A DNA stretch of 64,000 nt, taken from assembly GCA_026014615.1 (NCBI GenBank), contig JAOZHZ010000019.1:62001-126000 (forward strand). The letters run 5' to 3'. The stretch comes from Candidatus Bathyarchaeota archaeon. GTDB lineage: Archaea > Thermoproteota > Bathyarchaeia > Bathyarchaeales > Bathycorpusculaceae. Made by a program: the position numbers and the translations under genes. The notes below the pieces were generated by a model. That model saw only the letters and a program-made list of their open reading frames with translations. It made no database searches and had not been told where the DNA came from. This document shows, in pieces, positions 1-64,000 of this stretch (position 1 is its first letter; every line of letters begins with the position of its first letter).

Positions 1-321
1 TGTAACGACTTCACGAGGGCATGTATGCGTAGCGGGTGGCAGTTCTATGTAGGATGCATTGACGGCGAACCTGTTGGCACGTGCGCGTTATTTTCTTCAG
101 GCGGCGTCGGCGGCATATTCGACGTGGGCACCTTAGTGGATTTCAGAAAACGGGGCGTTGGGGCAGCCTTAACAATTCACGCCCTCAAAAAGTCAATGGA
201 AGCAGGAAACATTGTTCATACATTGCAGGCTGAAACAGGCGGAGGGGCAGAACGTCTTTATGAGAAAATTGGGTTCAAAACAGAATACAAACTACAGTAT
301 TACATAAAGGAAGCCACCTAA
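1..321 (+). CDS. GNAT-family N-acetyltransferase, C-terminal part
   Basis: The frame is open from the window edge, so the N-terminus lies outside; the first internal ATG is at 25. The segment DVGTLVDFRKRGVGAAL matches the acetyl-CoA pyrophosphate-binding motif of GNAT enzymes (basic residue, then RGVGAAL, then a helix), followed by a C-terminal RLYEKIGFK, the usual GNAT ending where a Tyr precedes the last strand. Family knowledge gives acetyl transfer from acetyl-CoA to an amine; the substrate cannot be told. It converges on the membrane protein gene at 384-1460. Confident in the family, not in the role. Confidence 0.8.
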   Translation, partial: CNDFTRACMRSGWQFYVGCIDGEPVGTCALFSSGGVGGIFDVGTLVDFRKRGVGAALTIHALKKSMEAGNIVHTLQAETGGGAERLYEKIGFKTEYKLQYYIKEAT

Positions 322-383
322 AAGAATAAAGGGCTTTTATGCAGCATTAAGAAAATCTGGCTTTTTGTTTTTTCTTTAGTGGT

Positions 384-1460
384 TCAAGTTTTTCGGATGG
401 GCATTTCGGAGGCGGGTTCTGCTGGTTTTGTGCGGGAAAGTGCTATACCTGAGGTGGATTTTACGATTTTGGGAACGCCGATGAGGTCTTGGAGTATTAG
501 GATTCCGCGCGCAAGTACTGCAAAGGCGCCTAAGGCTCCGGCCATTGCGGGGTCAACAACTAAGAGTCCCAGAATTGCGACTATGCCAAATTCCTGTACA
601 CCTGCGCCTGCGGGGGTTATCGGAACAAAACCCAACGCCGTCACAAGCGGGTGAATGAGGAAAAACGCCAGCCACGTCAAAAACGGACTTAACCCAAGCG
701 ATATGCCTAATGCTAAAGCCAAGAAGTACCACTCAAACCCTTTCAGAACCCAGCAGGCCAACGTCAGAACAATGACCTCTGGAATTGCTTTGCTGTTCTT
801 TTGTGAACTTTCTCGGAATTCTTCAAGTTTTCCCACCAGTCCACCGGCGAATCTTTTTAGGAAACGCCAGTTTGCCACGCGATTAAACAGGTTTAATGCT
901 CTTTGAGACCAGGTAATGGCGGCAAGCAAGATGGCGCCTGTAAGCATCAAGCTGATGCCTATTCCCGCTAGGAGGAGTCCGTCGATTCCTGTTGCCGCTT
1001 GGAACTGTTGCCAATTCTCGGCTGGAACCACCTGAATCAAAAAGAACACTGCGCCTATGCCTCCTGCGACTTTGGCTAAGAACTCTATGGTTTGTATGCT
1101 TAGTATGCCTGAGAGGCTTTTTGAGGTGGGCACGTTTTGGTCTCTTAAATAGAGGGGGGTTAAAATGTAGCCTGACCGTCCGGGGGTGACGTCGCTAGTT
1201 AGCATGCCTGCGTACTGGGCGAGCAGGGTTTTTCCGAAGGAGGTTTTGATGCCTTCTTTTCCCAGCACTCTCTGCAACCTGAAGGTGAAAAGCAGGTTGA
1301 TGCCAAAGTAACAGAGAAACGCCAGAACGATGTATTCAACTTTGATGTTTAGTAGTGCCTCGTATAAGGATTCTACTCCGATGTACCAGAATAAAGCTGC
1401 AAAAATAGCTATCATAACGACAACTTGCAGCAGGGTGCGAGTAACTTTTCTGGTATTCAA
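384..1460 (-). CDS. UPF0104 / lysylphosphatidylglycerol-synthase-like membrane protein (flippase-like)
   Basis: A 358-residue protein made almost wholly of hydrophobic helices. The pattern, with SDVTPGRSGYILTPLYLRD after the second or third helix and PITPAGAGVQEFG near residue 290, is that of the flippase-like domain shared by the membrane half of MprF and archaeal AglD-type proteins. Members are implicated in lipid or lipid-linked sugar handling in the cytoplasmic membrane. No soluble catalytic domain is present, so it is not an aminoacyl-PG synthase by itself. It stands alone between convergent and divergent neighbours. A lipid or glycolipid flipping role is inferred. Confidence 0.72.
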   Translation of the reverse strand: MNTRKVTRTLLQVVVMIAIFAALFWYIGVESLYEALLNIKVEYIVLAFLCYFGINLLFTFRLQRVLGKEGIKTSFGKTLLAQYAGMLTSDVTPGRSGYILTPLYLRDQNVPTSKSLSGILSIQTIEFLAKVAGGIGAVFFLIQVVPAENWQQFQAATGIDGLLLAGIGISLMLTGAILLAAITWSQRALNLFNRVANWRFLKRFAGGLVGKLEEFRESSQKNSKAIPEVIVLTLACWVLKGFEWYFLALALGISLGLSPFLTWLAFFLIHPLVTALGFVPITPAGAGVQEFGIVAILGLLVVDPAMAGALGAFAVLARGILILQDLIGVPKIVKSTSGIALSRTKPAEPASEMPIRKT

Positions 1461-1740
1461 ATCGTTTTTGCTCGGTTGCTTTAAGGTCTGTTGAAAGGTT
1501 TACATTCTTAACCAAAGTTAAATCTATTGTGGAAAAAACCTTCAGCCTACTCAGTTGTTACGCCTCTAAAAATAGCAAGCAAACTTGGTTTGTTGGGTAA
1601 GCCGTTAGATTGGGGTCTCTCAATCGTCATACAGATTTCATATGAGGAGGGTGAGTGAAGCGGTTTTGACTTGCAGCTATCTTTGTTTTGTTGTTTGTGG
1701 ATGAAAAGTCCTAAAAGCGCGTAAATTGAGAATTATACTC

Positions 1741-2625
1741 ATGCGAAAAAAGCAGGCTGCCCTAATAGCCATACTTGGCGGAGTTATTATTTTGGCAGTC
1801 AAGTTTTTGGCTTACTTTGTGTCTGACTCGGTGGCTTTGCTTTCTGACGCGTTGGAATCCATCGTGAACATTGCGGCTTCGGGGCTGATGCTTTTTTCAG
1901 TGTGGCTTTCCGAAAAACCCGCTGACGACAGCCACAACTATGGACACCAAAAAATCGAAGACATCACCTGCCTAATCGAAGGCATAATTATCATTGCTGC
2001 TGCGTTGCTGATTGTTAATGCTGCTGCGGGGCGGCTGTTTTCGCAGGTTTTACCTGTTGAACTTAACTTGGCTATTGCCATATCGATTGTAGCTACTGCG
2101 ATGAACGGTGGATTATCGTGGAGTCTTGCTCGCGCCGCCAAAAGCAGCGGTTCCGCCGCACTTGAAGGAGACTCAAAGCATCTTTTGTCGGATGTGATTT
2201 CTTCGGCTGCTGTTTGGGTCGGTCTTATCGTCGTTGAGATTACAGGTTGGGGACCAATAGACGCCATTTTGGCTTTCATTGTGGCGGTGTTGATTGCACG
2301 GATGGGTTTAGGTTTGGTGCGTAAGTCTTGTAGTCGCCTGATGGATACCTCCTGCAAGGAAGAAGAAGGCAAAATCCGCGAAGTTCTGTTACGTCACAGG
2401 TTCCGATTCATCGATTTTCATGACATGAAAACACGGCGCAACGGTAACTTGGTTTTCTGCGAGCTTCATCTCTCCGTGGATGGTTCACTTAGCGTGAACG
2501 AAGCACATGACCTCACAGACCATTTGGAAAATGAACTAAAAATGGAGTTACCCAACGCCCACTTGACGATTCATGTAGAGCCGAAAAAGCCAGATAAGTC
2601 CAAACGAGATAAACGACTAAAATGA
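1741..2625 (+). CDS. cation diffusion facilitator (CDF) transporter
   Basis: Metal/proton antiporter of the CDF family in the cytoplasmic membrane. The start is set at the ATG at 1741; an in-frame TTG lies 15 bases upstream. Helix 2 contains SDALESIVNIAAS, helix 5 contains DSKHLLSDVISS, giving the HxxxD metal pair, and the last 80 residues form the cytoplasmic domain (FIDFHDMKTRRNGN, CELHLSVD, HLTIHVEP). In helix 2 the usual Asp/His-Asp pair appears as Glu and Asn when aligned by eye to YiiP, so metal preference may differ from Zn/Fe. The basic tail KKPDKSKRDKRLK is unremarkable. Likely exports a divalent cation; which one is unknown. Confidence 0.88.
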   Translation: MRKKQAALIAILGGVIILAVKFLAYFVSDSVALLSDALESIVNIAASGLMLFSVWLSEKPADDSHNYGHQKIEDITCLIEGIIIIAAALLIVNAAAGRLFSQVLPVELNLAIAISIVATAMNGGLSWSLARAAKSSGSAALEGDSKHLLSDVISSAAVWVGLIVVEITGWGPIDAILAFIVAVLIARMGLGLVRKSCSRLMDTSCKEEEGKIREVLLRHRFRFIDFHDMKTRRNGNLVFCELHLSVDGSLSVNEAHDLTDHLENELKMELPNAHLTIHVEPKKPDKSKRDKRLK

Positions 2626-2880
2626 TTGGGTCAGTTTAGTTCAGTCATCCAAGCAAAATAGTTTTTGGGTGCAGTAGGTTTTTTGACGCCTCTTTCGGTC
2701 ACGTTTTCTGTTTTCAACATGCTTTTTGAAAAAACGTAAACACGGAAGTAGCCCGTTTACCAATGAGTTTCTACGGTTGTTTTATCGGGTTTTTTGTAAA
2801 AAGGCGGCTGTTTTGTTTACGCTATACTGATATATGCGCAGAACCTAAGATAATTCAAAAGATTTGTCGAGGAATCGTTT

Positions 2881-5316
2881 ATGCCTCAAATCGACAACGC
2901 GTCGGATGGCTTGCTAGATACCTCCAAAAACAAGTTTCTCAGTCAATTGTCTGCAAATATGACGAACGGTTTTGCCTATCATAAAATAATTTTTGATGCT
3001 GAAAGTAAACCCGTGGATTACGTTTTTCTCGAAATTAATCAAGCGTTTGAGCAGATAACGGGTCTGAAACGTGAAAAACTCGTGGGTAAAAAAGCAACTA
3101 ATGCACTTCCAAACGTAGAAAATTCTTCTGCGAAGTGGATTAATGTTTATGGTAAAGTTGCTTTGACAGGGATAACTGCGAAGTTTAAGAGTTACAGCCA
3201 GTTAACGGACAAGTGGTTTGCTGTTTCCGCGTTTAGCCCAGAAAAAGGCTATGTCGCAGCAACCTTCGCAACCATAACCGACAACGAAAAAAACCAAAGC
3301 ACTCTAAAAAAGTCCCAGCGTCTCCTTGCCGCAATTGTTGACAGCATCGCAGACGGCTTTTACTCCTTAGACCACGAATTCCGCTTTCAACATATCAATG
3401 ATGCTGCACTGGTCCATTTTGGCAAAAACCGAAAGGATATGCTGGGCCTGTCACTGTTTGAAGTTTTTCCGATGGTTAAGAACAGCATCTTTGAGGCGCA
3501 GCTTCAGCAAGCCGTACAAAGCGGGCAGCCAGTTAACTTCGAGTTCTCCTCTATGATTTCAGACAAAGATATGGAAGTACACATTTACCCCAGCGACGAG
3601 AGCATAACGGTTTTGTTCCTATATATTACCGAACAGAAAAAAGATGAAGAGTCCCTGCGAAGACTTAATCGCCACTTAAGTGTAATAAGCAACAGCAACC
3701 AAGCACTCATGCATGCAAACAATGAAAACATGTACGCACAGGAAGTCTGCGACAACATAATCAACGACTGCGGCTACGCCTTGGTGTGGATGGGCGTCGC
3801 GGGACTTGAAAAAACCAGAACATTGCGCCCAATCGCGTATGCTGGTTCTGACAAAGAATACCTCAAAGGGCTAAACATAGTGTGGTCAGAAAACACTGCG
3901 AATATACAGGAACCAATAGGCACCGTCATCCAAACAGGAAAGCCCCATTTGTGCAGAGACATGAAAAATGACCCCAAATTCGAGCCTTGGAGAGAAGAAG
4001 TCATCAAAAGAGGATATACTGCGTCGCTTACTTTGCCCTTAAAATCGTTTGAAGACCAAACCTTCGGTGTGTTAAGCATCTACAGCAAAGACAATGACCC
4101 CTTCTCCGAAGACGAAATAGGATTATTGACGGAGCTTGCAAACGATTTCGCTTACGGCATCATGATGATTCATCTAAGGAGAGAAAAAGAACGCACCAAC
4201 AAATTAATGCACGAGCAAGCAGTACTCCTCGACTTAAGCCCTGACGCCATCATCATGCGCACCATAGATGGCACAATATCCTTCTGGAGCACAGGCGCCG
4301 AAAAACTGTACAGATGGACCAAAGAAGAAGTCATAGGACAAAACATCCAAGCGATTCTACAAACAAAGTTCCCTGAAAACTTAGAGTCAATCACATCTAA
4401 GCTTAAAGAGAAAGGACACTGGTCAGGAGAAATCATACACCACACCAAAGACGGACACGAAATTGTGCTGCAAAGTTATTGGCTGGCAAAATTCGACAAA
4501 AACGGCAACGTTTTGGAGATGATGGAATCTAACGTTGACGTCACTGACCGCAAACAAATGCAAACTAAACTGGAAGAGTACACTGCCCACTTGGAGGAGT
4601 TGGTGCAGGAACGTACAAAGCAGCTTAAGGACGCAGAGCGGCTGGCTGCTATTGGCGAAACCGCAGGCATGGTGGGACATGACCTCCGTAACCCGCTCCA
4701 AACCGTTACGGGTGAAACCTTCCTTGCCACAGAGGAACTAAAACAGATGCCTGACAGCCCCGCAAAACGCAACCTCGAAGAAAGCGTCAGCATAATCGCA
4801 GAACAAATCGGCTACATGGACAAAATCGTTTCAGACCTTCAGGATTTTGTTCGCCCCATCACGCCTGACAAGAAACAAATCAACCTACAAACGATCCTGT
4901 TGACAACGTTGGCGCGGGTTTCCCTGCCCGTAAACGTGAAGGCACAAACCCAAATCGCCCAAGACTTGCCTGAGATTTTGGCTGACAGCCAGTTACTGAA
5001 ACGTGTATTCTATAACTTGTTCACAAATGCAGTGCAAGCTATGCCTGAAGGCGGAGAACTTGCAGTGAAGGCATATTTGAATAGGCTGCCCGACGGAAAA
5101 AGCAAAGTCATCGTACATGTTGACGACACAGGCGTGGGCATACCTGAAAACATTAAACCAAAAATTTTCCGACCGCTGTTTACAACTAAATCTAAGGGGC
5201 AGGGCTTTGGGCTGGCGGTCTGCAGAAGAGTCATAGAGGCTCACGGCGGAACCATAAAGTTCAGAAGCCAAGAGGGGAAAGGCACAAGATTCACCGTGAA
5301 GCTCCCCGCCGCCTAA
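2881..5316 (+). CDS. PAS/GAF multi-sensor histidine kinase
   Basis: A soluble 811-residue sensor kinase. An N-terminal PAS domain lies at about 25-140, a second at 150-255, a GAF domain at about 280-427 and a third PAS at 440-555 (STGAEKLYRWTKEEVIGQN). A coiled-coil signalling helix (EYTAHLEELVQERTKQLKDAERL) follows. The dimerisation domain has His600 in GMVGHDLRNPLQ. The catalytic domain has the N box (FTNAVQAMPEGG, Asn716), DDTGVGIP and GQGFGLAVCRRV. No transmembrane segment or receiver domain is seen and no response regulator is adjacent, so the partner is encoded elsewhere. The ATG is preceded by GAGG at a good distance. Signal unknown. Confidence 0.9.
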   Translation: MPQIDNASDGLLDTSKNKFLSQLSANMTNGFAYHKIIFDAESKPVDYVFLEINQAFEQITGLKREKLVGKKATNALPNVENSSAKWINVYGKVALTGITAKFKSYSQLTDKWFAVSAFSPEKGYVAATFATITDNEKNQSTLKKSQRLLAAIVDSIADGFYSLDHEFRFQHINDAALVHFGKNRKDMLGLSLFEVFPMVKNSIFEAQLQQAVQSGQPVNFEFSSMISDKDMEVHIYPSDESITVLFLYITEQKKDEESLRRLNRHLSVISNSNQALMHANNENMYAQEVCDNIINDCGYALVWMGVAGLEKTRTLRPIAYAGSDKEYLKGLNIVWSENTANIQEPIGTVIQTGKPHLCRDMKNDPKFEPWREEVIKRGYTASLTLPLKSFEDQTFGVLSIYSKDNDPFSEDEIGLLTELANDFAYGIMMIHLRREKERTNKLMHEQAVLLDLSPDAIIMRTIDGTISFWSTGAEKLYRWTKEEVIGQNIQAILQTKFPENLESITSKLKEKGHWSGEIIHHTKDGHEIVLQSYWLAKFDKNGNVLEMMESNVDVTDRKQMQTKLEEYTAHLEELVQERTKQLKDAERLAAIGETAGMVGHDLRNPLQTVTGETFLATEELKQMPDSPAKRNLEESVSIIAEQIGYMDKIVSDLQDFVRPITPDKKQINLQTILLTTLARVSLPVNVKAQTQIAQDLPEILADSQLLKRVFYNLFTNAVQAMPEGGELAVKAYLNRLPDGKSKVIVHVDDTGVGIPENIKPKIFRPLFTTKSKGQGFGLAVCRRVIEAHGGTIKFRSQEGKGTRFTVKLPAA

Positions 5317-5396
5317 ACCTATCTGTTGCAGAACAAAAGAAATACGGCATCCAGTTACAAACAGGACATCCCCACAGAGTACCCCGCCTCCTACTA

Positions 5397-5520
5397 CCTT
5401 TTTCTGCCTTTTACAGCCGTTTCTAGCCTCTTTCAGCCTTTCCTAGCCGCAAGTTACGTCCAAATTAAACGCTGAATTGGAAAAGCAACCCAAAACGGGC
5501 TTTACAGAAAAGGGGGAGGG
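5397..5520 (+). repeat. dispersed intergenic repeat, copy A
   Basis: First of four copies of a sequence of about 125 bases. The left half is a pyrimidine-rich tandem array of about 10-base units ending in GCC (TTTCTGCC, TTTACAGCC, TTCTAGCC, TTTCAGCC, TTCCTAGCC). The right half has CCGCAAGTTACG, AAACGCTGAATT, GCAACCCAAAACGGGC, ACAGAA and a G-run followed by AGGG. It lies between the convergent ends of the kinase and P-type ATPase genes and has no coding potential. Confidence 0.85.
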
Positions 5521-5545
5521 TAGACAAAAAATGGCGACAAAAGAG

Positions 5546-7555
5546 TTACTTGACTTTTTCCAGCCGAAGTGTGTTCAGAAGTAGCAGCAGCGTCACGACA
5601 TCGTCTCCTGCGATAACCGTCGCCAGCAACCCCGTCACGCCGAGGACGCCCAAAGCGCCCAAAACCAGCTTGATAATCAACGAAGCCGCGATGTTCTGCT
5701 TGGCGATGCCCATGGTTTTCTCGCTTAACCGCACCAGATACGGAATCTGCGCCAACTCATCCTTCACCAGCACCACGTCCGCGGATTCCAAAGCCACATC
5801 CACACCCCCAGCGCCCATAGCGATGCCAACATCCGAAGCCGCCAAAGCAGGAGCATCATTCACCCCATCACCCACCATCGCAACCAAACCACCACCGCAG
5901 CTTTTTTCTTTGTATTCTTCCAGAACCCGCAGCTTATCCTCAGGAAACAGCTCCGCATGCACCTCATCAATCTTTAACGTCTCAGCCGTATCCTCGGCAA
6001 TTGCAGCTCGGTCACCGGTAAGCATGACAGTTTTAATCCCGCCCTTCTTCAAAGAATCCACAGACCTAAGCGCATCCTCACGAACTTCATCAACAACACA
6101 AACCGAAGCCAACCCCGCTTTACCCACCGAAACACAAACCGCCGTGTGCGTATCGCTTTCGCTGATTTGGTAGGCTTCTTTGCAGTCACAGTCAAACTCC
6201 TTCATCAACTCAGCATTACCCACAGCCACAAAGTTACCGTCAACGTAGCCCACGATACCTTTCCCCGGAACCTCCGTCACATCCGTAACCTTGTATTTGC
6301 GGATGTCTATGCCTTCCTCCGCGACTCTACGCACAATGGCGCTGGCAACGGGGTGATTACTAAACTGGTCAATGGCAGCGGCGTACCCCAAAGCCTCCTG
6401 CGGACGCTCAACCGAACGAACCTCATGCACCGCAGGTCTACCCAAAGTAAGCGTACCTGTTTTGTCAAAAATCACTGTTTTGAGACGGCTTAGCTTCTCA
6501 ACGTAAACACTGCCTTTAATGATGACTCCACGTTTGGCTGCGATGGTTATGGCAACAAAGATGGTGGCGGGAACCGAAATTATGAACGCACTAGGGCAAG
6601 AAACCACCAGCAGAATCAAGGAACGGTAAAGCCAATCTTCCCAAGGTCCACCCACAACCTGCGGCAAAACAACCGCCGTTACGACCGCCAACGCAATGAC
6701 CACGGGAACGTAGACTTTAGCGAAGCGGTCAACCAACTTCTCTATAGACGCTTTACGTTTACCTGACTCAGTGACTAACAGGACAATACGGGATACAAGT
6801 GTTTCCTCAGCTTTCTGCGTAACAACAATCTTCAAAACACCACTAGTGCTTAGTGTCCCAGCATAAACGCAGTCATTCACCGTCTTTAAAACAGGAACCG
6901 ACTCCCCCGTAACCAAAGCCTGGTCAACACGGGAAAAACCCTCCACAACGTTGCCATCCAACGGGATTCGTTCCCCAGGTTTAACCAGAATAAAGGTGCC
7001 TTCGCTGACCCCGCCAACATCCACCGTGCTCTCTGAGCCGTCCACGAGGACGCGAGCTTTTTCAGGGATAAATTTGCCCAGTTTCTCCACGGTTCGGCGT
7101 GCGCGGTCTTGGATGTAGTCTTCAAGGTATTCAGCGATGCAGTAAAGCAGCAGTACCATGGCGGCTTCAAAAAAGTACGTAAGGTAAATGGCGCCTAACG
7201 CGGCAACCGCCATCAGAAATTCAACGCTGAATCGCCGTTCCACAAGCAATTCCTTTAAACCAAGGTACCCAATGTAAGCTGCTGCCACAACAACGGTAAC
7301 GTAGTAAATCATGTTGCTCAATGTTGCAGGCTGATTCAACACAGGTATAGCGAAGCCAAGCGGGACACCGCGGAAAAGCAAATCCAACAAGCCAGCCACG
7401 ATTATGGTAGCCGCCAACGCTACTGCAAGTGAAACCATTATCTGCTTTTCTTCTTTTTCTTCCTGAGCAGCATTAGGCTTCTCTTTACAGCTTTTTGTAC
7501 CCTCAGAAGTCAACTGGTTTCCCACAGGAAAAAAGGATAAAACGCATATTAACAT
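5546..7555 (-). CDS. heavy-metal P1B-type ATPase (Zn/Cd-type, CPS motif)
   Basis: ATP-driven metal efflux pump of 669 residues. Visible motifs: VTGES in the actuator domain, SCPSAF in helix 6 (Cys320), DKTGTLT with phosphorylated Asp364, the P1B-specific HP pair in QFSNHPVAS, MLTGDR and GDGVNDAPALAASDVG. The last helices contain Lys in SLIIKLVLG and Asp in GDDVVTLLLLLN, positions conserved in zinc/cadmium/lead pumps. There is no N-terminal HMA domain; instead there is a Lys/Glu-rich stretch before helix 1. The intramembrane motif is CPS rather than CPC. The start is uncertain: a second Met lies at residue 40 just before the first helix, and neither has a clear ribosome site. Confidence 0.85.
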   Translation of the reverse strand: MLICVLSFFPVGNQLTSEGTKSCKEKPNAAQEEKEEKQIMVSLAVALAATIIVAGLLDLLFRGVPLGFAIPVLNQPATLSNMIYYVTVVVAAAYIGYLGLKELLVERRFSVEFLMAVAALGAIYLTYFFEAAMVLLLYCIAEYLEDYIQDRARRTVEKLGKFIPEKARVLVDGSESTVDVGGVSEGTFILVKPGERIPLDGNVVEGFSRVDQALVTGESVPVLKTVNDCVYAGTLSTSGVLKIVVTQKAEETLVSRIVLLVTESGKRKASIEKLVDRFAKVYVPVVIALAVVTAVVLPQVVGGPWEDWLYRSLILLVVSCPSAFIISVPATIFVAITIAAKRGVIIKGSVYVEKLSRLKTVIFDKTGTLTLGRPAVHEVRSVERPQEALGYAAAIDQFSNHPVASAIVRRVAEEGIDIRKYKVTDVTEVPGKGIVGYVDGNFVAVGNAELMKEFDCDCKEAYQISESDTHTAVCVSVGKAGLASVCVVDEVREDALRSVDSLKKGGIKTVMLTGDRAAIAEDTAETLKIDEVHAELFPEDKLRVLEEYKEKSCGGGLVAMVGDGVNDAPALAASDVGIAMGAGGVDVALESADVVLVKDELAQIPYLVRLSEKTMGIAKQNIAASLIIKLVLGALGVLGVTGLLATVIAGDDVVTLLLLLNTLRLEKVK

Positions 7556-7595
7556 ACTGTCAATTTAGCTACAAAACAAAAGAGAAAAAGATGGT

Positions 7596-8582
7596 TTAGG
7601 GCATAAACTGTTTGTAAACTGGGTGCCCTTTGAACCGAAGTGTGGTTTCTGACTTCTCGATGGTTCCGCTTGGAAGCCACATACAAACTGAGTGCACAAC
7701 TGCGCCGTCAGGAATCAACCGAACTCCGTCCAAAAGCTCGCCTTTAGTGACGCCAGAAGCAGCAAACACAAGTTCATTGCCTTTGGCTAACTCGTCCTGC
7801 GTGTAAGTTTTGTTAACGTCCACACCGAGTTTCTGTAAACGTTCAAGCCTCTGTGCGTCGTCTTTTTTGTCTTTCCAGACCTTAACTAACATGGTTCCGC
7901 CAAGACACTTCACCGCTGTTGCCGCAATGGTCGCTTCTGGTCCAGCGCCTGCGCCAATAAGTAAGTCTACACCGCTGTTGGGCGTGCATGCAACAACTGC
8001 TGCGGCGATGTCTCCGTCTGGAATAAGGATAATGCGTACGCCGAGTTTTCTGAGTTGAGCGAGCATGTCGCTGTGGCGTTCTCGGTCAAGCATGATGACA
8101 GTGAAGTTGGCGAGGGGTACTCCTTTGTTTTCGGCTACGGTCCGCACGATTTCTTCTATGGTCATGTCTGGGTTGATTTTGCCTAAACTGTGGTTGCTGG
8201 TTGCTATTTTAAAGTAGTAGCCATCGTCGGGGAGAATTTGGAAGCATCCTGCAGGGGCACATGCAAGCGCGGATATAGCGTCTTTGCGTCCTTTGCTTGC
8301 GGCGGTTGTTCCGTCAACTGGGTCAACAACAAACTCGACTTTGGGGCCTCTTCCTGTGCCGACTTTTTCGCGGTGCGCAAAACTTGGGGCGTTGTCTTTG
8401 GGTCCTTCACAGCAGATAACTTCTCCTTCGATGTCAGTTTGATGTAGAACGGCGCGGCTAAATTCTACGGCTTGGTCGTCGACTAAGTCGCAGTTGCCTT
8501 GTCCGACGTGTAGTGCTGCGCCTACTGCTCCTGCGACGGTTATTCGGGTTAATGAGGGGGCTAAAGCTCTTAGAGTTACCAT
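7596..8582 (-). CDS. glpX: class II fructose-1,6-bisphosphatase (GlpX-like)
   Basis: Hydrolyses fructose 1,6-bisphosphate to fructose 6-phosphate in gluconeogenesis. The 328-residue protein shows the GlpX signature: metal-binding CEGPKDNAP near residue 58, VDPVDGTT at 86-93, LDRERH near 165 and the phosphate-binding IGAGAGPEAT. Length fits the family. Many archaea use the bifunctional FBP aldolase/phosphatase instead, so a GlpX enzyme is worth noting. In this genome it could also act on sedoheptulose bisphosphate, which the sequence cannot settle. The gene is monocistronic, with GGAG before the ATG and the TATA-like TTATATG farther up. It points away from the 5S rRNA promoter side. Confidence 0.9.
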   Translation of the reverse strand: MVTLRALAPSLTRITVAGAVGAALHVGQGNCDLVDDQAVEFSRAVLHQTDIEGEVICCEGPKDNAPSFAHREKVGTGRGPKVEFVVDPVDGTTAASKGRKDAISALACAPAGCFQILPDDGYYFKIATSNHSLGKINPDMTIEEIVRTVAENKGVPLANFTVIMLDRERHSDMLAQLRKLGVRIILIPDGDIAAAVVACTPNSGVDLLIGAGAGPEATIAATAVKCLGGTMLVKVWKDKKDDAQRLERLQKLGVDVNKTYTQDELAKGNELVFAASGVTKGELLDGVRLIPDGAVVHSVCMWLPSGTIEKSETTLRFKGHPVYKQFMP

Positions 8583-8765
8583 CTTTGCGTCTCCGTGTAC
8601 ATGTATATACTATTGTATTGGGGGTGTCACAACATATAAAACATGTGTCTGCGTAGTGCGGTTATACAGCATTTTGAAAACGACGCCCGCTGACGTAACC
8701 TCTTGTTTTCGGGCTGTTTTGCGGTTTTTAGCCAATCATAACAATTAAGAAGGTAAAAGATTAAG

Positions 8766-8887
8766 GTGTTGCCAGCTTTCCCGGGTTCTCGCGGCCGAAG
8801 ACCGCAATACAGCAGGGAACGGAGCACGGTTTAACTTCCGAGTTCGGAACGAGATCGGGTGGAACCCGCGCCCTATGACCGGCAAAC
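8766..8887 (-). rRNA. rrf: 5S ribosomal RNA
   Basis: Read on the minus strand it contains the hallmark GAACTCGGAAGTTAAAC of 5S rRNA, preceded by CCACCCGATC and followed by GTATTGCGGTC. The ends TTGCCGG and CTGGCAA pair to form helix I, which fixes the borders to within a few bases. About 120 nt. It stands alone; no 16S or 23S gene is in the window, so the 5S is unlinked from them here. Confidence 0.93.
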
Positions 8888-9171
8888 AATCAACCCAATG
8901 TAGCAAACACCCAAATTAACCTTCCGCTTACAAAACTCAATAGGTACAAAACATCTGATGCACACTTTCATAAAAAAGTGGTGCCTCAAACGTTTATCAC
9001 CATGAAGAAGCCTTAATTGAAACCCAAGTTTAAATGTACTCAGTCAGCAAATTTGCAACCATTCCGAGGCAGTCCTTTGTTGGTCACTGTTATTAGCCTC
9101 ATATAATCGCTTTCCTTTTGGCTTTCGCTTGGCAGAAGTGCAGACAACGGTGTTAGAAGGAAAAGTCGGGA
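8888..9171. other. intergenic region upstream of 5S rRNA
   Basis: No gene is seen. The part next to the 5S gene should hold its promoter; an AT-rich GTTAATTTGG (minus strand, about 8916-8925) is the only TATA-like candidate. A small inverted repeat, GAGGC with GCCTC (9065-9069 and 9096-9100), is present. No known RNA family was recognised. Confidence 0.4.
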
Positions 9172-9363
9172 CTATTCGTATCTTACTATGTATAGGGGTT
9201 TTTTTGCTTCTCTTCGTCGTTCTTCAAGAGGTACACGTTCCAAAGATATCTTTTCTATTATTCCTGTCAAGTCTTCTCCTCCTAAGCTGAATCGCTTTGC
9301 GAGTTGTGTTTGCAGTTCGGTGTCGGTTAACGGTCGCCTAATTATTCTATTTTGAGACCGCAC
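9172..9363 (-). CDS. small basic hypothetical protein
   Basis: A 63-residue ORF starting at a GTG with AGAGG seven bases upstream; longer in-frame TTG starts exist. The sequence is charged (QNRIIRRPLTDTELQ, VPLEERRREAKKPLY) without a recognisable motif or membrane segment. Codon use looks like a real archaeal gene and the ribosome site is good, so I list it, but I do not know a family for it. It lies between 5S rRNA and EF-1A on the same strand. Confidence 0.4.
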   Translation of the reverse strand: MRSQNRIIRRPLTDTELQTQLAKRFSLGGEDLTGIIEKISLERVPLEERRREAKKPLYIVRYE

Positions 9364-9522
9364 GTTCAATCCTCTCAATAACTGGTACAACTGAAAAGTC
9401 GGTCGAAAACTATTAAGACTATGTGACTACCCTCAAACTACAACAAAGCCACATCAAACAATAGAACAAAAACCACACATTTCTAGAACACACAAAAACG
9501 CAGAAGTAAATACCTCAACAAC

Positions 9523-9550
9523 TAAAAAACAAAAAAAATAAAATTGAAAA
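9523..9550 (-). terminator. T-rich terminator after EF-1A
   Basis: On the minus strand, directly after the EF-1A stop, runs of six and eight T occur within about 28 bases, the usual archaeal termination signal. Confidence 0.5.
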
Positions 9551-9560
9551 AGGAAAGGGT

Positions 9561-10865
9561 TTATTGGCCCTTCTTGGTGACTTCTTTGATGACGCCTGCG
9601 GCGACGGTTGTGCCCATGTCTCGAACGGCGAAGCGTCCAAGCTCTGGGAACTCTAGGTATGTTTCGACAGCGATGGGGTGTAGTGGTTCCATGCGTACCC
9701 AAGCAGCATCACCTGTTTTGATGAAACTGGGGTTCTCTTCGGTGACTTGTCCAGTGCGTGGGTCAATCTTCTTAAGCAGCTGTGTGAAGCGGCATGCGAT
9801 TTGTCCTGTGTGATAGTGAAGAACAGGGGTGTATCCTGCAGCGATTGCTGTTGGGTGGTAGATAACGATGATTTGACCAATGAACTCTTTTGCTACGGTT
9901 GGTGGATTATCAGCTTTTCCTGCAACGTCTCCACGGTGAACATCATTCTTTGCGATGCCTCGAACGCTCATGCCGATGTTGTCACCTGGTTCTGCCATTG
10001 GAATTGAGGAGTGGTGCATTTCAATGGATTTAACTTCAGCGGATTTGTTGCTTGGCATGAACACAAGTTTGTCTCCTGGTTTGAGCACACCAGTTTCAAC
10101 TCTGCCCACTGGAACTGTGCCGATGCCGGTGATTGTGTAGATGTCCTGAATAGGAACACGGAGCGGTTTATTGGTTGGCTTCGCCGGCAATTCCAGCATA
10201 TCCAAAGCTTCAATCATGGTTGGACCAGTGTACCAAGGCATCTTGTCGCTTCTTTTAACCAAGTTTTCGCCTGTCCAGCCTGAAACAGGAACAAAGTTGA
10301 CTTTGTCAGTCTTGAAACCGACCATCCTAAGCATGCGGGTAACTTCGTTCTTGATTTCGTCATAGCGTTCTTGGTTGTAGTTAACGGAGATGTCGTCCAT
10401 CTTGTTAACTGCAACAATTGCTTGACGAACACCTAGTGTGAAAGCCAAGAATGCGTGCTCACGTGTTTGGCCGCCTGGACCGATGCCAGCTTCAAATTCG
10501 CCTTTCTTGGCTGAGCAGAAAAGTACACAAGCGTCTGCTTGGCTTGCGCCTGTAATCATGTTCTTTACGAAGTCTCTGTGTCCTGGAGCGTCGATAACGG
10601 TGTAGTTGTATTTTTTAGTGGCGAACTGGAGGAATCGGAGGTCTATGGTTACACCTCGTTCTCGTTCTTCCTTGAGGTTGTCTAGAACCCAAGCGAACTT
10701 GAAGGTACCTTTGCCCATCTGGTCTGCTTCGTCTTGGTAAGCTTTGATTGTTCGTTCATCAATTGCACCTGCATCAAAGAGCAAGTGGCCTGTGGTGGTT
10801 GATTTTCCGTGGTCAACGTGCCCCATGATAATTAAGTTAATGTGGGGTTTCTCGCTTTTGCTCAT
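9561..10865 (-). CDS. tuf: translation elongation factor EF-1 alpha
   Basis: The GTPase that delivers aminoacyl-tRNA to the ribosome. The 434-residue protein has GHVDHGKST (G1, residues 15-23), DAPGHRDF (G3) and NKMD (G4), followed by the two beta-barrel domains. Length and the ERERGVTIDL switch region are typical of archaeal aEF1A. The ATG is preceded by GAGG at eight bases. EF-2 and uS10, which commonly adjoin it in archaea, are absent here; uS7 and uS12 are 2 kb away on the same strand with another gene between. Confidence 0.98.
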   Translation of the reverse strand: MSKSEKPHINLIIMGHVDHGKSTTTGHLLFDAGAIDERTIKAYQDEADQMGKGTFKFAWVLDNLKEERERGVTIDLRFLQFATKKYNYTVIDAPGHRDFVKNMITGASQADACVLFCSAKKGEFEAGIGPGGQTREHAFLAFTLGVRQAIVAVNKMDDISVNYNQERYDEIKNEVTRMLRMVGFKTDKVNFVPVSGWTGENLVKRSDKMPWYTGPTMIEALDMLELPAKPTNKPLRVPIQDIYTITGIGTVPVGRVETGVLKPGDKLVFMPSNKSAEVKSIEMHHSSIPMAEPGDNIGMSVRGIAKNDVHRGDVAGKADNPPTVAKEFIGQIIVIYHPTAIAAGYTPVLHYHTGQIACRFTQLLKKIDPRTGQVTEENPSFIKTGDAAWVRMEPLHPIAVETYLEFPELGRFAVRDMGTTVAAGVIKEVTKKGQ

Positions 10866-11139
10866 CTTTTATTCCTCTACTTTCTATATTTTTCCTTAAA
10901 TTTTAGTGATTTCGTTAACACATCAGTTCTCCAATTATTTTAAGTTTATTATACACAGGCAACCTTCGCGATGCCCCAAGCATAACAACATATTTAGCCA
11001 AACCGACCCGTTTATGCAACACCTTTACGAAATAAAACATAACTTGCAAACCGCTATCCACACTCCTTTTGCACTAAAATCCTCGGAATACGTTGCCCTT
11101 AAATAGCCTTCGCGACCATTTTCTAGCGGTGTGTTCTTT

Positions 11140-11458
11140 TGTCAGCAGATTTAAAATCACAATTAGGCAAAGTAGCCCAAGAAAAATGCACAAAAGAAGA
11201 AGAAAAACTTGAAGCTAATTTGCCACAAATCAAAAAGACCCTTCTGAAATTGCCAAACTAAAGAAGCTTGATGTGTTAATCTGGGTGGAGGGAACCCGAC
11301 AGCCCGACACAAATAACGAACAAAAAGACCTGGACATGCTTGAAAAAGCCAACTTGGTTAAAGGAAAAACAAAGTACACACACCGCAACGCATACCGGGA
11401 ATACGAGCTTACAGAGAAGGGTGCTGAGTTGGCTGAAAAACTCGCGGCGGAACCGTAG
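11140..11458 (+). pseudogene. winged-helix-like small protein, reading frame broken
   Basis: Two overlapping pieces look like one gene of about 105 codons with a frameshift between 11219 and 11261. The first piece starts with TTG at 11140 (SADLKSQLGKVAQEKC..., ends at TAA 11262). The second is open from 11219 (DPSEIAKLKKLDVLIWVEG) to the stop at 11458. The second piece ends as a wing and helix, REYELTEKGAELAEKL, common in archaeal winged-helix proteins. A TATA-like CTTAAATA lies at about 11098. If the frame is intact, only the 61-residue ORF from the GTG at 11273 would be made. A sequencing indel is an equal explanation. Confidence 0.45.
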
Positions 11459-11622
11459 GCAGCTGCGGAGATAAATGTGAACAGCTTCTGTTTACTTAGG
11501 TTTTGGTACAAGTTTTGCTTATGGCTTTGTTGTGGGATATGTCGGGTTTCACGGAGAACTGTCGCGGCTTTTCTAGAAATTGTATTTAAGTTTAGATTGC
11601 AGTATCCTTAAGCGGAACCGCT

Positions 11623-12804
11623 ATGCCGACAAATTTGCCTCCTGAAGCTAAAGATAAATGGGCTCTAGTAGAAGCAACCAACGACCCAAAACTGAAACTT
11701 CAAAGATACCAAGAATTCCTAGCTGCCGTGCCCCAACATAAAGGCACCATGAAGCTGAGGGGACAAATCAAGAAGAAAATGGCAGTTATTCGTAAGGACC
11801 TAGACGATAAGAGAGTTAGGCGTGTGGGCATGAGGAGCGGTGGACCCAAATTCTTCATCGAAAAAGAGGGTTCAGCGCAAATTGCTTTGTTGGGCATGAC
11901 GAACGTGGGTAAAAGCAGTTTGCTAGCCGCCGTTACAAATGCAAAGGTCTCAGTTTCGCCTGTTCCGTATACTTCGCGTGACCCCGTGCCCAGCATAATG
12001 AACTACAAGGATATTCAGCTTCAAATTCTGGAGACTCCTGCTGTGACCGAGGGTTCCGCAGACGGCAAACTTTGGGGCGCACAAACCATTGCTTCCGCCC
12101 GTAACGCAGACGGCTTAATTCTCATGGTTGACGTAAGCAACGACCCCGTGAAGCAGCTTCAGGTTCTTCTGGGTGAGTTGGAGAAGTCCCGTATAGCCAC
12201 CAGCAAACCAAAAGGCAAGGTGGAAATTGACCGAAAACACACAGGAACCGCCCTCCGCATCGTCCTGGTCGGCAAGCTTCTTGACTCTAACATGCGGGAA
12301 GTTGAAACGCTTCTGCGCAGCTACCGAATAAATGACGCCATCGTAAAAATCAGCGGCGAAGTCGCTTTAGACGACATAGAAGAAGCAATCTTTGAAACCA
12401 TGATGTTTAAGCCGACGCTGATTGTGGCAAACAAGCTTGATGTTCCAGGCGCAGAGACGAACCTTCGGGCACTGGAGCAGCATGTGCAGGGCAAGCTACC
12501 GATAATTGCGACTTCGTGCGAAAAGAAAAATGGATTAGACAACTTGGGCGAAGCCGTTTTCAAAACCATGGACATCATTCGCATTTACACGAAGGAACCC
12601 AGCAAACGGGACCCCAGCGATAAGCCGTTCACGCTTAAACGTGGGTCAACGTTGCAGGATTTGGCGAAAAGCATCCACAGAGAATTCGTCGATAATTTTG
12701 CTTACGCTAGAGTCTGGGGAAAACGGCTGGTTTTTAGTCCGCAGAAAGTGGGGTTAACGTTCGCTTTAGAAGACGGCGACATAGTAGAAATACACACAAA
12801 ATAA
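11623..12804 (+). CDS. OBG/DRG-type GTPase with C-terminal TGS domain
   Basis: A 393-residue translation-factor-class GTPase. An N-terminal helical region (1-80) precedes the G domain with GMTNVGKSSL at 91-100 and the G2 loop VPYTSRDPVP. The G3 motif is ETPAV instead of the usual DTPG. NKLD (about 268) and ATSCEKKNGL follow, and a TGS domain occupies about 315-393, ending FALEDGDIVEIHTK. DRG proteins are thought to act at the ribosome and usually have DxPG in G3, so the altered G3 may change GTP hydrolysis. It is convergent with uS7. Family placement is firm, function inferred. Confidence 0.88.
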   Translation: MPTNLPPEAKDKWALVEATNDPKLKLQRYQEFLAAVPQHKGTMKLRGQIKKKMAVIRKDLDDKRVRRVGMRSGGPKFFIEKEGSAQIALLGMTNVGKSSLLAAVTNAKVSVSPVPYTSRDPVPSIMNYKDIQLQILETPAVTEGSADGKLWGAQTIASARNADGLILMVDVSNDPVKQLQVLLGELEKSRIATSKPKGKVEIDRKHTGTALRIVLVGKLLDSNMREVETLLRSYRINDAIVKISGEVALDDIEEAIFETMMFKPTLIVANKLDVPGAETNLRALEQHVQGKLPIIATSCEKKNGLDNLGEAVFKTMDIIRIYTKEPSKRDPSDKPFTLKRGSTLQDLAKSIHREFVDNFAYARVWGKRLVFSPQKVGLTFALEDGDIVEIHTK

Positions 12805-12864
12805 GCAGGAAAAAATTTGCTTTCAAGAAAATATTAAAAGAATAAGAAAAAAGGAATTGCTTGT

Positions 12865-13473
12865 TTATCGGCTGCTTTGTGCGACACGTTCGATTTCGTG
12901 TTTTTTGGCGACGCCTGCGCTCTTGATGTCTTTGTTGGATGCAAAAATGAGCTCGTCAGCTAAGCATTCCTCGATGGATTTTGGAGTATTAACTGAAGCT
13001 GCTCGGGCACCTGCGGTTATATGGCGGACTGCCAAGTCGATTCTGCGTTGAGGCGCAACGTCCACGGACAAGTGATAAACGACTCCACCGTAGCTGATAC
13101 GTGTGGTGTCCTCGCATGGGGCGCTGTTTTCTACTGCGTGAACCAGAACTTCAATGGGGTTTTTGCCTGTGCGAAGATTAATTATTTCGAAAGCTTGTTC
13201 GACGATGCTTGTGCATTTGGCTTTTTTGCCGCTGTTCTTGCCTGGACGCATAAGATTGTTAATGAGGCGTTCAACGATGTTGACGTTTGCTTTACGAAAC
13301 CGCTGATGTTCATGCCTGCCCATGCTGTGCGGCGCTACCATCGGAGTTAGATTCAGGTAGCGCTTCAAGCCGAGGTCTTCAGCTTTGATTTCTTTAAAGC
13401 TCCATTTCTGGAAAAGCTTAATTTCTGAAGGAGCGGCAGATGCGGACGGGGTGGTTGTAGTTGTTGTGCTCAT
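12865..13473 (-). CDS. rps7: 30S ribosomal protein uS7
   Basis: Binds the 3' major domain of 16S rRNA and organises the head of the small subunit. The conserved core (MGRHEHQRFRK, KANVNIVERLINNLM, NPIEVLVHAVENSAP, YGGVVYHLSVDVAPQRR) is complete. I place the start at the ATG at 13473, four bases after the uS12 stop, because AAGGTGAT precedes it; an upstream in-frame ATG at 13512 would overlap uS12. The N-terminus has a run of six Thr. Co-transcribed with uS12. Confidence 0.96.
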   Translation of the reverse strand: MSTTTTTTPSASAAPSEIKLFQKWSFKEIKAEDLGLKRYLNLTPMVAPHSMGRHEHQRFRKANVNIVERLINNLMRPGKNSGKKAKCTSIVEQAFEIINLRTGKNPIEVLVHAVENSAPCEDTTRISYGGVVYHLSVDVAPQRRIDLAVRHITAGARAASVNTPKSIEECLADELIFASNKDIKSAGVAKKHEIERVAQSSR

Positions 13474-13477
13474 GTTA

Positions 13478-13918
13478 TCACCTTGCTGGTTTCTGTTTCC
13501 TTCCGTAGACAAGCTCGTTGAGGGAAACGCCGTTTACCATAACGACCTTCCACCGAACACCAGGAATGTCTCCCATGGCGCCGCCTCTTGTGCCGCCGAT
13601 GCCTTCCACGACGACTTCGTCGTGTTCATCGACTACGTTTAGGGCACCGTCTCCGGGTAGGAATGCGCTGATTACGCGCCCATTTTTGATTAGTTGAGTC
13701 CGTACACATTTGCGTATGGCACTGTTAGGCTGCTTGGATTCGACACCTACTTTTTCTAGAACGATGCCCCTAGATTGTGGAGCGCCTTGCATGGGGTCAA
13801 CTTTTTCGTCTAGCATAAGCATGCGTCGATTGTAGTACCGGTCGCTCCAACGGAAGTTTTTCCTTTTCTTTCGGAGCTGTCGGGCGGCGAACTCGCCTTG
13901 TGGTGACTTTGAACCCAT
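13478..13918 (-). CDS. rps12: 30S ribosomal protein uS12
   Basis: Decoding-centre protein of the small subunit. The sequence carries the conserved [19 protein letters not shown] and the [21 protein letters not shown] tail region. The start is the ATG at 13918 ([10 protein letters not shown]), preceded by GAGG at seven bases; an ATG six codons upstream is in frame but less well placed. First gene of the uS12-uS7 pair. Confidence 0.96.
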
Positions 13919-13956
13919 TCGATTATCCTCTTGCACAGTTAGAATTCCAACACTTG

Positions 13957-13964
13957 TATTTAAA
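13957..13964 (-). promoter_or_regulatory. TATA box of the uS12-uS7 operon
   Basis: TTTAAATA on the minus strand, about 40 bases before the uS12 ATG. This predicts a transcript start near 13933 with a short leader that holds the GAGG ribosome site. The rest of 13965-14256 shows no gene. Confidence 0.5.
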
Positions 13965-14256
13965 CAGCACTAAAAGGAATAGGAAGTTGCAGTGTCAGTT
14001 TTTGTTTCTTGCATTTCAATAATTCTCGGTTGCAGTTCTTTAAGTTTGTGTTAGGCACCGTCTATCTGCGTCTGCTTTTGGGACGAGAGCATCTTTTCTG
14101 ATTGATTTTTTGATATGCATACTCTTGTGGCTTAGAGGGGTAAAAACAGACGAGGGGGTAATCAGGGGTTCTGTGGGGTACCTTACGGTTTTTGGGATAA
14201 ACTTTATTTCGTCAAATCCCGCATTAACATTTCAATCCAACGTGTCGATGTGTTTC

Positions 14257-15516
14257 ATGTTGAAAAGCCAAAAGAAAATCGCCGCTACAGCGGTCATACT
14301 CGTTGCGGTTCTGCTTTTAAGCGCCTTCGCTGTGGGTCAACTCTTAGAACCTGTGGACGTCGACACTTACACGGCTCAAGCAGAAAAGGTGTTTAACCAT
14401 GCCAAAACGATGTTGGAGCAAATCCGCAATGTAACCCTACCAAGCAACATCCATCTTTATGTCATCACGCAACAAGATGCAGTAGACAGGTGGGGTAAAC
14501 CTTCGGCTGACGCAAACTTAGCGTACATCCAAAGACAAGAGAACGTTTACAAGACCCTCTTTATAATTAACGAAACCGACAGCTTGTATCAGGCTACTGT
14601 GGATTGGACGGCGAACTGGGGCGCCACAACCCTTGGCAATGACATCTACGTTATCAGAGAAAACTTTGACCCTTTCAATATGCCTAACGCTGAGGCGACT
14701 TTTGTGCATGAGCTTACGCATGTTTGGCAGCCTAACCTGCCGTATACGTTGACGTTTGATGCTGAGAAGGCACACACTGCATTGATAGAAGGGGATGCCT
14801 CCTTCATGGGGGACGTCTTTGTAGACCAGTACGAAGCCACCGCAAGCCCGTCGCTGTCGGTTGGTAACGTACCCGTTTTCCTTATTGATAATCCCGCGTT
14901 AAATGCCCTTCATCCTATGCCTGACACCATTTGGCAACTAAACTTCTTCCCGTATGACCACGGCAAAATCTTCGTCAATGCACTTCACGACTACGGTGGC
15001 TGGGCAACCGTGAACGACGCTTACTGGGACCCGCCTAACACTACGTCGCAGATACTTCACCCTGACAAGTACCTCGCAAACGAAACCGCCCAAAAGGTTT
15101 CCTCGCCCACGCTTGCGGAGAACAACTGGAACACAATAACCACCAGCCGCAACCAGAAAACCGACAGCTTCGGCGAATACTTTATCCAAGTTATGCTGGA
15201 CCGATGGCTTGAGCAAAATGAAACTCTAAGGGCGTCAGAGGGTTGGGTAGGGGACAACGTTACCTACTACGAAAGGGGCAGCGACTACCTTTTCACTTGG
15301 AACATCAAATGGGACAGCAACTGCGACGCCAGCGACTTCTACGTGACTTTCCATAACATGGCAAACGCGGCTGGAGCCACCGATTACGGCAGCTGTAACT
15401 GGAGCGCAAACGGCAGGTACCTGTCCATCGCTTGGGACCAAAGCCAGAACACAACCATAATTTCAGGCTCAAACATTCAGGCTGCAACGCAGGAATCCTA
15501 CTTCGGCTGGTCTTGA
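14257..15516 (+). CDS. secreted HELTH-type metallopeptidase-like protein
   Basis: A 419-residue exported protein. The start is placed at the ATG at 14257 (MLKSQKKIAA), which puts a signal peptide or anchor (VILVAVLLLSAFAVG) at the N-terminus; longer in-frame starts exist. Residues 151-155 are HELTH (the full stretch is TFVHELTHVWQ), the HExxH zinc motif, and Glu178 in EGDASF, 23 residues on, is a good third ligand, as in gluzincins. The rest is Asn- and Trp-rich and suits an extracellular fold. No known family is recognised beyond the motif. It precedes, on the same strand, a protein glycosylation operon. Peptidase activity is inferred from the motif alone. Confidence 0.6.
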   Translation: MLKSQKKIAATAVILVAVLLLSAFAVGQLLEPVDVDTYTAQAEKVFNHAKTMLEQIRNVTLPSNIHLYVITQQDAVDRWGKPSADANLAYIQRQENVYKTLFIINETDSLYQATVDWTANWGATTLGNDIYVIRENFDPFNMPNAEATFVHELTHVWQPNLPYTLTFDAEKAHTALIEGDASFMGDVFVDQYEATASPSLSVGNVPVFLIDNPALNALHPMPDTIWQLNFFPYDHGKIFVNALHDYGGWATVNDAYWDPPNTTSQILHPDKYLANETAQKVSSPTLAENNWNTITTSRNQKTDSFGEYFIQVMLDRWLEQNETLRASEGWVGDNVTYYERGSDYLFTWNIKWDSNCDASDFYVTFHNMANAAGATDYGSCNWSANGRYLSIAWDQSQNTTIISGSNIQAATQESYFGWS

Positions 15517-15610
15517 CTTAACGCTTTACCATGCGCTTGCTTAAGCACACGTTCTGCTTTAGCATTCAACTTTTTGAAAACACTTTTATGCAAAAAAAAC
15601 TGCTGTTAAC

Positions 15611-16885
15611 GTGCCAATGGTAAACCAAGTGAAAAATGCTTTCCCAAAACGTGAAGCGGCGATTGTTGCAGCGTTGCTTTTAGGTGCCTTCTTGGTTAGG
15701 CTGCTTTTCTTCTCCCATCAGGGCTACGCGCAAGTCGACACCCGAGACTTCATGGTGTGGTTCCAAACCGCCGCAGAGTATGGACCCCGAACATTCTACG
15801 CGCATACTTGGTGTGATTACCCGCCGTTTAACGTGTACTTCTTCTGGATATTTGGGTTACTTGCAAAGGGCTTAGAAGTTTTCGGATCCGCCCTCTTCAC
15901 ATACGTGATGAAGCTGCCCGCTAACCTTTTTGATTTGGCAACGGCATTTCTGATATTTGCTTTCGTTCGAAAACGGCTAAGCCTCAAGATAGCGTTGTTA
16001 GCTGCAGGCCTTTACGCGTTTAACCCCGCTGTAGTTTTCAACGCTGCCGTTTGGGGACAATTCGACGCCATGTACACGTTCTTCCTTGTACTTTCGCTAT
16101 TCTTGCTCTTTGAGTCTAAGCCAAAATGGGCGGTGGTAGCGTTTATGCTTGGAATCCTAACTAAACCGCAGAGTATTGCCTTGGCACCTCTGTTTTTCTT
16201 CTTGGTCTGGAGAAAAGCAGATTTCAAAAGCTTTCTAAATTCGTGTATTTTAGCTGTAGCTACTGTGTTCTTAGTTATTGCACCATTTGAGTGGACAGGC
16301 GGCAATCCAATTTCTTTTCTGAGCGGACTTTATTTTGGAGCCTATGAAGGCTACCCATACACCAGCATGAATGCTTTTAACGTGTGGGGTTTTGGCGGTA
16401 TGTGGGTGCCCGACACACAACTAACATTCCAACTTGGCTGGATAATGTTTGCCGCTGTAACGGTTTTCACATTGTACTTTACGCATAAGCGTTTGGGAAG
16501 TTTAGGAACCAATAAGGAGTTGGTTGTTGTCTTCGCTGCGTTTGTCTTGTTCTTTGCATTCTTCATGTTTCCCACGCGAATTCATGAGCGGTACCTGTTT
16601 CCAGCCATGGCTATGTTGGCTTTGATGGTTCCGTTCCTCAAAAAAGTCCGCCCCCTATACGTAGTTTTAACCGCCACCTGCTTTGTAAATCAGTTTTACG
16701 TGTTACAGTTCCTAAACTCTGGAACCTTCATCCAAGCAGGCGACCCCATTGTTTTCATAGTAAGCTTGATTAATTCAGGGGCTTTCCTATACGTTCTCAT
16801 GCTAATGGTGAGCGACCTACGAGGCGGGAAGCGACTCAACATCGGCTTAGCAAATTCCCACGTCAAAGAGGCTGGAGGCAGCTAA
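15611..16885 (+). CDS. GT-C family membrane glycosyltransferase
   Basis: A polytopic membrane protein of 424 residues with the GT-C layout: helix 1 is followed by an extracellular loop starting QVDTRDFMVWFQTAAEYG, whose acidic residue is the expected catalytic base, then by many helices (ALYAFNPAVVFNAAVWGQFD is typical of Gpi18/PMT-like mannosyltransferases). FPTRIHERYLFPAMA near residue 325 is also characteristic. It would use a lipid-phosphate sugar donor outside the membrane. First gene of a three-gene operon; the next starts five bases after its stop. Start is GTG 15611 or ATG 15617. Confidence 0.8.
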   Translation: MPMVNQVKNAFPKREAAIVAALLLGAFLVRLLFFSHQGYAQVDTRDFMVWFQTAAEYGPRTFYAHTWCDYPPFNVYFFWIFGLLAKGLEVFGSALFTYVMKLPANLFDLATAFLIFAFVRKRLSLKIALLAAGLYAFNPAVVFNAAVWGQFDAMYTFFLVLSLFLLFESKPKWAVVAFMLGILTKPQSIALAPLFFFLVWRKADFKSFLNSCILAVATVFLVIAPFEWTGGNPISFLSGLYFGAYEGYPYTSMNAFNVWGFGGMWVPDTQLTFQLGWIMFAAVTVFTLYFTHKRLGSLGTNKELVVVFAAFVLFFAFFMFPTRIHERYLFPAMAMLALMVPFLKKVRPLYVVLTATCFVNQFYVLQFLNSGTFIQAGDPIVFIVSLINSGAFLYVLMLMVSDLRGGKRLNIGLANSHVKEAGGS

Positions 16886-16889
16886 CAAA

Positions 16890-18752
16890 ATGCTACTGGA
16901 CAAGCGCGACGTGTTAACAATTGTCTTGATTTCAGTGGTTTTCTTCTCCATTGCTACCTATAACCTCGGCTACGCGCAGGCACCAGCAACCACCACCCCA
17001 CTGTCTGTAGGGCAAAGCTTTTATGTCGACCTTGGCAGTTCAGCGGACATACAGTCGGTTTATTTGCTGCTCAAAGGAAGTGCATTAAACGTTACCGTTT
17101 ATGCAGGTTCTCCTGATGATTGGCGAGTGATTACCCAAAACAATGCTCACCCCTATAACTCAGAGTCAAATCAGTTCTCAGAGGAATACTACAAATGGTA
17201 TGAAATCCCCGCCACACAAACAACACAGTACCTAAAGTTCACGTTTGGACCAACAGGCGGCTACAGCACGGCGATAACCGAAATCGCAGTTACAGGTCAA
17301 GATGGCCAACAAATCCCCATCGTCGCCATAACCGATTTAGATTCAGGAAACCCCAACCTGCCCAACCTTGTTGACGAGCAGGATAAGGTGCATCTGCCAG
17401 CCACTTACATGGCGCAGACTTACTTTGATGAAATTTACTTTGTCCGCACGGCAGAGCAGTACCTTAATCATCAGTGGCCTTACGAGTGGACCCACCCGCC
17501 GCTGGGCAAACTCATCCAAGCTACAGGCTTAGCCGTCTTCGGTTTTAGCCCGTTTGGCTGGCGCATAATGGGCGTCATCTTCGCAACGTTGATGATTCCC
17601 GTAATTTACACTTTGGGCAAGAAGCTTTTTGGCACACGAATAGGTGCGTTTGCCGCGGCTTTCCTGCTGACGTTCGATTTTATGCATTTCACGATGGGTA
17701 GAATGGGAACCGCCGACACGTATGTAGTGTTCTTTTCGCTGCTTTCCCAGACGTTCTTCTTCATCTACTTCATGAACGTCATCAAAAAAGGCTGGAAAAC
17801 CTCCGTTTTGCCCCTGTTCTTTGCAGTTGTCTTCTTTGGGTTAGGTTTCTCCACTAAATGGATTGTGATGTGGGGCGCTGTGGGCATGTTTTTCCTTCTG
17901 CTGGCGCTGCGGGCGGTGGATATTTCGCGTCTGAAAGCAGGTTTAGCTGCTAAGTTTGGGGCTTTCTTTAACCGCCCTATTCTGCTGCTGTTCGGCTTCA
18001 TCGGCATAGCGGTACTCATTTACTTTGCGACCTACATCCCCGACATGATGATTGGGCGCCCCCTGTACGCAGGCAACGGCGTAGGCATCATAGACCTTCA
18101 GTCCGCCATGTACAACTACCACTCTACCCTAGTCGCTGAACACGGCATCGCATACGACAGCCCATGGTGGAGCTGGCCCTTCATCCTGACGCCTCTGTGG
18201 CTTGCCAGTTCACCCGCCTTGCCTAACAATTTCATATCCACAATAATGCTTATGGGAAACCCAGCGGTTTGGTGGATTGGCTTTGCCTGCGTCATAGTTC
18301 TGGCATTAACATTAGGAAAAGACGCGTTGATTATAGTCAAAAACAAATTTGCCCAAAAACCCCCCTCTCCAGAACAAACCACAACTGCCCCAACCGAGGA
18401 GCCCACAGAGAATTTGCCGCCTGAGCCTGCTGCTGCGCCAGTACACAAGTTGGATGTCGCCGCGGTATTCATTGTGGTGCTTTTCTTTGTACAGTGGCTT
18501 TCCTACGCGTCAATCTCGCGGTTAACCTACATTTACCACTTCTACATCAGCGTGCCGTTTCTCTGCCTCGCCTCCGCCTACTTCATCAACAAAATCTGGA
18601 ACCACAAATACGGCAAAATCGTAACGGTAGCGTACTTTGTGGCTGTGGTGGCGTTTTTTGTGCTCCTCTACGCGCCCATCTCAGGTATGCCTGCGACCAC
18701 TGAGTGGCTTAACAGCCTTAAGTTGCTTGGGAGGTATTGGATTCGCCCATAA
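16890..18752 (+). CDS. PMT-type dolichyl-phosphate-mannose protein mannosyltransferase
   Basis: Membrane enzyme of the GT39/PMT group, expected to transfer mannose from dolichyl phosphate to Ser/Thr of exported proteins. The catalytic loop shows the Asp-Glu pair (YFDEIYFVRTAEQYL, Asp180-Glu181), then WTHPPLGKLIQATGLAVFG and FGWRIMGVIFATLMIPV, hallmarks of the family. Unusually, about 140 residues lie between helix 1 and this loop (about 35-170), and look like a beta-sandwich (VDLGSSADIQSVYLLLKG, ...YLKFTFGP), comparable to a discoidin-like domain. A Pro/Glu-rich cytoplasmic loop (about 490-515) interrupts the C-terminal helices. It overlaps the GT2 gene by 16 bases, so translation is probably coupled. 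Confidence 0.88.
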   Translation: MLLDKRDVLTIVLISVVFFSIATYNLGYAQAPATTTPLSVGQSFYVDLGSSADIQSVYLLLKGSALNVTVYAGSPDDWRVITQNNAHPYNSESNQFSEEYYKWYEIPATQTTQYLKFTFGPTGGYSTAITEIAVTGQDGQQIPIVAITDLDSGNPNLPNLVDEQDKVHLPATYMAQTYFDEIYFVRTAEQYLNHQWPYEWTHPPLGKLIQATGLAVFGFSPFGWRIMGVIFATLMIPVIYTLGKKLFGTRIGAFAAAFLLTFDFMHFTMGRMGTADTYVVFFSLLSQTFFFIYFMNVIKKGWKTSVLPLFFAVVFFGLGFSTKWIVMWGAVGMFFLLLALRAVDISRLKAGLAAKFGAFFNRPILLLFGFIGIAVLIYFATYIPDMMIGRPLYAGNGVGIIDLQSAMYNYHSTLVAEHGIAYDSPWWSWPFILTPLWLASSPALPNNFISTIMLMGNPAVWWIGFACVIVLALTLGKDALIIVKNKFAQKPPSPEQTTTAPTEEPTENLPPEPAAAPVHKLDVAAVFIVVLFFVQWLSYASISRLTYIYHFYISVPFLCLASAYFINKIWNHKYGKIVTVAYFVAVVAFFVLLYAPISGMPATTEWLNSLKLLGRYWIRP

Positions 18753-19471
18753 CCCCGCCGCATGTTGATGTTTCGGTGGTTTTTCCCGCCTACAACGAAG
18801 TCAACTTCTTAAAAGACGCCGTAAAGAAAACCACCCAAACCCTCGACCAATTCACGAACAGCTACGAAATCATAATCGCAGAAGACGGCAGCACCGACGG
18901 AACCGCGAAACTCGCCGAAGAACTCGCCCAAAAATACCCCTACGTTAGGCACATTCATGGGGAGCAACGACTGGGCAGGGGAACCGCTTTGAACAATGCG
19001 TTTCGTCAGAGCAGCGGCAAAGTGTTTGTTTACATGGATTTAGATTTAGCTACCGACCTCAAATTCCTCAAGCCCCTGGTGGAAGCGATTTTGGTTGAAG
19101 GCTACGACTTCTCCACGGGTTCACGGATGCTTCCTGACAGCAAAGTGGAACGTACCCTGCGCAGAAGCATAAGCAGCAAAACCTACAACTTCCTTGTGCG
19201 GCAGATGCTGGGTTCAGAACTCCGCGACCACCAATGCGGCTTCAAAGGCTTCAAACGAGAACCAACACTAAAACTGATTGAGGAGGTGCGTGCACATCAT
19301 TGGTTTTGGGACACGGAAATCCTTGTTCGCGCTGCCCGTGAAGGCTACAAAATAAAGGAGATAGCGGTAGAGTGGAAGAGCGGCGGCAAAACCAAAGTGA
19401 ACCTGTCCAAGGATAGCTATAACATGGGTAAGCAGGTTCTTGACCTCTGGTGGCAATTCAAAAAAGAATAA
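18737..19471 (+). CDS. GT2 glycosyltransferase, dolichol-phosphate mannose synthase-like
   Basis: Soluble or membrane-associated GT-A enzyme of 244 residues: VSVVFPAYNE at the N-terminus, IIAEDGSTDGT for nucleotide binding, GRGTALNNAF, and the metal-binding MDLDLATD near residue 101, followed by STGSRM and DHQCGFKGFKRE. This matches dolichol-phosphate mannose/glucose synthases without C-terminal membrane helices. It would make the lipid donor used by the two preceding membrane transferases. The TTG start lies inside the end of the PMT gene. Mannose specificity is inferred from context. Confidence 0.88.
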   Translation: MDSPITPPHVDVSVVFPAYNEVNFLKDAVKKTTQTLDQFTNSYEIIIAEDGSTDGTAKLAEELAQKYPYVRHIHGEQRLGRGTALNNAFRQSSGKVFVYMDLDLATDLKFLKPLVEAILVEGYDFSTGSRMLPDSKVERTLRRSISSKTYNFLVRQMLGSELRDHQCGFKGFKREPTLKLIEEVRAHHWFWDTEILVRAAREGYKIKEIAVEWKSGGKTKVNLSKDSYNMGKQVLDLWWQFKKE

Positions 19472-19516
19472 CGCTCAACAAAGCGTCTAGAATTTCTGGA
19501 AAGAAAAAAGAAGGGG

Positions 19517-20020
19517 TTATCTTCTTGCTAGGTGAATGAGTCCGCGAACTACCACGGTGACGCCGACTATCACGAGTAGGGCTGCCCAGTACTGGAACCA
19601 ACCCTCTAATGTTCCCGTCAAAAGGAAAATGTTCGTCAATACTGCGGCTCCGAACCAGAAAATCAAGTTACCAACCGTTTCCGATATTTTTCCTAACCGC
19701 GAATGAAACATAAGCCGTAACCCTATAATCAGCACCTGTAAAACGCCGATGCCTATGTCAAACTGTATTAACGCGTGGTAGAGGTCTAAATGGGTTGCGG
19801 GGTTGGCTGGGGCAGGCAAAGCGATTTGAGAGCCAGAGCTGCCCGTGGGAAAGCCTCTTGTTGTTAAATTACCGAAGAAATCGCCGATTTGCCCCAGAAG
19901 ATTCGGGTTCAAAGCGAAAACTAACCCTAGAACAATCAAGAAGCCTCCGATGGATACGGCGGTAATTATTGGATTGTCCGTTTCTTTCTTGCGCACATGT
20001 ACATGCGTGTTTTGGGTCAT
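19517..20020 (-). CDS. hypothetical four-helix membrane protein
   Basis: A 167-residue protein with about four hydrophobic helices (IITAVSIGGFLIVLGLVFAL, FDIGIGVLQVLIIGLRLMF, NLIFWFGAAVLTNIFLLTG, WAALLVIVGVTVVVRGLI) and a Gly/Ser/Ala/Pro-rich loop after the first. The cytoplasmic N-terminus is His/Lys-rich. No motif gives a function. It is convergent with the glycosylation operon and shares a divergent promoter region with the zinc-ribbon protein at 20155. I do not recognise a family. Confidence 0.6.
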   Translation of the reverse strand: MTQNTHVHVRKKETDNPIITAVSIGGFLIVLGLVFALNPNLLGQIGDFFGNLTTRGFPTGSSGSQIALPAPANPATHLDLYHALIQFDIGIGVLQVLIIGLRLMFHSRLGKISETVGNLIFWFGAAVLTNIFLLTGTLEGWFQYWAALLVIVGVTVVVRGLIHLARR

Positions 20021-20154
20021 GGCGTTACCCTCCGTTTCTCCATCTGGTATTCTGCATCAAAGAGCATATAACACTTTTTCTGACAAACCTGTTGAAGTGA
20101 ATGTTTTAAATACCGACGCTTTCAATAGTGAATTAGAGGTTTAGGTGAAAAAGT

Positions 20155-20559
20155 ATGCCCTACTGTCCCAAATGCGGCAACGAAGTGGACGAAAACATGA
20201 CGTTCTGCCCCCGATGTGGCGCTCCCCTGAAAATGGAAGCAGTTAGACCTACACCTCCTCCAAGCTACCATAGAAACGAAAAATCAGAAAAAGACGAAAA
20301 ACAAGAGAAAAACGAACCTGAAAAAGGCGAGAAGGGCGAGAAAAATGAGAAGGGCGAACACGGCTACATCGGCTTGTTAATAGGTGGCATAGTAATCATC
20401 ACTTTCGGGCTGCTTGCATTCTTCCGCGCTACAGGTTATTGGCGGATAAACTCGGCGTTTGAGGGACCAATCATAATGCTGATTATCGGCGTTGTCATAA
20501 TAATTGTTGCAGTTTACTATTCCATGACGGGACGCAGACGCCACCCCGCTCCAGCTTAG
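20155..20559 (+). CDS. zinc-ribbon membrane protein
   Basis: A 134-residue protein with an N-terminal zinc ribbon of four Cys (CPKCGNEVDENMTFCPRCG, residues 4-22), a highly charged Glu/Lys linker of about 40 residues built from repeats of EKxEK type, and two hydrophobic helices (IGLLIGGIVIITFGLLAFF and IIMLIIGVVIIIVAVYY). Such zinc_ribbon_2 proteins are common in archaea and mostly uncharacterised. The stop overlaps the end of the convergent GH3-like gene by four bases. Confidence 0.7.
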   Translation: MPYCPKCGNEVDENMTFCPRCGAPLKMEAVRPTPPPSYHRNEKSEKDEKQEKNEPEKGEKGEKNEKGEHGYIGLLIGGIVIITFGLLAFFRATGYWRINSAFEGPIIMLIIGVVIIIVAVYYSMTGRRRHPAPA

Positions 20560-21734
20560 AGAAGCCACCCCAAAAACAGCCGATACAACCTGTGCTCCAA
20601 AAGAGTCAAGGTATTTCTTCGGCCGAAAATGCGGAAATAGTTTTTTCCCGCTGCTTCCACCATATCACCGATGTCATATCGCGGCAGCATACACGAAGAA
20701 ATAATAAGCCTGCCCCATTCGCCCCGTTTTAGCTCATGTAGCAACTTAGCCCGCTTGCCCACAACAACCTCGAAGAAGTACGCGTCATAATTAGGTTTAA
20801 TGTAAGGCAAATCATCGTACTGCTGCCCAAAAACCCCTTCGGTTGCCGTGTACATCTCCACCACAGGCGCCTTCCCAAAATACTTCTGCAGGATGGGCGC
20901 GTATTTGAACTGGATTTTTCGTACACTGGTGCAGAATAGCGCTTGGAACTTCCACAGGTCAGCGGGTTTTTTGCCGTGCTTGCGCTGCACGTATTTGGCG
21001 AAGGCTAAAACGACGGGGGTGACGCCCATGGTTGCGACGACGTTTTTTTCCCGCGCCTGCTGATACGCCAACTCAAACCGCCGCTCCCAATCTAACCTGC
21101 CAACGCCCGAGCCTAAAGCGTCAATGTCTTCCTGCCGCGGCAACAGACTAACCTGACTCAACATCGGGTTAAGCCTTGCATACGTACCTGAACTATACCC
21201 GTAATCCATCTGCTTGCCGTCTTGGGTCATTGTGTGGACGCTGCTGGGGAAATTCAAGTTCAAAATGTTTCCCGTCAACACCTCAAAGTTCTCCGTACGC
21301 ATAGCAAAATGGACAATGGCTCGGGCGCCGCACAAGAAAATCTGTTGTAGATGCGTAGGCGTGGCGGGTAGGACTTTGGATTGTTTGCCTGTGGAGCCGC
21401 GGGTCATGACCCAGCATTCAGGAGCCTCTGATAGGACGGCTTTGTAGTTGCCTTCTTTAACTTTTGAGAAGTAGGGTTGGTAGCCGTAGTAGTCGGTTAC
21501 GGGAAAGTTCTTCTGGTAATCCGCTACGCCTGAAGTCTGCGGGGCGTGGTGGTCGATGCCGTATTCGGTTTCGCCGTATTTTTTGAGTAGGTCCCAGAGC
21601 GCTTGTTCTTGGGCTTTCTGCGGGTCCTCCAGCGACGTGTACCATGGGCCCACAAATCTTTGCAGAATGGTGCTTGCGTCGATGTACTCGTTTTCAGGCA
21701 ACACAACGGCTTTCCTCAAGTCAGGTTGTTTCAA
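20556..21734 (-). CDS. GH3-like acyl-adenylating enzyme, short form
   Basis: A 392-residue member of the GH3 (auxin-responsive) family in the ANL superfamily. The N-terminal pattern with NFPVTDYYGYQPYFSKVKEG, the phosphate loop TRGSTGKQSKVLP near residue 120 and YTATEGVFGQQYDD near 290 are characteristic. Family enzymes adenylate a carboxylate and pass it to an amine or thiol. Plant and bacterial members are about 550 residues; here the C-terminal lid domain is nearly absent, so the second half-reaction may need another protein or not occur. Divergent from the R15P isomerase gene, with 59 bases between starts. Substrate unknown. Confidence 0.68.
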   Translation of the reverse strand: MKQPDLRKAVVLPENEYIDASTILQRFVGPWYTSLEDPQKAQEQALWDLLKKYGETEYGIDHHAPQTSGVADYQKNFPVTDYYGYQPYFSKVKEGNYKAVLSEAPECWVMTRGSTGKQSKVLPATPTHLQQIFLCGARAIVHFAMRTENFEVLTGNILNLNFPSSVHTMTQDGKQMDYGYSSGTYARLNPMLSQVSLLPRQEDIDALGSGVGRLDWERRFELAYQQAREKNVVATMGVTPVVLAFAKYVQRKHGKKPADLWKFQALFCTSVRKIQFKYAPILQKYFGKAPVVEMYTATEGVFGQQYDDLPYIKPNYDAYFFEVVVGKRAKLLHELKRGEWGRLIISSCMLPRYDIGDMVEAAGKNYFRIFGRRNTLTLLEHRLYRLFLGWLL

Positions 21735-21793
21735 TTGCCTTATATGTTTCGCCGTCCAAATAATCCAGCAAACAGCATTCTAAAGTGACAGCC

Positions 21794-22714
21794 ATGAATG
21801 AATCTGTCCGCGAAACCGCAGAGAAAATCCGCAAGCTACAGGTGCAGGGCGCCCGAAACGTAGCCATAGCCGCCATAAACGCCTACCAGACCATAGCCGA
21901 AACCACCACCGCAACCACACGCAAACAGTTCATTGCGGAGCTCTGTGAAGCTCGCGAGTTGCTTTTTGCCGCACGGGAAACCGAGCCGCTCATGCGCAAC
22001 GCCGTCAGGTGGATAATCACGCAAGTCGAGGACAGCGACGAACGCAAAGTCATCGAACTATCCAACTTGGTCTCGTCCAGCGCGCAGAAGTTCCAAAGAA
22101 GTCTTGCTGCTTCGAAGGAACGTATTGCAGAAATCGGCGCCAAACGCATACGCGACGGCTCCGTGGTTTTCACGCACTGCCACAGCTCCACCGTCACCCA
22201 CACGCTGGCAAAAGCCAAAGCCGACGGCAAAACCTTCGAGGTCGTCTGCACGGAAACCCGCCCAGCCTTTCAGGGCAGAATAACCGCCAAGCAGCTGGTT
22301 GGGTTGGGTTTGAAGACAACATTTATTGTCGATTCGGCAACGCGCTCATTCATGCACGACGTGGACCTTGTCTTGGTCGGCGCAGACGCCATCATCTCAG
22401 AAGGCAACATCGTTAACAAAATCGGTTCCTCCGCCATAGCCGTCTTAGCACACGAAGCCCGCAAACCCTTCTACGCCGTCACGGAACTGCTCAAGTTCGA
22501 CCCCGCCACGCTCTACGGGGAATATGAGAAAATCGAGGAACGCAGCCGCGACGAAGTCTGGAAAGAAGCCCCCGCCGAACTGACCGTGCGCAACCCAGCG
22601 TTCGACGTGACCCCACGGGACCTGATTCACGGCATCATATGTGAAGAAGGCATCGTCTCGCCCCAGTCCGTGGCGGAAGTGATGCACAGAGTCTACCCAT
22701 GGGTATTCGAGTAA
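21794..22714 (+). CDS. ribose-1,5-bisphosphate isomerase
   Basis: Converts ribose 1,5-bisphosphate to ribulose 1,5-bisphosphate, the RuBisCO substrate, in the archaeal AMP pathway. The protein is eIF2B-alpha-like. Cys129 (THCHSSTVTH) and Asp198 (VGADAI) match the catalytic Cys and Asp known from Thermococcus. GNIVNKIGSSAIAVLAHEA is the conserved sugar-phosphate region. Paralogues in the family are initiation factor 2B subunits and methylthioribose-1-phosphate isomerase, but RuBisCO and AMP phosphorylase 2-4 kb away support this assignment. The start is the ATG at 21794; a GTG three codons earlier is possible. Confidence 0.87.
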   Translation: MNESVRETAEKIRKLQVQGARNVAIAAINAYQTIAETTTATTRKQFIAELCEARELLFAARETEPLMRNAVRWIITQVEDSDERKVIELSNLVSSSAQKFQRSLAASKERIAEIGAKRIRDGSVVFTHCHSSTVTHTLAKAKADGKTFEVVCTETRPAFQGRITAKQLVGLGLKTTFIVDSATRSFMHDVDLVLVGADAIISEGNIVNKIGSSAIAVLAHEARKPFYAVTELLKFDPATLYGEYEKIEERSRDEVWKEAPAELTVRNPAFDVTPRDLIHGIICEEGIVSPQSVAEVMHRVYPWVFE

Positions 22715-22762
22715 AATGGACACCGTTTAGAATTATATTCATACCGACATTGCAGGAATTGT

Positions 22763-23614
22763 TTACTGCCGCTTATTCTTGTGAATTGCCAGGTATCTTC
22801 GTATCAAATAGTTCCGAAAGCCTTCTTCACTGCGTTCCAGTGCCTGATAGTAACCTTTTCTCTTCACGTATTCGATAATGAGGAGTGGGTAGCCGTTGTC
22901 CCAAAGGACATGGTTCATTAGGAGTCTGCCGATTCTGCCGTTGCCGTCGCCGAAAGGATGAATTTTTTCAAAGATGTAATGGGCTCGGACTGCAGTGTCA
23001 ACGGGGTTCAGGTTTGAGTGGTTGATGAAGGTTATGAGTTGTTGCATTTGTTTTTCGATTTTTTGCCATGCAGGCGCCAAATACGATCCTACACGCACAG
23101 GGTATGTTCGGTATTTTCCTGCTATGTCGGGTTTTGTTTCCCCAAAAATTTCGCGGTGCCAATCCAGTAGAAGCTGCTCAGACATCTGAGTTGGAACGGT
23201 TAGCATTTTTTGGAATACTGCAGCGTGGGCTTCTGTTTCTTTTATGTCTCTGAGGGGTTTGTTTGCTGCGATTTTGTCTTCGAGGATTTGTCGGGCTTCG
23301 GCTTGGGTGATGGTTGAACCTTCGATGGCGTTGGTGTTGTAGGTAAACGTTATGGTGAGTTCTTTGAGTTCGTTTTCTTTAGCTGATTGTGGCGTTTGGT
23401 TCCATTGTTTCTGGAAGCGGTTTCGGATTTCTTCGAGTTTTTGGGTTAGTGAGTCTTGGGTGGCTTTTGCGAGTTGGGCTTTTATTTCTTCAAGGTCAGC
23501 GGGTATGGTTTTGCCGAGGTAGCGTTCTTTGGTTATGACTTTGCCTTCTGTGCGGTAGGAATGCTGCAAGTAGAAGAAGTTTTTGCTGCCTTTTTTTCTT
23601 GTTATGACCCGCAC
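22763..23614 (-). CDS. Fic-domain protein (AMP transferase-like)
   Basis: A 283-residue Fic protein. The active-site motif HPFGDGNGRIGR is intact (His219). An inhibitory helix motif TNAIEGS with Glu98 precedes the domain, so activity is probably self-restrained, as in class II Fic proteins. The first 70 residues are a Lys/Glu-rich helical region, and the C-terminus (YQALERSEEGFRNYLIRRYL) is typical of stand-alone Fic regulators. Fic enzymes usually AMPylate hydroxyls on proteins; the target is unknown. No antitoxin-like small gene sits beside it. GTG start. ACCATT palindromes lie just upstream. Confidence 0.87.
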   Translation of the reverse strand: MRVITRKKGSKNFFYLQHSYRTEGKVITKERYLGKTIPADLEEIKAQLAKATQDSLTQKLEEIRNRFQKQWNQTPQSAKENELKELTITFTYNTNAIEGSTITQAEARQILEDKIAANKPLRDIKETEAHAAVFQKMLTVPTQMSEQLLLDWHREIFGETKPDIAGKYRTYPVRVGSYLAPAWQKIEKQMQQLITFINHSNLNPVDTAVRAHYIFEKIHPFGDGNGRIGRLLMNHVLWDNGYPLLIIEYVKRKGYYQALERSEEGFRNYLIRRYLAIHKNKRQ

Positions 23615-23655
23615 AATAGTTTACCATTACTAATGAATGCAGTTCTGCTATTTTA

Positions 23656-23671
23656 ACCATTTTGTAATGGT
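23656..23671. promoter_or_regulatory. ACCATT inverted repeat upstream of the Fic gene
   Basis: ACCATT-TTGT-AATGGT is a perfect inverted repeat about 45 bases before the Fic start. A further ACCATT half-site occurs at 23623-23628. Its position between two divergent genes suggests an operator, but no regulator gene adjoins. Confidence 0.35.
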
Positions 23672-23727
23672 AAAGCGATAAGGTCTTAATCGACAGCACT
23701 CTATATCTGCTGGAGGTTGCCGTTGCT

Positions 23728-24156
23728 TTGGCGAAGAATTGCTTAAAACCCGAAATGAATACTAACTTCTGTGCCCATTGGCAGGGCGACTGGAAAGCTA
23801 AGTTCTGCCGCACTTGCACCACCCAAGACACGCCCTGCAGCCAGCTATGGCAAGCGGTTCTGGCATTAGCCGCAAAAAACACTGTCTTAGTCAACAATAA
23901 AAATGGGCGTGCATTTGGTCACAAGTACCAGCTTGATCCGCCGAGGCGTAGCCCGCATCTTTGTTATATTCAGACCTTGCAGGGTAAAAGGGCGTACTTC
24001 GGCTTGCCTATTGAGGATTTTCTGTACGTTACTCGCACGGGTTTGGGTAGGATGTATCAGACGCCGTCGAGAACCAAGCAGAACCCGTTTGTGGCTTTGA
24101 TTCTGGAACAAATCGCAAGCGACCCCGAAATACCCGGACGGTGCAACGCTAATTGA
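23728..24156 (+). CDS. hypothetical Cys-containing protein
   Basis: A 142-residue ORF with a TTG start preceded by GGAGG at 11 bases. The N-terminal third holds Cys at 5, 15, 27, 30 and 37, in an arrangement (FCRTCTTQDTPC) that could bind a metal. The rest is mixed (GKRAYFGLPIEDFLYVTRTGLGRMY) with no motif I recognise. It faces away from the Fic gene. Codon use and the ribosome site support a real gene; function unknown. Confidence 0.5.
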   Translation: MAKNCLKPEMNTNFCAHWQGDWKAKFCRTCTTQDTPCSQLWQAVLALAAKNTVLVNNKNGRAFGHKYQLDPPRRSPHLCYIQTLQGKRAYFGLPIEDFLYVTRTGLGRMYQTPSRTKQNPFVALILEQIASDPEIPGRCNAN

Positions 24157-24309
24157 GGCTGTACGAGGGCTCCCCCGAAAAGAAAAAGGCGCCCTGCCTG
24201 CACCAGAAAAAGCAGAGAAAAACACAGAAAATAACGAAAAATAACAGAAAAGAACCAATTTGTTTCTGCTTACAAATTCATGAAAAATGAAAGAAAAGGG
24301 GGTAACCAG

Positions 24310-25533
24310 TTATTCTTTCCATGTTTCCAGTGCACCCCGAAGCTCCACATGCTCCTCCGCGACTTCCTCCAAACTTATACCCTTCAACGCCGCGTCAACT
24401 GCATGCCTCATAGCCAACGCACCCGTCTTCGTGCCCTCAGGATGCCCATGAATACCGCCGCCTGCTTGGATAACCACGTCTTTGCCGAACACCTCCAGCA
24501 ACGCAGGGACAAGCCTGGGGTGGACCCCGCCTGAAGCCACAGGCATGACGGGGTTGAATCCGTGCATGGGGGCTTTGCAGGCTTCGATGTTTTCCAGCAC
24601 TTCAGGCTTTGTCTCAGACATTTTGCCCACAACGGTGCCGACGTGCAGTTGGTCTACGCCGATGGCTCGGGCGACGGTTGCTATGGGGCGCATGGCGATG
24701 CCGTGCTTCTGGCTCTTGGTAAACGCCGCGTGACCCGCCCGGTGCGCATGAATCACCAACCGGTAGTTTTGATTGCGCAACGTTTGCAGCGCAGCCCAGC
24801 CGCAGGTGAGGATGTCCACCATGACGTATTCGCCCCCGTGGTCAATTACCACGTCGGCGCGGTCCAGCATGGTTTCAGTTTCGGCGGTGATGTTTATCAT
24901 GTACACTTTTTTCTCGCCTGTTTCGGCTTCGGCGCGATCTCGGGCGTCCAGCGTAGCGTGCAGGCGGTCCTCGAAGGGGTTGAATTTTTGGCTGCTCAGG
25001 TTCTCGTCGTCTTTAACGATGTCGCAGCCTCCCGCCCATGCTTCGTAGGCGACTTCGGCGTGGTCTTCAGATTTAAGCCCCAACTTCGGCTTGATGATGG
25101 TGCCGACCAGTGGGCGGTTCTTGACTTTGAGGAGCTTACGGATGCCCTCAATGCCGTACCGCGGACCCTTGAAACTTTTCGTAAGCTCTGCGGGCAACTG
25201 GATATCAGTGAGCCGTAGGTTCAACAGAGCTTTGAGCCCAAAAACGTTGCCTGCTACGCCGCTTAGGATGTTGGGCATGTTGCCTGCTTCGAAAAGCTCG
25301 ATGGGGTAGGCGATTTTTGCGGTGTTGCCCTCCAGCGAGTAGACGTGGGCGGCGAGTTTGGTCACGTAGGGCTTCTCAGTGGTGAGTTGGGTCCATGTGC
25401 CCACGCTGCTTTCCGCCGCAATCGCTCCAGCGGCTTCTTTCAGGTCCATGCCTTCAGGTTCTAAAGTGAATGCGCAAAGTAAATCGGAGTCTTTAGGTTT
25501 GTAGTTTAGGTCTACGAAATCCACATACTTCAA
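24310..25533 (-). CDS. rbcL: form III ribulose-bisphosphate carboxylase
   Basis: Carboxylates ribulose 1,5-bisphosphate to two 3-phosphoglycerates at the end of the archaeal AMP degradation pathway. Active-site elements are intact: TIIKPKLGL (Lys148), GGCDIVKDDENL with carbamylated Lys174 and the metal-binding Asp/Glu, HAHRAGHAAFT, HVGTVVGKM (loop 6 Lys), ASGGVHP and the phosphate-binding QAGGGIHGHPEG. I place the start at TTG 25533, because AGGAG lies upstream and the product then begins like other form III enzymes (KYVDFVDLNYKP); the frame stays open to a GTG at 25602. Divergent from AMP phosphorylase. Confidence 0.94.
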   Translation of the reverse strand: MKYVDFVDLNYKPKDSDLLCAFTLEPEGMDLKEAAGAIAAESSVGTWTQLTTEKPYVTKLAAHVYSLEGNTAKIAYPIELFEAGNMPNILSGVAGNVFGLKALLNLRLTDIQLPAELTKSFKGPRYGIEGIRKLLKVKNRPLVGTIIKPKLGLKSEDHAEVAYEAWAGGCDIVKDDENLSSQKFNPFEDRLHATLDARDRAEAETGEKKVYMINITAETETMLDRADVVIDHGGEYVMVDILTCGWAALQTLRNQNYRLVIHAHRAGHAAFTKSQKHGIAMRPIATVARAIGVDQLHVGTVVGKMSETKPEVLENIEACKAPMHGFNPVMPVASGGVHPRLVPALLEVFGKDVVIQAGGGIHGHPEGTKTGALAMRHAVDAALKGISLEEVAEEHVELRGALETWKE

Positions 25534-25612
25534 AACATTCAGTTCTCCTGCAAATAGGGAAACAAGCTTTGCCTTAAAATCTTTAACTATCCCCACAACC
25601 ACTTAGAAAAGC

Positions 25613-27160
25613 ATGGAGCTTATCGCTGGAGTCCTAAACATCACCACAGGCGGCAAACGCATCGTTATCCTTAACGACGAGACCGCCGCCATGCTTGGCG
25701 TTCATTCCTCAGACCGCGTAAAACTGTCCTACGGCGGCAAAAAAGTAATCGCCATAGCCAACTTAGCCGCGGACTTCCCCGCCGACCGCATCTGGTTCTA
25801 CACAGAAATCGCCCAAGCGCTTGGCGTAACAGGCAACGAAAACGTGGACGTACAGTTGGCGCCTATGCCTGAATCGTTAGGAAACGTGCGGGCGAAGCTG
25901 CGGGGACAACGCCTCAGAGACCACGAAATCACAACCATAGTCAAAGACGTGGTGGAGCAGCATCTAAGCGACATCGAAATCTCCGCTTTTCTCACTGCAC
26001 TAAAGATTTACGGGTTAAGCATGGCTGAAAACGAAGCCCTATCACGTGCCATGGTAGAAACAGGCATGCACATGAACTTCGGCGAAGGCACCATTTTGGA
26101 CAAGCACAGCATAGGCGGCATCCCCGGCGACAAAACCAGCATGATTCTTGTACCCATCGTGGCGGCAGCAGGATTCACCATACCCAAAACGTCCTCCAGA
26201 GCCATAACTTCCCCTGCTGGAACCGCAGACCGCGTCGAAACCCTCTGCCCCGTCAACTTGGAAATCGGGGAAATTCAGCGGGTGGTGAAGAAAACGGGTG
26301 GCTGTCTCGTTTGGGGCGGCGCGTTGGATTTGGCTCCTGCGGATGACTTGTTCATTAGGGTGGAGTATCCGCTGGGGATTGACCCGATGCTTTTGCCGTC
26401 GATTATGAGTAAGAAGAAAGCCATGGGCGCCACCCACTTAGTCGTGGATATCCCAACAGGGATGGGGGCAAAAATCAAAACGCCCACCGAAGCGTACAGT
26501 TTAGCCGCAGACTTTGTGCATTTAGGCAACCACCTTGGAATTAACGTGCATTGTGCGTTGACGTTTGGTGAACAGCCGTTGGGCTGCGGCATTGGACCCG
26601 CCTTGGAAGCCCGCGAAGCCCTCAACACCCTAATGGGCAAAGGACCTGTGGATGTTCATGATAAAGCCGTCAGTATAGCAGGTATGCTGTTCGAATTGGT
26701 TGGAAAGAAAAACGGGCGCCAATTAGCCGAAGAAATGCTGCACACGCGCAAGGCAGAGTGCAAAATGCGGCAGATAATTGAGGCACAAGGTGGAAACCCC
26801 AACGTCAAACCCGAAGACATACCCGTCGGACCTGAACACGCGGAGGTACGCGCAAAGGGTAAAGGACGGGTGCTTTGGATTAAAACCGAAGGCATTGTGC
26901 AGGTTGCGCGGGCTGCGGGAACACCCAAAGAGGCGGGCGCAGGCATTATGCTTCATACAAAGCTGGGGGACGCGGTTGCTAAAGGTGACGTCTTGTTTGA
27001 GGTTTACGCGGAACGCGCCAGCAAGCTGCAGTCGGCGTTGGCGTTAGCGGAAAAACTTGAGCCCGTGGTTTTGAGCCGTAAACCCGAGGAACGGATGCTG
27101 CTGGACCAGTATCCTGCTAAAACTGGGAAACACGAAAAATCGTTTATGCTGGACAGATAA
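25613..27160 (+). CDS. AMP phosphorylase
   Basis: Releases the base from AMP (and CMP/UMP) with phosphate to give ribose 1,5-bisphosphate, the first step of the pathway completed by R15P isomerase and RuBisCO. The 515-residue protein has an extra N-terminal barrel domain (about 1-85) before the thymidine-phosphorylase fold, as known archaeal enzymes do. Signature stretches are KHSIGGIPGDKTSMI, TSSRAITSPAGTADR and the C-terminal barrel ending YPAKTGKHEKSFML. ATG start. It is divergently arranged with RuBisCO, so one intergenic region of about 80 bases probably drives both. Confidence 0.93.
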   Translation: MELIAGVLNITTGGKRIVILNDETAAMLGVHSSDRVKLSYGGKKVIAIANLAADFPADRIWFYTEIAQALGVTGNENVDVQLAPMPESLGNVRAKLRGQRLRDHEITTIVKDVVEQHLSDIEISAFLTALKIYGLSMAENEALSRAMVETGMHMNFGEGTILDKHSIGGIPGDKTSMILVPIVAAAGFTIPKTSSRAITSPAGTADRVETLCPVNLEIGEIQRVVKKTGGCLVWGGALDLAPADDLFIRVEYPLGIDPMLLPSIMSKKKAMGATHLVVDIPTGMGAKIKTPTEAYSLAADFVHLGNHLGINVHCALTFGEQPLGCGIGPALEAREALNTLMGKGPVDVHDKAVSIAGMLFELVGKKNGRQLAEEMLHTRKAECKMRQIIEAQGGNPNVKPEDIPVGPEHAEVRAKGKGRVLWIKTEGIVQVARAAGTPKEAGAGIMLHTKLGDAVAKGDVLFEVYAERASKLQSALALAEKLEPVVLSRKPEERMLLDQYPAKTGKHEKSFMLDR

Positions 27161-27183
27161 AAAAAAAAGGAAATGTTGGTGGT

Positions 27184-27879
27184 TTATCGGGCTCTTCTTT
27201 GCACCCTCGGCTCAAGCAGCGTCCAAAGCCAATCCACAAATTCTTTGAGGTTCTTGGTTTGGATGTGCACATCGCCCGGACCCGTAATCTCTGTGACTAA
27301 GCCTTCACCGCCCAGCAGCGTCTCTTTTAATCCGCCGAACTTTGTGACTTTGTAGTTGCAGGTGTCGCTGAAGCCCACAAGATGGAAGTTATCCACGATA
27401 AGCGTCTCGCCTGCCCCGAGTGTGTGGGTGTCTATGGCGCCGAACGTGTTTATGAAAAGCTGTCCGTCACCTGTGGCTTTAATCATAAACAAGCCTTGCC
27501 CAAACAAGCCTTTGCTAAAGCCTTCCCACTTTATGTCTAAGTCGATGCCTTGTGTGGAGGCGATGTAGGCGGATTTTTGTATGATGTAGCCTTTGCCTGA
27601 TTTGACTTCGAGTTTTTCTATGTCGCCGACGGGTGCTGCAACTAAGCCGACTTCAGCGTCGTTTGCGTGGGCAGTGTAATCGTTGACCCAAAAGCTTTGC
27701 CCGCCGATTAGACTTAGTCCTAAGGTGCCCCAGAAGCTTTTTTCCCGTTTACGGGTGCGCGCTTCGATTGTTGGGTCCATGTAGGTTAGGGAGCCTGACT
27801 CTGCGGTTATGGATTCGCCTTGGTCAAGCTTAACGACGAGCATAGCGTAAGATGGTTTATATTTAATTTCATACTTCAA
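27184..27879 (-). CDS. AIM24 / TIGR00266 family protein
   Basis: A 231-residue all-beta protein of the AIM24-like family: MLVVKLDQGESITAESGSLTYMD at the start, KREKSFWGTLGLSLIGGQSFWVN, GEGLVTEITGPGDVHIQT at the end. Members occur widely in prokaryotes and in mitochondria, and their biochemical role is not settled. The TTG start at 27879 is chosen because GGGGTGA lies five bases upstream and the product begins KYEIKYKPSYAML; the frame continues upstream without good starts. The T-run at 27161-27172 (minus strand) may end its transcript. Confidence 0.82.
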   Translation of the reverse strand: MKYEIKYKPSYAMLVVKLDQGESITAESGSLTYMDPTIEARTRKREKSFWGTLGLSLIGGQSFWVNDYTAHANDAEVGLVAAPVGDIEKLEVKSGKGYIIQKSAYIASTQGIDLDIKWEGFSKGLFGQGLFMIKATGDGQLFINTFGAIDTHTLGAGETLIVDNFHLVGFSDTCNYKVTKFGGLKETLLGGEGLVTEITGPGDVHIQTKNLKEFVDWLWTLLEPRVQRRAR

Positions 27880-28023
27880 AGGATTCACCCCATTTAGTGT
27901 TTGTGAATGTTGCTTTTGAGGTTTATGATGCTTAAACCCTGATTCCAAGCCCACCCTAATCAAAAAGCAAACCACCAAAACAGAAACGCAACCCCCCTCC
28001 TCCACCAAAACCGCCACAAACAA

Positions 28024-28150
28024 CCCTTTCCTGCCTTTTCCCGCCAGTTATAGCCTTTTTCAGCCTTTCCTAGCCGTGAACTACGCCCAAACCAAACGCA
28101 GAATTGAAAAATCAACCCAAAACGGGCACTTCACAGAATAGGGGGGTAGG
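28024..28150 (+). repeat. dispersed intergenic repeat, copy B
   Basis: Second copy of the family described at 5397. It has the pyrimidine array (TTTCCTGCC, TTTTCCCGCC, TTATAGCC, TTTTTCAGCC, TTTCCTAGCC), then TACGCCCAAA, AAACGCAGAATT, CAACCCAAAACGGGC, TTCACAGAATA and a run of six G with TAGG. It lies between two minus-strand genes, AIM24-like and MscS. Confidence 0.85.
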
Positions 28151-28196
28151 CGTGTATCGCAAAGAAACAAAGAGGGTGTGCAGGGAGACGGTTTTT

Positions 28197-29291
28197 TTAT
28201 TTGCTCATGAAGATGGTTTGGGTTGGGAACGCCATCTCTATGTCTTCCTTTTCGAATGCTTCTTTTATTGCGAAGTTAATTGCTTGTTGTGTATCCATGT
28301 ACTTGACGTAGTCGCCCACGGAAACGTAGTACACAATCTCGAATTTTAAGCTGAAGTCACCGAACTCATAGAAATGCACGCGGTCCAACTCGGCAAAGTC
28401 CGTAGCCTTAATTATGTCACCCACAATTTTAGGTATCTTCTTTAGTTTCTCTGAAGGTGTACCGTAAACTACGCCTATGGTGAAAACTACACGTCTTTTC
28501 TGCAGTTTCTTAAAGTTGCGAACCTGTGCAGAAGTTAACTCTTGGTTGGAAATCACCAGTTCTTCGCCCTGAAGCAGCTTTAATCGTGTGGACTTAATGC
28601 CTATGCTGGTAACAGTTCCTGCTTGGTCGCCTATGACGACGAAGTCGCCGATTTGGAAAGGTCTGTCAAAGTAAATTGAGAAAGCGCTAAACACATCACT
28701 TAATGTGTTCTGTACCGCCAAAGCTATTGCGATACCTCCGACGCCTAAGCCAACAACGATGCCTGACAAGTTATAGCCTAAAGCGTACAGAATTGCAATC
28801 AGTGCACTGCCGAGCACAACTATCTGCAGGATTTTCTTGAGAAGGAAAAACACATGGTTGTTTGCTTCGCCATTGCGTTTGGTCTGACGCTGCACGAACC
28901 AGTCAGACAGTACGGTTACCACTCTGGTTATTGCGAAGGCCACCAGCAGGATAGACACGATTGTAAAAACGTTGTAGATTAGACCTGAGTATGCGGCAGT
29001 GAATGTGAGCGAAGTTAACGCGTTATAAGTTCCAACTACAACTATCAACAAAATGACAATTGTCTTCACATTATGCAGAATATCATCATCCAACGTACTC
29101 TGCGTCTTTTTAGCCCAAACAGAAAAATATCTTCCAAAGATATAGTAGGAAACCCAACCGATAACTGCAACAATGGAGAAAACAATAACCGCAGCAATTG
29201 CTTCGCTGGTCATCATGTTCAAATGGAGCGTATCCTGTAGGAAACGAGAAATATCCGTCCCATTTTGAACAGCTTGCATAACTTCTGACAT
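28197..29291 (-). CDS. MscS-family mechanosensitive channel
   Basis: A small-conductance mechanosensitive channel that opens under membrane tension. Of its 364 residues the first 160 hold about four helices; the pore-lining helix GVGGIAIALAVQNTLSDVFSAF leads into the beta domain (IYFDRPFQIGDFVVIGDQAGTVTSIG, STRLKLLQGEELVISNQEL), which is the MscS signature. The C-terminal domain ends EKEDIEMAFPTQTIFMSK. The start is set at the ATG at 29291; upstream in-frame codons lack a ribosome site. Confidence 0.93.
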   Translation of the reverse strand: MSEVMQAVQNGTDISRFLQDTLHLNMMTSEAIAAVIVFSIVAVIGWVSYYIFGRYFSVWAKKTQSTLDDDILHNVKTIVILLIVVVGTYNALTSLTFTAAYSGLIYNVFTIVSILLVAFAITRVVTVLSDWFVQRQTKRNGEANNHVFFLLKKILQIVVLGSALIAILYALGYNLSGIVVGLGVGGIAIALAVQNTLSDVFSAFSIYFDRPFQIGDFVVIGDQAGTVTSIGIKSTRLKLLQGEELVISNQELTSAQVRNFKKLQKRRVVFTIGVVYGTPSEKLKKIPKIVGDIIKATDFAELDRVHFYEFGDFSLKFEIVYYVSVGDYVKYMDTQQAINFAIKEAFEKEDIEMAFPTQTIFMSK

Positions 29292-29470
29292 GTCCTCAAG
29301 CCCCAGACGTTGATGGTAAACAGTAAAGTTTAATTTATTTTTTGCTGTTCTCCGCAAAAACCTGTTTGTTTAAACAGACTGAATTACCCAAGACACATAT
29401 TTAATTAACTATCCTGGCGCGCACACTCACTTTAAACAAGGCTTTAAACCATAAACAGTACGCCACCACA

Positions 29471-30187
29471 TCAGCGGTTTTCCTTAAGAATTTCCTCGCC
29501 GACCAGTGACGGCAGTTTGCCTGCTAAACGCTGTTTAGATTTACTCTGCATTAGGTATCGGGGCAACTCGTTAAGTCTGACTATAGGAACAGTTGGTTTT
29601 TTCAGATGCAAGTCAGCGTTTTTGTTTGCGAACACCAGAACGCCTTCAACCGGTACCTGAAACGGCTTCAACGCTTGTGAGCGGTTAACTATCGTTTTGA
29701 TTTTAGAAACGTTCCTTTTGAGTTGCTTGCTTGGGCTACTTACTGAACCGCGTTTGCGTTTCCGCTGCCAGTCATCGCCGTTGCAGCTTATTTTGCCGCT
29801 CCAATTCTTAGTCTCTATCACAAACACGCCGTTAGGTCCGATTACAATTTGGTCAACATCGCTGCGGCTGTGCTTGAAAGTTACCCCGCTTAACAAGTAG
29901 TAGTCGTTGTTTAAAGCAGAGCTTAACAGTTTAGCGACCCGTTTCTCTCCGTCTAAACCACCTTTGTAGCTGCGGTATTTGCCCAAGAAAAAGTAGACGC
30001 CCACCAAAGGAACCAAAGAAAAAAGCAAAAACGCAGCTTCGAGAAAACCAAAGCGGAAACGCAAAAACATGTTCACAGTTGGTTGCAGAACAACGAAACC
30101 AAACACGACTAAACAGAGTGTTGCTTTAGCCAAGTTTTTCCAAGTCTGGTTCCTCAGGTAGTTCGAGGAGCCGTTTAGTTTCCGCAT
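29471..30187 (-). CDS. NERD nuclease-related domain membrane protein
   Basis: A 238-residue protein with two N-terminal hydrophobic helices (ATLCLVVFGFVVLQPTV and AAFLLFSLVPLVGVYFFLG) and a cytoplasmic NERD domain. The nuclease-like core is visible as GLDGEKRVAKLL, SDVDQIVIGPNGVFVIETKNWSG (the D...ExK pattern of restriction-endonuclease folds) and KQLKRN. NERD proteins are thought to process DNA but few have been studied. The start is placed at the ATG encoding MRKLNG at 30187; one seven codons upstream is also possible. Confidence 0.82.
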   Translation of the reverse strand: MRKLNGSSNYLRNQTWKNLAKATLCLVVFGFVVLQPTVNMFLRFRFGFLEAAFLLFSLVPLVGVYFFLGKYRSYKGGLDGEKRVAKLLSSALNNDYYLLSGVTFKHSRSDVDQIVIGPNGVFVIETKNWSGKISCNGDDWQRKRKRGSVSSPSKQLKRNVSKIKTIVNRSQALKPFQVPVEGVLVFANKNADLHLKKPTVPIVRLNELPRYLMQSKSKQRLAGKLPSLVGEEILKENR

Positions 30188-30367
30188 TACTGGCAAAGAC
30201 GCCGTCAAAGTATATCAGTTTGTTGCTTGAAAGCTACAGCTTCGGGGGTTGGTTTTGGCATCTATGATTTCAACGTGTATTACCATAACAGAATTAAAGG
30301 ATACCCGCACAACCTATAATGTGCTAAACCACTGGGTTAAGGCTTTACAAAAGGTGAAGTCCAACTA

Positions 30368-31069
30368 ATGCACCGCGCCATCTCTATCTACGGCAGAAAA
30401 ATCTTCAGCATATTCCTAATATTCAATGCATTGCTCACCATTTCATGCGCAGTTGGTATCTTATCTGGTTTCTACGCTGCGTACCCCTATTGGCAACCCT
30501 TTGCGCCGTACATACTTGATGGAAACCTGTTCTGGCTCCTCATCGTGGCGTCAATTGTGAACATTTTTCCTGCAGCTTGCGTGGGCAAAGTTCACACAGG
30601 ACGCTTATGGTTCCACCATTACGTTTACGGATTCTTCGTCATGGTACTATCTGCAGTCTGGATTATCCTGTTTACGTCGGTTTCGCTGTTAAGCATGTTT
30701 TTCATAAACACCACCAGCATTTCAGTTAACATTGGCAGGTTTTTCATGATAGGTGGGTTATCTTTGGTGCTGGATGACTTACCCGACGTACATAAAGTCA
30801 CTTTCCGCGGGTTACAATGGTTAAAGGGTAAAGCTTGTCAAGCGCGAAGGATGCTCCATGCTGCCCAACTCGTTTTAGGTTCGGTGGCGCTCTACTTTGT
30901 GGTGGGGCTTAGCCTCTTTTTAGTAGATAACCCTCAATGGATAACTCCTGCAAACATTATCTTAATCGAAACTTTGGTAGTCACAGCAATCACTAGTTTT
31001 GGATCTGCGATGGGAAAAATCTGGCTTAATCTGCAGCTTGGGCAAAAAGACTCATGCGCTAAGCATTAA
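30368..31069 (+). CDS. hypothetical multi-helix membrane protein
   Basis: A 233-residue integral membrane protein with about five or six hydrophobic helices. Between helices 2 and 3 it has CVGKVHTGRLWFHHYVYGFFVM, where paired His residues face the membrane, and later MIGGLSLVLDDLPDVHKVTFRGLQWLKGKAC. I recognise no family. Divergent from the NERD gene and convergent with the DUF3795 gene. Confidence 0.6.
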   Translation: MHRAISIYGRKIFSIFLIFNALLTISCAVGILSGFYAAYPYWQPFAPYILDGNLFWLLIVASIVNIFPAACVGKVHTGRLWFHHYVYGFFVMVLSAVWIILFTSVSLLSMFFINTTSISVNIGRFFMIGGLSLVLDDLPDVHKVTFRGLQWLKGKACQARRMLHAAQLVLGSVALYFVVGLSLFLVDNPQWITPANIILIETLVVTAITSFGSAMGKIWLNLQLGQKDSCAKH

Positions 31070-31093
31070 CTCTCTCTGACACCGTCAGCTGGG

Positions 31094-31531
31094 CTATAAC
31101 TGTGCTACTTTTCCGCAAGCATAACATTTACGATCATGAACCGAAACTACGTCCCCGCAGTTTGGGCACCTGTACCGAGCTTGCTGTGCCTCAAGAAACG
31201 CGTTTATGCCTCTGTTTTTGATGTCTTTGAGGTTTTCAACCATGCTCATGTGGTAACGCTTCTGGTAACCGCTATCCAACTTGGACAACTTTTCACAGGG
31301 CATTCCTTGGCATTCATAGCAGAACTGAACCTGCTGCTGGGCGACTTTTATGCAGTTCCGTTTAATGAAGGCACAGTTTTTGTTTCGGGGACGGCAGCCT
31401 GAGCAGTGGCTTGGTTGCCCTTTGCCTTTGGGTAACCCATGGCTAAACGCGAGGTAATTTTTGCATATACCACAGTTCATGCCGCAGGGCGCGATGAGTT
31501 CAAGCGTAAACGGGGGTTCCATAAAAATCAA
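31094..31531 (-). CDS. DUF3795 Cys-rich protein with C-terminal zinc ribbon
   Basis: A 145-residue protein. The N-terminal half has the DUF3795 pattern of Cys (APCGMNCGICKNYLAF, HCSGCRPRNKNCAF, CYECQGMPCEKL), likely a metal or iron-sulfur site. The C-terminus adds a separate zinc ribbon (CPNCGDVVSVHDRKCYACG). The family is widespread in anaerobic archaea and bacteria with no assigned activity. Adding a zinc ribbon to it suggests nucleic acid or protein contact, which is inference only. Confidence 0.75.
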   Translation of the reverse strand: MIFMEPPFTLELIAPCGMNCGICKNYLAFSHGLPKGKGQPSHCSGCRPRNKNCAFIKRNCIKVAQQQVQFCYECQGMPCEKLSKLDSGYQKRYHMSMVENLKDIKNRGINAFLEAQQARYRCPNCGDVVSVHDRKCYACGKVAQL

Positions 31532-31669
31532 GCGTAACCTGTGGTCTTAAATTTTTTTCTGTTTCAAGCTGCGTGCGTTGTGGGGTGTTCGTTCCTGTTG
31601 GGGAACAGTTTGTTCCGCGGTGAAATATTAGAGCATCTTCCTTCAAAGAAGGAGTAAGGTGCCCAAATC

Positions 31670-32644
31670 ATGGAACAAAAAGATAGATCTAAATTTAGCG
31701 TGTTTTCTCCTGCTTTTCTGATTCTTGTTGTGGTCTGCGCGTATTTTCTGCTCGCAGGGTACGAAGTGTTTGTCAGCTACAATTTCGCTCGTGAACTCAT
31801 CTTGAATTTCCCCACGTACTCCAAAGTCATGGAGATGCCGTGGTGGATAGCCACGTTCTACTCCAGTGAACTGGGCGGCGGCGTAGGCAGCGTCTTTCGT
31901 TTTGCTGCCAGCATCTTGGCAGTGTATTGTGCCTTTGTTTACTGGCGAAAAGGAGCCGATGCCTTCCAGCAGATTCGCCGCAAAGTCGCCGCTGCATTGG
32001 CTCTGGAAGCAGGATACTTTCTCATGTTCATCCCTTCCGCGTGGCTGGGCTTTGTGTTCCCCACCACAGGCGGCAACGTTTGGTACTTTGAAATAACCCC
32101 TGTGCCTGAGGTTTTCTTTGTGGCAGGCGTGTCTTGCTTGGCTATGGTGTTGGCTGTTCCGCCTGTGCTGTTTAAGCTGCGGTCACTGGTCGTGCATGGC
32201 GCTTCGAGGGCGGATTTGCTTCGGTGGAGCGGCATTACTGCGGTTGTGTACTTGTTTGTGGTTTTCTGGTTTAACTCGACCATGCAGTGGATTGGTATGA
32301 TTGCCACTTGGGGAACAGGACTCGTGTTGGAGCCGATGAATTTCTTAGGGTTTGCTTCGACCGTGTTTGGCTTGTTTTTGGTAGCCGTGTTCGGGTTGGT
32401 GGTTGCGTACCCCGCCATCAAGAAGCAGCCTAACCCGCTGAACCCCAAACATGTAGGTGCGGTCTGCGTTGCCTTCGGGGGTTATTTTGTTTTCGCCGTG
32501 CTGGTGTACTTCTTGGCGGGCGGCTTCGAAGCGAACCGTTCCGCATGGTACGAGATGATTGTGCCCCACAACCCCTACATCTGGTGCCTAATCTTCCTCT
32601 TCACAGGACTACCACTGCTTCTAATGAAGCCGAAGATAAAATAG
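31670..32644 (+). CDS. hypothetical polytopic membrane protein
   Basis: A 324-residue membrane protein with about eight hydrophobic helices, starting with FLILVVVCAYFLLAGYEVFV and ending WCLIFLFTGLPLLLMK. Extracellular-type loops contain aromatic stretches (YSKVMEMPWWIATFYSSELGGGVGS). No charged motif suggests a transported substrate. Good GAAGGAG ribosome site region upstream. Family not recognised. A T-rich terminator follows its stop. Confidence 0.6.
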   Translation: MEQKDRSKFSVFSPAFLILVVVCAYFLLAGYEVFVSYNFARELILNFPTYSKVMEMPWWIATFYSSELGGGVGSVFRFAASILAVYCAFVYWRKGADAFQQIRRKVAAALALEAGYFLMFIPSAWLGFVFPTTGGNVWYFEITPVPEVFFVAGVSCLAMVLAVPPVLFKLRSLVVHGASRADLLRWSGITAVVYLFVVFWFNSTMQWIGMIATWGTGLVLEPMNFLGFASTVFGLFLVAVFGLVVAYPAIKKQPNPLNPKHVGAVCVAFGGYFVFAVLVYFLAGGFEANRSAWYEMIVPHNPYIWCLIFLFTGLPLLLMKPKIK

Positions 32645-32660
32645 CCAAAACCAACCCACC

Positions 32661-32676
32661 CCTCTTTTTTCTTTCT
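32661..32676 (+). terminator. T-rich terminator
   Basis: Run of six T followed by CTTTCT, 17 bases after the stop of the membrane protein gene. Confidence 0.4.
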
Positions 32677-32786
32677 AAAAAGCTGTTGTCTTTCTTGTAG
32701 GGAAGTTCACGGGAGAAACTGATGCCTGTGAAAACGTTATTAGCTTAGAATCTGGTTACTCGTCTGCTGATTAGGGGAAATCGGCT

Positions 32787-33449
32787 TTGCTGGTTGCGGG
32801 TATTGACGAGGCTGGAAGAGGATGCGTAATCGGACCCTTAGTGGTCGCTGGCTTAGCCGTGCAAGAAGAGAATTTGGCGACTTTTGCCGCGTTTGGCGTG
32901 AAGGACAGCAAGCTGCTGACGCATAAGAAGCGGGAAGCGTTGGTTCCAGAAATTCTGCGTTTAGCCCACAAACACGTTGTCGTCAAAGTGCAGCCACTGG
33001 AAATTGACCGCGCCGTAGAAAGCCAACGTAAACACTACAAGCTCAATCGCCTCGAAGCTCAAACTATGGCTCAAATCGTAACTGAACTGGAGCCTGACGT
33101 TGCTTACGTTGACGCTGCTGATGTTGTGGCGAAACGGTTTGGTGAGCACGTTCTGGAAGCTTCAGTGTTCAAAACCCGTATTGTCAGCGAGCATAAAGCT
33201 GACCGCAGCTATCCTGTGGTTTCTGCTGCAAGCATTATAGCCAAGGTCGAACGGGATAAAGCGGTTGCGGCTTTGCGTGCGGAATTTGGGGATTTCGGAA
33301 CGGGATATCTCACTGACCCCAAAACAGGCAGGTTCCTCAAACAGTGGCTGAAAGAGAATTCTGATTTTCCTGAGTGTGTGCGGAAGTCGTGGAAGCCCGC
33401 CAAGCAAGCCAAAGCCGAGCAGGGAACCGAGCAAATGAGGCTTTTTTAG
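32787..33449 (+). CDS. rnhB: ribonuclease HII
   Basis: Cuts the RNA strand of RNA-DNA hybrids and removes ribonucleotides from DNA. The 220-residue protein begins LVAGIDEAGRGCVIGPLV, with the catalytic Asp7-Glu8 and the GRG motif, and shows VDAADV (third acidic residue), VVSAASIIAKVERD (fourth acidic region) and GTGYLTDPKT. Length fits archaeal RNase HII. The start is a TTG; no better in-frame start exists nearby. Confidence 0.94.
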   Translation: MLVAGIDEAGRGCVIGPLVVAGLAVQEENLATFAAFGVKDSKLLTHKKREALVPEILRLAHKHVVVKVQPLEIDRAVESQRKHYKLNRLEAQTMAQIVTELEPDVAYVDAADVVAKRFGEHVLEASVFKTRIVSEHKADRSYPVVSAASIIAKVERDKAVAALRAEFGDFGTGYLTDPKTGRFLKQWLKENSDFPECVRKSWKPAKQAKAEQGTEQMRLF

Positions 33450-33567
33450 TAGCTGGCTCGGGTTCTTGGGGAGAACACATAGCTAAGAACTCAGTTTAAA
33501 GAAACCAGAAAAGAGTTACTGAAAAAGGCGCGGTTTTAGCCCAAAACGATTTTTCAGAAAAACCCAG

Positions 33568-34263
33568 TTATCGTTGAGCTATTATCATGGCGTGCGCGAT
33601 ATCGTAGGGTTCTAAATCCACAATCTGTTCCACGCGGAACCCGCGTTTTTTCAGGACTTTGGCTTCCATCTGGTAAACCTCTGAAGGCGCCTTAGAAACG
33701 TCAATGCTTTGCGACTTGACTGCCAACATGACCCAACCGCCGTCTTTAAGGAAAACGTCCGCGTTATCCGCCAACACTTTTGCCTGCTCAGGCTGCGCTA
33801 TGTCGCAGTAAATCTCGTCCACTTTGCCTGCGATGAACATGCCGTATTTTTGGGGCATACGTGCGTCAGCAAGAAAAGGCGACATGTTCGGGCGGTGCGC
33901 CACCACGTTAGTTACCAGGTCCCGTAGGCTACGTTGAGCGAATTCGACGCAGTAGACTTGTCCTTCTTCGCCGACTATGTCGCTGATGTGGCTTGGCGTA
34001 GTTCCCGAAGCAGCACCCAAATACAACACACGGTCACCAAGCGAAAGCGGAACCGTATGCAACCCCTTCAACATCGCGCCCGCCAACTTGCTACGAAAAG
34101 CATCCCAAACACGGTACTCCACGCCGCCAACGCGCAGGAGACGCTCGCCGTAGACGTTTCTGCCGGGCGCAAGGTTCTTAGTGGCTAAACGTTTCGCGCC
34201 GTCCTCAAGAACGATTTGATAGATTTCGGCGAAGTCTGGATGCGGCTTAACTTTAATCTGCAC
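33568..34263 (-). CDS. flpA: fibrillarin-like 2'-O-methyltransferase
   Basis: SAM-dependent methyltransferase of the archaeal box C/D RNP, guided to rRNA and tRNA targets. The sequence shows VKPHPDFAEIYQIVLEDG at the start, the SAM loop VLYLGAASGTTPSHISD, VYCVEFAQRSLRDL and EIYCDIAQPEQAKVLADN. I set the start at GTG 34263, which overlaps the Nop5 stop by 11 bases and gives 231 residues, the usual length. The frame stays open to 34401 inside Nop5 and would add an Ala/Glu-rich extension, probably a by-product of the repetitive Nop5 tail. Operon with Nop5. Confidence 0.93.
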   Translation of the reverse strand: MQIKVKPHPDFAEIYQIVLEDGAKRLATKNLAPGRNVYGERLLRVGGVEYRVWDAFRSKLAGAMLKGLHTVPLSLGDRVLYLGAASGTTPSHISDIVGEEGQVYCVEFAQRSLRDLVTNVVAHRPNMSPFLADARMPQKYGMFIAGKVDEIYCDIAQPEQAKVLADNADVFLKDGGWVMLAVKSQSIDVSKAPSEVYQMEAKVLKKRGFRVEQIVDLEPYDIAHAMIIAQR

Positions 34264-35668
34264 GGCGTTTTTGTCCCCGTTGCTGGTCACCCCGTCGGTC
34301 ACGGCGGTTTTTGCCTCCGAATCCGCCGCTTCCGCCACGTCGGTCGCCGCCTTTATAGCTTCCACCGCCTCGCTTTTCTCCGCTGCGGAAACTGCCTCCA
34401 CTCCGTCGGTCGCGGAATTTTCCCCCGCTGCTTCGTCCGCCTTTGAAGTCTCTGCGTTCCCTGAATTCTCTGGGTCGTTGTTCTCTGAATTCGCGGGGTT
34501 TCTGCTCTTTAATAGGTGGCGGCTCAGGATACTTCTGACGGATTTCTTCGACTCGTTTGTCTAGGGCTTTTTTGAGTTTGTTGCCTACAAATTCCCCTTG
34601 AAAAGCGTCAATGCGTACAGCTATGGCTAGTTTGCCTGCTATGGCACGTGCGATTTTTCCTCGCTGCCACTTTTTAGCGTCATGTACAAGGGTGTGCTGG
34701 AAAATCAAGCCGTGTTTGGGCGGTCTTGCACCTGTTTTTATGCTACGAAACAGCGCCTTTTCTGCACCAAGAACCTGCATGGTGCTGGCTGGTCTGCGAG
34801 ACAGGTTTTGAAGCCCACCAGCAATGGCAATTAATCGTGCGCCCAACAGTGCGCCGACGATGGCTTTGGTGTTCGGTGCCACTTCATCCATGGTTTTATC
34901 TAGGTAAGCTTCCATGCCTTCGCGGAGCCTGTACAGTTCCAGCACGTTTCTGCTAAGAGCCTGAATCTGCGCCAAATCCGTTTCGTTAAGGTCTGCGCCC
35001 ATGCTGGATTCGGCTATGCGGCTAATCTGTTCGGTCTTGTTTTTGGGCAAATCCTCTTTTTCCAGTGCTTCGAGGGTGAAGTTGTCTCTGATGCCGAGGT
35101 TTTGAACTAAACGTGCATAAGTTTCGTGTTTCTCTACCAAGCGGTCAAGCTCAGGATAATGCACGCCGTACCATTCGCGGAGTCTGCCCATGAACTGGTT
35201 CAAGTTTCTGTCTAGGTCATCGAGGGTTTGGATTGCTTGGGCTATAATGAGGTCGCGTTTCTGGGTTTCGCCTTTCACTTGGAGCTTTGCAACTTCGACG
35301 CTGACTTTTTGGGTCCAAAGGTTGAGTTCTTTAGCGTCTTTGACAAAGCCAGTCTCAACTGCGATTTGCTGCATCCTCGAATGCAACGTCTGGGTTTGCT
35401 TTTGAGGCGCAGTTTCTGTGGTTACGCCGAGTTCAGTTTGAGCTTGCTCAGCTATGTTTGGATTTTCCAGAGCAAACGAGTCAAAACCACTTGTTTGAAG
35501 CTGCGAAATTAAAGCTGCGGTTTCCTCCGTCAGCTGTTCAGGATCAATTTTTGCGATTTTTTTGGCTGCTGCCTGCGGCTTTTTGGGGTAAACCTTGCTA
35601 GCTGCTACTTTTCCGTTTTCGTCGAAAGCCACAACGCCGAAGGGAAACTGGATAAGGACTGCTTTCAT
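34253..35668 (-). CDS. nop5: Nop5 (Nop56/58-like) box C/D RNP protein with RG-rich tail
   Basis: Scaffold of the box C/D methylation RNP; binds fibrillarin through its N-terminal domain and the L7Ae-RNA complex through its Nop domain. The coiled coil covers about 130-230. The Nop domain holds IVGALLGARLIAIAGGLQNLSRRPASTMQVLGAEKALFR. After KYPEPPPIKEQKPREF the C-terminus (about 405-471) becomes a low-complexity tail of Arg, Gly, Lys and Asp (RSSGGKFRDRRSGG, RRGGSGGFGGKNRRDRRG). Archaeal Nop5 proteins usually end in a shorter KKxx-rich tail, so this Gly/Arg-rich extension is unusual. First gene of the pair with fibrillarin. Confidence 0.94.
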   Translation of the reverse strand: MKAVLIQFPFGVVAFDENGKVAASKVYPKKPQAAAKKIAKIDPEQLTEETAALISQLQTSGFDSFALENPNIAEQAQTELGVTTETAPQKQTQTLHSRMQQIAVETGFVKDAKELNLWTQKVSVEVAKLQVKGETQKRDLIIAQAIQTLDDLDRNLNQFMGRLREWYGVHYPELDRLVEKHETYARLVQNLGIRDNFTLEALEKEDLPKNKTEQISRIAESSMGADLNETDLAQIQALSRNVLELYRLREGMEAYLDKTMDEVAPNTKAIVGALLGARLIAIAGGLQNLSRRPASTMQVLGAEKALFRSIKTGARPPKHGLIFQHTLVHDAKKWQRGKIARAIAGKLAIAVRIDAFQGEFVGNKLKKALDKRVEEIRQKYPEPPPIKEQKPREFREQRPREFRERRDFKGGRSSGGKFRDRRSGGSFRSGEKRGGGSYKGGDRRGGSGGFGGKNRRDRRGDQQRGQKRRAD

Positions 35669-35746
35669 GGTCTAAAGTCAACCTGTTAATGTCACAAACG
35701 TAGTATTCCACACTGTTTGCTAATAAATAGTTGCTGGATTGGTTCG

Positions 35747-36211
35747 CTAATTATTTGGTTGAATTTTTGGAAAAACGTAATAATCACCATAAAAATTGGT
35801 GATAACGACCTTCATGTTTGCTTTTTCCCATCGAACCAGAAGTATAAACCGCGCCAAGCCACCAGCAGCAACAAAAGGAAAAACAACGCAAAGTGAAAGC
35901 GCCAGTGCCGCCAAGGCTGAATTGGTTAGGAACTGGTGTATTCCTGCGAAAACGAATGGTGCAAACACAGAAAGGGCTAGCCAGTTTCGAGCTGCGATTT
36001 TGGCAGTTCCGGTTTTCTCTAAAGACTGCAACTCCTGCAAGGTTATGAATATGTAGAATGCCGCGCCAAGAAGCAGTCCTGAAACAATTAGGAGTGTTTG
36101 GGACGGAACTGAAACGACGCCGTTCACGTTAAGGGAAATCATTAGGGCGAGACCGAGCAGGCTGACGACGATTGTCTGCATGCTTATGTAAAATGTTGCG
36201 CGGTACCCCAT
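35747..36211 (-). CDS. hypothetical four-helix membrane protein
   Basis: A 154-residue protein with four hydrophobic segments and a short QSLEKTGTAKIAARNW cytoplasmic loop between helices 2 and 3. No functional motif is seen. It sits between Nop5 and an XPF-type nuclease on the same strand but with clear gaps, so it is probably a separate unit. Family not recognised. Confidence 0.55.
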   Translation of the reverse strand: MGYRATFYISMQTIVVSLLGLALMISLNVNGVVSVPSQTLLIVSGLLLGAAFYIFITLQELQSLEKTGTAKIAARNWLALSVFAPFVFAGIHQFLTNSALAALALSLCVVFPFVAAGGLARFILLVRWEKANMKVVITNFYGDYYVFPKIQPNN

Positions 36212-36320
36212 TTGCCTCTATCTCCCTTCTCGCGAATTCAGGTTAGACTTTTGTTATATAAGAGTTGTTTCTCCCTCGGAGACAGAATGCATAATTACAC
36301 AGTAAGAAAAGAATAACTGG

Positions 36321-37031
36321 TCATTCTTTGTATGGGGTAGTTAAGACTTGCTTGACTTTGTTGGTTATTATGGGTCCTAAGCCGTTGACTGTTTTGCTCC
36401 AATCATCCACGTTAATGAGCGCGTTCTGTGGCGTCTGATAACTCTGCAGGATGGCGGTTGCTTTTTCCCTACCTACATTAGGCAAACTGGCGACGAAGTA
36501 CAGTTGGGCTTCGGAAACGGTGTCGTAGTTTTTGAAGGCATGCACCGTCGGCGAACGCTTCTCCACAACCTGCTCTTGCCTTGCTGCAGTGTAGAGAAAG
36601 TCCACGGTTTCTTTCTGGTTTGCCGTGTTAATCATAGGGACACCGTTTTTGGCTAGGTTGAACATTGCGCCCCAGACGGCGGTGGGCTGGATTTTGCGGT
36701 ACTTGTAAATTATTGGCATATAGCCTTCAATGAGCAAAAGTGACTTAGGATATACTTCTTTGAGGCGGAAAATCTGCTCAAAAAGGTACCTGCGCGTAAG
36801 CGTGTAGACGAAGTCGTTGACGGTTTTGCGTTCCACGGCGCATTGGTCGCTGAGGATGTAGTCGCCTTTTTCCAGATTTGCAGTTTGAACATTCACGTCC
36901 TTTTCGATTAAGCCTTTGACGATTTTCGCGGCGCTTCGAGCTTCACGGCTATCCACAATCACAGTGGGCTCCGCTGAGTCACCTTTCTTTTTTTCCTTCA
37001 CAAACGGAAGAAGAGTTTCAGTACCTGACAC
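36321..37031 (-). CDS. ERCC4-domain (XPF/Hef-type) endonuclease, short form
   Basis: Structure-specific nuclease of the XPF family for branched DNA in repair or fork processing. The nuclease motif is intact: IVDSREARSA, LEKGDYIL, and VERKTVNDF with Glu67-Arg68-Lys69 and Asp73. A tandem helix-hairpin-helix region follows (VASLPNVGREKATAILQSY, VNGLGPIITNKVKQVL). The helicase part of euryarchaeal Hef is absent, as in thermoproteal XPF. The GTG start is preceded by AGGAG at nine bases. The C-terminus ends LTTPYKE, so a classical PCNA-binding box is not obvious. Confidence 0.92.
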   Translation of the reverse strand: MSGTETLLPFVKEKKKGDSAEPTVIVDSREARSAAKIVKGLIEKDVNVQTANLEKGDYILSDQCAVERKTVNDFVYTLTRRYLFEQIFRLKEVYPKSLLLIEGYMPIIYKYRKIQPTAVWGAMFNLAKNGVPMINTANQKETVDFLYTAARQEQVVEKRSPTVHAFKNYDTVSEAQLYFVASLPNVGREKATAILQSYQTPQNALINVDDWSKTVNGLGPIITNKVKQVLTTPYKE

Positions 37032-37130
37032 GCAATTAAACTCCTAAGTAACGATATGCTCAAGCTGGACGCTTATTTCATTTTCGTTCACAAACAAAAG
37101 CCCACCCAAAGTTCTGCTGCCATCTTTCTT

Positions 37131-37269
37131 CTACCGCCCCCCTATTCTGTGAAGAGCTCATATTGGGTTGCTTTTTTGATTCTGCGATTGTTTTGGGCTT
37201 AGTCCACAATTAGGAAAGGCTGAGAAAGGCTAGAAACGGCTGGAAAAGGGCAAAAACTGGCAAAAAGGA
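37131..37269 (-). repeat. dispersed intergenic repeat, copy C (inverted)
   Basis: Third copy, in the opposite orientation, in the 347-base divergent region between the XPF-type nuclease and the pilin-like gene. Read on the minus strand it has TTTTGCC, TTTTCCAGCC, GTTTCTAGCC, TTTCTCAGCC, TTTCCTAA, then AAGCCCAAAAC, TCGCAGAATC, AAAAAGCAACCCAA, TTCACAGAATA and a run of six G. A TATA-like CTTAAAAG at 37341 serves the pilin gene. Confidence 0.83.
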
Positions 37270-37378
37270 GCAGATACCAGTTTAAAGAGCGATATTGCAG
37301 CGGGGTTTTTTGGGTTTTTACGTATTTAGAATTCACACACCTTAAAAGTTTTGGCGGTAAATTTTGTTTGTACCCGAT

Positions 37379-38485
37379 ATGTTTGCTGCTGTTAAATCAA
37401 GAAGGGCTTTGACGCCAATACTTGGGACCTTACTTATCATCGTGATAGCGGTAGCAGCCATCGCGGTAACTTACTCTTGGATATCCACCAGTGTAGAAAA
37501 CACCACGCAACAGGCAGGCGTGTTCCTGTACACAGCCAACGTGGCCTTCTACCCCGACGAGATTAGAATAGATGTAGGCAACTCTGGAACATCAGACGCA
37601 GAGATTCTGGCGGTTTATGTTGGAGTTATTCGGTCAAGCCTTGAAAGCCAAACGTTGGCGTCACCAGTTCAGGTTAAGGCAGGGGAAATCGCCAGTTTCA
37701 ACATCACATACAATTGGGAACCGCAGGCAATTTACCAGTTTAAAATCGTATCCACAGCTGGGCAGCAGGCTTTGACTTTCCAAGCTCAAGCAAGAGAAGC
37801 AGCACCCAGACCCAGCACATCTCCGACACCCACACCAACCCCGACACCCACACCAACCCCGACACCCACACCAACCCCAACCATGCAGGATGTGACGTTT
37901 GCCGTAAGCGGCTTAGAAAATTTCTCAGGTGGAATTGTTCTGACAATAGACGGTGTCGAATACGACTACTGGATGTTGCCTTGGAGAACTTTCAAGTGGC
38001 TTTCAGGTTCCACTCACACGGTGGTCGCGTCCACGCCCCTTAAAGGTTGGGATGACCACATCTTCAGGTTCTCTAGTTGGACAAACGGCAACGGACTAAA
38101 AGAAGCATCAGGCACATTCACCGTGCCCTCCTCTGACACCACAGTTACAGCAAACTACGTTAAAACAAGCGTCAGGGTAACGTTTGCCACAAGCACTATG
38201 CCAACACTCAGCGACGGAGTAGTCCTCACCATCAACGACGTCGGATACAACTATTACGACCTACCTTCAACACATTTCATCTGGGAAAAGGGGTCAACAC
38301 ACACCGTGGCGGCTTCAACTCCACTCACAGGCTGGGACCACACAGTATACACGTTCAATAACTGGACAAACGGCAACGGACTAAAAGAAGCATCAGGCAC
38401 CTACACAACACCAAACGTAGACGCAACCGTAACCGCAAAATACAAGTCTAAAACGCTCACGGAAAACCCACGTTACCTACCTTAA
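37379..38485 (+). CDS. pilin-like surface protein with two repeated beta domains
   Basis: A 368-residue exported protein. The N-terminus SRRALTPILGTLLIIVIAVAAIAVTY is the archaeal type IV pilin signal: basic residues, then a hydrophobic helix cut by prepilin peptidase before Ala. A DUF1628-like pilin domain follows, then a Thr-Pro linker of 18-base units, then two homologous domains of about 90 residues (STHTVVASTPLKGWD and STHTVAASTPLTGWD; FSSWTNGNG and FNNWTNGNG) resembling InlB B-repeat or PEGA-like surface modules. The start is ATG 37379, nearly leaderless relative to the TATA at 37341. Thr-rich linkers are likely O-glycosylation targets for the PMT enzyme of this window. Confidence 0.75.
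   Translation: MFAAVKSRRALTPILGTLLIIVIAVAAIAVTYSWISTSVENTTQQAGVFLYTANVAFYPDEIRIDVGNSGTSDAEILAVYVGVIRSSLESQTLASPVQVKAGEIASFNITYNWEPQAIYQFKIVSTAGQQALTFQAQAREAAPRPSTSPTPTPTPTPTPTPTPTPTPTMQDVTFAVSGLENFSGGIVLTIDGVEYDYWMLPWRTFKWLSGSTHTVVASTPLKGWDDHIFRFSSWTNGNGLKEASGTFTVPSSDTTVTANYVKTSVRVTFATSTMPTLSDGVVLTINDVGYNYYDLPSTHFIWEKGSTHTVAASTPLTGWDHTVYTFNNWTNGNGLKEASGTYTTPNVDATVTAKYKSKTLTENPRYLP
37823..37876 (+). repeat. three tandem 18-base units (Thr-Pro linker)
   Basis: CCGACACCCACACCAACC occurs three times head to tail and encodes the Thr-Pro linker of the pilin-like protein. Such repeats can expand or contract by slippage. Confidence 0.85.
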
Positions 38486-38584
38486 GCAAAAACGTACTGA
38501 CGCCTTCAAAGCTTCAATAAGTCTTCAAAATCACAACTTAAACCTCATCTTTTCACCAATTCCAAAAGCAATGTTGTGATATGG

Positions 38585-38659
38585 TGCGGTTGCCGGGATT
38601 TGAACCCGGGTCATCAACGTGGCAGGCTGAAGTCCTAAACCAGACTAGACTACAACCGC
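38585..38659 (-). tRNA. tRNA-Gly (anticodon GCC)
   Basis: On the minus strand GCGGTTG pairs with CAACCGC as acceptor stem with discriminator A. D arm GTCT/GGAC, anticodon stem TCAGC/GTTGA with loop CTGCCAC (anticodon GCC), and T arm CCGGG-TTCAAAT-CCCGG are all present. 75 nt, no intron, CCA not encoded. The T-loop TTCAAAT and GTCTAGTCTGGTT D-loop are typical of archaeal tRNA-Gly. Confidence 0.96.
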
Positions 38660-38847
38660 ACTCGCTTTGTCGATTACAGCCTGACTCTACCAGACCAACA
38701 CCGTGACCAAGCTGGTCAAATACGTGGTTTTCTGGACTTGCTACTGCTTTAGATGACACTCTGTCATTAAAAGGTTTTTGACCCAAACTGAGCTGAAACT
38801 AGGTATAAGCCACAATTCGGCTACAATAAGAAAAATTCTGTTAACAG

Positions 38848-38914
38848 TTTTTCTTTACACAAGAAATCTTTACAAACACGCTTTTAGCTAAGTTGAACCC
38901 ATAATTACCTGCAG
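38848..38914 (+). promoter_or_regulatory. conserved promoter of surface protein 1
   Basis: This block is almost the same as 40266-40330 upstream of the next gene. Shared parts are TTTTCTTTACACAAG, TTTACAAACA, GCTTTTAGC (TATA-like, about 33 bases before the ATG) and AAGTTGAACC. No Shine-Dalgarno sequence lies before either ATG, so both mRNAs are probably leaderless or nearly so. CTTTACA occurs twice within the block, suggesting a repeated operator. Confidence 0.6.
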
Positions 38915-40255
38915 ATGGGTATGCGGAGAAAGAGAATCACATCAGCTATCAGAATTATCAGAATTGTGGCTATTGTAGCTTTATTAAGTTTAGCCGCAAT
39001 TGAATGGCATAGTCCAGTGAAGGCGGATACAACTGCAGCAATTAATTCAGGTAGTGAACTTACCCTTTTATCAGAAGATTCGGGCACTTCTGCTAAACCC
39101 ATAATTCTTGTATACAAGGAAAAAAGCGATTGTACACCAATAGATTACTGTAAGCCCGCTCCTATTATTTATACAGATACAGGAAACGCTACTCTTTGGT
39201 TCAAAATACGCATGCCACACGATGTCTATAACGCTGACTTAAACGGTGACATTTTGTGGCTTGGTGGGCACCTAACCTCACTCTTATATAATGCAAGCTG
39301 GCAGAACAAACAAATTGTGGAACTTTACGCAAATACTTCCAACAGCAGTCAAAGCAATCTAGAGTTCAACCTAACAAACATACCATATGGAGAACATCAC
39401 TTACAAATTAATGCATCTTGTGTTGTTTTCTTACTTGATACATACAATCCTGTATCGTCGCATCCATTTTATGATACTGCTAAAAAATCACTGTATTTCA
39501 CCGTTGCCCCAGAATCTACCCCGAAACCAGCTGCTTCTACTTCACCCACGATTCCAGAATTCACACTACGGGCGATAGACAATTCTTATGATGTGTCTCC
39601 GACAAATTCAACTGATCCAATAACGGGTCAAATAACGAATCAGCAAGGGTATCACGTAAAGAATGGAAGCATAGTGGTGTCAATCAGAAACCAGCCTTTC
39701 AGTTCATACTATGACTCAAACAGTTTTCCAATTAAGTTATACTACCAAATTCGAGTGAAAAATCACTATGACAATACATGGCACTATTTTCCAGAGAGTA
39801 ACGCGGGGGCAGCGGTCTATTTTTCCGCGGACAACTCGAGTTACACAGTTAGGGAATTTCGTCACTTAGGAAATAGCTTGGAGTACAAGCAGGGGTCATT
39901 GATTGACTATCCCAGCGATGGTAAAGTGGACTTCCAAGTGGAGGCTTTCAGTGGATACTTCAACGTAACTAACATCAACCCGACAAATTTGATGGTGCAC
40001 CCAGATGACCTAATATACAATTATACAGGGCAAACAAGCGGCTGGAGTGATACACAAACGGTAACCATACCTAACAACTCCTCTTCGGCAGCTACTTCAC
40101 AAAACCCAAGCCCACCCAATTCACCAAATATAACCCCGTCACCTTCAATCCCAGAGCTACCCTTCTCAGCCCTAACCATCACACTAATTGCATTAGCAAC
40201 ATTGTTTGGAACCGTACTTTTCAGGAAAAAGCTGAGGTTTCAGGAATTAAGGTAG
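38915..40255 (+). CDS. exported surface protein with C-terminal IPELP anchor, paralogue 1
   Basis: A 446-residue protein with an N-terminal signal or anchor (IIRIVAIVALLSLAAIEW), a large extracellular part rich in Asn, Ser and Tyr with many N-glycosylation sequons, and a Pro/Ser/Thr-rich linker. The C-terminal signal consists of SIPELP, a hydrophobic helix (TITLIALATLFGTVLF) and RKK. This three-part ending resembles archaeosortase (PEF-CTERM-like) signals. A long internal domain (about 215-380) has no recognised fold. It is followed by a paralogue with the same upstream region and the same ending. Function unknown; probably cell-surface. Confidence 0.6.
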   Translation: MGMRRKRITSAIRIIRIVAIVALLSLAAIEWHSPVKADTTAAINSGSELTLLSEDSGTSAKPIILVYKEKSDCTPIDYCKPAPIIYTDTGNATLWFKIRMPHDVYNADLNGDILWLGGHLTSLLYNASWQNKQIVELYANTSNSSQSNLEFNLTNIPYGEHHLQINASCVVFLLDTYNPVSSHPFYDTAKKSLYFTVAPESTPKPAASTSPTIPEFTLRAIDNSYDVSPTNSTDPITGQITNQQGYHVKNGSIVVSIRNQPFSSYYDSNSFPIKLYYQIRVKNHYDNTWHYFPESNAGAAVYFSADNSSYTVREFRHLGNSLEYKQGSLIDYPSDGKVDFQVEAFSGYFNVTNINPTNLMVHPDDLIYNYTGQTSGWSDTQTVTIPNNSSSAATSQNPSPPNSPNITPSPSIPELPFSALTITLIALATLFGTVLFRKKLRFQELR

Positions 40256-40265
40256 CTTTGATAGA

Positions 40266-40330
40266 TTTTCTTTACACAAGTAACGTTTACAAACAAGCTT
40301 TTAGCCAAGTTGAACCATAATTCCCTGCTG
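40266..40330 (+). promoter_or_regulatory. conserved promoter of surface protein 2
   Basis: Second copy of the block at 38848-38914. Identity continues to the start codon (CTGNNGATGGNTATG in both), which decides the start of the second gene at 40331 instead of the TTG at 40310. Confidence 0.6.
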
Positions 40331-41179
40331 ATGGCTATGAAAAACAAGACAGCCACAGTGGCAGTCACAACTTCGCTATTTCTGGTTTCGTTACTGGCTG
40401 GAATACAAGCGGTTGAAGCTGAAGCATCAGAGCCGTTGATTTCTTTATCTCTGGCTATGGACAGCCCAAAAGTAAATGCCACCTACACAAATGTTATGCC
40501 CTTAGTTTTTAGCGTACAGATTCAGTATAAAGATTATAACAGAACCGTTCCATTAGGGTTGGCTGTCTGGTACCAAATAGACCAACAACCAGAAGTCATA
40601 CTCGGCGACTACCAATATCACAACATGTACTTGGACATTTCTAAACTAAGCAATGGAACACATAAACTGACAATTTATGCTCAAATGAACTATTACATCA
40701 GAGACAACATTGACGCTATTCCCTTCAATAGCACCGTTATTCCAAACAAGCAAGAACTCCCACCAACATACTTTTCAGTTTCTAACGTTCCACCAAGTAT
40801 TCATATTCTCAGTCCTCAAAACAAAACCTACACTTCGCCCAATGTTACGCTTAACTACGTGTTCAATGACCCAGCCTCAATAAACACCCCCTACTCCCAA
40901 GAAAGCTATAGCTTAGATAATCAAGCAAACCAAACAATGTGGGTAACAAACGGCACACTAAGAAACCTAACAAATGGCCCTCACAGCCTCACCATTTACG
41001 GCAAATCAGGAAGCATAGAAACATCTGACACTGTCTTCTTCACAGTAGACACCACTTCACCACCCCCAAGCCCATCACCCACAATACCAGAACTCCCCCA
41101 AACAACCCTAACAGTAGCACTACTTGTAGTAACATTGCTTGGGGCAGTGGCTCTCAAAAGAAGCAGGTTCAAACAGTGA
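40331..41179 (+). CDS. exported surface protein with C-terminal IPELP anchor, paralogue 2
   Basis: A 282-residue protein with signal peptide (VAVTTSLFLVSLLAGIQAVEA), an extracellular beta-rich region (MDSPKVNATYTNVMPLVFSV, PPSIHILSPQNKTYTSPNVT, the latter like a bacterial Ig-type or Big-like module), a Ser-Pro linker and the ending TIPELP, a hydrophobic helix (LTVALLVVTLLGAVAL) and KRSR. It shares its N-terminal signal style, C-terminal anchor and promoter with the preceding gene, so the two look like a diverged tandem duplication. Surface localisation is well supported, function not. Confidence 0.6.
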   Translation: MAMKNKTATVAVTTSLFLVSLLAGIQAVEAEASEPLISLSLAMDSPKVNATYTNVMPLVFSVQIQYKDYNRTVPLGLAVWYQIDQQPEVILGDYQYHNMYLDISKLSNGTHKLTIYAQMNYYIRDNIDAIPFNSTVIPNKQELPPTYFSVSNVPPSIHILSPQNKTYTSPNVTLNYVFNDPASINTPYSQESYSLDNQANQTMWVTNGTLRNLTNGPHSLTIYGKSGSIETSDTVFFTVDTTSPPPSPSPTIPELPQTTLTVALLVVTLLGAVALKRSRFKQ

Positions 41180-41310
41180 AACAGCGTTTATACATAGTTC
41201 ACAGGTACTTGCTGACTTAGCCCAGATTATTACGCGAAAAAACAGGTAAACACGGAGAGACATTTTGCGAACAAGTATAGAGTCTATATTGAGAAATCAA
41301 ATACACGCCG

Positions 41311-41511
41311 ATGAAGATAGACCATTCGGTTGGAACGAGGTTGGAACGGAAAGGACTTAGAGTGAAATTTGTTAACGACAAGAATATGGTTTTTGCTATT
41401 GAGCATGTGAAGCCTGAAAAGCTAATTGAAGGCATTTTGGATTTGGCAGATCAACTGTCAAAGGAAACAAGAAACAACTCTCAAAGAATTGCAAATTCAG
41501 CTAAGTTCTAA
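41311..41511 (+). CDS. small hypothetical protein
   Basis: A 66-residue ORF with ATG start (LERKGLRVKFVNDKNMVFAIEHVKPEKL). No motif or membrane segment. A second ORF overlaps it in the +1 frame (41426-41638), so this may be the front of a longer, frameshifted gene. Listed with low confidence. Confidence 0.3.
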   Translation: MKIDHSVGTRLERKGLRVKFVNDKNMVFAIEHVKPEKLIEGILDLADQLSKETRNNSQRIANSAKF

Positions 41512-41895
41512 AAATCCTGCGAAACAAAAGCTTTTCGCACTTGAAGAGAGAGGGATAAGGGTAATGCTTGCGCCGTTGTTGGGAGAAGGAGATAGGAAGA
41601 GTGTGTGTGAGTTTAGCGCAAGCACTACCGTTACATAGCTACCTTAGTGGCTTTTTTGTGGATATTAATTGTTGAGAAGTAGACTTTGCTAAGTTGCTAA
41701 GACCGTTTGGAAAGGCTCCACAACTTGGAAATGTTTTGGAAGCTGCCTTGTAAAGAAGGAGGGTAGCGTTCAAAAGGGAGCGCTGCGAAATACTTAGAAA
41801 AAGAAAGTTCAAGTGCAAAAAAAACTCCCGAGTTCCGTATAAAAAATAAAGGGAAAAAGAAAGAAAGCCTTTCTGTTTCTCAACGACAAAAAAGA
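41512..41895. other. gene-poor region
   Basis: I see no convincing gene. An ORF remnant in another frame runs to 41638 (KQKLFALEERGIRVMLAPLLGEGD). The rest is A-rich with no conserved RNA or repeat. Confidence 0.4.
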
Positions 41896-42056
41896 CTATT
41901 CTTCTTCGGCTTTCTGCTTCATTTCCCCAGATTTTTCCTGAACTTTACCTTCAGCCTTCTTCCACGTGCCCTTTGCTTTTTCGCTTACATCGTTGGCTGC
42001 TTCCCGCGTGGAGCTTTCTGCTTTTTTGGCTTTTTCTTCAGTTCATCTGTATCCAT
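41896..42056 (-). pseudogene. CsbD-like small charged protein, frameshifted
   Basis: The minus strand starts with ATG at 42056 (MDTDEL) and then, after a one-base shift near 42039, reads EEKAKKAESSTREAANDVS and KGTWKKAEGKVQEKSGEM to a TAG at 41896. The C-terminal part has the Lys/Glu/Ala pattern and central Trp of CsbD/LEA-like stress proteins. The unshifted frame ends after 23 codons. Either the gene is broken or a base is missing in the assembly. Confidence 0.5.
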
Positions 42057-42221
42057 AGAAATCGCCACAAAAAAGGAGGCTGGGGCGCTATTAAGACTAT
42101 GTTGTCAGACACAGACTCCTACAAACTGCCCGCCGCAGCCGCGCAAGAAAGAGAAGGAAAAAACATCACTGCAGAACGTGTGGCAATCATCAAATTGCAG
42201 GTGGTGTCGTGGATTATTTTA

Positions 42222-43073
42222 TTATTTGATGACGCCGAAAACGTAAGCTATCAAGCCCACAAGAAACAGCAACAGCACCACGTTTTTGATGCGTCGGGCT
42301 TTTTTCCTTGAAGGGTCCAGCAGCAGAATCACCGAGCAAACCGCAAGGCCCACATCTGTCACCAACACAAACGGCACAAACCAGAAACCCACCAAACTCA
42401 AAAACCACGTGACAGGCGTTAAAGCCACAGCGGAAAGGAAAAACACCACCGCCACAGCCGCCGCCTTTCTTTCGCCAAATCGAACCGCCAACGTTTTTAC
42501 GCCTTCAGCGCTGTCCCCTTTTACATCTACGATGCCTTTGGTGATTTCTCTGCCCGTGTTAGACAAGAAAGCCATCGAAGCAAACAGCAACACATTCATG
42601 CCGATGGTGCCGATGGCGGTGACGCTGCCGTAGATGAAGGGTATGGCTACGCAGGCGCTGACCAAAAAGTTCCCCGGCAACCCGCTTCGTTTGCCTACGG
42701 TGAGGTAGGTTCCTGTTATGACTAAGGATGCTGCCGCAACCAAAAAACAAAGTGAACTCACTAGAAGCGCAAAAACAAAACCCACCGCAACCAAGCCCGC
42801 CATGAAAGTCAAAGCTTCAGCGGGTTTTATCAGGCCACTGGGGATGGGTCGTTGGGGCTCGTTTATGGCGTCGATTTTTCGGTCGTAGTAGTCGTTGATG
42901 ACCATGGCGGCGGCGCAGAACGTGAAGCCCGTCAAGAAACCAAAAAGGACATGGAGCCAGTTCAGTTCCAGAAACTGTGAAGTGGCAAGTACCGCGCCAA
43001 CCAGCACGGCGAACCCCATCATTACGCAGTTGACGGGCCGCATCAGCCGAACAAAACCGCCCAGTTTACCCAT
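42222..43073 (-). CDS. UbiA-family digeranylgeranylglyceryl phosphate synthase
   Basis: Adds the second geranylgeranyl chain to geranylgeranylglyceryl phosphate in archaeal membrane lipid synthesis. The 283-residue polytopic protein starts LVRLMRPVNCVMMGF-like and holds the aspartate-rich motif NDYYDRKIDAINEPQRPIPSG (about 60-80), the DGGGP synthase form of the UbiA first motif. The second motif appears as GREITKGIVDVKGDSAEGVKT (about 175-195). Stand-alone gene, divergent from the nucleotidyltransferase at 43266. The UbiA family also makes quinones and hemes, but the INEPQRPIPSG sequence favours lipid synthesis. Confidence 0.88.
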   Translation of the reverse strand: MGKLGGFVRLMRPVNCVMMGFAVLVGAVLATSQFLELNWLHVLFGFLTGFTFCAAAMVINDYYDRKIDAINEPQRPIPSGLIKPAEALTFMAGLVAVGFVFALLVSSLCFLVAAASLVITGTYLTVGKRSGLPGNFLVSACVAIPFIYGSVTAIGTIGMNVLLFASMAFLSNTGREITKGIVDVKGDSAEGVKTLAVRFGERKAAAVAVVFFLSAVALTPVTWFLSLVGFWFVPFVLVTDVGLAVCSVILLLDPSRKKARRIKNVVLLLFLVGLIAYVFGVIK

Positions 43074-43265
43074 ATCCTCTCAAACCTGCCGTTGTACCTC
43101 TTAAGTTTTAACTGCAGAGTTATAAAACTCACCGTAAAAACACCAATTTTAAGGGGGTTGTTTTAAGGCGGCGTTAGAACCCAAGTATTCTCTGTGCCTT
43201 GTTTTTCAAAAAGGTTATTACATCCCAAATGGAATTACCTTACACATATTTGTGGGTGAAAGGTT

Positions 43266-44561
43266 TTGAGCGACAACTACGCACCTTTATTAGGAGACAA
43301 TTATGACCCCAAAAGAATAAGAGTAATCATCCCCGTCGGCGGGAAAGCTACACGTCTGCTTCCTCTCACGGCGGAAACAAGCAAAGCCTGCATCCGACTG
43401 CTCAACAGGCCACTGGTGGAGTTCTCGTTGTTGTCGCTTGCTAATCAGGGCATACGTCACTTCATATTCGGCGTGAAAGGCTACACCAACTACCGTGACC
43501 TCTACGACTACTTTGAGTCAGGCTACGGCTTCTCAGTACGCTACAACATCAAACCCCGCATCCACATCAAATATCAGCCTAACGTTGACGACATAGGAAG
43601 CGCTGATTCGGCAAGAATAAACATCAATTACTATGAGGTAAAAACCCCTGTTTTTGCGGTGCAGGGCGACAACATTTTTGACATTGACGTGAAAGACATT
43701 ATGCAGTTCCACCGCGACAAAGGCGCCCTCATGAGCATCGTTCTTCGTGAAGTTGAAAACGTGGAAGGCTTAGGCATAGCCGACATCGACAAAAATTGCC
43801 GCATTAAACGTTTCGTTGAAAAACCTCTGCCCAAAGATGCCCCCAGCAACCTCGCTAACACGGGTTTGTATGTGGTTTCGCCTGAAATCAAGAAAGTCTT
43901 CAGAGAGAAAGATATCAAAAAAATTACTGAGGAGAAACGCCGTTTAGACTTCGGCTACGACTTCATCCCCTACCTCACCCAGACCGAACGTCCAGTGTAT
44001 GGGTACACTTTGAAGGGCAGCTGGTTCGATGTTGGGACGCCGAAAAACTATTTGGAAGCCATGAAAAACCTGCTACATGGCGGTTTTAAGATGCTTACGG
44101 AGTTTGGTGGGAGAATCAGCCCGGACAAGCAGATTTGGGTCCAAGGTGATAGTAACGACGCGGCAAAAAGAAGAAAAGAAATCGTGCGTAAAATCAAAAC
44201 AGGCAAAATTGAGATTGAAGGCGCCGTCCTAATTGGGAGGCACTGTGAGATAGAAGATGGCGTAAGAATCGTGGATTCTTGCATTGATAACTTCACTCGC
44301 ATAGGTAAAGGCGCCGTTGTGGAGAATTCGGCTATAATGGACCGTGCCACCATCGGGGAGTATGCTGAAATCCGTGATAGCATAATCGGCAGACACACTA
44401 TTGTAGCTTCAAACGCACGTAAACCTACGAAGATATCTGAGGTTTCCGTCGTCGCTGATGACGTCGCCATCGAGGAAGGCAGCACCCTTGCAGCATCAAA
44501 AATTTACCCTCATCAGCATGTACGTGGAGACTTCATGAACCAAACGCTGATAACAAACTAA
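43266..44561 (+). CDS. sugar-phosphate nucleotidyltransferase with left-handed beta-helix
   Basis: Makes an NDP-sugar from a sugar 1-phosphate. The N-terminal domain (about 15-260) has IIPVGGKATRLLPLTAETSKACIRLLNRPLVEF, the usual nucleotide-binding loop, and FAVQGDNIFDID with the metal-binding Asp. The C-terminal part (about 310-420) has hexapeptide repeats (AVLIGRHCEIEDGVRI, RIGKGAVVENSAIMDRATIGEYAEI). GDP-mannose or dTDP-glucose synthesis are the likely options. GDP-mannose would serve the O-mannosylation operon at 15.6-19.5 kb, but the sequence does not decide. TTG start after GTGAAAGG. Confidence 0.88.
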   Translation: MSDNYAPLLGDNYDPKRIRVIIPVGGKATRLLPLTAETSKACIRLLNRPLVEFSLLSLANQGIRHFIFGVKGYTNYRDLYDYFESGYGFSVRYNIKPRIHIKYQPNVDDIGSADSARININYYEVKTPVFAVQGDNIFDIDVKDIMQFHRDKGALMSIVLREVENVEGLGIADIDKNCRIKRFVEKPLPKDAPSNLANTGLYVVSPEIKKVFREKDIKKITEEKRRLDFGYDFIPYLTQTERPVYGYTLKGSWFDVGTPKNYLEAMKNLLHGGFKMLTEFGGRISPDKQIWVQGDSNDAAKRRKEIVRKIKTGKIEIEGAVLIGRHCEIEDGVRIVDSCIDNFTRIGKGAVVENSAIMDRATIGEYAEIRDSIIGRHTIVASNARKPTKISEVSVVADDVAIEEGSTLAASKIYPHQHVRGDFMNQTLITN

Positions 44562-44567
44562 CTGCGA

Positions 44568-45140
44568 TTACGCTTTAAACCACTTAAAAATCAGGTACTT
44601 CACTTTTTCGTCTCCTGACTCAGGCACCGCGATAATGAAACGTTTGCGAACCGTCGTTGCCAGTCGTCCCGCTTTGACGATTTCAGTCGCAGAAATATCC
44701 GATTTGGATGTTTTAACGGACACCATGTAGGGTGCATGTTCAACGCCTGGACCGTACTTGTAAACAGCGAAGTCACAGCCGAACTTTATGCCAGGGGTCA
44801 CAATTAAGCTGCTTTCTCGCAGGTCCTTATAAACCGCGTATTTCTCGTCAAACTCATCATACAACTGTTTGGCTTTCTGCTTAAGTTTTGCCAAGCCAAC
44901 TTTGGTTTTTTTTGGTCCTTCAAAAATTGTGACTACGCCCTTTTCGGCGAGGTACACGCCTTCCATAAGGTCTAGAATCAGTGGCACGTTGAACTCGGGA
45001 ATTTTGGGTTTGGCGATTCCCAGCGGTTTGCCGTAGTAGCCGTTTTTGTAGAGATGTGAGCCTTCGGTGGAGTCCCAAACGACCAAGAAGTTTTCAAGCA
45101 GTTCAACCTTGATTTTCTCAGCTTCGGACTTCTTAGGCAT
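44568..45140 (-). CDS. endA: tRNA-splicing endonuclease
   Basis: Cleaves introns at the bulge-helix-bulge motif of pre-tRNA. The 190-residue single-unit form fits a homotetramer or an alpha subunit. The catalytic triad is visible as Tyr127 (CDFAVYKYG), His135 (VEHAPYMV) and Lys156 (EIVKAGRLATTVRKRF), with TPGIKFGCDF before it. The N-terminal domain includes PLILDLMEGVYLAEKG. It is followed closely by the DUF47 gene upstream on the same strand. Confidence 0.93.
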   Translation of the reverse strand: MPKKSEAEKIKVELLENFLVVWDSTEGSHLYKNGYYGKPLGIAKPKIPEFNVPLILDLMEGVYLAEKGVVTIFEGPKKTKVGLAKLKQKAKQLYDEFDEKYAVYKDLRESSLIVTPGIKFGCDFAVYKYGPGVEHAPYMVSVKTSKSDISATEIVKAGRLATTVRKRFIIAVPESGDEKVKYLIFKWFKA

Positions 45141-45159
45141 GGGTTTTTGGTCGCCTTCG

Positions 45160-45819
45160 TTACATTATGAAGGATAACAGTCGGGCAGCGTCTGCGGCGT
45201 CTTCTGCTTTATCCGCCGAGTTCTCCAACAACTGCAGGACATCTCTTAATATGAAAAGCGCGGGCAAATCCATCTTGCTGCTTAAAACCTTGATTACCAA
45301 CAGGCGGTAGTGTTCGTCCACCGCGCGTTCGGCGATTTCCACGTCTTTGGCTTTCTCTAAGGTTTTGGTGGAGCCGTAGCTGAGAACCATCATGGTTTCC
45401 CTGAGTTTAAGAACCGTTTCCAAAACGGCGTCCGCAAGCTTCTGCAGGTCTTGACGCACATCAGCTGGGACGTTCCAGTTGTGCTCCATCAATTGAACCA
45501 GGTAAAAAGCTATGCCCTCAGAGAAATCTGCAATCTCGCTCGTTAAGTTTGTAAACCTGAGGAAGTCTTCTCTGGCAAACAGTATGGCGCCTATTTCGGC
45601 GAGTTCTTGACTGACCAACTGCCTTGCTTTGATGACTTCTTCTTCACTTTTCTTGATTTCGCTAAAAAGCTGGTTCGCAGCTGTTTTGTCGCCGCTTGCG
45701 AAGTGTTCAGCCATCTGGGGAATTTTTCTTGTGACCTCCAGCACTTTACGCAAGTTATCTTGGCATGCTGTTAAGGCTCGACGTTTAACGCGCTGTTCTG
45801 TTTCTGCTGGAAGTACCAA
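45160..45819 (-). CDS. DUF47 / PhoU-like protein (TIGR00153 type)
   Basis: An all-helical 219-residue protein of the DUF47 family, distant relatives of PhoU. The N-terminal KVLEVTRKIPQMAEHFASGD and the ending FILRDVLQLLENSADKAEDAADAARLL match the family. Members often sit by Pit-type phosphate transporters and are thought to regulate them; no transporter adjoins here. Lies 19 bases before the EndA start, so the two may be co-transcribed. Confidence 0.82.
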   Translation of the reverse strand: MVLPAETEQRVKRRALTACQDNLRKVLEVTRKIPQMAEHFASGDKTAANQLFSEIKKSEEEVIKARQLVSQELAEIGAILFAREDFLRFTNLTSEIADFSEGIAFYLVQLMEHNWNVPADVRQDLQKLADAVLETVLKLRETMMVLSYGSTKTLEKAKDVEIAERAVDEHYRLLVIKVLSSKMDLPALFILRDVLQLLENSADKAEDAADAARLLSFIM

Positions 45820-45906
45820 TTTTCATGTCCCGTCCATATTCACCGCTGGATTAACTAAATCATAGTGCGTTGGTACATTAAAAAAGCTAACCCCTAAAAC
45901 CGCCCC

Positions 45907-47670
45907 TTAAGTGCCTAAATCTTCAAAGTTTATTTTTCTCTGGAAGTATTTCTGCAGGAGTTCAGGCAAAGTTTTGATTTGGCTTCTGACTTGGCACCAC
46001 GAATCGCGGTCGCGGATGGTTACAGTGTCTTCCTTGAGGGACTCATAGTCAATTGTTATGCCCAGTTGAATACCTGCCTCGTCAGCACGTGCATAGCGTC
46101 TGCCTATGGAACCTGCTTCATCGTATTCCACCATGAAACCTGCCTGCACAAGTTGCCTTTGGACCTCTTGGGCTTTCTCCGCCAAGCCATCTTTGCTCAT
46201 TAACGGGTAAACCCCCACCTGCACAGGTACGATGCTACGGGAGAAGCTCATGACAACACGGTCGTCTTTAATACCGTAAGCATACTCTAACGCCACATAG
46301 AAAAGCCTGTCTGAACCGAAGCTGGGCTCCACCACATACGGAATAAACCGTTTGCCACGCTCAACCACCTTCTGAGACACAATCTGCACGTGCTCCGAAA
46401 ACACCTTGTAGCCCTCCACCACATAGAAGCCGTCTTTCTTCAACGCTACTTCAACAACTTCAGGGTCAGCCTTTGAGAGCAACTCGCCTACTTTGCCCGT
46501 TTCCTTCTTGAAAACTGGACCCAACTTTGCCAGGTTAGGCTTAACAACAAGCCGCTCAGTTTCCACTGGGTTAGGGTACTCTTTGAAGACGCGCATGTCA
46601 GCGCCGCAGGCTTTCATGTGACAGCCCAAATCAAAGTCCGTGCGGAAAGCATGCCCAGAAACTTCTGTCCAACCATAACGCTCAAGGTAAACTTCTTGGT
46701 CAAAGCTTTGGGTGGCGTAGTGGGCTTTTTCCCACGGAAGCTTCTCGATGAATCGTTGCTTTTCTGCTGGGACTCCGATTTCGGTCAGAAGCCGTTTTGC
46801 CATCGCCATGAAGAAGGCTTGCCACTCTGATCGCACAATCTTTTTGTCTAAAGCTTCGCGGACAGTAAAAATCGTAATGTCCTCACAGCATCTTTCTCTC
46901 TTCTCACACAGCACAATCGGCAACGTCTCGTGCTCTACTTCTTTAAGCAGGTGACAGCAGGGTTCTTCAGGGTCAAAAAAGAACTCCAAATCACAAATCG
47001 TAAATTCCCGCAGCCTAAGCAAACCTTGCCGAGGAGAAATTTCGTTACGCAATGCACGACCGATTTGGATAACGCCGAAAGGAAGCTTTTCACGAGCGGC
47101 TGAGTAGAGCCTGTTGAACTCAACGAATATACCCTGCGCCGCTTCAGGTCTACCGTAACCCGTGGCGCCTGAGTAGGGACCAATTGTGGTTTCGAACATT
47201 GTTAAGAACTGTTGGGGGGGTCGGAAGCCGCCGCCGCAGTCAGGGCAGGTAATGTTATTTGTTTCTAAGGCGGCTTGTACTTCGTCCAGCGTCATCTTCT
47301 CCGCCTGTACCGAAGAAATATTTGCGTATTCTTCAAGCAGGTGATCGGCGCGGAAGCGTTTGTTGCATTTGACGCATTCCACCATGGGCTCCTTGAAGTG
47401 GTCTACGTGTCCTGAGGCTTCGAAGACTTTGCCGGGAGTGATTACGCTAGACTCCATCTCCATCACGCCAGTTTGTTTGACGAAGAGTTCGCGGAGCTTG
47501 TTTTCGATGTTCTGTTTTAGGCGTGTACCCAGTGGTCCGTACGTGACGAATCCACCTGCGCCGCCGTAAATTTCGTAACTGTTCCAGTAAAAGCCTCTGC
47601 GTCGGGCTAACTCGTTGACTGCTACAAATTTGTCGCAAACGGGTTTGTCACATTTGACTTCGTCGCTCAA
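45907..47670 (-). CDS. glyS: glycyl-tRNA synthetase (archaeal/eukaryotic class II)
   Basis: Charges tRNA-Gly; the cognate tRNA-Gly(GCC) is 7 kb away. The 587-residue protein has RRGFYWNSYEIYGGAGGFVTYGPLG in motif 1 region, EMESSVITPG, a Cys pair region (ECVKCNKRF and CPDCGGGF), QGIFVEFNRLYSAAREKLPFG with motif 2 (GRALRNEISPRQGLLRLREF), motif 3 near VEPSFGSDRLFYVALEYAY, and the C-terminal anticodon domain (IVPVQVGVYPLMSKDG). Length and motifs are typical. ATG start. Confidence 0.97.
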   Translation of the reverse strand: MSDEVKCDKPVCDKFVAVNELARRRGFYWNSYEIYGGAGGFVTYGPLGTRLKQNIENKLRELFVKQTGVMEMESSVITPGKVFEASGHVDHFKEPMVECVKCNKRFRADHLLEEYANISSVQAEKMTLDEVQAALETNNITCPDCGGGFRPPQQFLTMFETTIGPYSGATGYGRPEAAQGIFVEFNRLYSAAREKLPFGVIQIGRALRNEISPRQGLLRLREFTICDLEFFFDPEEPCCHLLKEVEHETLPIVLCEKRERCCEDITIFTVREALDKKIVRSEWQAFFMAMAKRLLTEIGVPAEKQRFIEKLPWEKAHYATQSFDQEVYLERYGWTEVSGHAFRTDFDLGCHMKACGADMRVFKEYPNPVETERLVVKPNLAKLGPVFKKETGKVGELLSKADPEVVEVALKKDGFYVVEGYKVFSEHVQIVSQKVVERGKRFIPYVVEPSFGSDRLFYVALEYAYGIKDDRVVMSFSRSIVPVQVGVYPLMSKDGLAEKAQEVQRQLVQAGFMVEYDEAGSIGRRYARADEAGIQLGITIDYESLKEDTVTIRDRDSWCQVRSQIKTLPELLQKYFQRKINFEDLGT

Positions 47671-48013
47671 GTTTCTTCGACCCTTTTTAGGGTAACTGCC
47701 CCTTGGAAATTAAAGTTTGCTAGCCACCCAACCCATTATACACCCGAAAGTCAACCCCATGCGAGCTACGCGAGTTTTGACCTGCATCTATCTCACCGCA
47801 CTTTTCAAAGTTCAACGCATTTTCGATGCGGGAAAGCCGTCAATACCGACCTACCCCTATCGTTTCTGCATAGATATTATAATAGCAACCAAATAGACAC
47901 CAAATAGACTCGTGATAAGAGGTTCAAAATTTAGGCTTGAGACGTTAGTGGTTATGCGAAGGTTTTAATGATTATTTCCACATAAAGTAGATGCAGTTTT
48001 TTGGTGTTTGATT
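47671..48013. other. intergenic region between divergent genes
   Basis: No gene seen. It contains AT-rich promoter-like segments (GATATTATAATAGC near 47872) and a tandem pair of ACCAAATAGAC at about 47889-47910. No RNA recognised. Confidence 0.4.
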
Positions 48014-48715
48014 ATGAAGTTTGAAACCACCCTAAAAGAGACCGTTCCTCGAACTCATGATGTAACCAGTTTTCGTTTTCCAAGACCTCCCGAATTGTCC
48101 TACAAAGCCGGGCAGTACATGTTAGTCACTATTCGCCAAGGCGAAAAAGAGTTGATGCATCCCTTCAGCATATCCAGCAGCCCCACCGAAACAGACTACA
48201 TAGAATTCACCAAAAAATTCACCCAACACGAGTACTCCCTTGCTCTAAAAACTCTTAAGCCCGGCGACTGTGTAAGCATAGACGCTCCTCACGGGCAATT
48301 TACCTTCGAAGGCGAAAAACCAAAAATAGCTCTACTCACAGGCGGAATAGGCATCACACCGGTCCACAGCATAGTCAGGTACTGCACCGACATGAAACTC
48401 GACGCCAGCATTGTCCTGTTTTATGGCTGCCGCACTCCCAGCGACGTCGCCTTCAACGACGAATTCGCAGCCATGCAGAAACAGAACAAAAACCTGAAAC
48501 GGGTTTTTACAGTAAACGAGCCCAGCAGTGACTGGAAAGGCGCCGTCGGCAACATCACCTTGGATCTTGTGAAGAAAGAGTTGCCTGACTACAAAGACCG
48601 CATCTTCTACGCCTGCGGACCACCCGGAATGGTTACAGCTATGATTAATCTTATCAAAGAGTTAGGTTTGCCTGAAACACAACTAAAACTGGAATCCTTC
48701 GCAGGCTACACCTAA
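48014..48715 (+). CDS. FAD/NAD(P)-binding oxidoreductase (ferredoxin-NADP reductase-like)
   Basis: A 233-residue flavoprotein reductase. The FAD domain has HPFSISSSPTE (the RxYS-like motif with His in place of Arg) and the NAD(P) domain has LLTGGIGITPVHSIVRY and YACGPPGMV. The protein lacks the C-terminal Cys-rich iron-sulfur segment of PyrK and hydrogenase gamma subunits, so electron flow is directly between NAD(P)H, FAD and a partner. Stand-alone gene; partner unknown. Start at the ATG 48014; an upstream TTG adds two codons. Confidence 0.82.
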   Translation: MKFETTLKETVPRTHDVTSFRFPRPPELSYKAGQYMLVTIRQGEKELMHPFSISSSPTETDYIEFTKKFTQHEYSLALKTLKPGDCVSIDAPHGQFTFEGEKPKIALLTGGIGITPVHSIVRYCTDMKLDASIVLFYGCRTPSDVAFNDEFAAMQKQNKNLKRVFTVNEPSSDWKGAVGNITLDLVKKELPDYKDRIFYACGPPGMVTAMINLIKELGLPETQLKLESFAGYT

Positions 48716-49003
48716 AGGTCTCTTTTTCCTTTGAGGTCTGTTGAAGCGTTTGTTTTGGCTGATCTCTTACCGCCCGTCACGCCCACCTTATTTATTGTCT
48801 ACTGCTTTTTGGAACTATTTTGAGCCTCATCGCGCTAACTCTTGCTTTTCTTTATTTGCGTCGTTTAATCATTTTCAAATCATTTAGGGCTACATTTTCG
48901 GGATGATTGTAGGTAAGTCACCCACGCATACTTTTTTATTTAAAATGGTCTATAACAGGACAATTGCGGAAACACTGAGAGGAAAGACTAGAATACCTCT
49001 GTT
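48716..49003. other. intergenic region upstream of the TrmB gene
   Basis: No ORF of note and no recognised RNA. The sequence is T-rich, consistent with termination of the reductase gene near 48721-48730. An operator-like element begins at 49004. Confidence 0.4.
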
Positions 49004-49024
49004 GTCGGTCTTGCCATAACCGAC
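49004..49024. promoter_or_regulatory. GTCGGT-N9-ACCGAC inverted repeat before the TrmB gene
   Basis: GTCGGT and ACCGAC flank a nine-base spacer that begins CTTG, so the left part reads GTCGGTCTTG. The same CGGTCTTG forms a full palindrome before the propeller gene at 49932. A TATA-like TTAATTAAAT follows at about 49030, placing the element just upstream of the core promoter. Confidence 0.5.
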
Positions 49025-49078
49025 TAAGATTAATTAAATTTTAACGATGACCTCAAATCTTAACGCAAAAAAGGAGAG

Positions 49079-49906
49079 ATGGAACTATTGGAAATTAGGG
49101 GCGACGATATAGAAACCTTAACCTGGTTAGGACTCACCGAAAGACAAGCAAAGGTATACCTTGCTCTTCTTCAAATGGGGTCCTCGGGTGCAGAGGCAAT
49201 TTCTAAACTTTCAACGGTTCACAGGCAAGAAGTTTACCGTGTAGCCGCTCGGCTTCAAGAGATGGGTCTTGTAGAAACTAATCTTACTTCGCCAACTCAG
49301 TTCAGTGCAGTACCCGTTGAAAAAGCTCTTGAAATCATGGTTAAACAAAAAGCCACGGAATTTGCCAAGGTTCAAATACACACTAAAAAAATTATCGAAA
49401 GATATCGCCAGAGCGATTTATTATTTTCACAATCAGCGTATAAGCCGTACTTCACTATTGTTTCTGGGAATGATTGTTTAAGAAAAATACAAAACTCCAT
49501 AGAAGGTTCCCGTTCAAGCATTAAACTTGTGGCTACTTTCAAACGTTTCCGTCAAAGTTTTTCCATCTATGAAGATTTGATAAAGTCTACATTAGAAAAT
49601 AATGTCTGTATTCAAGTTGTAACTGAAAAACCAAAGATTGAATCAATTCCAAAATGGGTACTTAATGCGTTGCTGGAACAACCTGAAAATTTCGAGCTTA
49701 GAACAGTAACCAGTAATGCTCAAACTACAGTAGTCATTTACGACGATGCTAGACTCGGTTTAGCCATCGACATACTGTCTGATATTGCGCATGGTTCTAT
49801 GTTGTGGTCAAACAGCGAGAGTTTGATAGCTCTAAGCAAAGAGTATTTTGAAAGCGTATGGATGCAATCGCAAAGATACTTGGCAAAGCAGAAAATAATC
49901 AGTTGA
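49079..49906 (+). CDS. TrmB-family transcriptional regulator
   Basis: A 275-residue regulator. The N-terminal winged helix covers about 10-80 (LGLTERQAKVYLALLQMGSSGAEAISKLSTVHRQEVYRVAARLQEMGLV), the TrmB signature, followed by a short helix and a C-terminal phospholipase-D-like effector domain (FTIVSGNDCLRKIQNSIEGSRSSIKLVATF, VVIYDDARLGLAIDI). TrmB proteins usually sense sugars; the long sugar-binding extension seen in some is missing. Start ATG with AAGGAGAG upstream. Palindromic CGGTCTTG sites occur in front of this gene and of the next one, suggesting control of itself and of the propeller protein. Confidence 0.85.
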   Translation: MELLEIRGDDIETLTWLGLTERQAKVYLALLQMGSSGAEAISKLSTVHRQEVYRVAARLQEMGLVETNLTSPTQFSAVPVEKALEIMVKQKATEFAKVQIHTKKIIERYRQSDLLFSQSAYKPYFTIVSGNDCLRKIQNSIEGSRSSIKLVATFKRFRQSFSIYEDLIKSTLENNVCIQVVTEKPKIESIPKWVLNALLEQPENFELRTVTSNAQTTVVIYDDARLGLAIDILSDIAHGSMLWSNSESLIALSKEYFESVWMQSQRYLAKQKIIS

Positions 49907-49931
49907 AGTGCGTCAAATACGCCGAGTTTAA

Positions 49932-49948
49932 CGGTCTTGACAAGACCG
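49932..49948. promoter_or_regulatory. CGGTCTTG palindrome before the propeller gene
   Basis: CGGTCTTG-A-CAAGACCG is a perfect 17-base palindrome between the TrmB stop and the start of the propeller gene. No T-run follows, which argues against a terminator. It shares its half-site with the element at 49004. Confidence 0.55.
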
Positions 49949-50024
49949 ACAAGAAATTAAGTACCAAAAATCCGCATGTTGCTCTTCATGAAAAAAGTAA
50001 GAAAAAGGAAAATGCGGTGAAAAA

Positions 50025-51353
50025 ATGAGTAAAAAGCCAATAAAACAAATTGGAATGCTTGCCTTAGCTTTACTGCTGCTCTCCTCTGCTTTCATTGTTT
50101 TCCCAAGCTTCACAATAAATGCAAATGCCCAAACTACAACATCCACTATTCCAAGTGACTTGCTTCAATACGAATGGACTAGAGATTCTTCTGATAATTC
50201 TCTCTCCTTTTCAAGTGCTGGACCCGCACCCGACTCGTTCAATATTGCATGGAAAGCAAAAATACCTGGTGTCTCTAATGCGCCCATGGCTTTTGGTGGC
50301 TTGGTATTCGTGCAGGGTGGTGGGCGGACTTATGCTCTCAATGGAGCCACTGGCGAAATCGTCTGGAACATATCTGGAGGCGGTGCCTTAGCAAAAATTG
50401 ACGACACGTACATGATGAAAGGGACAGATTGCATAAAGATATCTGACGGCTCAACAGTATGGACGGGGCCTCCGGGATTCACTTGGACTTTCTATGCCTC
50501 CGACCTGAAAATGCTTGTATGCTCAAGATACGGGTGGAACCTTCCTGATCCATCACAACCCCCGACACTAGCGTGGAACCGCACAGGCGAGACATACTAC
50601 GGTATTGAAGGCGAAAGACTTCCATATGCCGACGGAAAACTCTTCATAGGCACGACAAACAACTTCGTCGAATGCATTAATGCGAAAACCGGTGAAACAC
50701 TTTGGGTAATCCCTGCAACATCTCAATTCTGGTACCGAGGAACCTACACCGAAGGTAAGCTGATCTTTGGCGGACTTGACAACAACATGTACGCTTGGGA
50801 TGCAAACACAGGAAAGCTTTTATGGACCTACAATCCAGGCACGTGGTATGGACAATGGGCTTCAGCAGCAGCGTCAGCTTACGGACTGGTATTTGAACAT
50901 AATCAAGACACGTATCTTTATGCGATAAATGCTACAACAGGACAATTAGTCTGGAAAGCCAAAGGACCTGGCGTCGGATATTCAGGTCTTATTGTCGTCG
51001 GAGGCGGCAAAGTATACTCTCTGATGGGCGAATACCAATATCGTGACTTTGAAACTGGCGAATATGGTCATTCAGAATACAACTGTTATGACGCCTTAAC
51101 TGGCGACCTTATATGGTCAGCTCCAATTGAAACAGGAGGCGGTCCATTTCTTCATGAATGCATAGCCTACGGTAACCTATACATTATACCAATACCAGGA
51201 TCGCCACAGAAACCAGGTATCTGGGAGTATAGTAGCTCGTCTCTTGATGAAGTCTGGTGTATCAGCAGCCAAACAAAAGACTGGTCAATGTTTCTCAGCG
51301 ACGCTGCACACACAGGTGAGGGTGCAGGCCCTACCGACTTGGCACTAAAATGA
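50025..51353 (+). CDS. secreted PQQ-like beta-propeller protein, part 1 (ends at in-frame TGA)
   Basis: A 442-codon ORF with a signal peptide (ALALLLLSSAFIVFPSFTINANA) and repeated PQQ/beta-propeller blades (VQGGGRTYALNGATGEIVWN, FVECINAKTGETLWVI, MYAWDANTGKLLWTY, YLYAINATTGQLVWKAK). It stops at TGA 51351 in the middle of a blade strand (DLALK-stop-QFTADSSIQSSPAIADG). The frame continues without a shift into the next ORF. The expected residue at the stop is Trp, as in the LxWxF strand of other blades. Together the two parts make one 876-codon protein comparable to the intact paralogue at 56658-59396. Confidence 0.8.
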   Translation: MSKKPIKQIGMLALALLLLSSAFIVFPSFTINANAQTTTSTIPSDLLQYEWTRDSSDNSLSFSSAGPAPDSFNIAWKAKIPGVSNAPMAFGGLVFVQGGGRTYALNGATGEIVWNISGGGALAKIDDTYMMKGTDCIKISDGSTVWTGPPGFTWTFYASDLKMLVCSRYGWNLPDPSQPPTLAWNRTGETYYGIEGERLPYADGKLFIGTTNNFVECINAKTGETLWVIPATSQFWYRGTYTEGKLIFGGLDNNMYAWDANTGKLLWTYNPGTWYGQWASAAASAYGLVFEHNQDTYLYAINATTGQLVWKAKGPGVGYSGLIVVGGGKVYSLMGEYQYRDFETGEYGHSEYNCYDALTGDLIWSAPIETGGGPFLHECIAYGNLYIIPIPGSPQKPGIWEYSSSSLDEVWCISSQTKDWSMFLSDAAHTGEGAGPTDLALK

Positions 51354-51422
51354 CAATTCACCGCTGACAGTTCAATTCAATCATCCCCCGCAATTGCCGA
51401 TGGCACGGCGTATTTTGCTTCA

Positions 51423-52655
51423 ATGGCAGGCACAATATACGCAGTTGACTCTGAAACAGGCGCTGCTAAGTGGCAATACTCAATTGGCTTCCCCCTGAAG
51501 TCTTCAGTAGCTGTAGCAAACGGTAAAGTCGTTACGGGTTCAGATGATGGTAGCGTGTATTGTTTGGACTCTGCTACAGGCAATAAGCTGTGGCAAACCG
51601 ATACAGGCGGCATTAAAATCAATCCGAAAATAGCTACAATTGGACTTAACGGAGCCAGCGATGTAAGAGCTTCACCAACAGTGTACAATGATAAGGTGTA
51701 TGTGGGTGCGCTTGACGGAAATCTCTACTGTTTAGACATGAAGACAGGTGTGGTTTCTTGGAAATATCAAACAGGCGGACCTATACTTGCAGCAGTAACA
51801 ATAGCTGACAACGCAATCTATGTTCCATCATCCACCGATAGCCCAAATGGTACCTTCTATAAGCTTGATCTCAGCGGCAACCTGATATGGAAAAAATCTG
51901 TTCCGTATGTTTTGGACTTAACCCCTGGTGCGGGATACTGGCTATTCACAACACCTACATACGCAGACGGCGTAGTTTTCTTACGGAATGCTTTCAGGCT
52001 GAACTATGCTATAAATGCAACCACAGGTGATACAATCTGGACGTATGATGGTCAATACAACCCTGGTACTCCTAGCCAACTCGGCGGCGTTATGCAGATA
52101 AATGCGATGGTATATAGCTACGGAAAGCTGTACTTTAATGACTTCTATGGTATAACCTGCCTCGACGCCAAAAATGGCAGTGTTATATGGACAACTTGGC
52201 TTTCACGGGAGAACTTAGCTCAAGGCTTAGCCTACTCATATGGCAGAATATACACTGTCAGCGAACTCGGTGCATTGTATGTACTCGATGCACTAACTGG
52301 AGACAAAATTTCAGTAAGCACCGATTTTGGTTTCAGCCAGATACGTTCAGCTCCGTCTTTGTACAGTGGAAATCTCTATGTGGGCGCTAACGATTGGAAC
52401 TTACGCTGCTTCGGAGAAGCCAGAGTTATGGGTGACACTCAACCATCGCCAACGATAACCCAGCCAACGACAAATCCCTCTCCTCTGCCATTAGCTAGCT
52501 CAACACCGGTCCAAGCATCAGTTTCGTCGTTGCCGTCTCAGGCAGTTGCTCCATCATCAAGTGTAGAGCCAACAACCACGTACATCGCAATCGCTGTAGC
52601 TGTCGTTGCCATTGTTGCAGTTGCCGCAGCACTTGTGCTAAGAAGACGCAAGTAA
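51423..52655 (+). CDS. secreted PQQ-like beta-propeller protein, part 2 with C-terminal anchor
   Basis: The open frame really begins right after the TGA at 51353; the first ATG is at 51423 but has no ribosome site or signal peptide, so independent synthesis is unlikely. It holds further blades (TIYAVDSETGAAKWQYSIG, SVYCLDSATGNKLWQ, NLYCLDMKTGVVSWKYQ, ALYVLDALTGDKIS), a Pro/Ser/Thr-rich linker and a C-terminal membrane anchor (TTTYIAIAVAVVAIVAVAAALVLRRRK in outline). The anchor closely matches that of the paralogue at 56658, beginning TTTYIAI in both. Confidence 0.78.
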   Translation: MAGTIYAVDSETGAAKWQYSIGFPLKSSVAVANGKVVTGSDDGSVYCLDSATGNKLWQTDTGGIKINPKIATIGLNGASDVRASPTVYNDKVYVGALDGNLYCLDMKTGVVSWKYQTGGPILAAVTIADNAIYVPSSTDSPNGTFYKLDLSGNLIWKKSVPYVLDLTPGAGYWLFTTPTYADGVVFLRNAFRLNYAINATTGDTIWTYDGQYNPGTPSQLGGVMQINAMVYSYGKLYFNDFYGITCLDAKNGSVIWTTWLSRENLAQGLAYSYGRIYTVSELGALYVLDALTGDKISVSTDFGFSQIRSAPSLYSGNLYVGANDWNLRCFGEARVMGDTQPSPTITQPTTNPSPLPLASSTPVQASVSSLPSQAVAPSSSVEPTTTYIAIAVAVVAIVAVAAALVLRRRK

Positions 52656-52657
52656 TT

Positions 52658-52678
52658 TCCCCCTCTCCCCTTTTTTGT
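52658..52678 (+). terminator. T-run terminator of the propeller gene
   Basis: Pyrimidine tract ending in six T, immediately after the stop at 52655. Confidence 0.5.
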
Positions 52679-52713
52679 TAGTAAAAGACATTGGCATAAG
52701 TTTGGGGCTGAGT

Positions 52714-52788
52714 GGGCTCTGGAGGTGAATTTCCAACTTTTGCTTGTTGGTTTTCGTTTCTTCTCTCCTAAGTTTCGTTCCAGAGCCC
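52714..52788. repeat. inverted repeat with 55-base loop
   Basis: GGGCTCTGGA (52714-52723) pairs perfectly with TCCAGAGCCC (52779-52788). The loop contains a smaller hairpin, CCAAC with GTTGG. As RNA it would fold on either strand; whether it is transcribed is unknown. Confidence 0.5.
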
Positions 52789-53309
52789 CAGCAAACCCGC
52801 CGCCAAGTGTTTCGCAGGACGACATAGAGTTTCTTTATGCTCTTTAAAGAATTAAATAAAGTTCCAAAATTGACTGGCGCCGTATGCTTGAAAACCAACC
52901 ACTGATTAAAAAGGGCTGTTTAGTGCGTCTGTTCAACAGGTATCTTTTTGAAGCAAGCATTGTGTTTTTCAATGATTTCTATTGGCAAGACTGAGTTGTG
53001 ATGAGGTTTGTTTTTGCTTAGGCATTAAGAGTGCCCAATCAGCGTTGATTAGTTGTTGGAATATGGCCCCTTTTAGAATATGGAGGTGGCTGGCATATCT
53101 ATTAACCTAAGAGCCTTCCTGACAACACGATCAAGAACATTAAAAACGGAGATTTTAATATAAACGACATGTGCAGAGGGTCGATACCAGTTGGATCTGT
53201 CACTTAATCACTTTTGTGGGCTTAACGCTTGTTGGTTAATGGGAAAATGCTTTATGGGGTTCACAACGGATTTATTATGCCGTCCAGAAAAGAGTGGGGA
53301 GGATTACGC

Positions 53310-54449
53310 GTGAAACCGACGTTGGATTTAGCTAATGAGAGCTTTCGGAACCTGAAGCCCTGCGTGCATGGTGCAGACGTTTTAGAAGCTGCAGACAAAA
53401 CAGGCCGCAGCCGCGAGGACATTTTAGATTTCAGCTCCAGCGTCAACCCACTGGGTCCCTCCGAAAAAGCGCTTCAAGCGGTGACGGCTGGTTTTGGGCA
53501 GATTCCCAGTTACCCCGACTCATGCGCCACCGCCCTGCGCGAAGCCATCGCAAGCCACTACACGGGCGTAACCAAAGATAACGTAATTGTGGGTAACGGG
53601 TCAACGGAGCTTATTTACCTGTTCGCCGAAGCCTTCATGCACAAAGGCGACGTAGCGCTGATTCCCGCGCCCTCATTTGGGGAATACGAGGGCGCCGTCA
53701 GGAAAACGGGTCAGAAAGTCAGGTATGTCAAGCTGGGTAAAAAGTTTCAGGCAGACCCCGAACGGTTCGCGCGGGCGATGACGGGTAAAACAAAGATTGT
53801 CTACTTCTGCAACCCAAACAACCCAACCAGCATCCTAACACCCCCAGAAAAGTTGGCGCAGATAATTCAAGCCGCGCTTGACAAGGATACGTTGGTTTTT
53901 TTGGATGAGGACTTCCTTGAGTTTGTTGACGAAGGCGAAAAGCTTTCGATGATTAACCGAATCAAAGAGTTTCCGAACCTGTTTATTCTGCGGTCATTCA
54001 CCAAAATTTTCGGTTTAACAGGTCTGCGGATTGGCTACGGAATTGCTTCCGAAGATGTTGTCAGCCTTCTGATGAACGCCAAGCTGCCTTGGAACGTGAA
54101 CTGTCTGGGACAAGCAGCAGCCGTTGCCGCCCTCAACGACCAAGAACACCTGCAAAAAACGCTGGATTTAATCAAAGTGGAAAAGACTTTTTTGCTTGGC
54201 AAATTAAAGCGGCTAAGGGGACTGAAGATTTATGCTCCCGACGCCAACTTCATATTCATGGACACACGAAAAACAGGCTTCACCGCCACACAACTTAAAC
54301 AGAAAATGCTCAGCCAAAGCGTGCTGATTCGGGACTGCACCTCCTTTGCAGGCTTAGACGAGTACTACGTGCGGGTCGCGGTTAAGACGCGGCAGGAAAA
54401 CGAGCGGCTGCTGGCGGCATTCAAGCAGAGCTTGGACAAGCAGGTCTGA
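53310..54449 (+). CDS. cobD: PLP aminotransferase-like threonine-phosphate decarboxylase
   Basis: Fold type I PLP enzyme of 379 residues related to HisC. PLP-binding Lys232 lies in RSFTKIFGLTGLRIGYG; other motifs are VNPLGPSEKAL, GNGSTELIYLFAEAF, FCNPNNPTS and FLDEDFLEFVD. The N-terminal HGADVLEAA and IPSYPD, plus the adjoining cbiB, favour L-threonine-O-3-phosphate decarboxylase, which makes aminopropanol phosphate for cobalamin; histidinol-phosphate aminotransferase is the alternative. Start GTG 53310 has GGAGG seven bases upstream; the frame is open 27 codons further. Four bases separate it from cbiB. Symbol follows Salmonella usage. Confidence 0.82.
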   Translation: MKPTLDLANESFRNLKPCVHGADVLEAADKTGRSREDILDFSSSVNPLGPSEKALQAVTAGFGQIPSYPDSCATALREAIASHYTGVTKDNVIVGNGSTELIYLFAEAFMHKGDVALIPAPSFGEYEGAVRKTGQKVRYVKLGKKFQADPERFARAMTGKTKIVYFCNPNNPTSILTPPEKLAQIIQAALDKDTLVFLDEDFLEFVDEGEKLSMINRIKEFPNLFILRSFTKIFGLTGLRIGYGIASEDVVSLLMNAKLPWNVNCLGQAAAVAALNDQEHLQKTLDLIKVEKTFLLGKLKRLRGLKIYAPDANFIFMDTRKTGFTATQLKQKMLSQSVLIRDCTSFAGLDEYYVRVAVKTRQENERLLAAFKQSLDKQV

Positions 54450-54453
54450 GAGC

Positions 54454-55425
54454 ATGTTCCTGTTTAACTTGTCCTTCTTTATTGAGTCGGTTCTGATTTT
54501 TGTCTTAGCCTTTTTCATAGACATTGTGTTTGGGGAAATTCCTGACCGCGCGCACCCTACAGTATGGATGGGCAAAGTAATCGACTTTCTCAAACCCAGA
54601 CTGAAAAGCCCGAATCCAAGGGTGGAAAAAGCTAAAGGTGTGTTTCTGTGCGTTAGTGTTATGGCGCTTTTTGGGGGGGCGTCCTTTCTGATTTTGTGGG
54701 CGTTTCGGCAGATTCCGGGCTGGGGCTGGCTAATATACATCGTAGTCGCTGCGCTTATGTTGAAAACCACGTTTGCCCTCAAATGCATGCGCTACTACAC
54801 GTACCCCATCGAGAAAGCCCTCAAAAGCAGGGACATGGCTTCCGCAAGGAAATGGATGCACTTCATCGTGCGTCGGGACCCAAACGAACTTGACGAACGC
54901 CATATAACCTCAGCGGCAGTGGAATCCATCGCCGAAAGCACCACCGACGGCGTAACCTCCCCGTTCTTCTTCTTCGCCCTGTTCGGGGTTCCAGGCGCCT
55001 ACGCCTTCAGAGTCATCAACACCTTAGACTCAATGGTGGGCTACAAAGACCCTGTGAACATAAACATCGGCTGGTTCAGCGCAAGAATGGACACCATAAC
55101 CAACTATGTGCCCACCAGAATCACCGCGGTTCTGATGGTTGCCGCCGCAGCGTTGGCGGGTGCCGACTGGCGCAGTTCATGGCGCATCCTCAAACGCGAC
55201 AAAAACAAAACCGCAAGCCCAAACGCAGGCTACACCATATCCGCCATGGCAGGAGCCCTAAACACACAACTGGAAAAAGAAGGACACTACACGTTAGGTG
55301 ACGCCAAAAGATCTGCGCCAACCGACATCACCAAAGCATGGCGAATCATGCAGCTCACCACTTTCCTGTTCGGCGCGGCTGTGGTTTTGCCAATTCTAGC
55401 ACTTGAAGCACTACTGCTATTCTAA
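54454..55425 (+). CDS. cbiB: adenosylcobinamide-phosphate synthase CbiB
   Basis: Membrane enzyme that joins aminopropanol phosphate to adenosylcobyric acid. The 323-residue protein has about four or five helices and family signatures: IDIVFGEIPDRAHPTVWMGK near 25-40, RRDPNELDERHITSAAVESIAESTTDGVTSPFFFF, NTLDSMVGYKD, and ASPNAGYTISAMAGAL. It is the second gene of the pair with threonine-phosphate decarboxylase, four bases apart, which supports both assignments. Confidence 0.95.
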   Translation: MFLFNLSFFIESVLIFVLAFFIDIVFGEIPDRAHPTVWMGKVIDFLKPRLKSPNPRVEKAKGVFLCVSVMALFGGASFLILWAFRQIPGWGWLIYIVVAALMLKTTFALKCMRYYTYPIEKALKSRDMASARKWMHFIVRRDPNELDERHITSAAVESIAESTTDGVTSPFFFFALFGVPGAYAFRVINTLDSMVGYKDPVNINIGWFSARMDTITNYVPTRITAVLMVAAAALAGADWRSSWRILKRDKNKTASPNAGYTISAMAGALNTQLEKEGHYTLGDAKRSAPTDITKAWRIMQLTTFLFGAAVVLPILALEALLLF

Positions 55426-55575
55426 AGCCAAAGAGACACCGCGCTTTCACGGAAACGTGGCGCTCTCAAACGGGTTACAAATGTTGCACACTCGTGCAGT
55501 CACATATCTTTAAACCAAACGCCACATTGGACATCCACGCCAAACGCCAAACCCTTTCAGCGGAGGTGAAATTTT

Positions 55576-55803
55576 TTGTCAAAAAGTAACACTGTCGCAA
55601 ACATTCACAGCAATAGCCGAAGCTCACGGGTAGGCGTCATGCAAGAATTCGACATCCCTGAGCCGAAAGAAGCTGAACACAACATGCTGAAGTGCCCCAT
55701 CTGCAACGCCATTTTTGCTTCTAAAGAAGATTACATCAGTCACGCGTTAGCTAAACATCAACCTGCTGTGCAGGAAATGGAGATGAGTCCAGCAACAACA
55801 TAA
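55576..55803 (+). CDS. small C2H2 zinc-finger protein
   Basis: A 75-residue protein with one classical finger, CPICNAIFASKEDYISHALAKH (Cys-x2-Cys-x12-His-x4-His) at about 40-61, flanked by flexible Ser/Asn- and Glu/Met-rich tails. TTG start with GGAGG upstream (CAGCGGAGGTGAAATT). Small single-finger proteins of this kind are common in archaea; most are unstudied and may bind DNA or proteins. Between cobalamin genes and a HAD phosphatase, without clear operon linkage. Confidence 0.65.
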   Translation: MSKSNTVANIHSNSRSSRVGVMQEFDIPEPKEAEHNMLKCPICNAIFASKEDYISHALAKHQPAVQEMEMSPATT

Positions 55804-55893
55804 ACCAAAAACAGTTCTGATGCAACGCACCAACGGTGCACATACGCGAAAGGTTAATACCTAAAACGACAACACGCCTAAAGAGGAACACAC

Positions 55894-56634
55894 TTGGAAA
55901 ACGACACCACCAAACCCGCTCAGACTAGTGCGGTTCTCTTTGACATGGACGGCGTGCTCGTAGACGTCACCGACTCCTATCGAAAAGTCATCCAAGAAAC
56001 CGTCCGTTTCTTCTCAGGAAAAGAAGCTGAGTCGCAAGAGATTCAGGAATTCAAACAGAGAGGCGGCTACAACAACGACTGGGACCTCACCCAAGCCATC
56101 CTCACAAAACAGGGCAAAACCGTGCCCAAAACGGAAATAATCAGTAAGTTTCAGGAACTTTACCTTGGCAGCCAAGGCAGAGCGGGCTATATTGAAAACG
56201 AGAAATGGCTTCTGCCCAAGTCACAGTTGGAAAAGCTGCGCGAAAGCTTCCGTTTAGGCATCGTCACGGGCAGACCACGCTGCGAGACGACATATGTGCT
56301 TAGGAAATTTGGGGTGGAAACCTTTTTTGACGCAGTTGTGGCGATGGAGGATTATCCGCCAGAGAAAGCTAAGCCTGACCCGACGCCGATTAAGCTGGCG
56401 CTGGAAAAACTGGGCAAGCAGGAGGCGGTTTATGTGGGTGACAGCGTCGACGACATTTCCGCAGCGAAACGCGCAGGAGTTAGGGCGTTTGGTTGCATCC
56501 CGCCAAACGTTTCGAACGGACGCCTTAAACAGCTGCTGTTAGGGCAGGGCGCAGAAAAAGTCCTCAACAGCATCCAAGATATAACCAGAGTTCTCCTAAC
56601 CAAAACTGCCACAGAAAACGGCCTTCGCGACTAA
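55894..56634 (+). CDS. HAD-superfamily IA phosphatase
   Basis: A 246-residue HAD phosphatase. Motif I is LFDMDGVLVDVTDSYRK (nucleophile Asp17, Asp19), motif II GIVTGRPR, motif III KPDPTPIKLA and motif IV YVGDSVDDISAAKRAG. The VDVTDSYRKVIQET form of motif I resembles the TIGR01548 subgroup, often found with histidinol-phosphate-aminotransferase-like genes; such a gene is 1.4 kb upstream here. Substrate unknown; a step in cobalamin or amino acid metabolism is possible. TTG start. Confidence 0.8.
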   Translation: MENDTTKPAQTSAVLFDMDGVLVDVTDSYRKVIQETVRFFSGKEAESQEIQEFKQRGGYNNDWDLTQAILTKQGKTVPKTEIISKFQELYLGSQGRAGYIENEKWLLPKSQLEKLRESFRLGIVTGRPRCETTYVLRKFGVETFFDAVVAMEDYPPEKAKPDPTPIKLALEKLGKQEAVYVGDSVDDISAAKRAGVRAFGCIPPNVSNGRLKQLLLGQGAEKVLNSIQDITRVLLTKTATENGLRD

Positions 56635-56657
56635 AAAGAAAAAGGAAGTTTGTGTGC

Positions 56658-59396
56658 TTATTTGCGTCTTTTAAGGAACACTGCTGATACAGCTACTGCT
56701 ATTATGATTGCTGCTGCGCCTATGGCTATGTAGGTCGTTGTTGGCGTACCGCTGGTTGGCTGTGGAGCCTGACTTGGTGAGGGCGAAACTGGTGCTGAGG
56801 CGGAAGTTGCTGGAGGCGGTGTTGTACCTGATGGTGCTGTCTGAACAGGTGTGGATTGAGTAGTAGCTGGTTGTGCTGATAGCGAGTCTGCTGTTTCTAC
56901 TCCGAAGTGGGTTTCGGCGGAGGAGGGCCAGTATGATTTGCTTCCTGCGAATTCTGCGGTGACTGTGTAGAGTCCTGGAACTGGTGGTTGCCACATTATC
57001 GCGAAGTTGCCGGTGATGTCGCTGGTTGCTGTGCCTAGGTCTTGGAAGTTGCCGTTGGGGTCAATGGCTGTTAGATGTACTTTGACTCCGTTTGCGTCTT
57101 CGGGTTTTGCTTGCTGCTGGTACAGGTATTCCATCCATGAGTCCATGTTTTCATCGGCTATTGCTGGTGTGCCTATGGCTCCAGGCGATTGGTCAGTGAC
57201 TGTGCCTTTTATGAGCACTTGGCTTCCTTGAGTGATTACGTCGTTCTGAACCATTGCAGTAGTAGCGCTTGGTCCTTTTCCATAGCAGTATACGTTGTTG
57301 TCGTAGTAGTTTAGCCCCACTACAAAGCCGTCTGCAACTACTGCTGAACCGTAGTGTAGAACCTTCCAAAGTTCAGCTCCGTCTGAGGCGTTGATGCAGC
57401 GTAGGTATGAGCCGCGCCAGAGGGGATTTGTGCGCCAGAGTGGACTCGAATAAATGAAGATTTTACCGTCGGCAACACAGGCTAACTGTGCCGGGTAGTC
57501 TCCGAAGGGGGATTCGTAGCCAATTTGTGTTGGTGTATATGTCCAAAGAAGTTCTCCGGTAGTTATGTTGTAGCTGTAGACTGTTCCGCCGCATAGGTAC
57601 GTGTAGGATATGAGCATTCCTTGGTAGATGTTGTTGGGCATGCCGTAGTATTTCATGGGGTCTTCGGGTTCTGTTGGACCCCAAAGGGGTTGTCCAGTTT
57701 CAAGGCTGTAGCCCCATCTTTGTTTTGTCTGCACACAGGAGAAGAGGAAAACACCGTCTTCTGGGTCCACGTCGCCCATGCTAATGGTTTTGTTGCCTGC
57801 TGATGAAGGTGGTGTGAAGGTGCGGTTCCAAAGTAATGAACCAATTGCGCCCTTTGCAGGGTCAAGATTCAACGCCCACAATTGTCCCAAGGTTATTCCA
57901 TTTTCATTGTTGCTTCCTGCGGTTCCACCTATGACTAACTGATTTTCACGTACTGTAAGGATGTTGCCTGGCACGTTGGGTATTGATACGTTAATCGAGT
58001 AACCGTGGCTTCCGTCAAATGTGTAGTTCAAGTAAGGTCTCCAGCTGAAGTAATTATTGCCTGAGAAGCCTGAGTAGTCACCGTTTTGGTATTGTTGTTG
58101 GGTTCCTTTCCACCATATGGCTTGAGTAGTGTTCCAACACTGCAGATAGTATTGGGGCGCATCGGGAGTTCCGGTGTTTACTATGTTGTAGCTTAGTATA
58201 CTGCCGTCCTTGCCATAAACCGCTGTGCCTCCACGTGGCCCGAATGGACCACCACCGCTGGTAGCCCAAGATGGAACGTTATTGATGCTACAGATGTAGT
58301 TGTTTGTGTAGGCGTCGTACATTAGCCATGTGTTGGGCGTTTCTGCGGTTGTGCTCCATAAGTATGGGTAACCGCCCATCTGGTTGGGCAGTTCAATGTC
58401 GATTATTTGCGCAAATGCTATTGACTGCTGTGTGATTCCACCATGTGAATCAAAGCCCCCGCCTGCTCCAGTTACTGGTCCGGTAGTGTTATAGAAAAGC
58501 AATTGGTCACCGGTGTACAGATCAAGAACGTAGTAGCCTTCCCGCATTTCAGAGTTGGGTGCGTTGTAGTATATTCTGCCGTTTAGAATTATTGGGTTGA
58601 AGTTGATGCCTTCGTAGTGGGATGTAGTGTAGCCAAGGTCGCCAAATCGCGCGTCCATAAGTCCTCCGAAACACGCGGGGGTCTTCCACATGACGTGGGA
58701 GCTCTCCGGTGCTGTGCCGTAGCCGAAGTTTGTTGTAGGTCCGACATTTTGTGCTGCTCCACCAAGCCAATTTCCTGTAAGTGGCCACCAGTGAACGTTC
58801 GCGCTGTTTATAGGGCGGGTCCAGAACCCTGTTGGGAGAGGTGCCTCTTGCCATAATTGCAGGGGCTCATTTGTTACGGTGAATGTTATTGGGTCGCTTA
58901 CGCTGGGTTCGTAGGTGTCGTTTACGTTTGCATATCCAAAGCTTGTGGGTCCCCAGTTTGGTGGGTATGGTTCTCCGGTTATTATGTGTCCAGGGAATTT
59001 AGCGACAACTGTGTATGTGCCGACTAATGTGGGTGTGTAGAAGGCGTATCCTCCACCCACCGGATCCGATTTGAATGGTCCTAAGATTTCTTTTTCTGCA
59101 TCGGGTCTGGTGATTTCCAGAGTGAAGTTCCATCTGTCGCCGAATGCGCCGCTTGCTGTTGGTGGCGGTGAAACTCCAAGCCAATAGATGAACTTCTCTT
59201 GTTGGTTTACGCCAATGACGTTGTTGTATGCAACTACGTATGTCCAGGTTGGTATGTTCCAAGGAGGATCGTGCGCGTTGACGGTTGGCATAAATATGGG
59301 AAGCGTTGAGATTGAAAGTATTATTGTTAGAGCTGCTGCGAACACCATTTGTTTCTTATTATTTTTCATGTTGGGTTTAAAAAAAGGTTTAACCAT
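56658..59396 (-). CDS. large secreted PQQ-like beta-propeller protein with Ig-like domain and anchor
   Basis: A 912-residue exported protein. The start is ATG 59396 (MVKPFFKPNMKNNKK), preceded by GGAG. A signal peptide (FAAALTIILSISTLPIFMPTVNA) leads to a beta-rich N-terminal domain (TFTVTNEP), a propeller region (GRIYYNAPNSEM, YVLDLYTGDQLLFYN, GTVYSYNITTGELLWTY, CINASDGAELWKV), then a carboxypeptidase-regulatory or Ig-like domain (NGVKVHLTAIDPNG, GLYTVTAEFAGSKSYWPS), a Pro/Thr linker and TTTYIAIGAAAIIIAV...KRRK anchor. Intact paralogue of the split gene at 50025-52655. Adhesion or polymer binding at the cell surface is possible, function unknown. Confidence 0.8.
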   Translation of the reverse strand: MVKPFFKPNMKNNKKQMVFAAALTIILSISTLPIFMPTVNAHDPPWNIPTWTYVVAYNNVIGVNQQEKFIYWLGVSPPPTASGAFGDRWNFTLEITRPDAEKEILGPFKSDPVGGGYAFYTPTLVGTYTVVAKFPGHIITGEPYPPNWGPTSFGYANVNDTYEPSVSDPITFTVTNEPLQLWQEAPLPTGFWTRPINSANVHWWPLTGNWLGGAAQNVGPTTNFGYGTAPESSHVMWKTPACFGGLMDARFGDLGYTTSHYEGINFNPIILNGRIYYNAPNSEMREGYYVLDLYTGDQLLFYNTTGPVTGAGGGFDSHGGITQQSIAFAQIIDIELPNQMGGYPYLWSTTAETPNTWLMYDAYTNNYICSINNVPSWATSGGGPFGPRGGTAVYGKDGSILSYNIVNTGTPDAPQYYLQCWNTTQAIWWKGTQQQYQNGDYSGFSGNNYFSWRPYLNYTFDGSHGYSINVSIPNVPGNILTVRENQLVIGGTAGSNNENGITLGQLWALNLDPAKGAIGSLLWNRTFTPPSSAGNKTISMGDVDPEDGVFLFSCVQTKQRWGYSLETGQPLWGPTEPEDPMKYYGMPNNIYQGMLISYTYLCGGTVYSYNITTGELLWTYTPTQIGYESPFGDYPAQLACVADGKIFIYSSPLWRTNPLWRGSYLRCINASDGAELWKVLHYGSAVVADGFVVGLNYYDNNVYCYGKGPSATTAMVQNDVITQGSQVLIKGTVTDQSPGAIGTPAIADENMDSWMEYLYQQQAKPEDANGVKVHLTAIDPNGNFQDLGTATSDITGNFAIMWQPPVPGLYTVTAEFAGSKSYWPSSAETHFGVETADSLSAQPATTQSTPVQTAPSGTTPPPATSASAPVSPSPSQAPQPTSGTPTTTYIAIGAAAIIIAVAVSAVFLKRRK

Positions 59397-59595
59397 TTTC
59401 TTTTCTCCATCTAATTGGAATCGAATATATTTTGATTCTATATTTAACATTTTACAGACCTTTGATTCAACTAGCACTCACAAAAATTAATTTCAAAACA
59501 GAACACTGAACATTCAAATGGCTCTTCGGGCAAGGAGAAAGAATAATGCAGAAGAAAGACAAGTTAAACCTAAAAAGCCGCGAAATGCCCCTCTT

Positions 59596-60375
59596 TCAAT
59601 CGGAAAGATATGCGGCAACGTTGACGGGTTTCTTTATGATGCTTTTTAGTTCCGCAAGTTTCTCTTCGGGCAAAGCCGCCAAGACAACGGTTGCTGGTCC
59701 CGCCGACTTCTCTACATCAACCGCGTCTTGTTCTGCAATTTTGAATTTTAGTTTTGCGCCTTCTGCTAAGGTTTTGACTTCGTGGGCGATGCCTGTTGAC
59801 CCCACGGGTATGATTTCGTGCACAAACTCCAGCTTTTGAAGCGCCAAGATGTCTGTTGATTCTGCCATTTTGTCTTTGTTTTCTGGGGCAACTACTTCTG
59901 CTCCGACACAGGGAACGCCCACAGCTACCACGGCATCGCCTGCTTTGGCAGTTCCAATTTTGAGCTGTTTCTTTTGGCAGGTTCCTACCACAGTTACGCC
60001 TATGCCCGTCTGCTCCACTGCGATGTTCTTTTCTGTGCTACCCGTCACCGCCAGCTTTGGGTCTAAGCCTGCCTTTTCCGCTTCCTCTCTGATGCCCCGC
60101 AGGATTTCGGCGCCCAACGGCTCAGGCTCCACACCCAACGCGTCAACCACGCAAACTAGATTTGCACCAACCGCCAAAACCTCCATTAACGCCGCCCTCG
60201 CAGTAAACTTGCCCAAAATTAAGCCGTCAACTTTCAGCTTGTCCAGTGGTTTAGGACCGATGCCTCCTGCGGAGTCGCAGCCGACAACCAGAACTTCGCC
60301 TCGGTTGAATTCGAAAAACAGAACGTCTCGGTTGGTTTTTACAGGAAAAGGAAGGAAGGGTGGGGTGGGGGTCAA
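59596..60375 (-). CDS. AIR-synthase-like protein, candidate alpha-ribazole kinase
   Basis: A 259-residue protein of the PurM/ThiL/HypE superfamily: an N-terminal Asp-containing strand (VVGCDSAGGIGPKP), then KFTARAALMEVLAVGANLVCVVDALGVEP, and a C-terminal domain with HEIIPVGSTGIAHEVKTLAEG and DVEKSAGPATVVL. The TTG start overlaps the stop of the membrane gene before it (TTGA), so the two are translated together. The pairing of an AIRS-like protein with an ECF-type membrane protein next to a CobT homologue resembles the CblS/CblT alpha-ribazole salvage pair of some Firmicutes. That function is inferred; a ThiL-like kinase is the alternative. Confidence 0.6.
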   Translation of the reverse strand: MTPTPPFLPFPVKTNRDVLFFEFNRGEVLVVGCDSAGGIGPKPLDKLKVDGLILGKFTARAALMEVLAVGANLVCVVDALGVEPEPLGAEILRGIREEAEKAGLDPKLAVTGSTEKNIAVEQTGIGVTVVGTCQKKQLKIGTAKAGDAVVAVGVPCVGAEVVAPENKDKMAESTDILALQKLEFVHEIIPVGSTGIAHEVKTLAEGAKLKFKIAEQDAVDVEKSAGPATVVLAALPEEKLAELKSIIKKPVNVAAYLSD

Positions 60376-60893
60376 AGTTGTATTCTGCCTCTTATCCCAA
60401 CATAGGCTAAGCCAGCAATAAAGACGTTTAGGACAGCCGCCGCGAACACAAAGGACAAGAACGCTAACGCCAAGGCTAAACCGTAGTTGGGGTCAGGAAC
60501 TACAAAGAACGTGGAACCCGTGTTGATGGCTACTCCAGCCGCAAGTGCAGGTGGGAAACCCCAAGTGCGATGGGTTTTGTTGATTAAGCCGACGGCGGCG
60601 CCTGCCAAAGCCATACCCAACGCAATCGGCAAATGTAAATAGCCCAACGGAAAACCGCTTACCACCGCAGTTGCCAAGTGACCCAACCCGCAAACCAAAG
60701 CACCTTCAGCAGCACCAAAATAGAGCGCCACAAAAAACCCTGCAGCCGAGTCAAGGGCTAGTGAGCCTACGGGGCTGGGGATTTTGAGGAAGGCGCCTGC
60801 GGCGCATAGGGCGGTGAATATGGATATGCGGGCAACACGCCATGAGGGTGTGTTATGTTGAATGTGGTTAATTGTTGGGGTTGTTTTCTTCAT
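60372..60893 (-). CDS. ECF-transporter S-component-like membrane protein
   Basis: A 173-residue protein with five or six helices; ALCAAGAFLKIPSPVGSLALDSAAGFFVALYFGAAEGALVCGLGHL is typical of substrate-binding S components and of CblT-like membrane proteins. The stop overlaps the start of the AIRS-like gene. No energy-coupling module is in the window, so it either uses a shared one or works alone. A vitamin precursor such as alpha-ribazole is the inferred substrate. An inverted repeat CACTAC-N4-GTAGTG lies about 55 bases upstream. Confidence 0.68.
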   Translation of the reverse strand: MKKTTPTINHIQHNTPSWRVARISIFTALCAAGAFLKIPSPVGSLALDSAAGFFVALYFGAAEGALVCGLGHLATAVVSGFPLGYLHLPIALGMALAGAAVGLINKTHRTWGFPPALAAGVAINTGSTFFVVPDPNYGLALALAFLSFVFAAAVLNVFIAGLAYVGIRGRIQL

Positions 60894-60945
60894 TCTGCTT
60901 CACTCTTGAAGGGCAAGGGCTTGCCCATAAAAGTATATCCGTATA

Positions 60946-60961
60946 CACTACAGACGTAGTG
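60946..60961. promoter_or_regulatory. CACTAC-N4-GTAGTG operator candidate
   Basis: Perfect inverted repeat with four-base spacer upstream of the S-component/AIRS operon. The half-site GTAGTG recurs at 62946 next to the RHH regulator gene. The dimension fits a ribbon-helix-helix dimer pair. Confidence 0.5.
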
Positions 60962-60997
60962 CACAGCGAAGAAAACACGCCTGAATCTCCAAAATGC

Positions 60998-61118
60998 TTG
61001 CCTTTTCCCGCCTTTTTCCACCGTTTCCAGCCTTTTCTAGCCGCAAGTTACGCCCAAATCAAATGCTGAATCAAAAAAGCAAACCAAAACGGGTGTTACA
61101 GAAAGGGGGGAGGGGAGG
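60998..61118 (+). repeat. dispersed intergenic repeat, copy D
   Basis: Fourth copy of the family at 5397. Pyrimidine array (TTTTCCCGCC, TTTTTCCACC, GTTTCCAGCC, TTTTCTAGCC), then GCAAGTTACGCCCAAATC, AAATGCTGAATC, GCAAACCAAAACGGG, TTACAGAAA and a G-run with AGGGG. It lies between two minus-strand operons of the cobalamin salvage cluster. Confidence 0.85.
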
Positions 61119-61167
61119 CAAATCGCTGACAAAAGAAAACAGGTGTGTCTGGCTTAGTCAGCTAAGT

Positions 61168-61752
61168 TTAGTTGCCGTTTCTTCTCCGCCACTCCCACAA
61201 ATTGCCCGAGTAAACTCCCCAATTTCGCAGTCGGGGCGAGATGGTCTTTAAGAGTATGGGGCACGTTATCAGCACAATGGGTAAGTTAAGCGCAAACGTG
61301 GGCACAAACACCGCCAACGCTTGAGTTCCCGTGAACAACTGCGGTAACACCGTGTACTGCCAAAGAATATACCCTGTACCCACACACAAGCTCAAGGCAT
61401 ACACGACCACAAGCGCCAGCAGGTTTCTTGATTTTCCGTTTTCAGCCGCCATTTTAGGCATGAACACCCAGTTCAACATGAAAATCAAGAGCGCCACAAC
61501 CGCCTCAAACACACCCAAAAAACCCAAGCCTTCAACAAACGCGCCGCCGATGAAGCCGCCCACCATGCTTCCAACCAAGCCGCTCCAGCCAAACCAAACA
61601 GGAAAAACCCCCAACAAAATACTCGGCAAGTAGAGCAGTGTGAAGTTGGGCAGCGTCACCGAATAGGAGAGAAAGAAGAATATGGCATAAAGCGCGGCAG
61701 TCATGGCCATGATGGAGGCTTGTTTAGCCTTACTCGAATTCTGCATTGACAC
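61168..61752 (-). CDS. ECF-transporter S-component-like membrane protein
   Basis: A 194-residue protein with about six helices, including AIFFFLSYSVTLPNFTLLYLPSILLGVFPVWFGWSGLVGSMVGGFIGGAF, a pattern usual for S components of vitamin transporters. The start lies 13 bases after the CobT-homologue stop, so it is the second gene of that operon. Substrate unknown; linkage to CobT suggests a cobalamin precursor or lower-ligand base. Confidence 0.65.
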   Translation of the reverse strand: MSMQNSSKAKQASIMAMTAALYAIFFFLSYSVTLPNFTLLYLPSILLGVFPVWFGWSGLVGSMVGGFIGGAFVEGLGFLGVFEAVVALLIFMLNWVFMPKMAAENGKSRNLLALVVVYALSLCVGTGYILWQYTVLPQLFTGTQALAVFVPTFALNLPIVLITCPILLKTISPRLRNWGVYSGNLWEWRRRNGN

Positions 61753-61765
61753 TGAGCTACTCCTC

Positions 61766-62869
61766 TTAATTGGTGTTCGGCTTTGAACTCAGCAGTTGCT
61801 CGTAGTTGCGTTCGACCTCTTCCAGCATCTTTTGCTTGGTCACGGCGCCCTCAGACTTCACCATAGCCGCGATGGTTGAGCCACCCACGCCCACGCCCTC
61901 CTTGACAACGCCCGCTTCGTACGCTCTCAAGCCGCTGAATTGGGAACCTCCAAAATCCAAGTCCGCCGCAAGAATCGGCACATCCGCAATCTGACTAACA
62001 ATGCCCCTAATGTCTGAGGTTTGGTCGTTAATTATCCACCGTGTCGTTCCAATGGCAACGTTGCCCAAAACCTTGGGGTTTAAGCCGTTAACAACCGCCA
62101 AAACCGCCGTCGTCTGGGTACCGCCAGCCATTAACACGGGCACACGCTCCGCCGCACCCAAAACCAAACCCGCAAACGCAGGCATCATCGGGTCACCCAC
62201 GCAAGAAACAGCGCCCAATGGGTCATCTTTAAACCCGCCAGCTTCGGCGCCTACAGCTTTCAACCCTTCCTCCACGGTCTTGGTTTTGAGGTCGTGAGGG
62301 TTGCTGGGCATGCTGCTACTGACTTTGCCTTCGCCGTTTACACCCATAGCCAACAAAACCCCAAGCGCCGTTGTGGTTCCGCCCGGAATGCTCTCGCCGA
62401 CGATGAGGTAATCAACGGATTTTGACAGGATTTGCCCCGCAACTTTAGCCCTTTCCAAAACTTCCGCAGCGTTTTCCACCGCCCTGCCAGTACGAATGTC
62501 TTTGCCAGGTTTAGCGCCTAACTCCAGAAACGGAACCTGAGGCAAAACCCGCAAACCAGCATTAACAGGAAGCACCGAAACGTCGGCAAGTTTAAGCGCG
62601 GACATGGTGACCAGTGCAGGTGTGGGGATGCCGTCGGGGGTTACGGGGACGCCGTTTATGCATTTGCATTTGCCCAGCAGAAGCAGTTCGATGTCTGCGG
62701 GTGGCGTGTAGTCGGTTATTTCGGGGTTGGCTCCTGCGGCTGAGATGCCTGGGATTTTGGCGGTTTCTGTCGTGCCCAAAGTGCACACGAATTGGGGCTG
62801 TTTTCCAGTGATTTTTTGGAGGAACTGTTTTCCTTTTTGTTGGTTAAGTGCAAAGATTATGTCGTGCAT
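61766..62869 (-). CDS. CobT homologue, TIGR00303-type phosphoribosyltransferase
   Basis: Archaeal relative of nicotinate-nucleotide:dimethylbenzimidazole phosphoribosyltransferase, which makes alpha-ribazole phosphate for the cobalamin lower ligand. Motifs include PGISAAGANPEITDYTPPADIELL, VPFLELGAKPGKDIRTGRAV, GESIPGGTTTALGVLLAMG, FAGLVLGAAERVPVLMAGGTQ, and GVGVGGSTIAAMVKSEG. I set the start at ATG 62869 (MHDIIFALNQQ), leaving a 93-base divergent promoter; an in-frame ATG at 62932 would cover it. Followed 13 bases later by an S-component-like gene. Confidence 0.85.
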   Translation of the reverse strand: MHDIIFALNQQKGKQFLQKITGKQPQFVCTLGTTETAKIPGISAAGANPEITDYTPPADIELLLLGKCKCINGVPVTPDGIPTPALVTMSALKLADVSVLPVNAGLRVLPQVPFLELGAKPGKDIRTGRAVENAAEVLERAKVAGQILSKSVDYLIVGESIPGGTTTALGVLLAMGVNGEGKVSSSMPSNPHDLKTKTVEEGLKAVGAEAGGFKDDPLGAVSCVGDPMMPAFAGLVLGAAERVPVLMAGGTQTTAVLAVVNGLNPKVLGNVAIGTTRWIINDQTSDIRGIVSQIADVPILAADLDFGGSQFSGLRAYEAGVVKEGVGVGGSTIAAMVKSEGAVTKQKMLEEVERNYEQLLSSKPNTN

Positions 62870-62935
62870 GTTGATTTCTCGCGGGTCAGTGTTATTTGTT
62901 GGTGGTGGGGTAACCGATAAAAGCCTTTTCACATG

Positions 62936-62951
62936 TATTACATACGTAGTG
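62936..62951. promoter_or_regulatory. TATTAC-N4-GTAGTG operator candidate
   Basis: Right half matches the site at 60956-60961 exactly, left half in four of six bases. It lies between the divergent CobT homologue and the RHH-AIRS gene. Confidence 0.4.
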
Positions 62952-62962
62952 TGGTGGATTGG

Positions 62963-63892
62963 GTGAAAGTCACAAATGTGCGTTTATCCGAAAAAATCCT
63001 CGCCGACGCCGACCAACTCGCCAACAAACACGGACTCAACCGCTCCGAAATCATACGCCAAGCCCTAACCGTGTATTTGCATCTGGTGGAGAACGTGGGC
63101 ACAATGCTCCGCCCAATCGCTTTTCAGGTAAAACCCGGACAAATCGTGTATCTCCGCCGAGGTGACGTTTCCATTTTGGAGGTTCCGACAGGACACGCCA
63201 TCGTGGTGGGTTCAACATCTTCTGGTGCGGTTGGTTCCAAACCCATGGATGAGGTCAAAGTCAAAGGGCGCGTTTTAGGCAAATTTCTGGCTCGGGTTGC
63301 CTTAATGGACGTGGTCGCCGTTGGCGCGTTCCCAATTTTGCTGTCAGTGACGTTGGGTGTGGAAAAAGAGCCCACAGGACGCGAAATATTAGAAGGCATA
63401 CGCAGCGAAGCCGTCTTCTTAGGATTAGACCCCAACCAAGTCGTCATGGAAAACACCGAAGACAACTTCGCCACAGTACAAACAGGAGCAGGCTTAACAG
63501 TAATTGGATTCGCAAACGAAGCCGATTTACGGCTTGGAAAAACCTTGCCCGGCGATTTGCTGGTTGCAGTGGGTAAACCCAAAGTCGGTGATGAAGTCAT
63601 TCCCGCGGAGGTTCACGGTGAAATCGCTGACCTGCGCAATGTGGTGGCTCTTTCGCAGCGGCGGTACGTGCATGATATTGTGCCTGTGGGTGCTTTGGGC
63701 ATCGCACATGAAGCAAGAATGATGGCTTTCGCTGTAGGAAGACAACTGCAGCTAGCGAAAACCAGTGGGGTAGATTTAGAGAAATCTGCGGGTCCTGCCT
63801 CGGTTGTGCTGGTAACTTTAGATGCGAAACGGCTTGAAGACTTGAACGCGCTGCTTCAAAAACCCGTGACAGTAGTTGGGGAAATCCTCTAA
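62963..63892 (+). CDS. ribbon-helix-helix regulator fused to an AIR-synthase-like domain
   Basis: A 309-residue protein. Residues 1-45 form a CopG/RHH DNA-binding domain (KVTNVRLSEKILADADQLANKHGLNRSEIIRQALTVYL in outline). From about 60 onward it is AIR-synthase-like and clearly paralogous to the protein at 59596: KFLARVALMDVVAVGAFPILLSVTLGVEKEP, HDIVPVGALGIAHEARMMA, DLEKSAGPASVVL. The start is GTG 62963, five bases after GGTGG; the ATG at 62933 would lie inside the operator-like repeat. Probably a regulator whose sensor derives from the kinase-like enzyme. Ligand unknown. Confidence 0.75.
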   Translation: MKVTNVRLSEKILADADQLANKHGLNRSEIIRQALTVYLHLVENVGTMLRPIAFQVKPGQIVYLRRGDVSILEVPTGHAIVVGSTSSGAVGSKPMDEVKVKGRVLGKFLARVALMDVVAVGAFPILLSVTLGVEKEPTGREILEGIRSEAVFLGLDPNQVVMENTEDNFATVQTGAGLTVIGFANEADLRLGKTLPGDLLVAVGKPKVGDEVIPAEVHGEIADLRNVVALSQRRYVHDIVPVGALGIAHEARMMAFAVGRQLQLAKTSGVDLEKSAGPASVVLVTLDAKRLEDLNALLQKPVTVVGEIL

Positions 63893-63898
63893 ACAAAA

Positions 63899-64000
63899 CT
63901 ATTTTTCAGGCTTGACTTTGGCGGCTTTCTTCCACTCTTTAACCCATTCCTCGTTAGCTTCATCCATAGCTTGCAGAATTTCGTGATCGTCAGAATTTTC
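63899..64000 (-). CDS. C-terminal end of an unknown protein (partial)
   Basis: The minus strand is open from the window edge to a TAG at 63899-63901 and encodes the acidic/basic helical tail DEANEEWVKEWKKAAKVKPEK. It converges on the RHH-AIRS gene. Too little is present to name it. Confidence 0.5.
   Translation of the reverse strand, partial: ENSDDHEILQAMDEANEEWVKEWKKAAKVKPEK

Follow-up and report, generated by a model that had tools for sequence, protein, structure and literature searches.

The window, by which we mean the whole stretch of 64,000 nucleotides analyzed here (G000:C29:62001-126000), comes from the draft genome of a Candidatus Bathyarchaeota archaeon (genome G000; 2.63 Mb in 29 contigs, 88.8% complete, 7.4% contamination) and contains four copies of an element of about 120 bases, each made of a pyrimidine array of 10-bp-phased units (CCTTTTCTAG in this genome), a conserved core and a G-rich tail. 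On the forward strand, copy 1 (G000:C29:67405-67523) has its array at 5398-5449 and its core and tail at 5450-5523, copy 2 (G000:C29:90032-90150) at 28024-28076 and 28077-28150, and copy 4 (G000:C29:122999-123117) at 60998-61043 and 61044-61117; copy 3 (G000:C29:99135-99243) lies on the reverse strand, with its array at 37209-37268 and its core and tail at 37135-37208. The original prediction, made from the letters of the window, had placed all four within a few bases of these positions and on these strands; it was right about the pyrimidine array but missed the 10-bp period, and the array extends to the left of some of the starts that it gave. Rfam, at its gathering threshold, yields a 5S rRNA and one tRNA from the window and matches none of the copies, in keeping with the claim that this is not a described RNA family. 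The 5S rRNA gene (8767-8886, reverse strand) is the only rRNA gene in the window; near the tRNA gene (38585-38659) are two 59-base copies of a second, unrelated repeat (38841-38899 and 40258-40316, 86% identity), and 18-base tandem repeats (37800-37871) lie inside a 373-aa open reading frame (ORF) beside copy 3.

The block AAAGCAACCCAAAACGGG, with up to three mismatches allowed, occurs four times in the window, compared with 0.13 occurrences expected from shuffled sequence (none of 100 shuffles reached four). A BLASTN search of the genome with one copy as query returned 44 matches at E ≤ 10. We then searched the genome at E ≤ 1 with R1, a model of sequence alone made from 29 copies, the kind of profile search that had been proposed as a check for further copies. 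Of the 54 matches obtained, 41 are strong copies (61-106 bits) and 3 are weak; another 8 are array fragments adjoining strong copies, and 2 are marginal. The family is thus dispersed across the genome, as predicted, and relatives carry counterparts too. Its density is one strong copy per approximately 64 kb, which makes the window, with four copies in 64 kb, locally rich; the figure of one per 16 kb, or hundreds per genome, was an overestimate. According to a simple greedy ORF heuristic, 36 of 44 copies in this genome are free of overlap with any ORF of at least 80 aa. The genes on either side of a copy are convergent in 14 cases, tandem in 12 and 7, and divergent in 11, all three arrangements having been anticipated, and the copies are divided evenly between the strands (22 and 22). 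We found no orientation rule for the copies, and a terminator or promoter tied to the flanking genes was rejected for want of orientation bias. Among 83 flanking proteins in G000, no recurrent neighbor gene emerged other than common families, which had three members at most.

In the orientation in which the element was found, the consensus runs from CCTTTTCTAG-like units through CGCRGGTTAAGCCCAAATCAAACGCWGAATCAAAAAAGCARCCCAAAACGGGC to CAGAAAAGGGGGGAGGGTAGA. Self-matching of the G000 arrays peaks at lags of 10, 20 and 30 bases (0.40, 0.38 and 0.34, against a median over lags of 0.27), and that of the arrays in G028 peaks at the same lags (0.51, 0.49 and 0.46, median 0.30); lag 10 is also the highest in the arrays of G006 (0.34) and G002 (0.33). 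In 35 copies drawn from nine genomes, positions 5, 15, 25, 35 and 45, where the units have their C, carry 1.6-1.7 bits. Two other accounts of the array were dropped: a reading frame through the G028 arrays (TAG stands inside the G000 units) and DNA curvature (several gene-borne arrays keep the 10-bp phase without A-tracts). Many G028 copies have an extra conserved stretch to the left of the array carrying CCCCCCTAGGTAGGGG, within which GACCCCCCTA forms an inverted repeat with TAGGGGGGTC in the tail; GACCCCCCTA lies near one end of these copies and TAGGGGGGTC near the other, with conservation continuing past both. Two core variants are found side by side in G028 copies.

When neighbors of copies from other genera were compared, one ORF of 88-97 aa recurred across genera, at several loci. 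In many of the relatives that carry the element, the start codon of this gene (approximately 92 aa) directly follows the array, so that the element, reversed, is the leader of the gene; read on the opposite strand, the gene-bearing order is C-rich tail, core, array of about 4 to 10 boxes at 10 bp, and start codon. We therefore consider it very probable that what relatives carry as the leader of this gene family is the counterpart of the element, a correspondence that the original prediction missed, the family being absent from the window. In the 36 gene leaders belonging to the stronger of the 68 protein matches listed, lag 10 is the highest in 29, compared with 5 of 62 control upstream regions; phased direct repeats are therefore found upstream of the family's own gene. 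In 10 of these 36 leaders the motif AAGCTTA, which may be promoter sequence, occurs 65-112 bases ahead of the start; a looser, hand-made expression fits 19 of the 36 and 6 of 41 gene-less (solo) copies in G000, and the evidence from these motifs is weak.

To survey the class we used a broader element model (R2, built from 35 copies, E ≤ 1e-4) and a protein profile (A5, E ≤ 0.001) on 256 genomes. R2 finds the element in 41 genomes, many of them with only one or two matches; because scoring was limited to 13 candidates per genome, high counts are to be read as 'at least'. A5 matches 37 genomes, of which 22 carry the element, and 19 of the 41 element-bearing genomes have no protein match. At E < 1e-15, 20 of 23 genomes with the protein carry the element (Fisher p = 1.3e-15; 13 of 14 by genus), a result that speaks for the identity of leader and element more than for independent co-occurrence, because the two models were trained on some common genomes and the gene, by bringing its own leader along, accounts for much of the co-occurrence. 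An exact core pattern occurs in 35 named stretches, 23 from Bathyarchaeota (including bog_990, bog_991, DYS_6, fen_992 and Chersky_322) and 12 from other taxa as single matches, compared with a chance expectation of about one at even base composition, and a higher one for a pattern that is A-rich. Our searches of the open-access literature, a coverage outside which most subscription journals and preprints fall, listed no account of such a system.

In the genus of the window, six of seven genomes have the element, and the smallest (G005) has neither element nor protein. G001, G002 and G006 each have one intact gene, which in G002 and G006 is not preceded by a clear array. G004 has a frameshifted remnant only, in two frames, indicating that solo copies are retained in at least one relative that lacks an intact gene. 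Profiles A5 and A6 did not find the gene in G000 or G003; the weak matches there were rejected as the gene, and we take them to be VapB-type antitoxin frames with a PIN-like neighbor. Either the G000 gene lies in an unassembled part of the genome or solo copies outlive the gene. That it was not found in the G000 assembly lowers our estimate of the functional claims made below but not that of the identity of the element as a leader.

By eye, the protein appears to consist of two AbrB-like halves. Its profile matches PDB entry 2glw (PhS018 of Pyrococcus horikoshii) with E = 2.9e-5; the matches to AbrB and MraZ chains are weak (E = 0.07-0.17). An AlphaFold2 model of modest confidence (pLDDT 62, from two sequences) retrieves 2glw with Foldseek as the sole match below 0.001 (E = 2.7e-4; TM score 0.72 by target, 0.53 by query). 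The match ranked sixth, to MraZ on its four-box promoter, is without significance (E = 0.17). Pfam, PHROGs and NCBIfam give MazE, AbrB or antitoxin matches that are weak or below cut-off, together with unrelated weak ones: TIGR01439 (AbrB) matches the G001 protein at 2.4e-5, below its curated cut-off, and MazE matches one member protein at 1.8e-4, also below cut-off. Profile similarity and the predicted fold thus assign the protein to the AbrB/PhS018 (swapped-hairpin/RIFT) superfamily, and its kin are DNA-binding rather than catalytic proteins. Neither Pfam (MraZ, E = 0.03 for 1 of 20 member proteins) nor PDB profile matches (MraZ, E = 0.13-0.17) place it in the MraZ family.

Array units vary between many gene copies (for example, TTGACANNNN, NNGTCTTGAA, AAAGTATGNA, TGCGTTTANC and GCGCCTNNTT), and a few sister copies have common units (L336 with L338). 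We compared 20 gene-less copies (10 from G120, 8 from G119 and 2 from G116) with 28 gene-borne arrays, and for 17 of the 20 the top-scoring array came from a gene copy in the same genome: all 10 G120 solos scored best against L348, 5 of the 8 in G119 against L342, and both in G116 against L337, one of these being nearly tied (21.5 versus 21.0). Arrays of other genomes gave the top scores for the remaining three G119 solos; judged by eye, these three are similar to L341 of G119, which scored second, third or outside the top three. The 41 G000 solos were assigned to L337 (18), G028 or G103 arrays (13), L342 (8) and elsewhere (2), none of these assignments being decisive. The match between solo and gene-borne arrays could reflect descent rather than recognition.

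We compared the positions of copies between G000 and G006, a single-contig genome that is the nearest to G000 by one protein (86%). Fifteen of 26 G006 copies have a neighbor gene on the same side and strand as a G000 copy (both genes beside copy 4 of the window also flank G006 copy 401660), and one further copy shares a neighbor only on another side. In comparison, 9 of 136 intergenic sites in the examined G006 stretches share a neighbor gene and 4 more do so otherwise, a generous control because these stretches were chosen for synteny. In G002, 9 of 37 copies share a neighbor gene with a G000 copy. Many copies in the genus of the window are therefore old. Orthologous copies are nonetheless no more alike than others (identity 0.694 for 11 hand-chosen orthologous pairs versus 0.685 for 110 non-orthologous pairs; permutation p = 0.24), and G000 copies are more similar to one another (0.618) than to G006 copies (0.526). 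This pattern fits homogenization in the G000 lineage, where slower decay is also possible; in G006 homogenization is not seen (0.515 within the genome versus 0.526 to G000). Recombination or gene conversion may have homogenized the copies.

Three G006 copies unite the left neighbor of one G000 copy with the right neighbor of another. The copy at G006 676176 corresponds in this way to C8:317966 and C8:245821, the intervening 72 kb being absent there, and the end of that segment (302-318 kb) adjoins copy 948683 instead; G006 1344660 joins the left neighbor gene of window copy 3 (C29:99135) to the right neighbor of C1:21443; and G006 178750 combines C17:185174 (in G000, about 740 bases separate this copy from the start of the flank match) with C17:160273. 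In G002, the outer neighbor of C2:311781 and pgk, which is the inner neighbor of C2:309110, meet at copy C9:202307, as would result from a flip of the pgk-gap segment that lies between this inverted pair. The pgk-gap genes (L164, L165 and L143) lie between two inverted copies in G000 as well as in G006, and beside a copy in G002 the segment seems to be inverted. Breaks without copies also occur. Misassembly of draft genomes is a possible cause of swapped junctions, but the repeats are short and approximately 80% alike, and G006 is one contig.

On balance we favor, as somewhat probable, the reading that the element is a solo, gene-less control region of a PhS018/AbrB-class gene that is bound genome-wide and recombines. 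The protein would bind its own array with one subunit or repeat per helical turn, so that successive boxes are occupied on one face of the helix, and, by analogy with MraZ, would repress its own gene through that array; the same protein would coat the solo arrays scattered between genes, and these would serve as chromosome-wide docking or transcription-damping sites. Recombination among arrays would homogenize the copies, create the swapped junctions and leave rearrangement breakpoints. Separate steps of this scheme differ in strength. Binding of the arrays by the cognate protein is likely; a chromosome-wide role kept by selection falls just short of an even chance in our estimation. Still more tentative, and rather doubtful to us, is the idea of a self-addressing cassette, in which gene and phased operator duplicate without a known transposase, diversify a protein-array code and seed tens of long-lived solo docking or recombination sites that evolve concertedly and shape chromosome order. 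With respect to the three functions guessed in the original prediction, the DNA-protein site (nucleoid or regulator) is now favored, a structured RNA is disfavored, and the mobile element was partly right.

MraZ proteins have two AbrB-like repeats and bind boxes spaced 10 bp apart. MraZ regulates itself and represses its own cluster by way of conserved boxes that precede the dcw genes, and its site in Mollicutes consists of direct repeats of AAAGTG[T/G] (PMC8475190), which resemble the units AAAGTGCA and AAAGTATG found here. In Mycoplasma genitalium the motif is described only at mraZ (PMC8475190), whereas we find tens of solo arrays per genome. PhS018 (RIFT barrel, 92 aa) is the best relative of the protein by sequence and fold, and the available portion of the article covering it mentions no function or operator array (PMC11258233). 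AbrB and cyAbrB2 belong to the same superfamily as the protein by weak matches; cyAbrB2 has been proposed to be a nucleoid-associated protein and is reported to bind AT-rich regions broadly (PMC11368403), not dispersed copies of its own operator. The stoperators of cluster A mycobacteriophages are like the present element in being many dispersed repressor sites, with a consensus that tracks the cognate repressor (PMC6550527). They differ in being single short asymmetric sites in the genome of a phage, with one predominant orientation relative to transcription. We know of no fold relation between their repressor and the protein studied here.

An alternative that we regard as unlikely is that a selfish mobile cassette of approximately 450-500 bp, comprising leader and gene, spreads by some unknown route, and that solo copies are dead or non-autonomous remnants without host function. 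Gene-plus-leader units do recur in relatives: G116, G119 and G120 have multiple gene copies, and in most of the matches listed the DNA that they have in common reaches from the tail to shortly beyond the stop codon (-130 to +280 and -169 to +275 around the start are examples), although some pairs match further (L341 of G119 and L347 of G120 over 2 kb, at an orthologous site), and several of these copies are broken by stops or frameshifts. A start-codon-like remnant follows the array in 3 of the 20 solos, G006 788715 has an empty counterpart site in G000, as has G000 C3:22254 in G006 (at both, divergence of the intergenic DNA is too great to fix the ends of the element), and the lack of both element and protein in G005 points the same way. 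Against such a cassette, no transposase is found among the families matched by at least two of the 83 flanking proteins, the protein is related to DNA-binding rather than catalytic proteins, and many positions are common to species. Neither clean terminal inverted repeats nor a target duplication are apparent by eye in G000, the left end of the element being too fuzzy for a good test. REP elements are likewise dispersed, intergenic and linked to one gene, RAYT, which encodes a Y1 transposase; here there is no hairpin, and the Y1 family (PF01797) has no match in G000 (88.8% complete) compared with 5 of 14 control genomes, so that a Y1/RAYT origin was rejected. Carriage by viruses or plasmids was rejected as well: viral contigs contain no exact match of one DNA pattern, the 37 pattern matches found in such contigs include no relative of the protein among what they encode, and one member protein has no match among phages or plasmids.

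It is quite improbable that the element is a chromosome-organizing or recombination site unrelated to the protein, which the gene family captured as its leader. Common positions and swapped junctions would suit such a site, as would a slight trend toward even spacing of copies (P = 0.056 in G006 and in G000; 0.28 in G002), but the 10-bp phase is kept even where gene copies have different array motifs, solos resemble the gene-borne arrays found in the same genome, and the orientation of copies follows no rule. A transcribed small RNA or intrinsic terminator is very improbable, because, although archaeal polymerase can use T-rich tracts for termination and the array contains such tracts, RNAalifold predicts no consensus pairs on 29 copies (the ground on which we rejected an RNA element, and with it the earlier suggestion of a transcribed RNA), Rfam has no match at the copies, and their orientation to flanking genes is inconsistent.

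Should the arrays be bound in the way that we favor, copying the operator of one small repressor would have made a chromosome-wide system of sites, and a site family would be linked to genome rearrangement in a major uncultured lineage. The array motifs that vary between gene copies of one genome would provide a test series for the splitting of such a code and for the upkeep of likeness among dispersed sites. The loci L287 and L288 (G100 and G019) are near-identical across families, and L281 and L037 (G092 and G028) across genera, reflecting either recent transfer or mis-binned contigs. Copies L088 and L046 (G006 2049816 and 2441183) are 92% alike over 279 bases, reaching approximately 180 bases past the array, a likeness that reads as a tract of recent copying or conversion.
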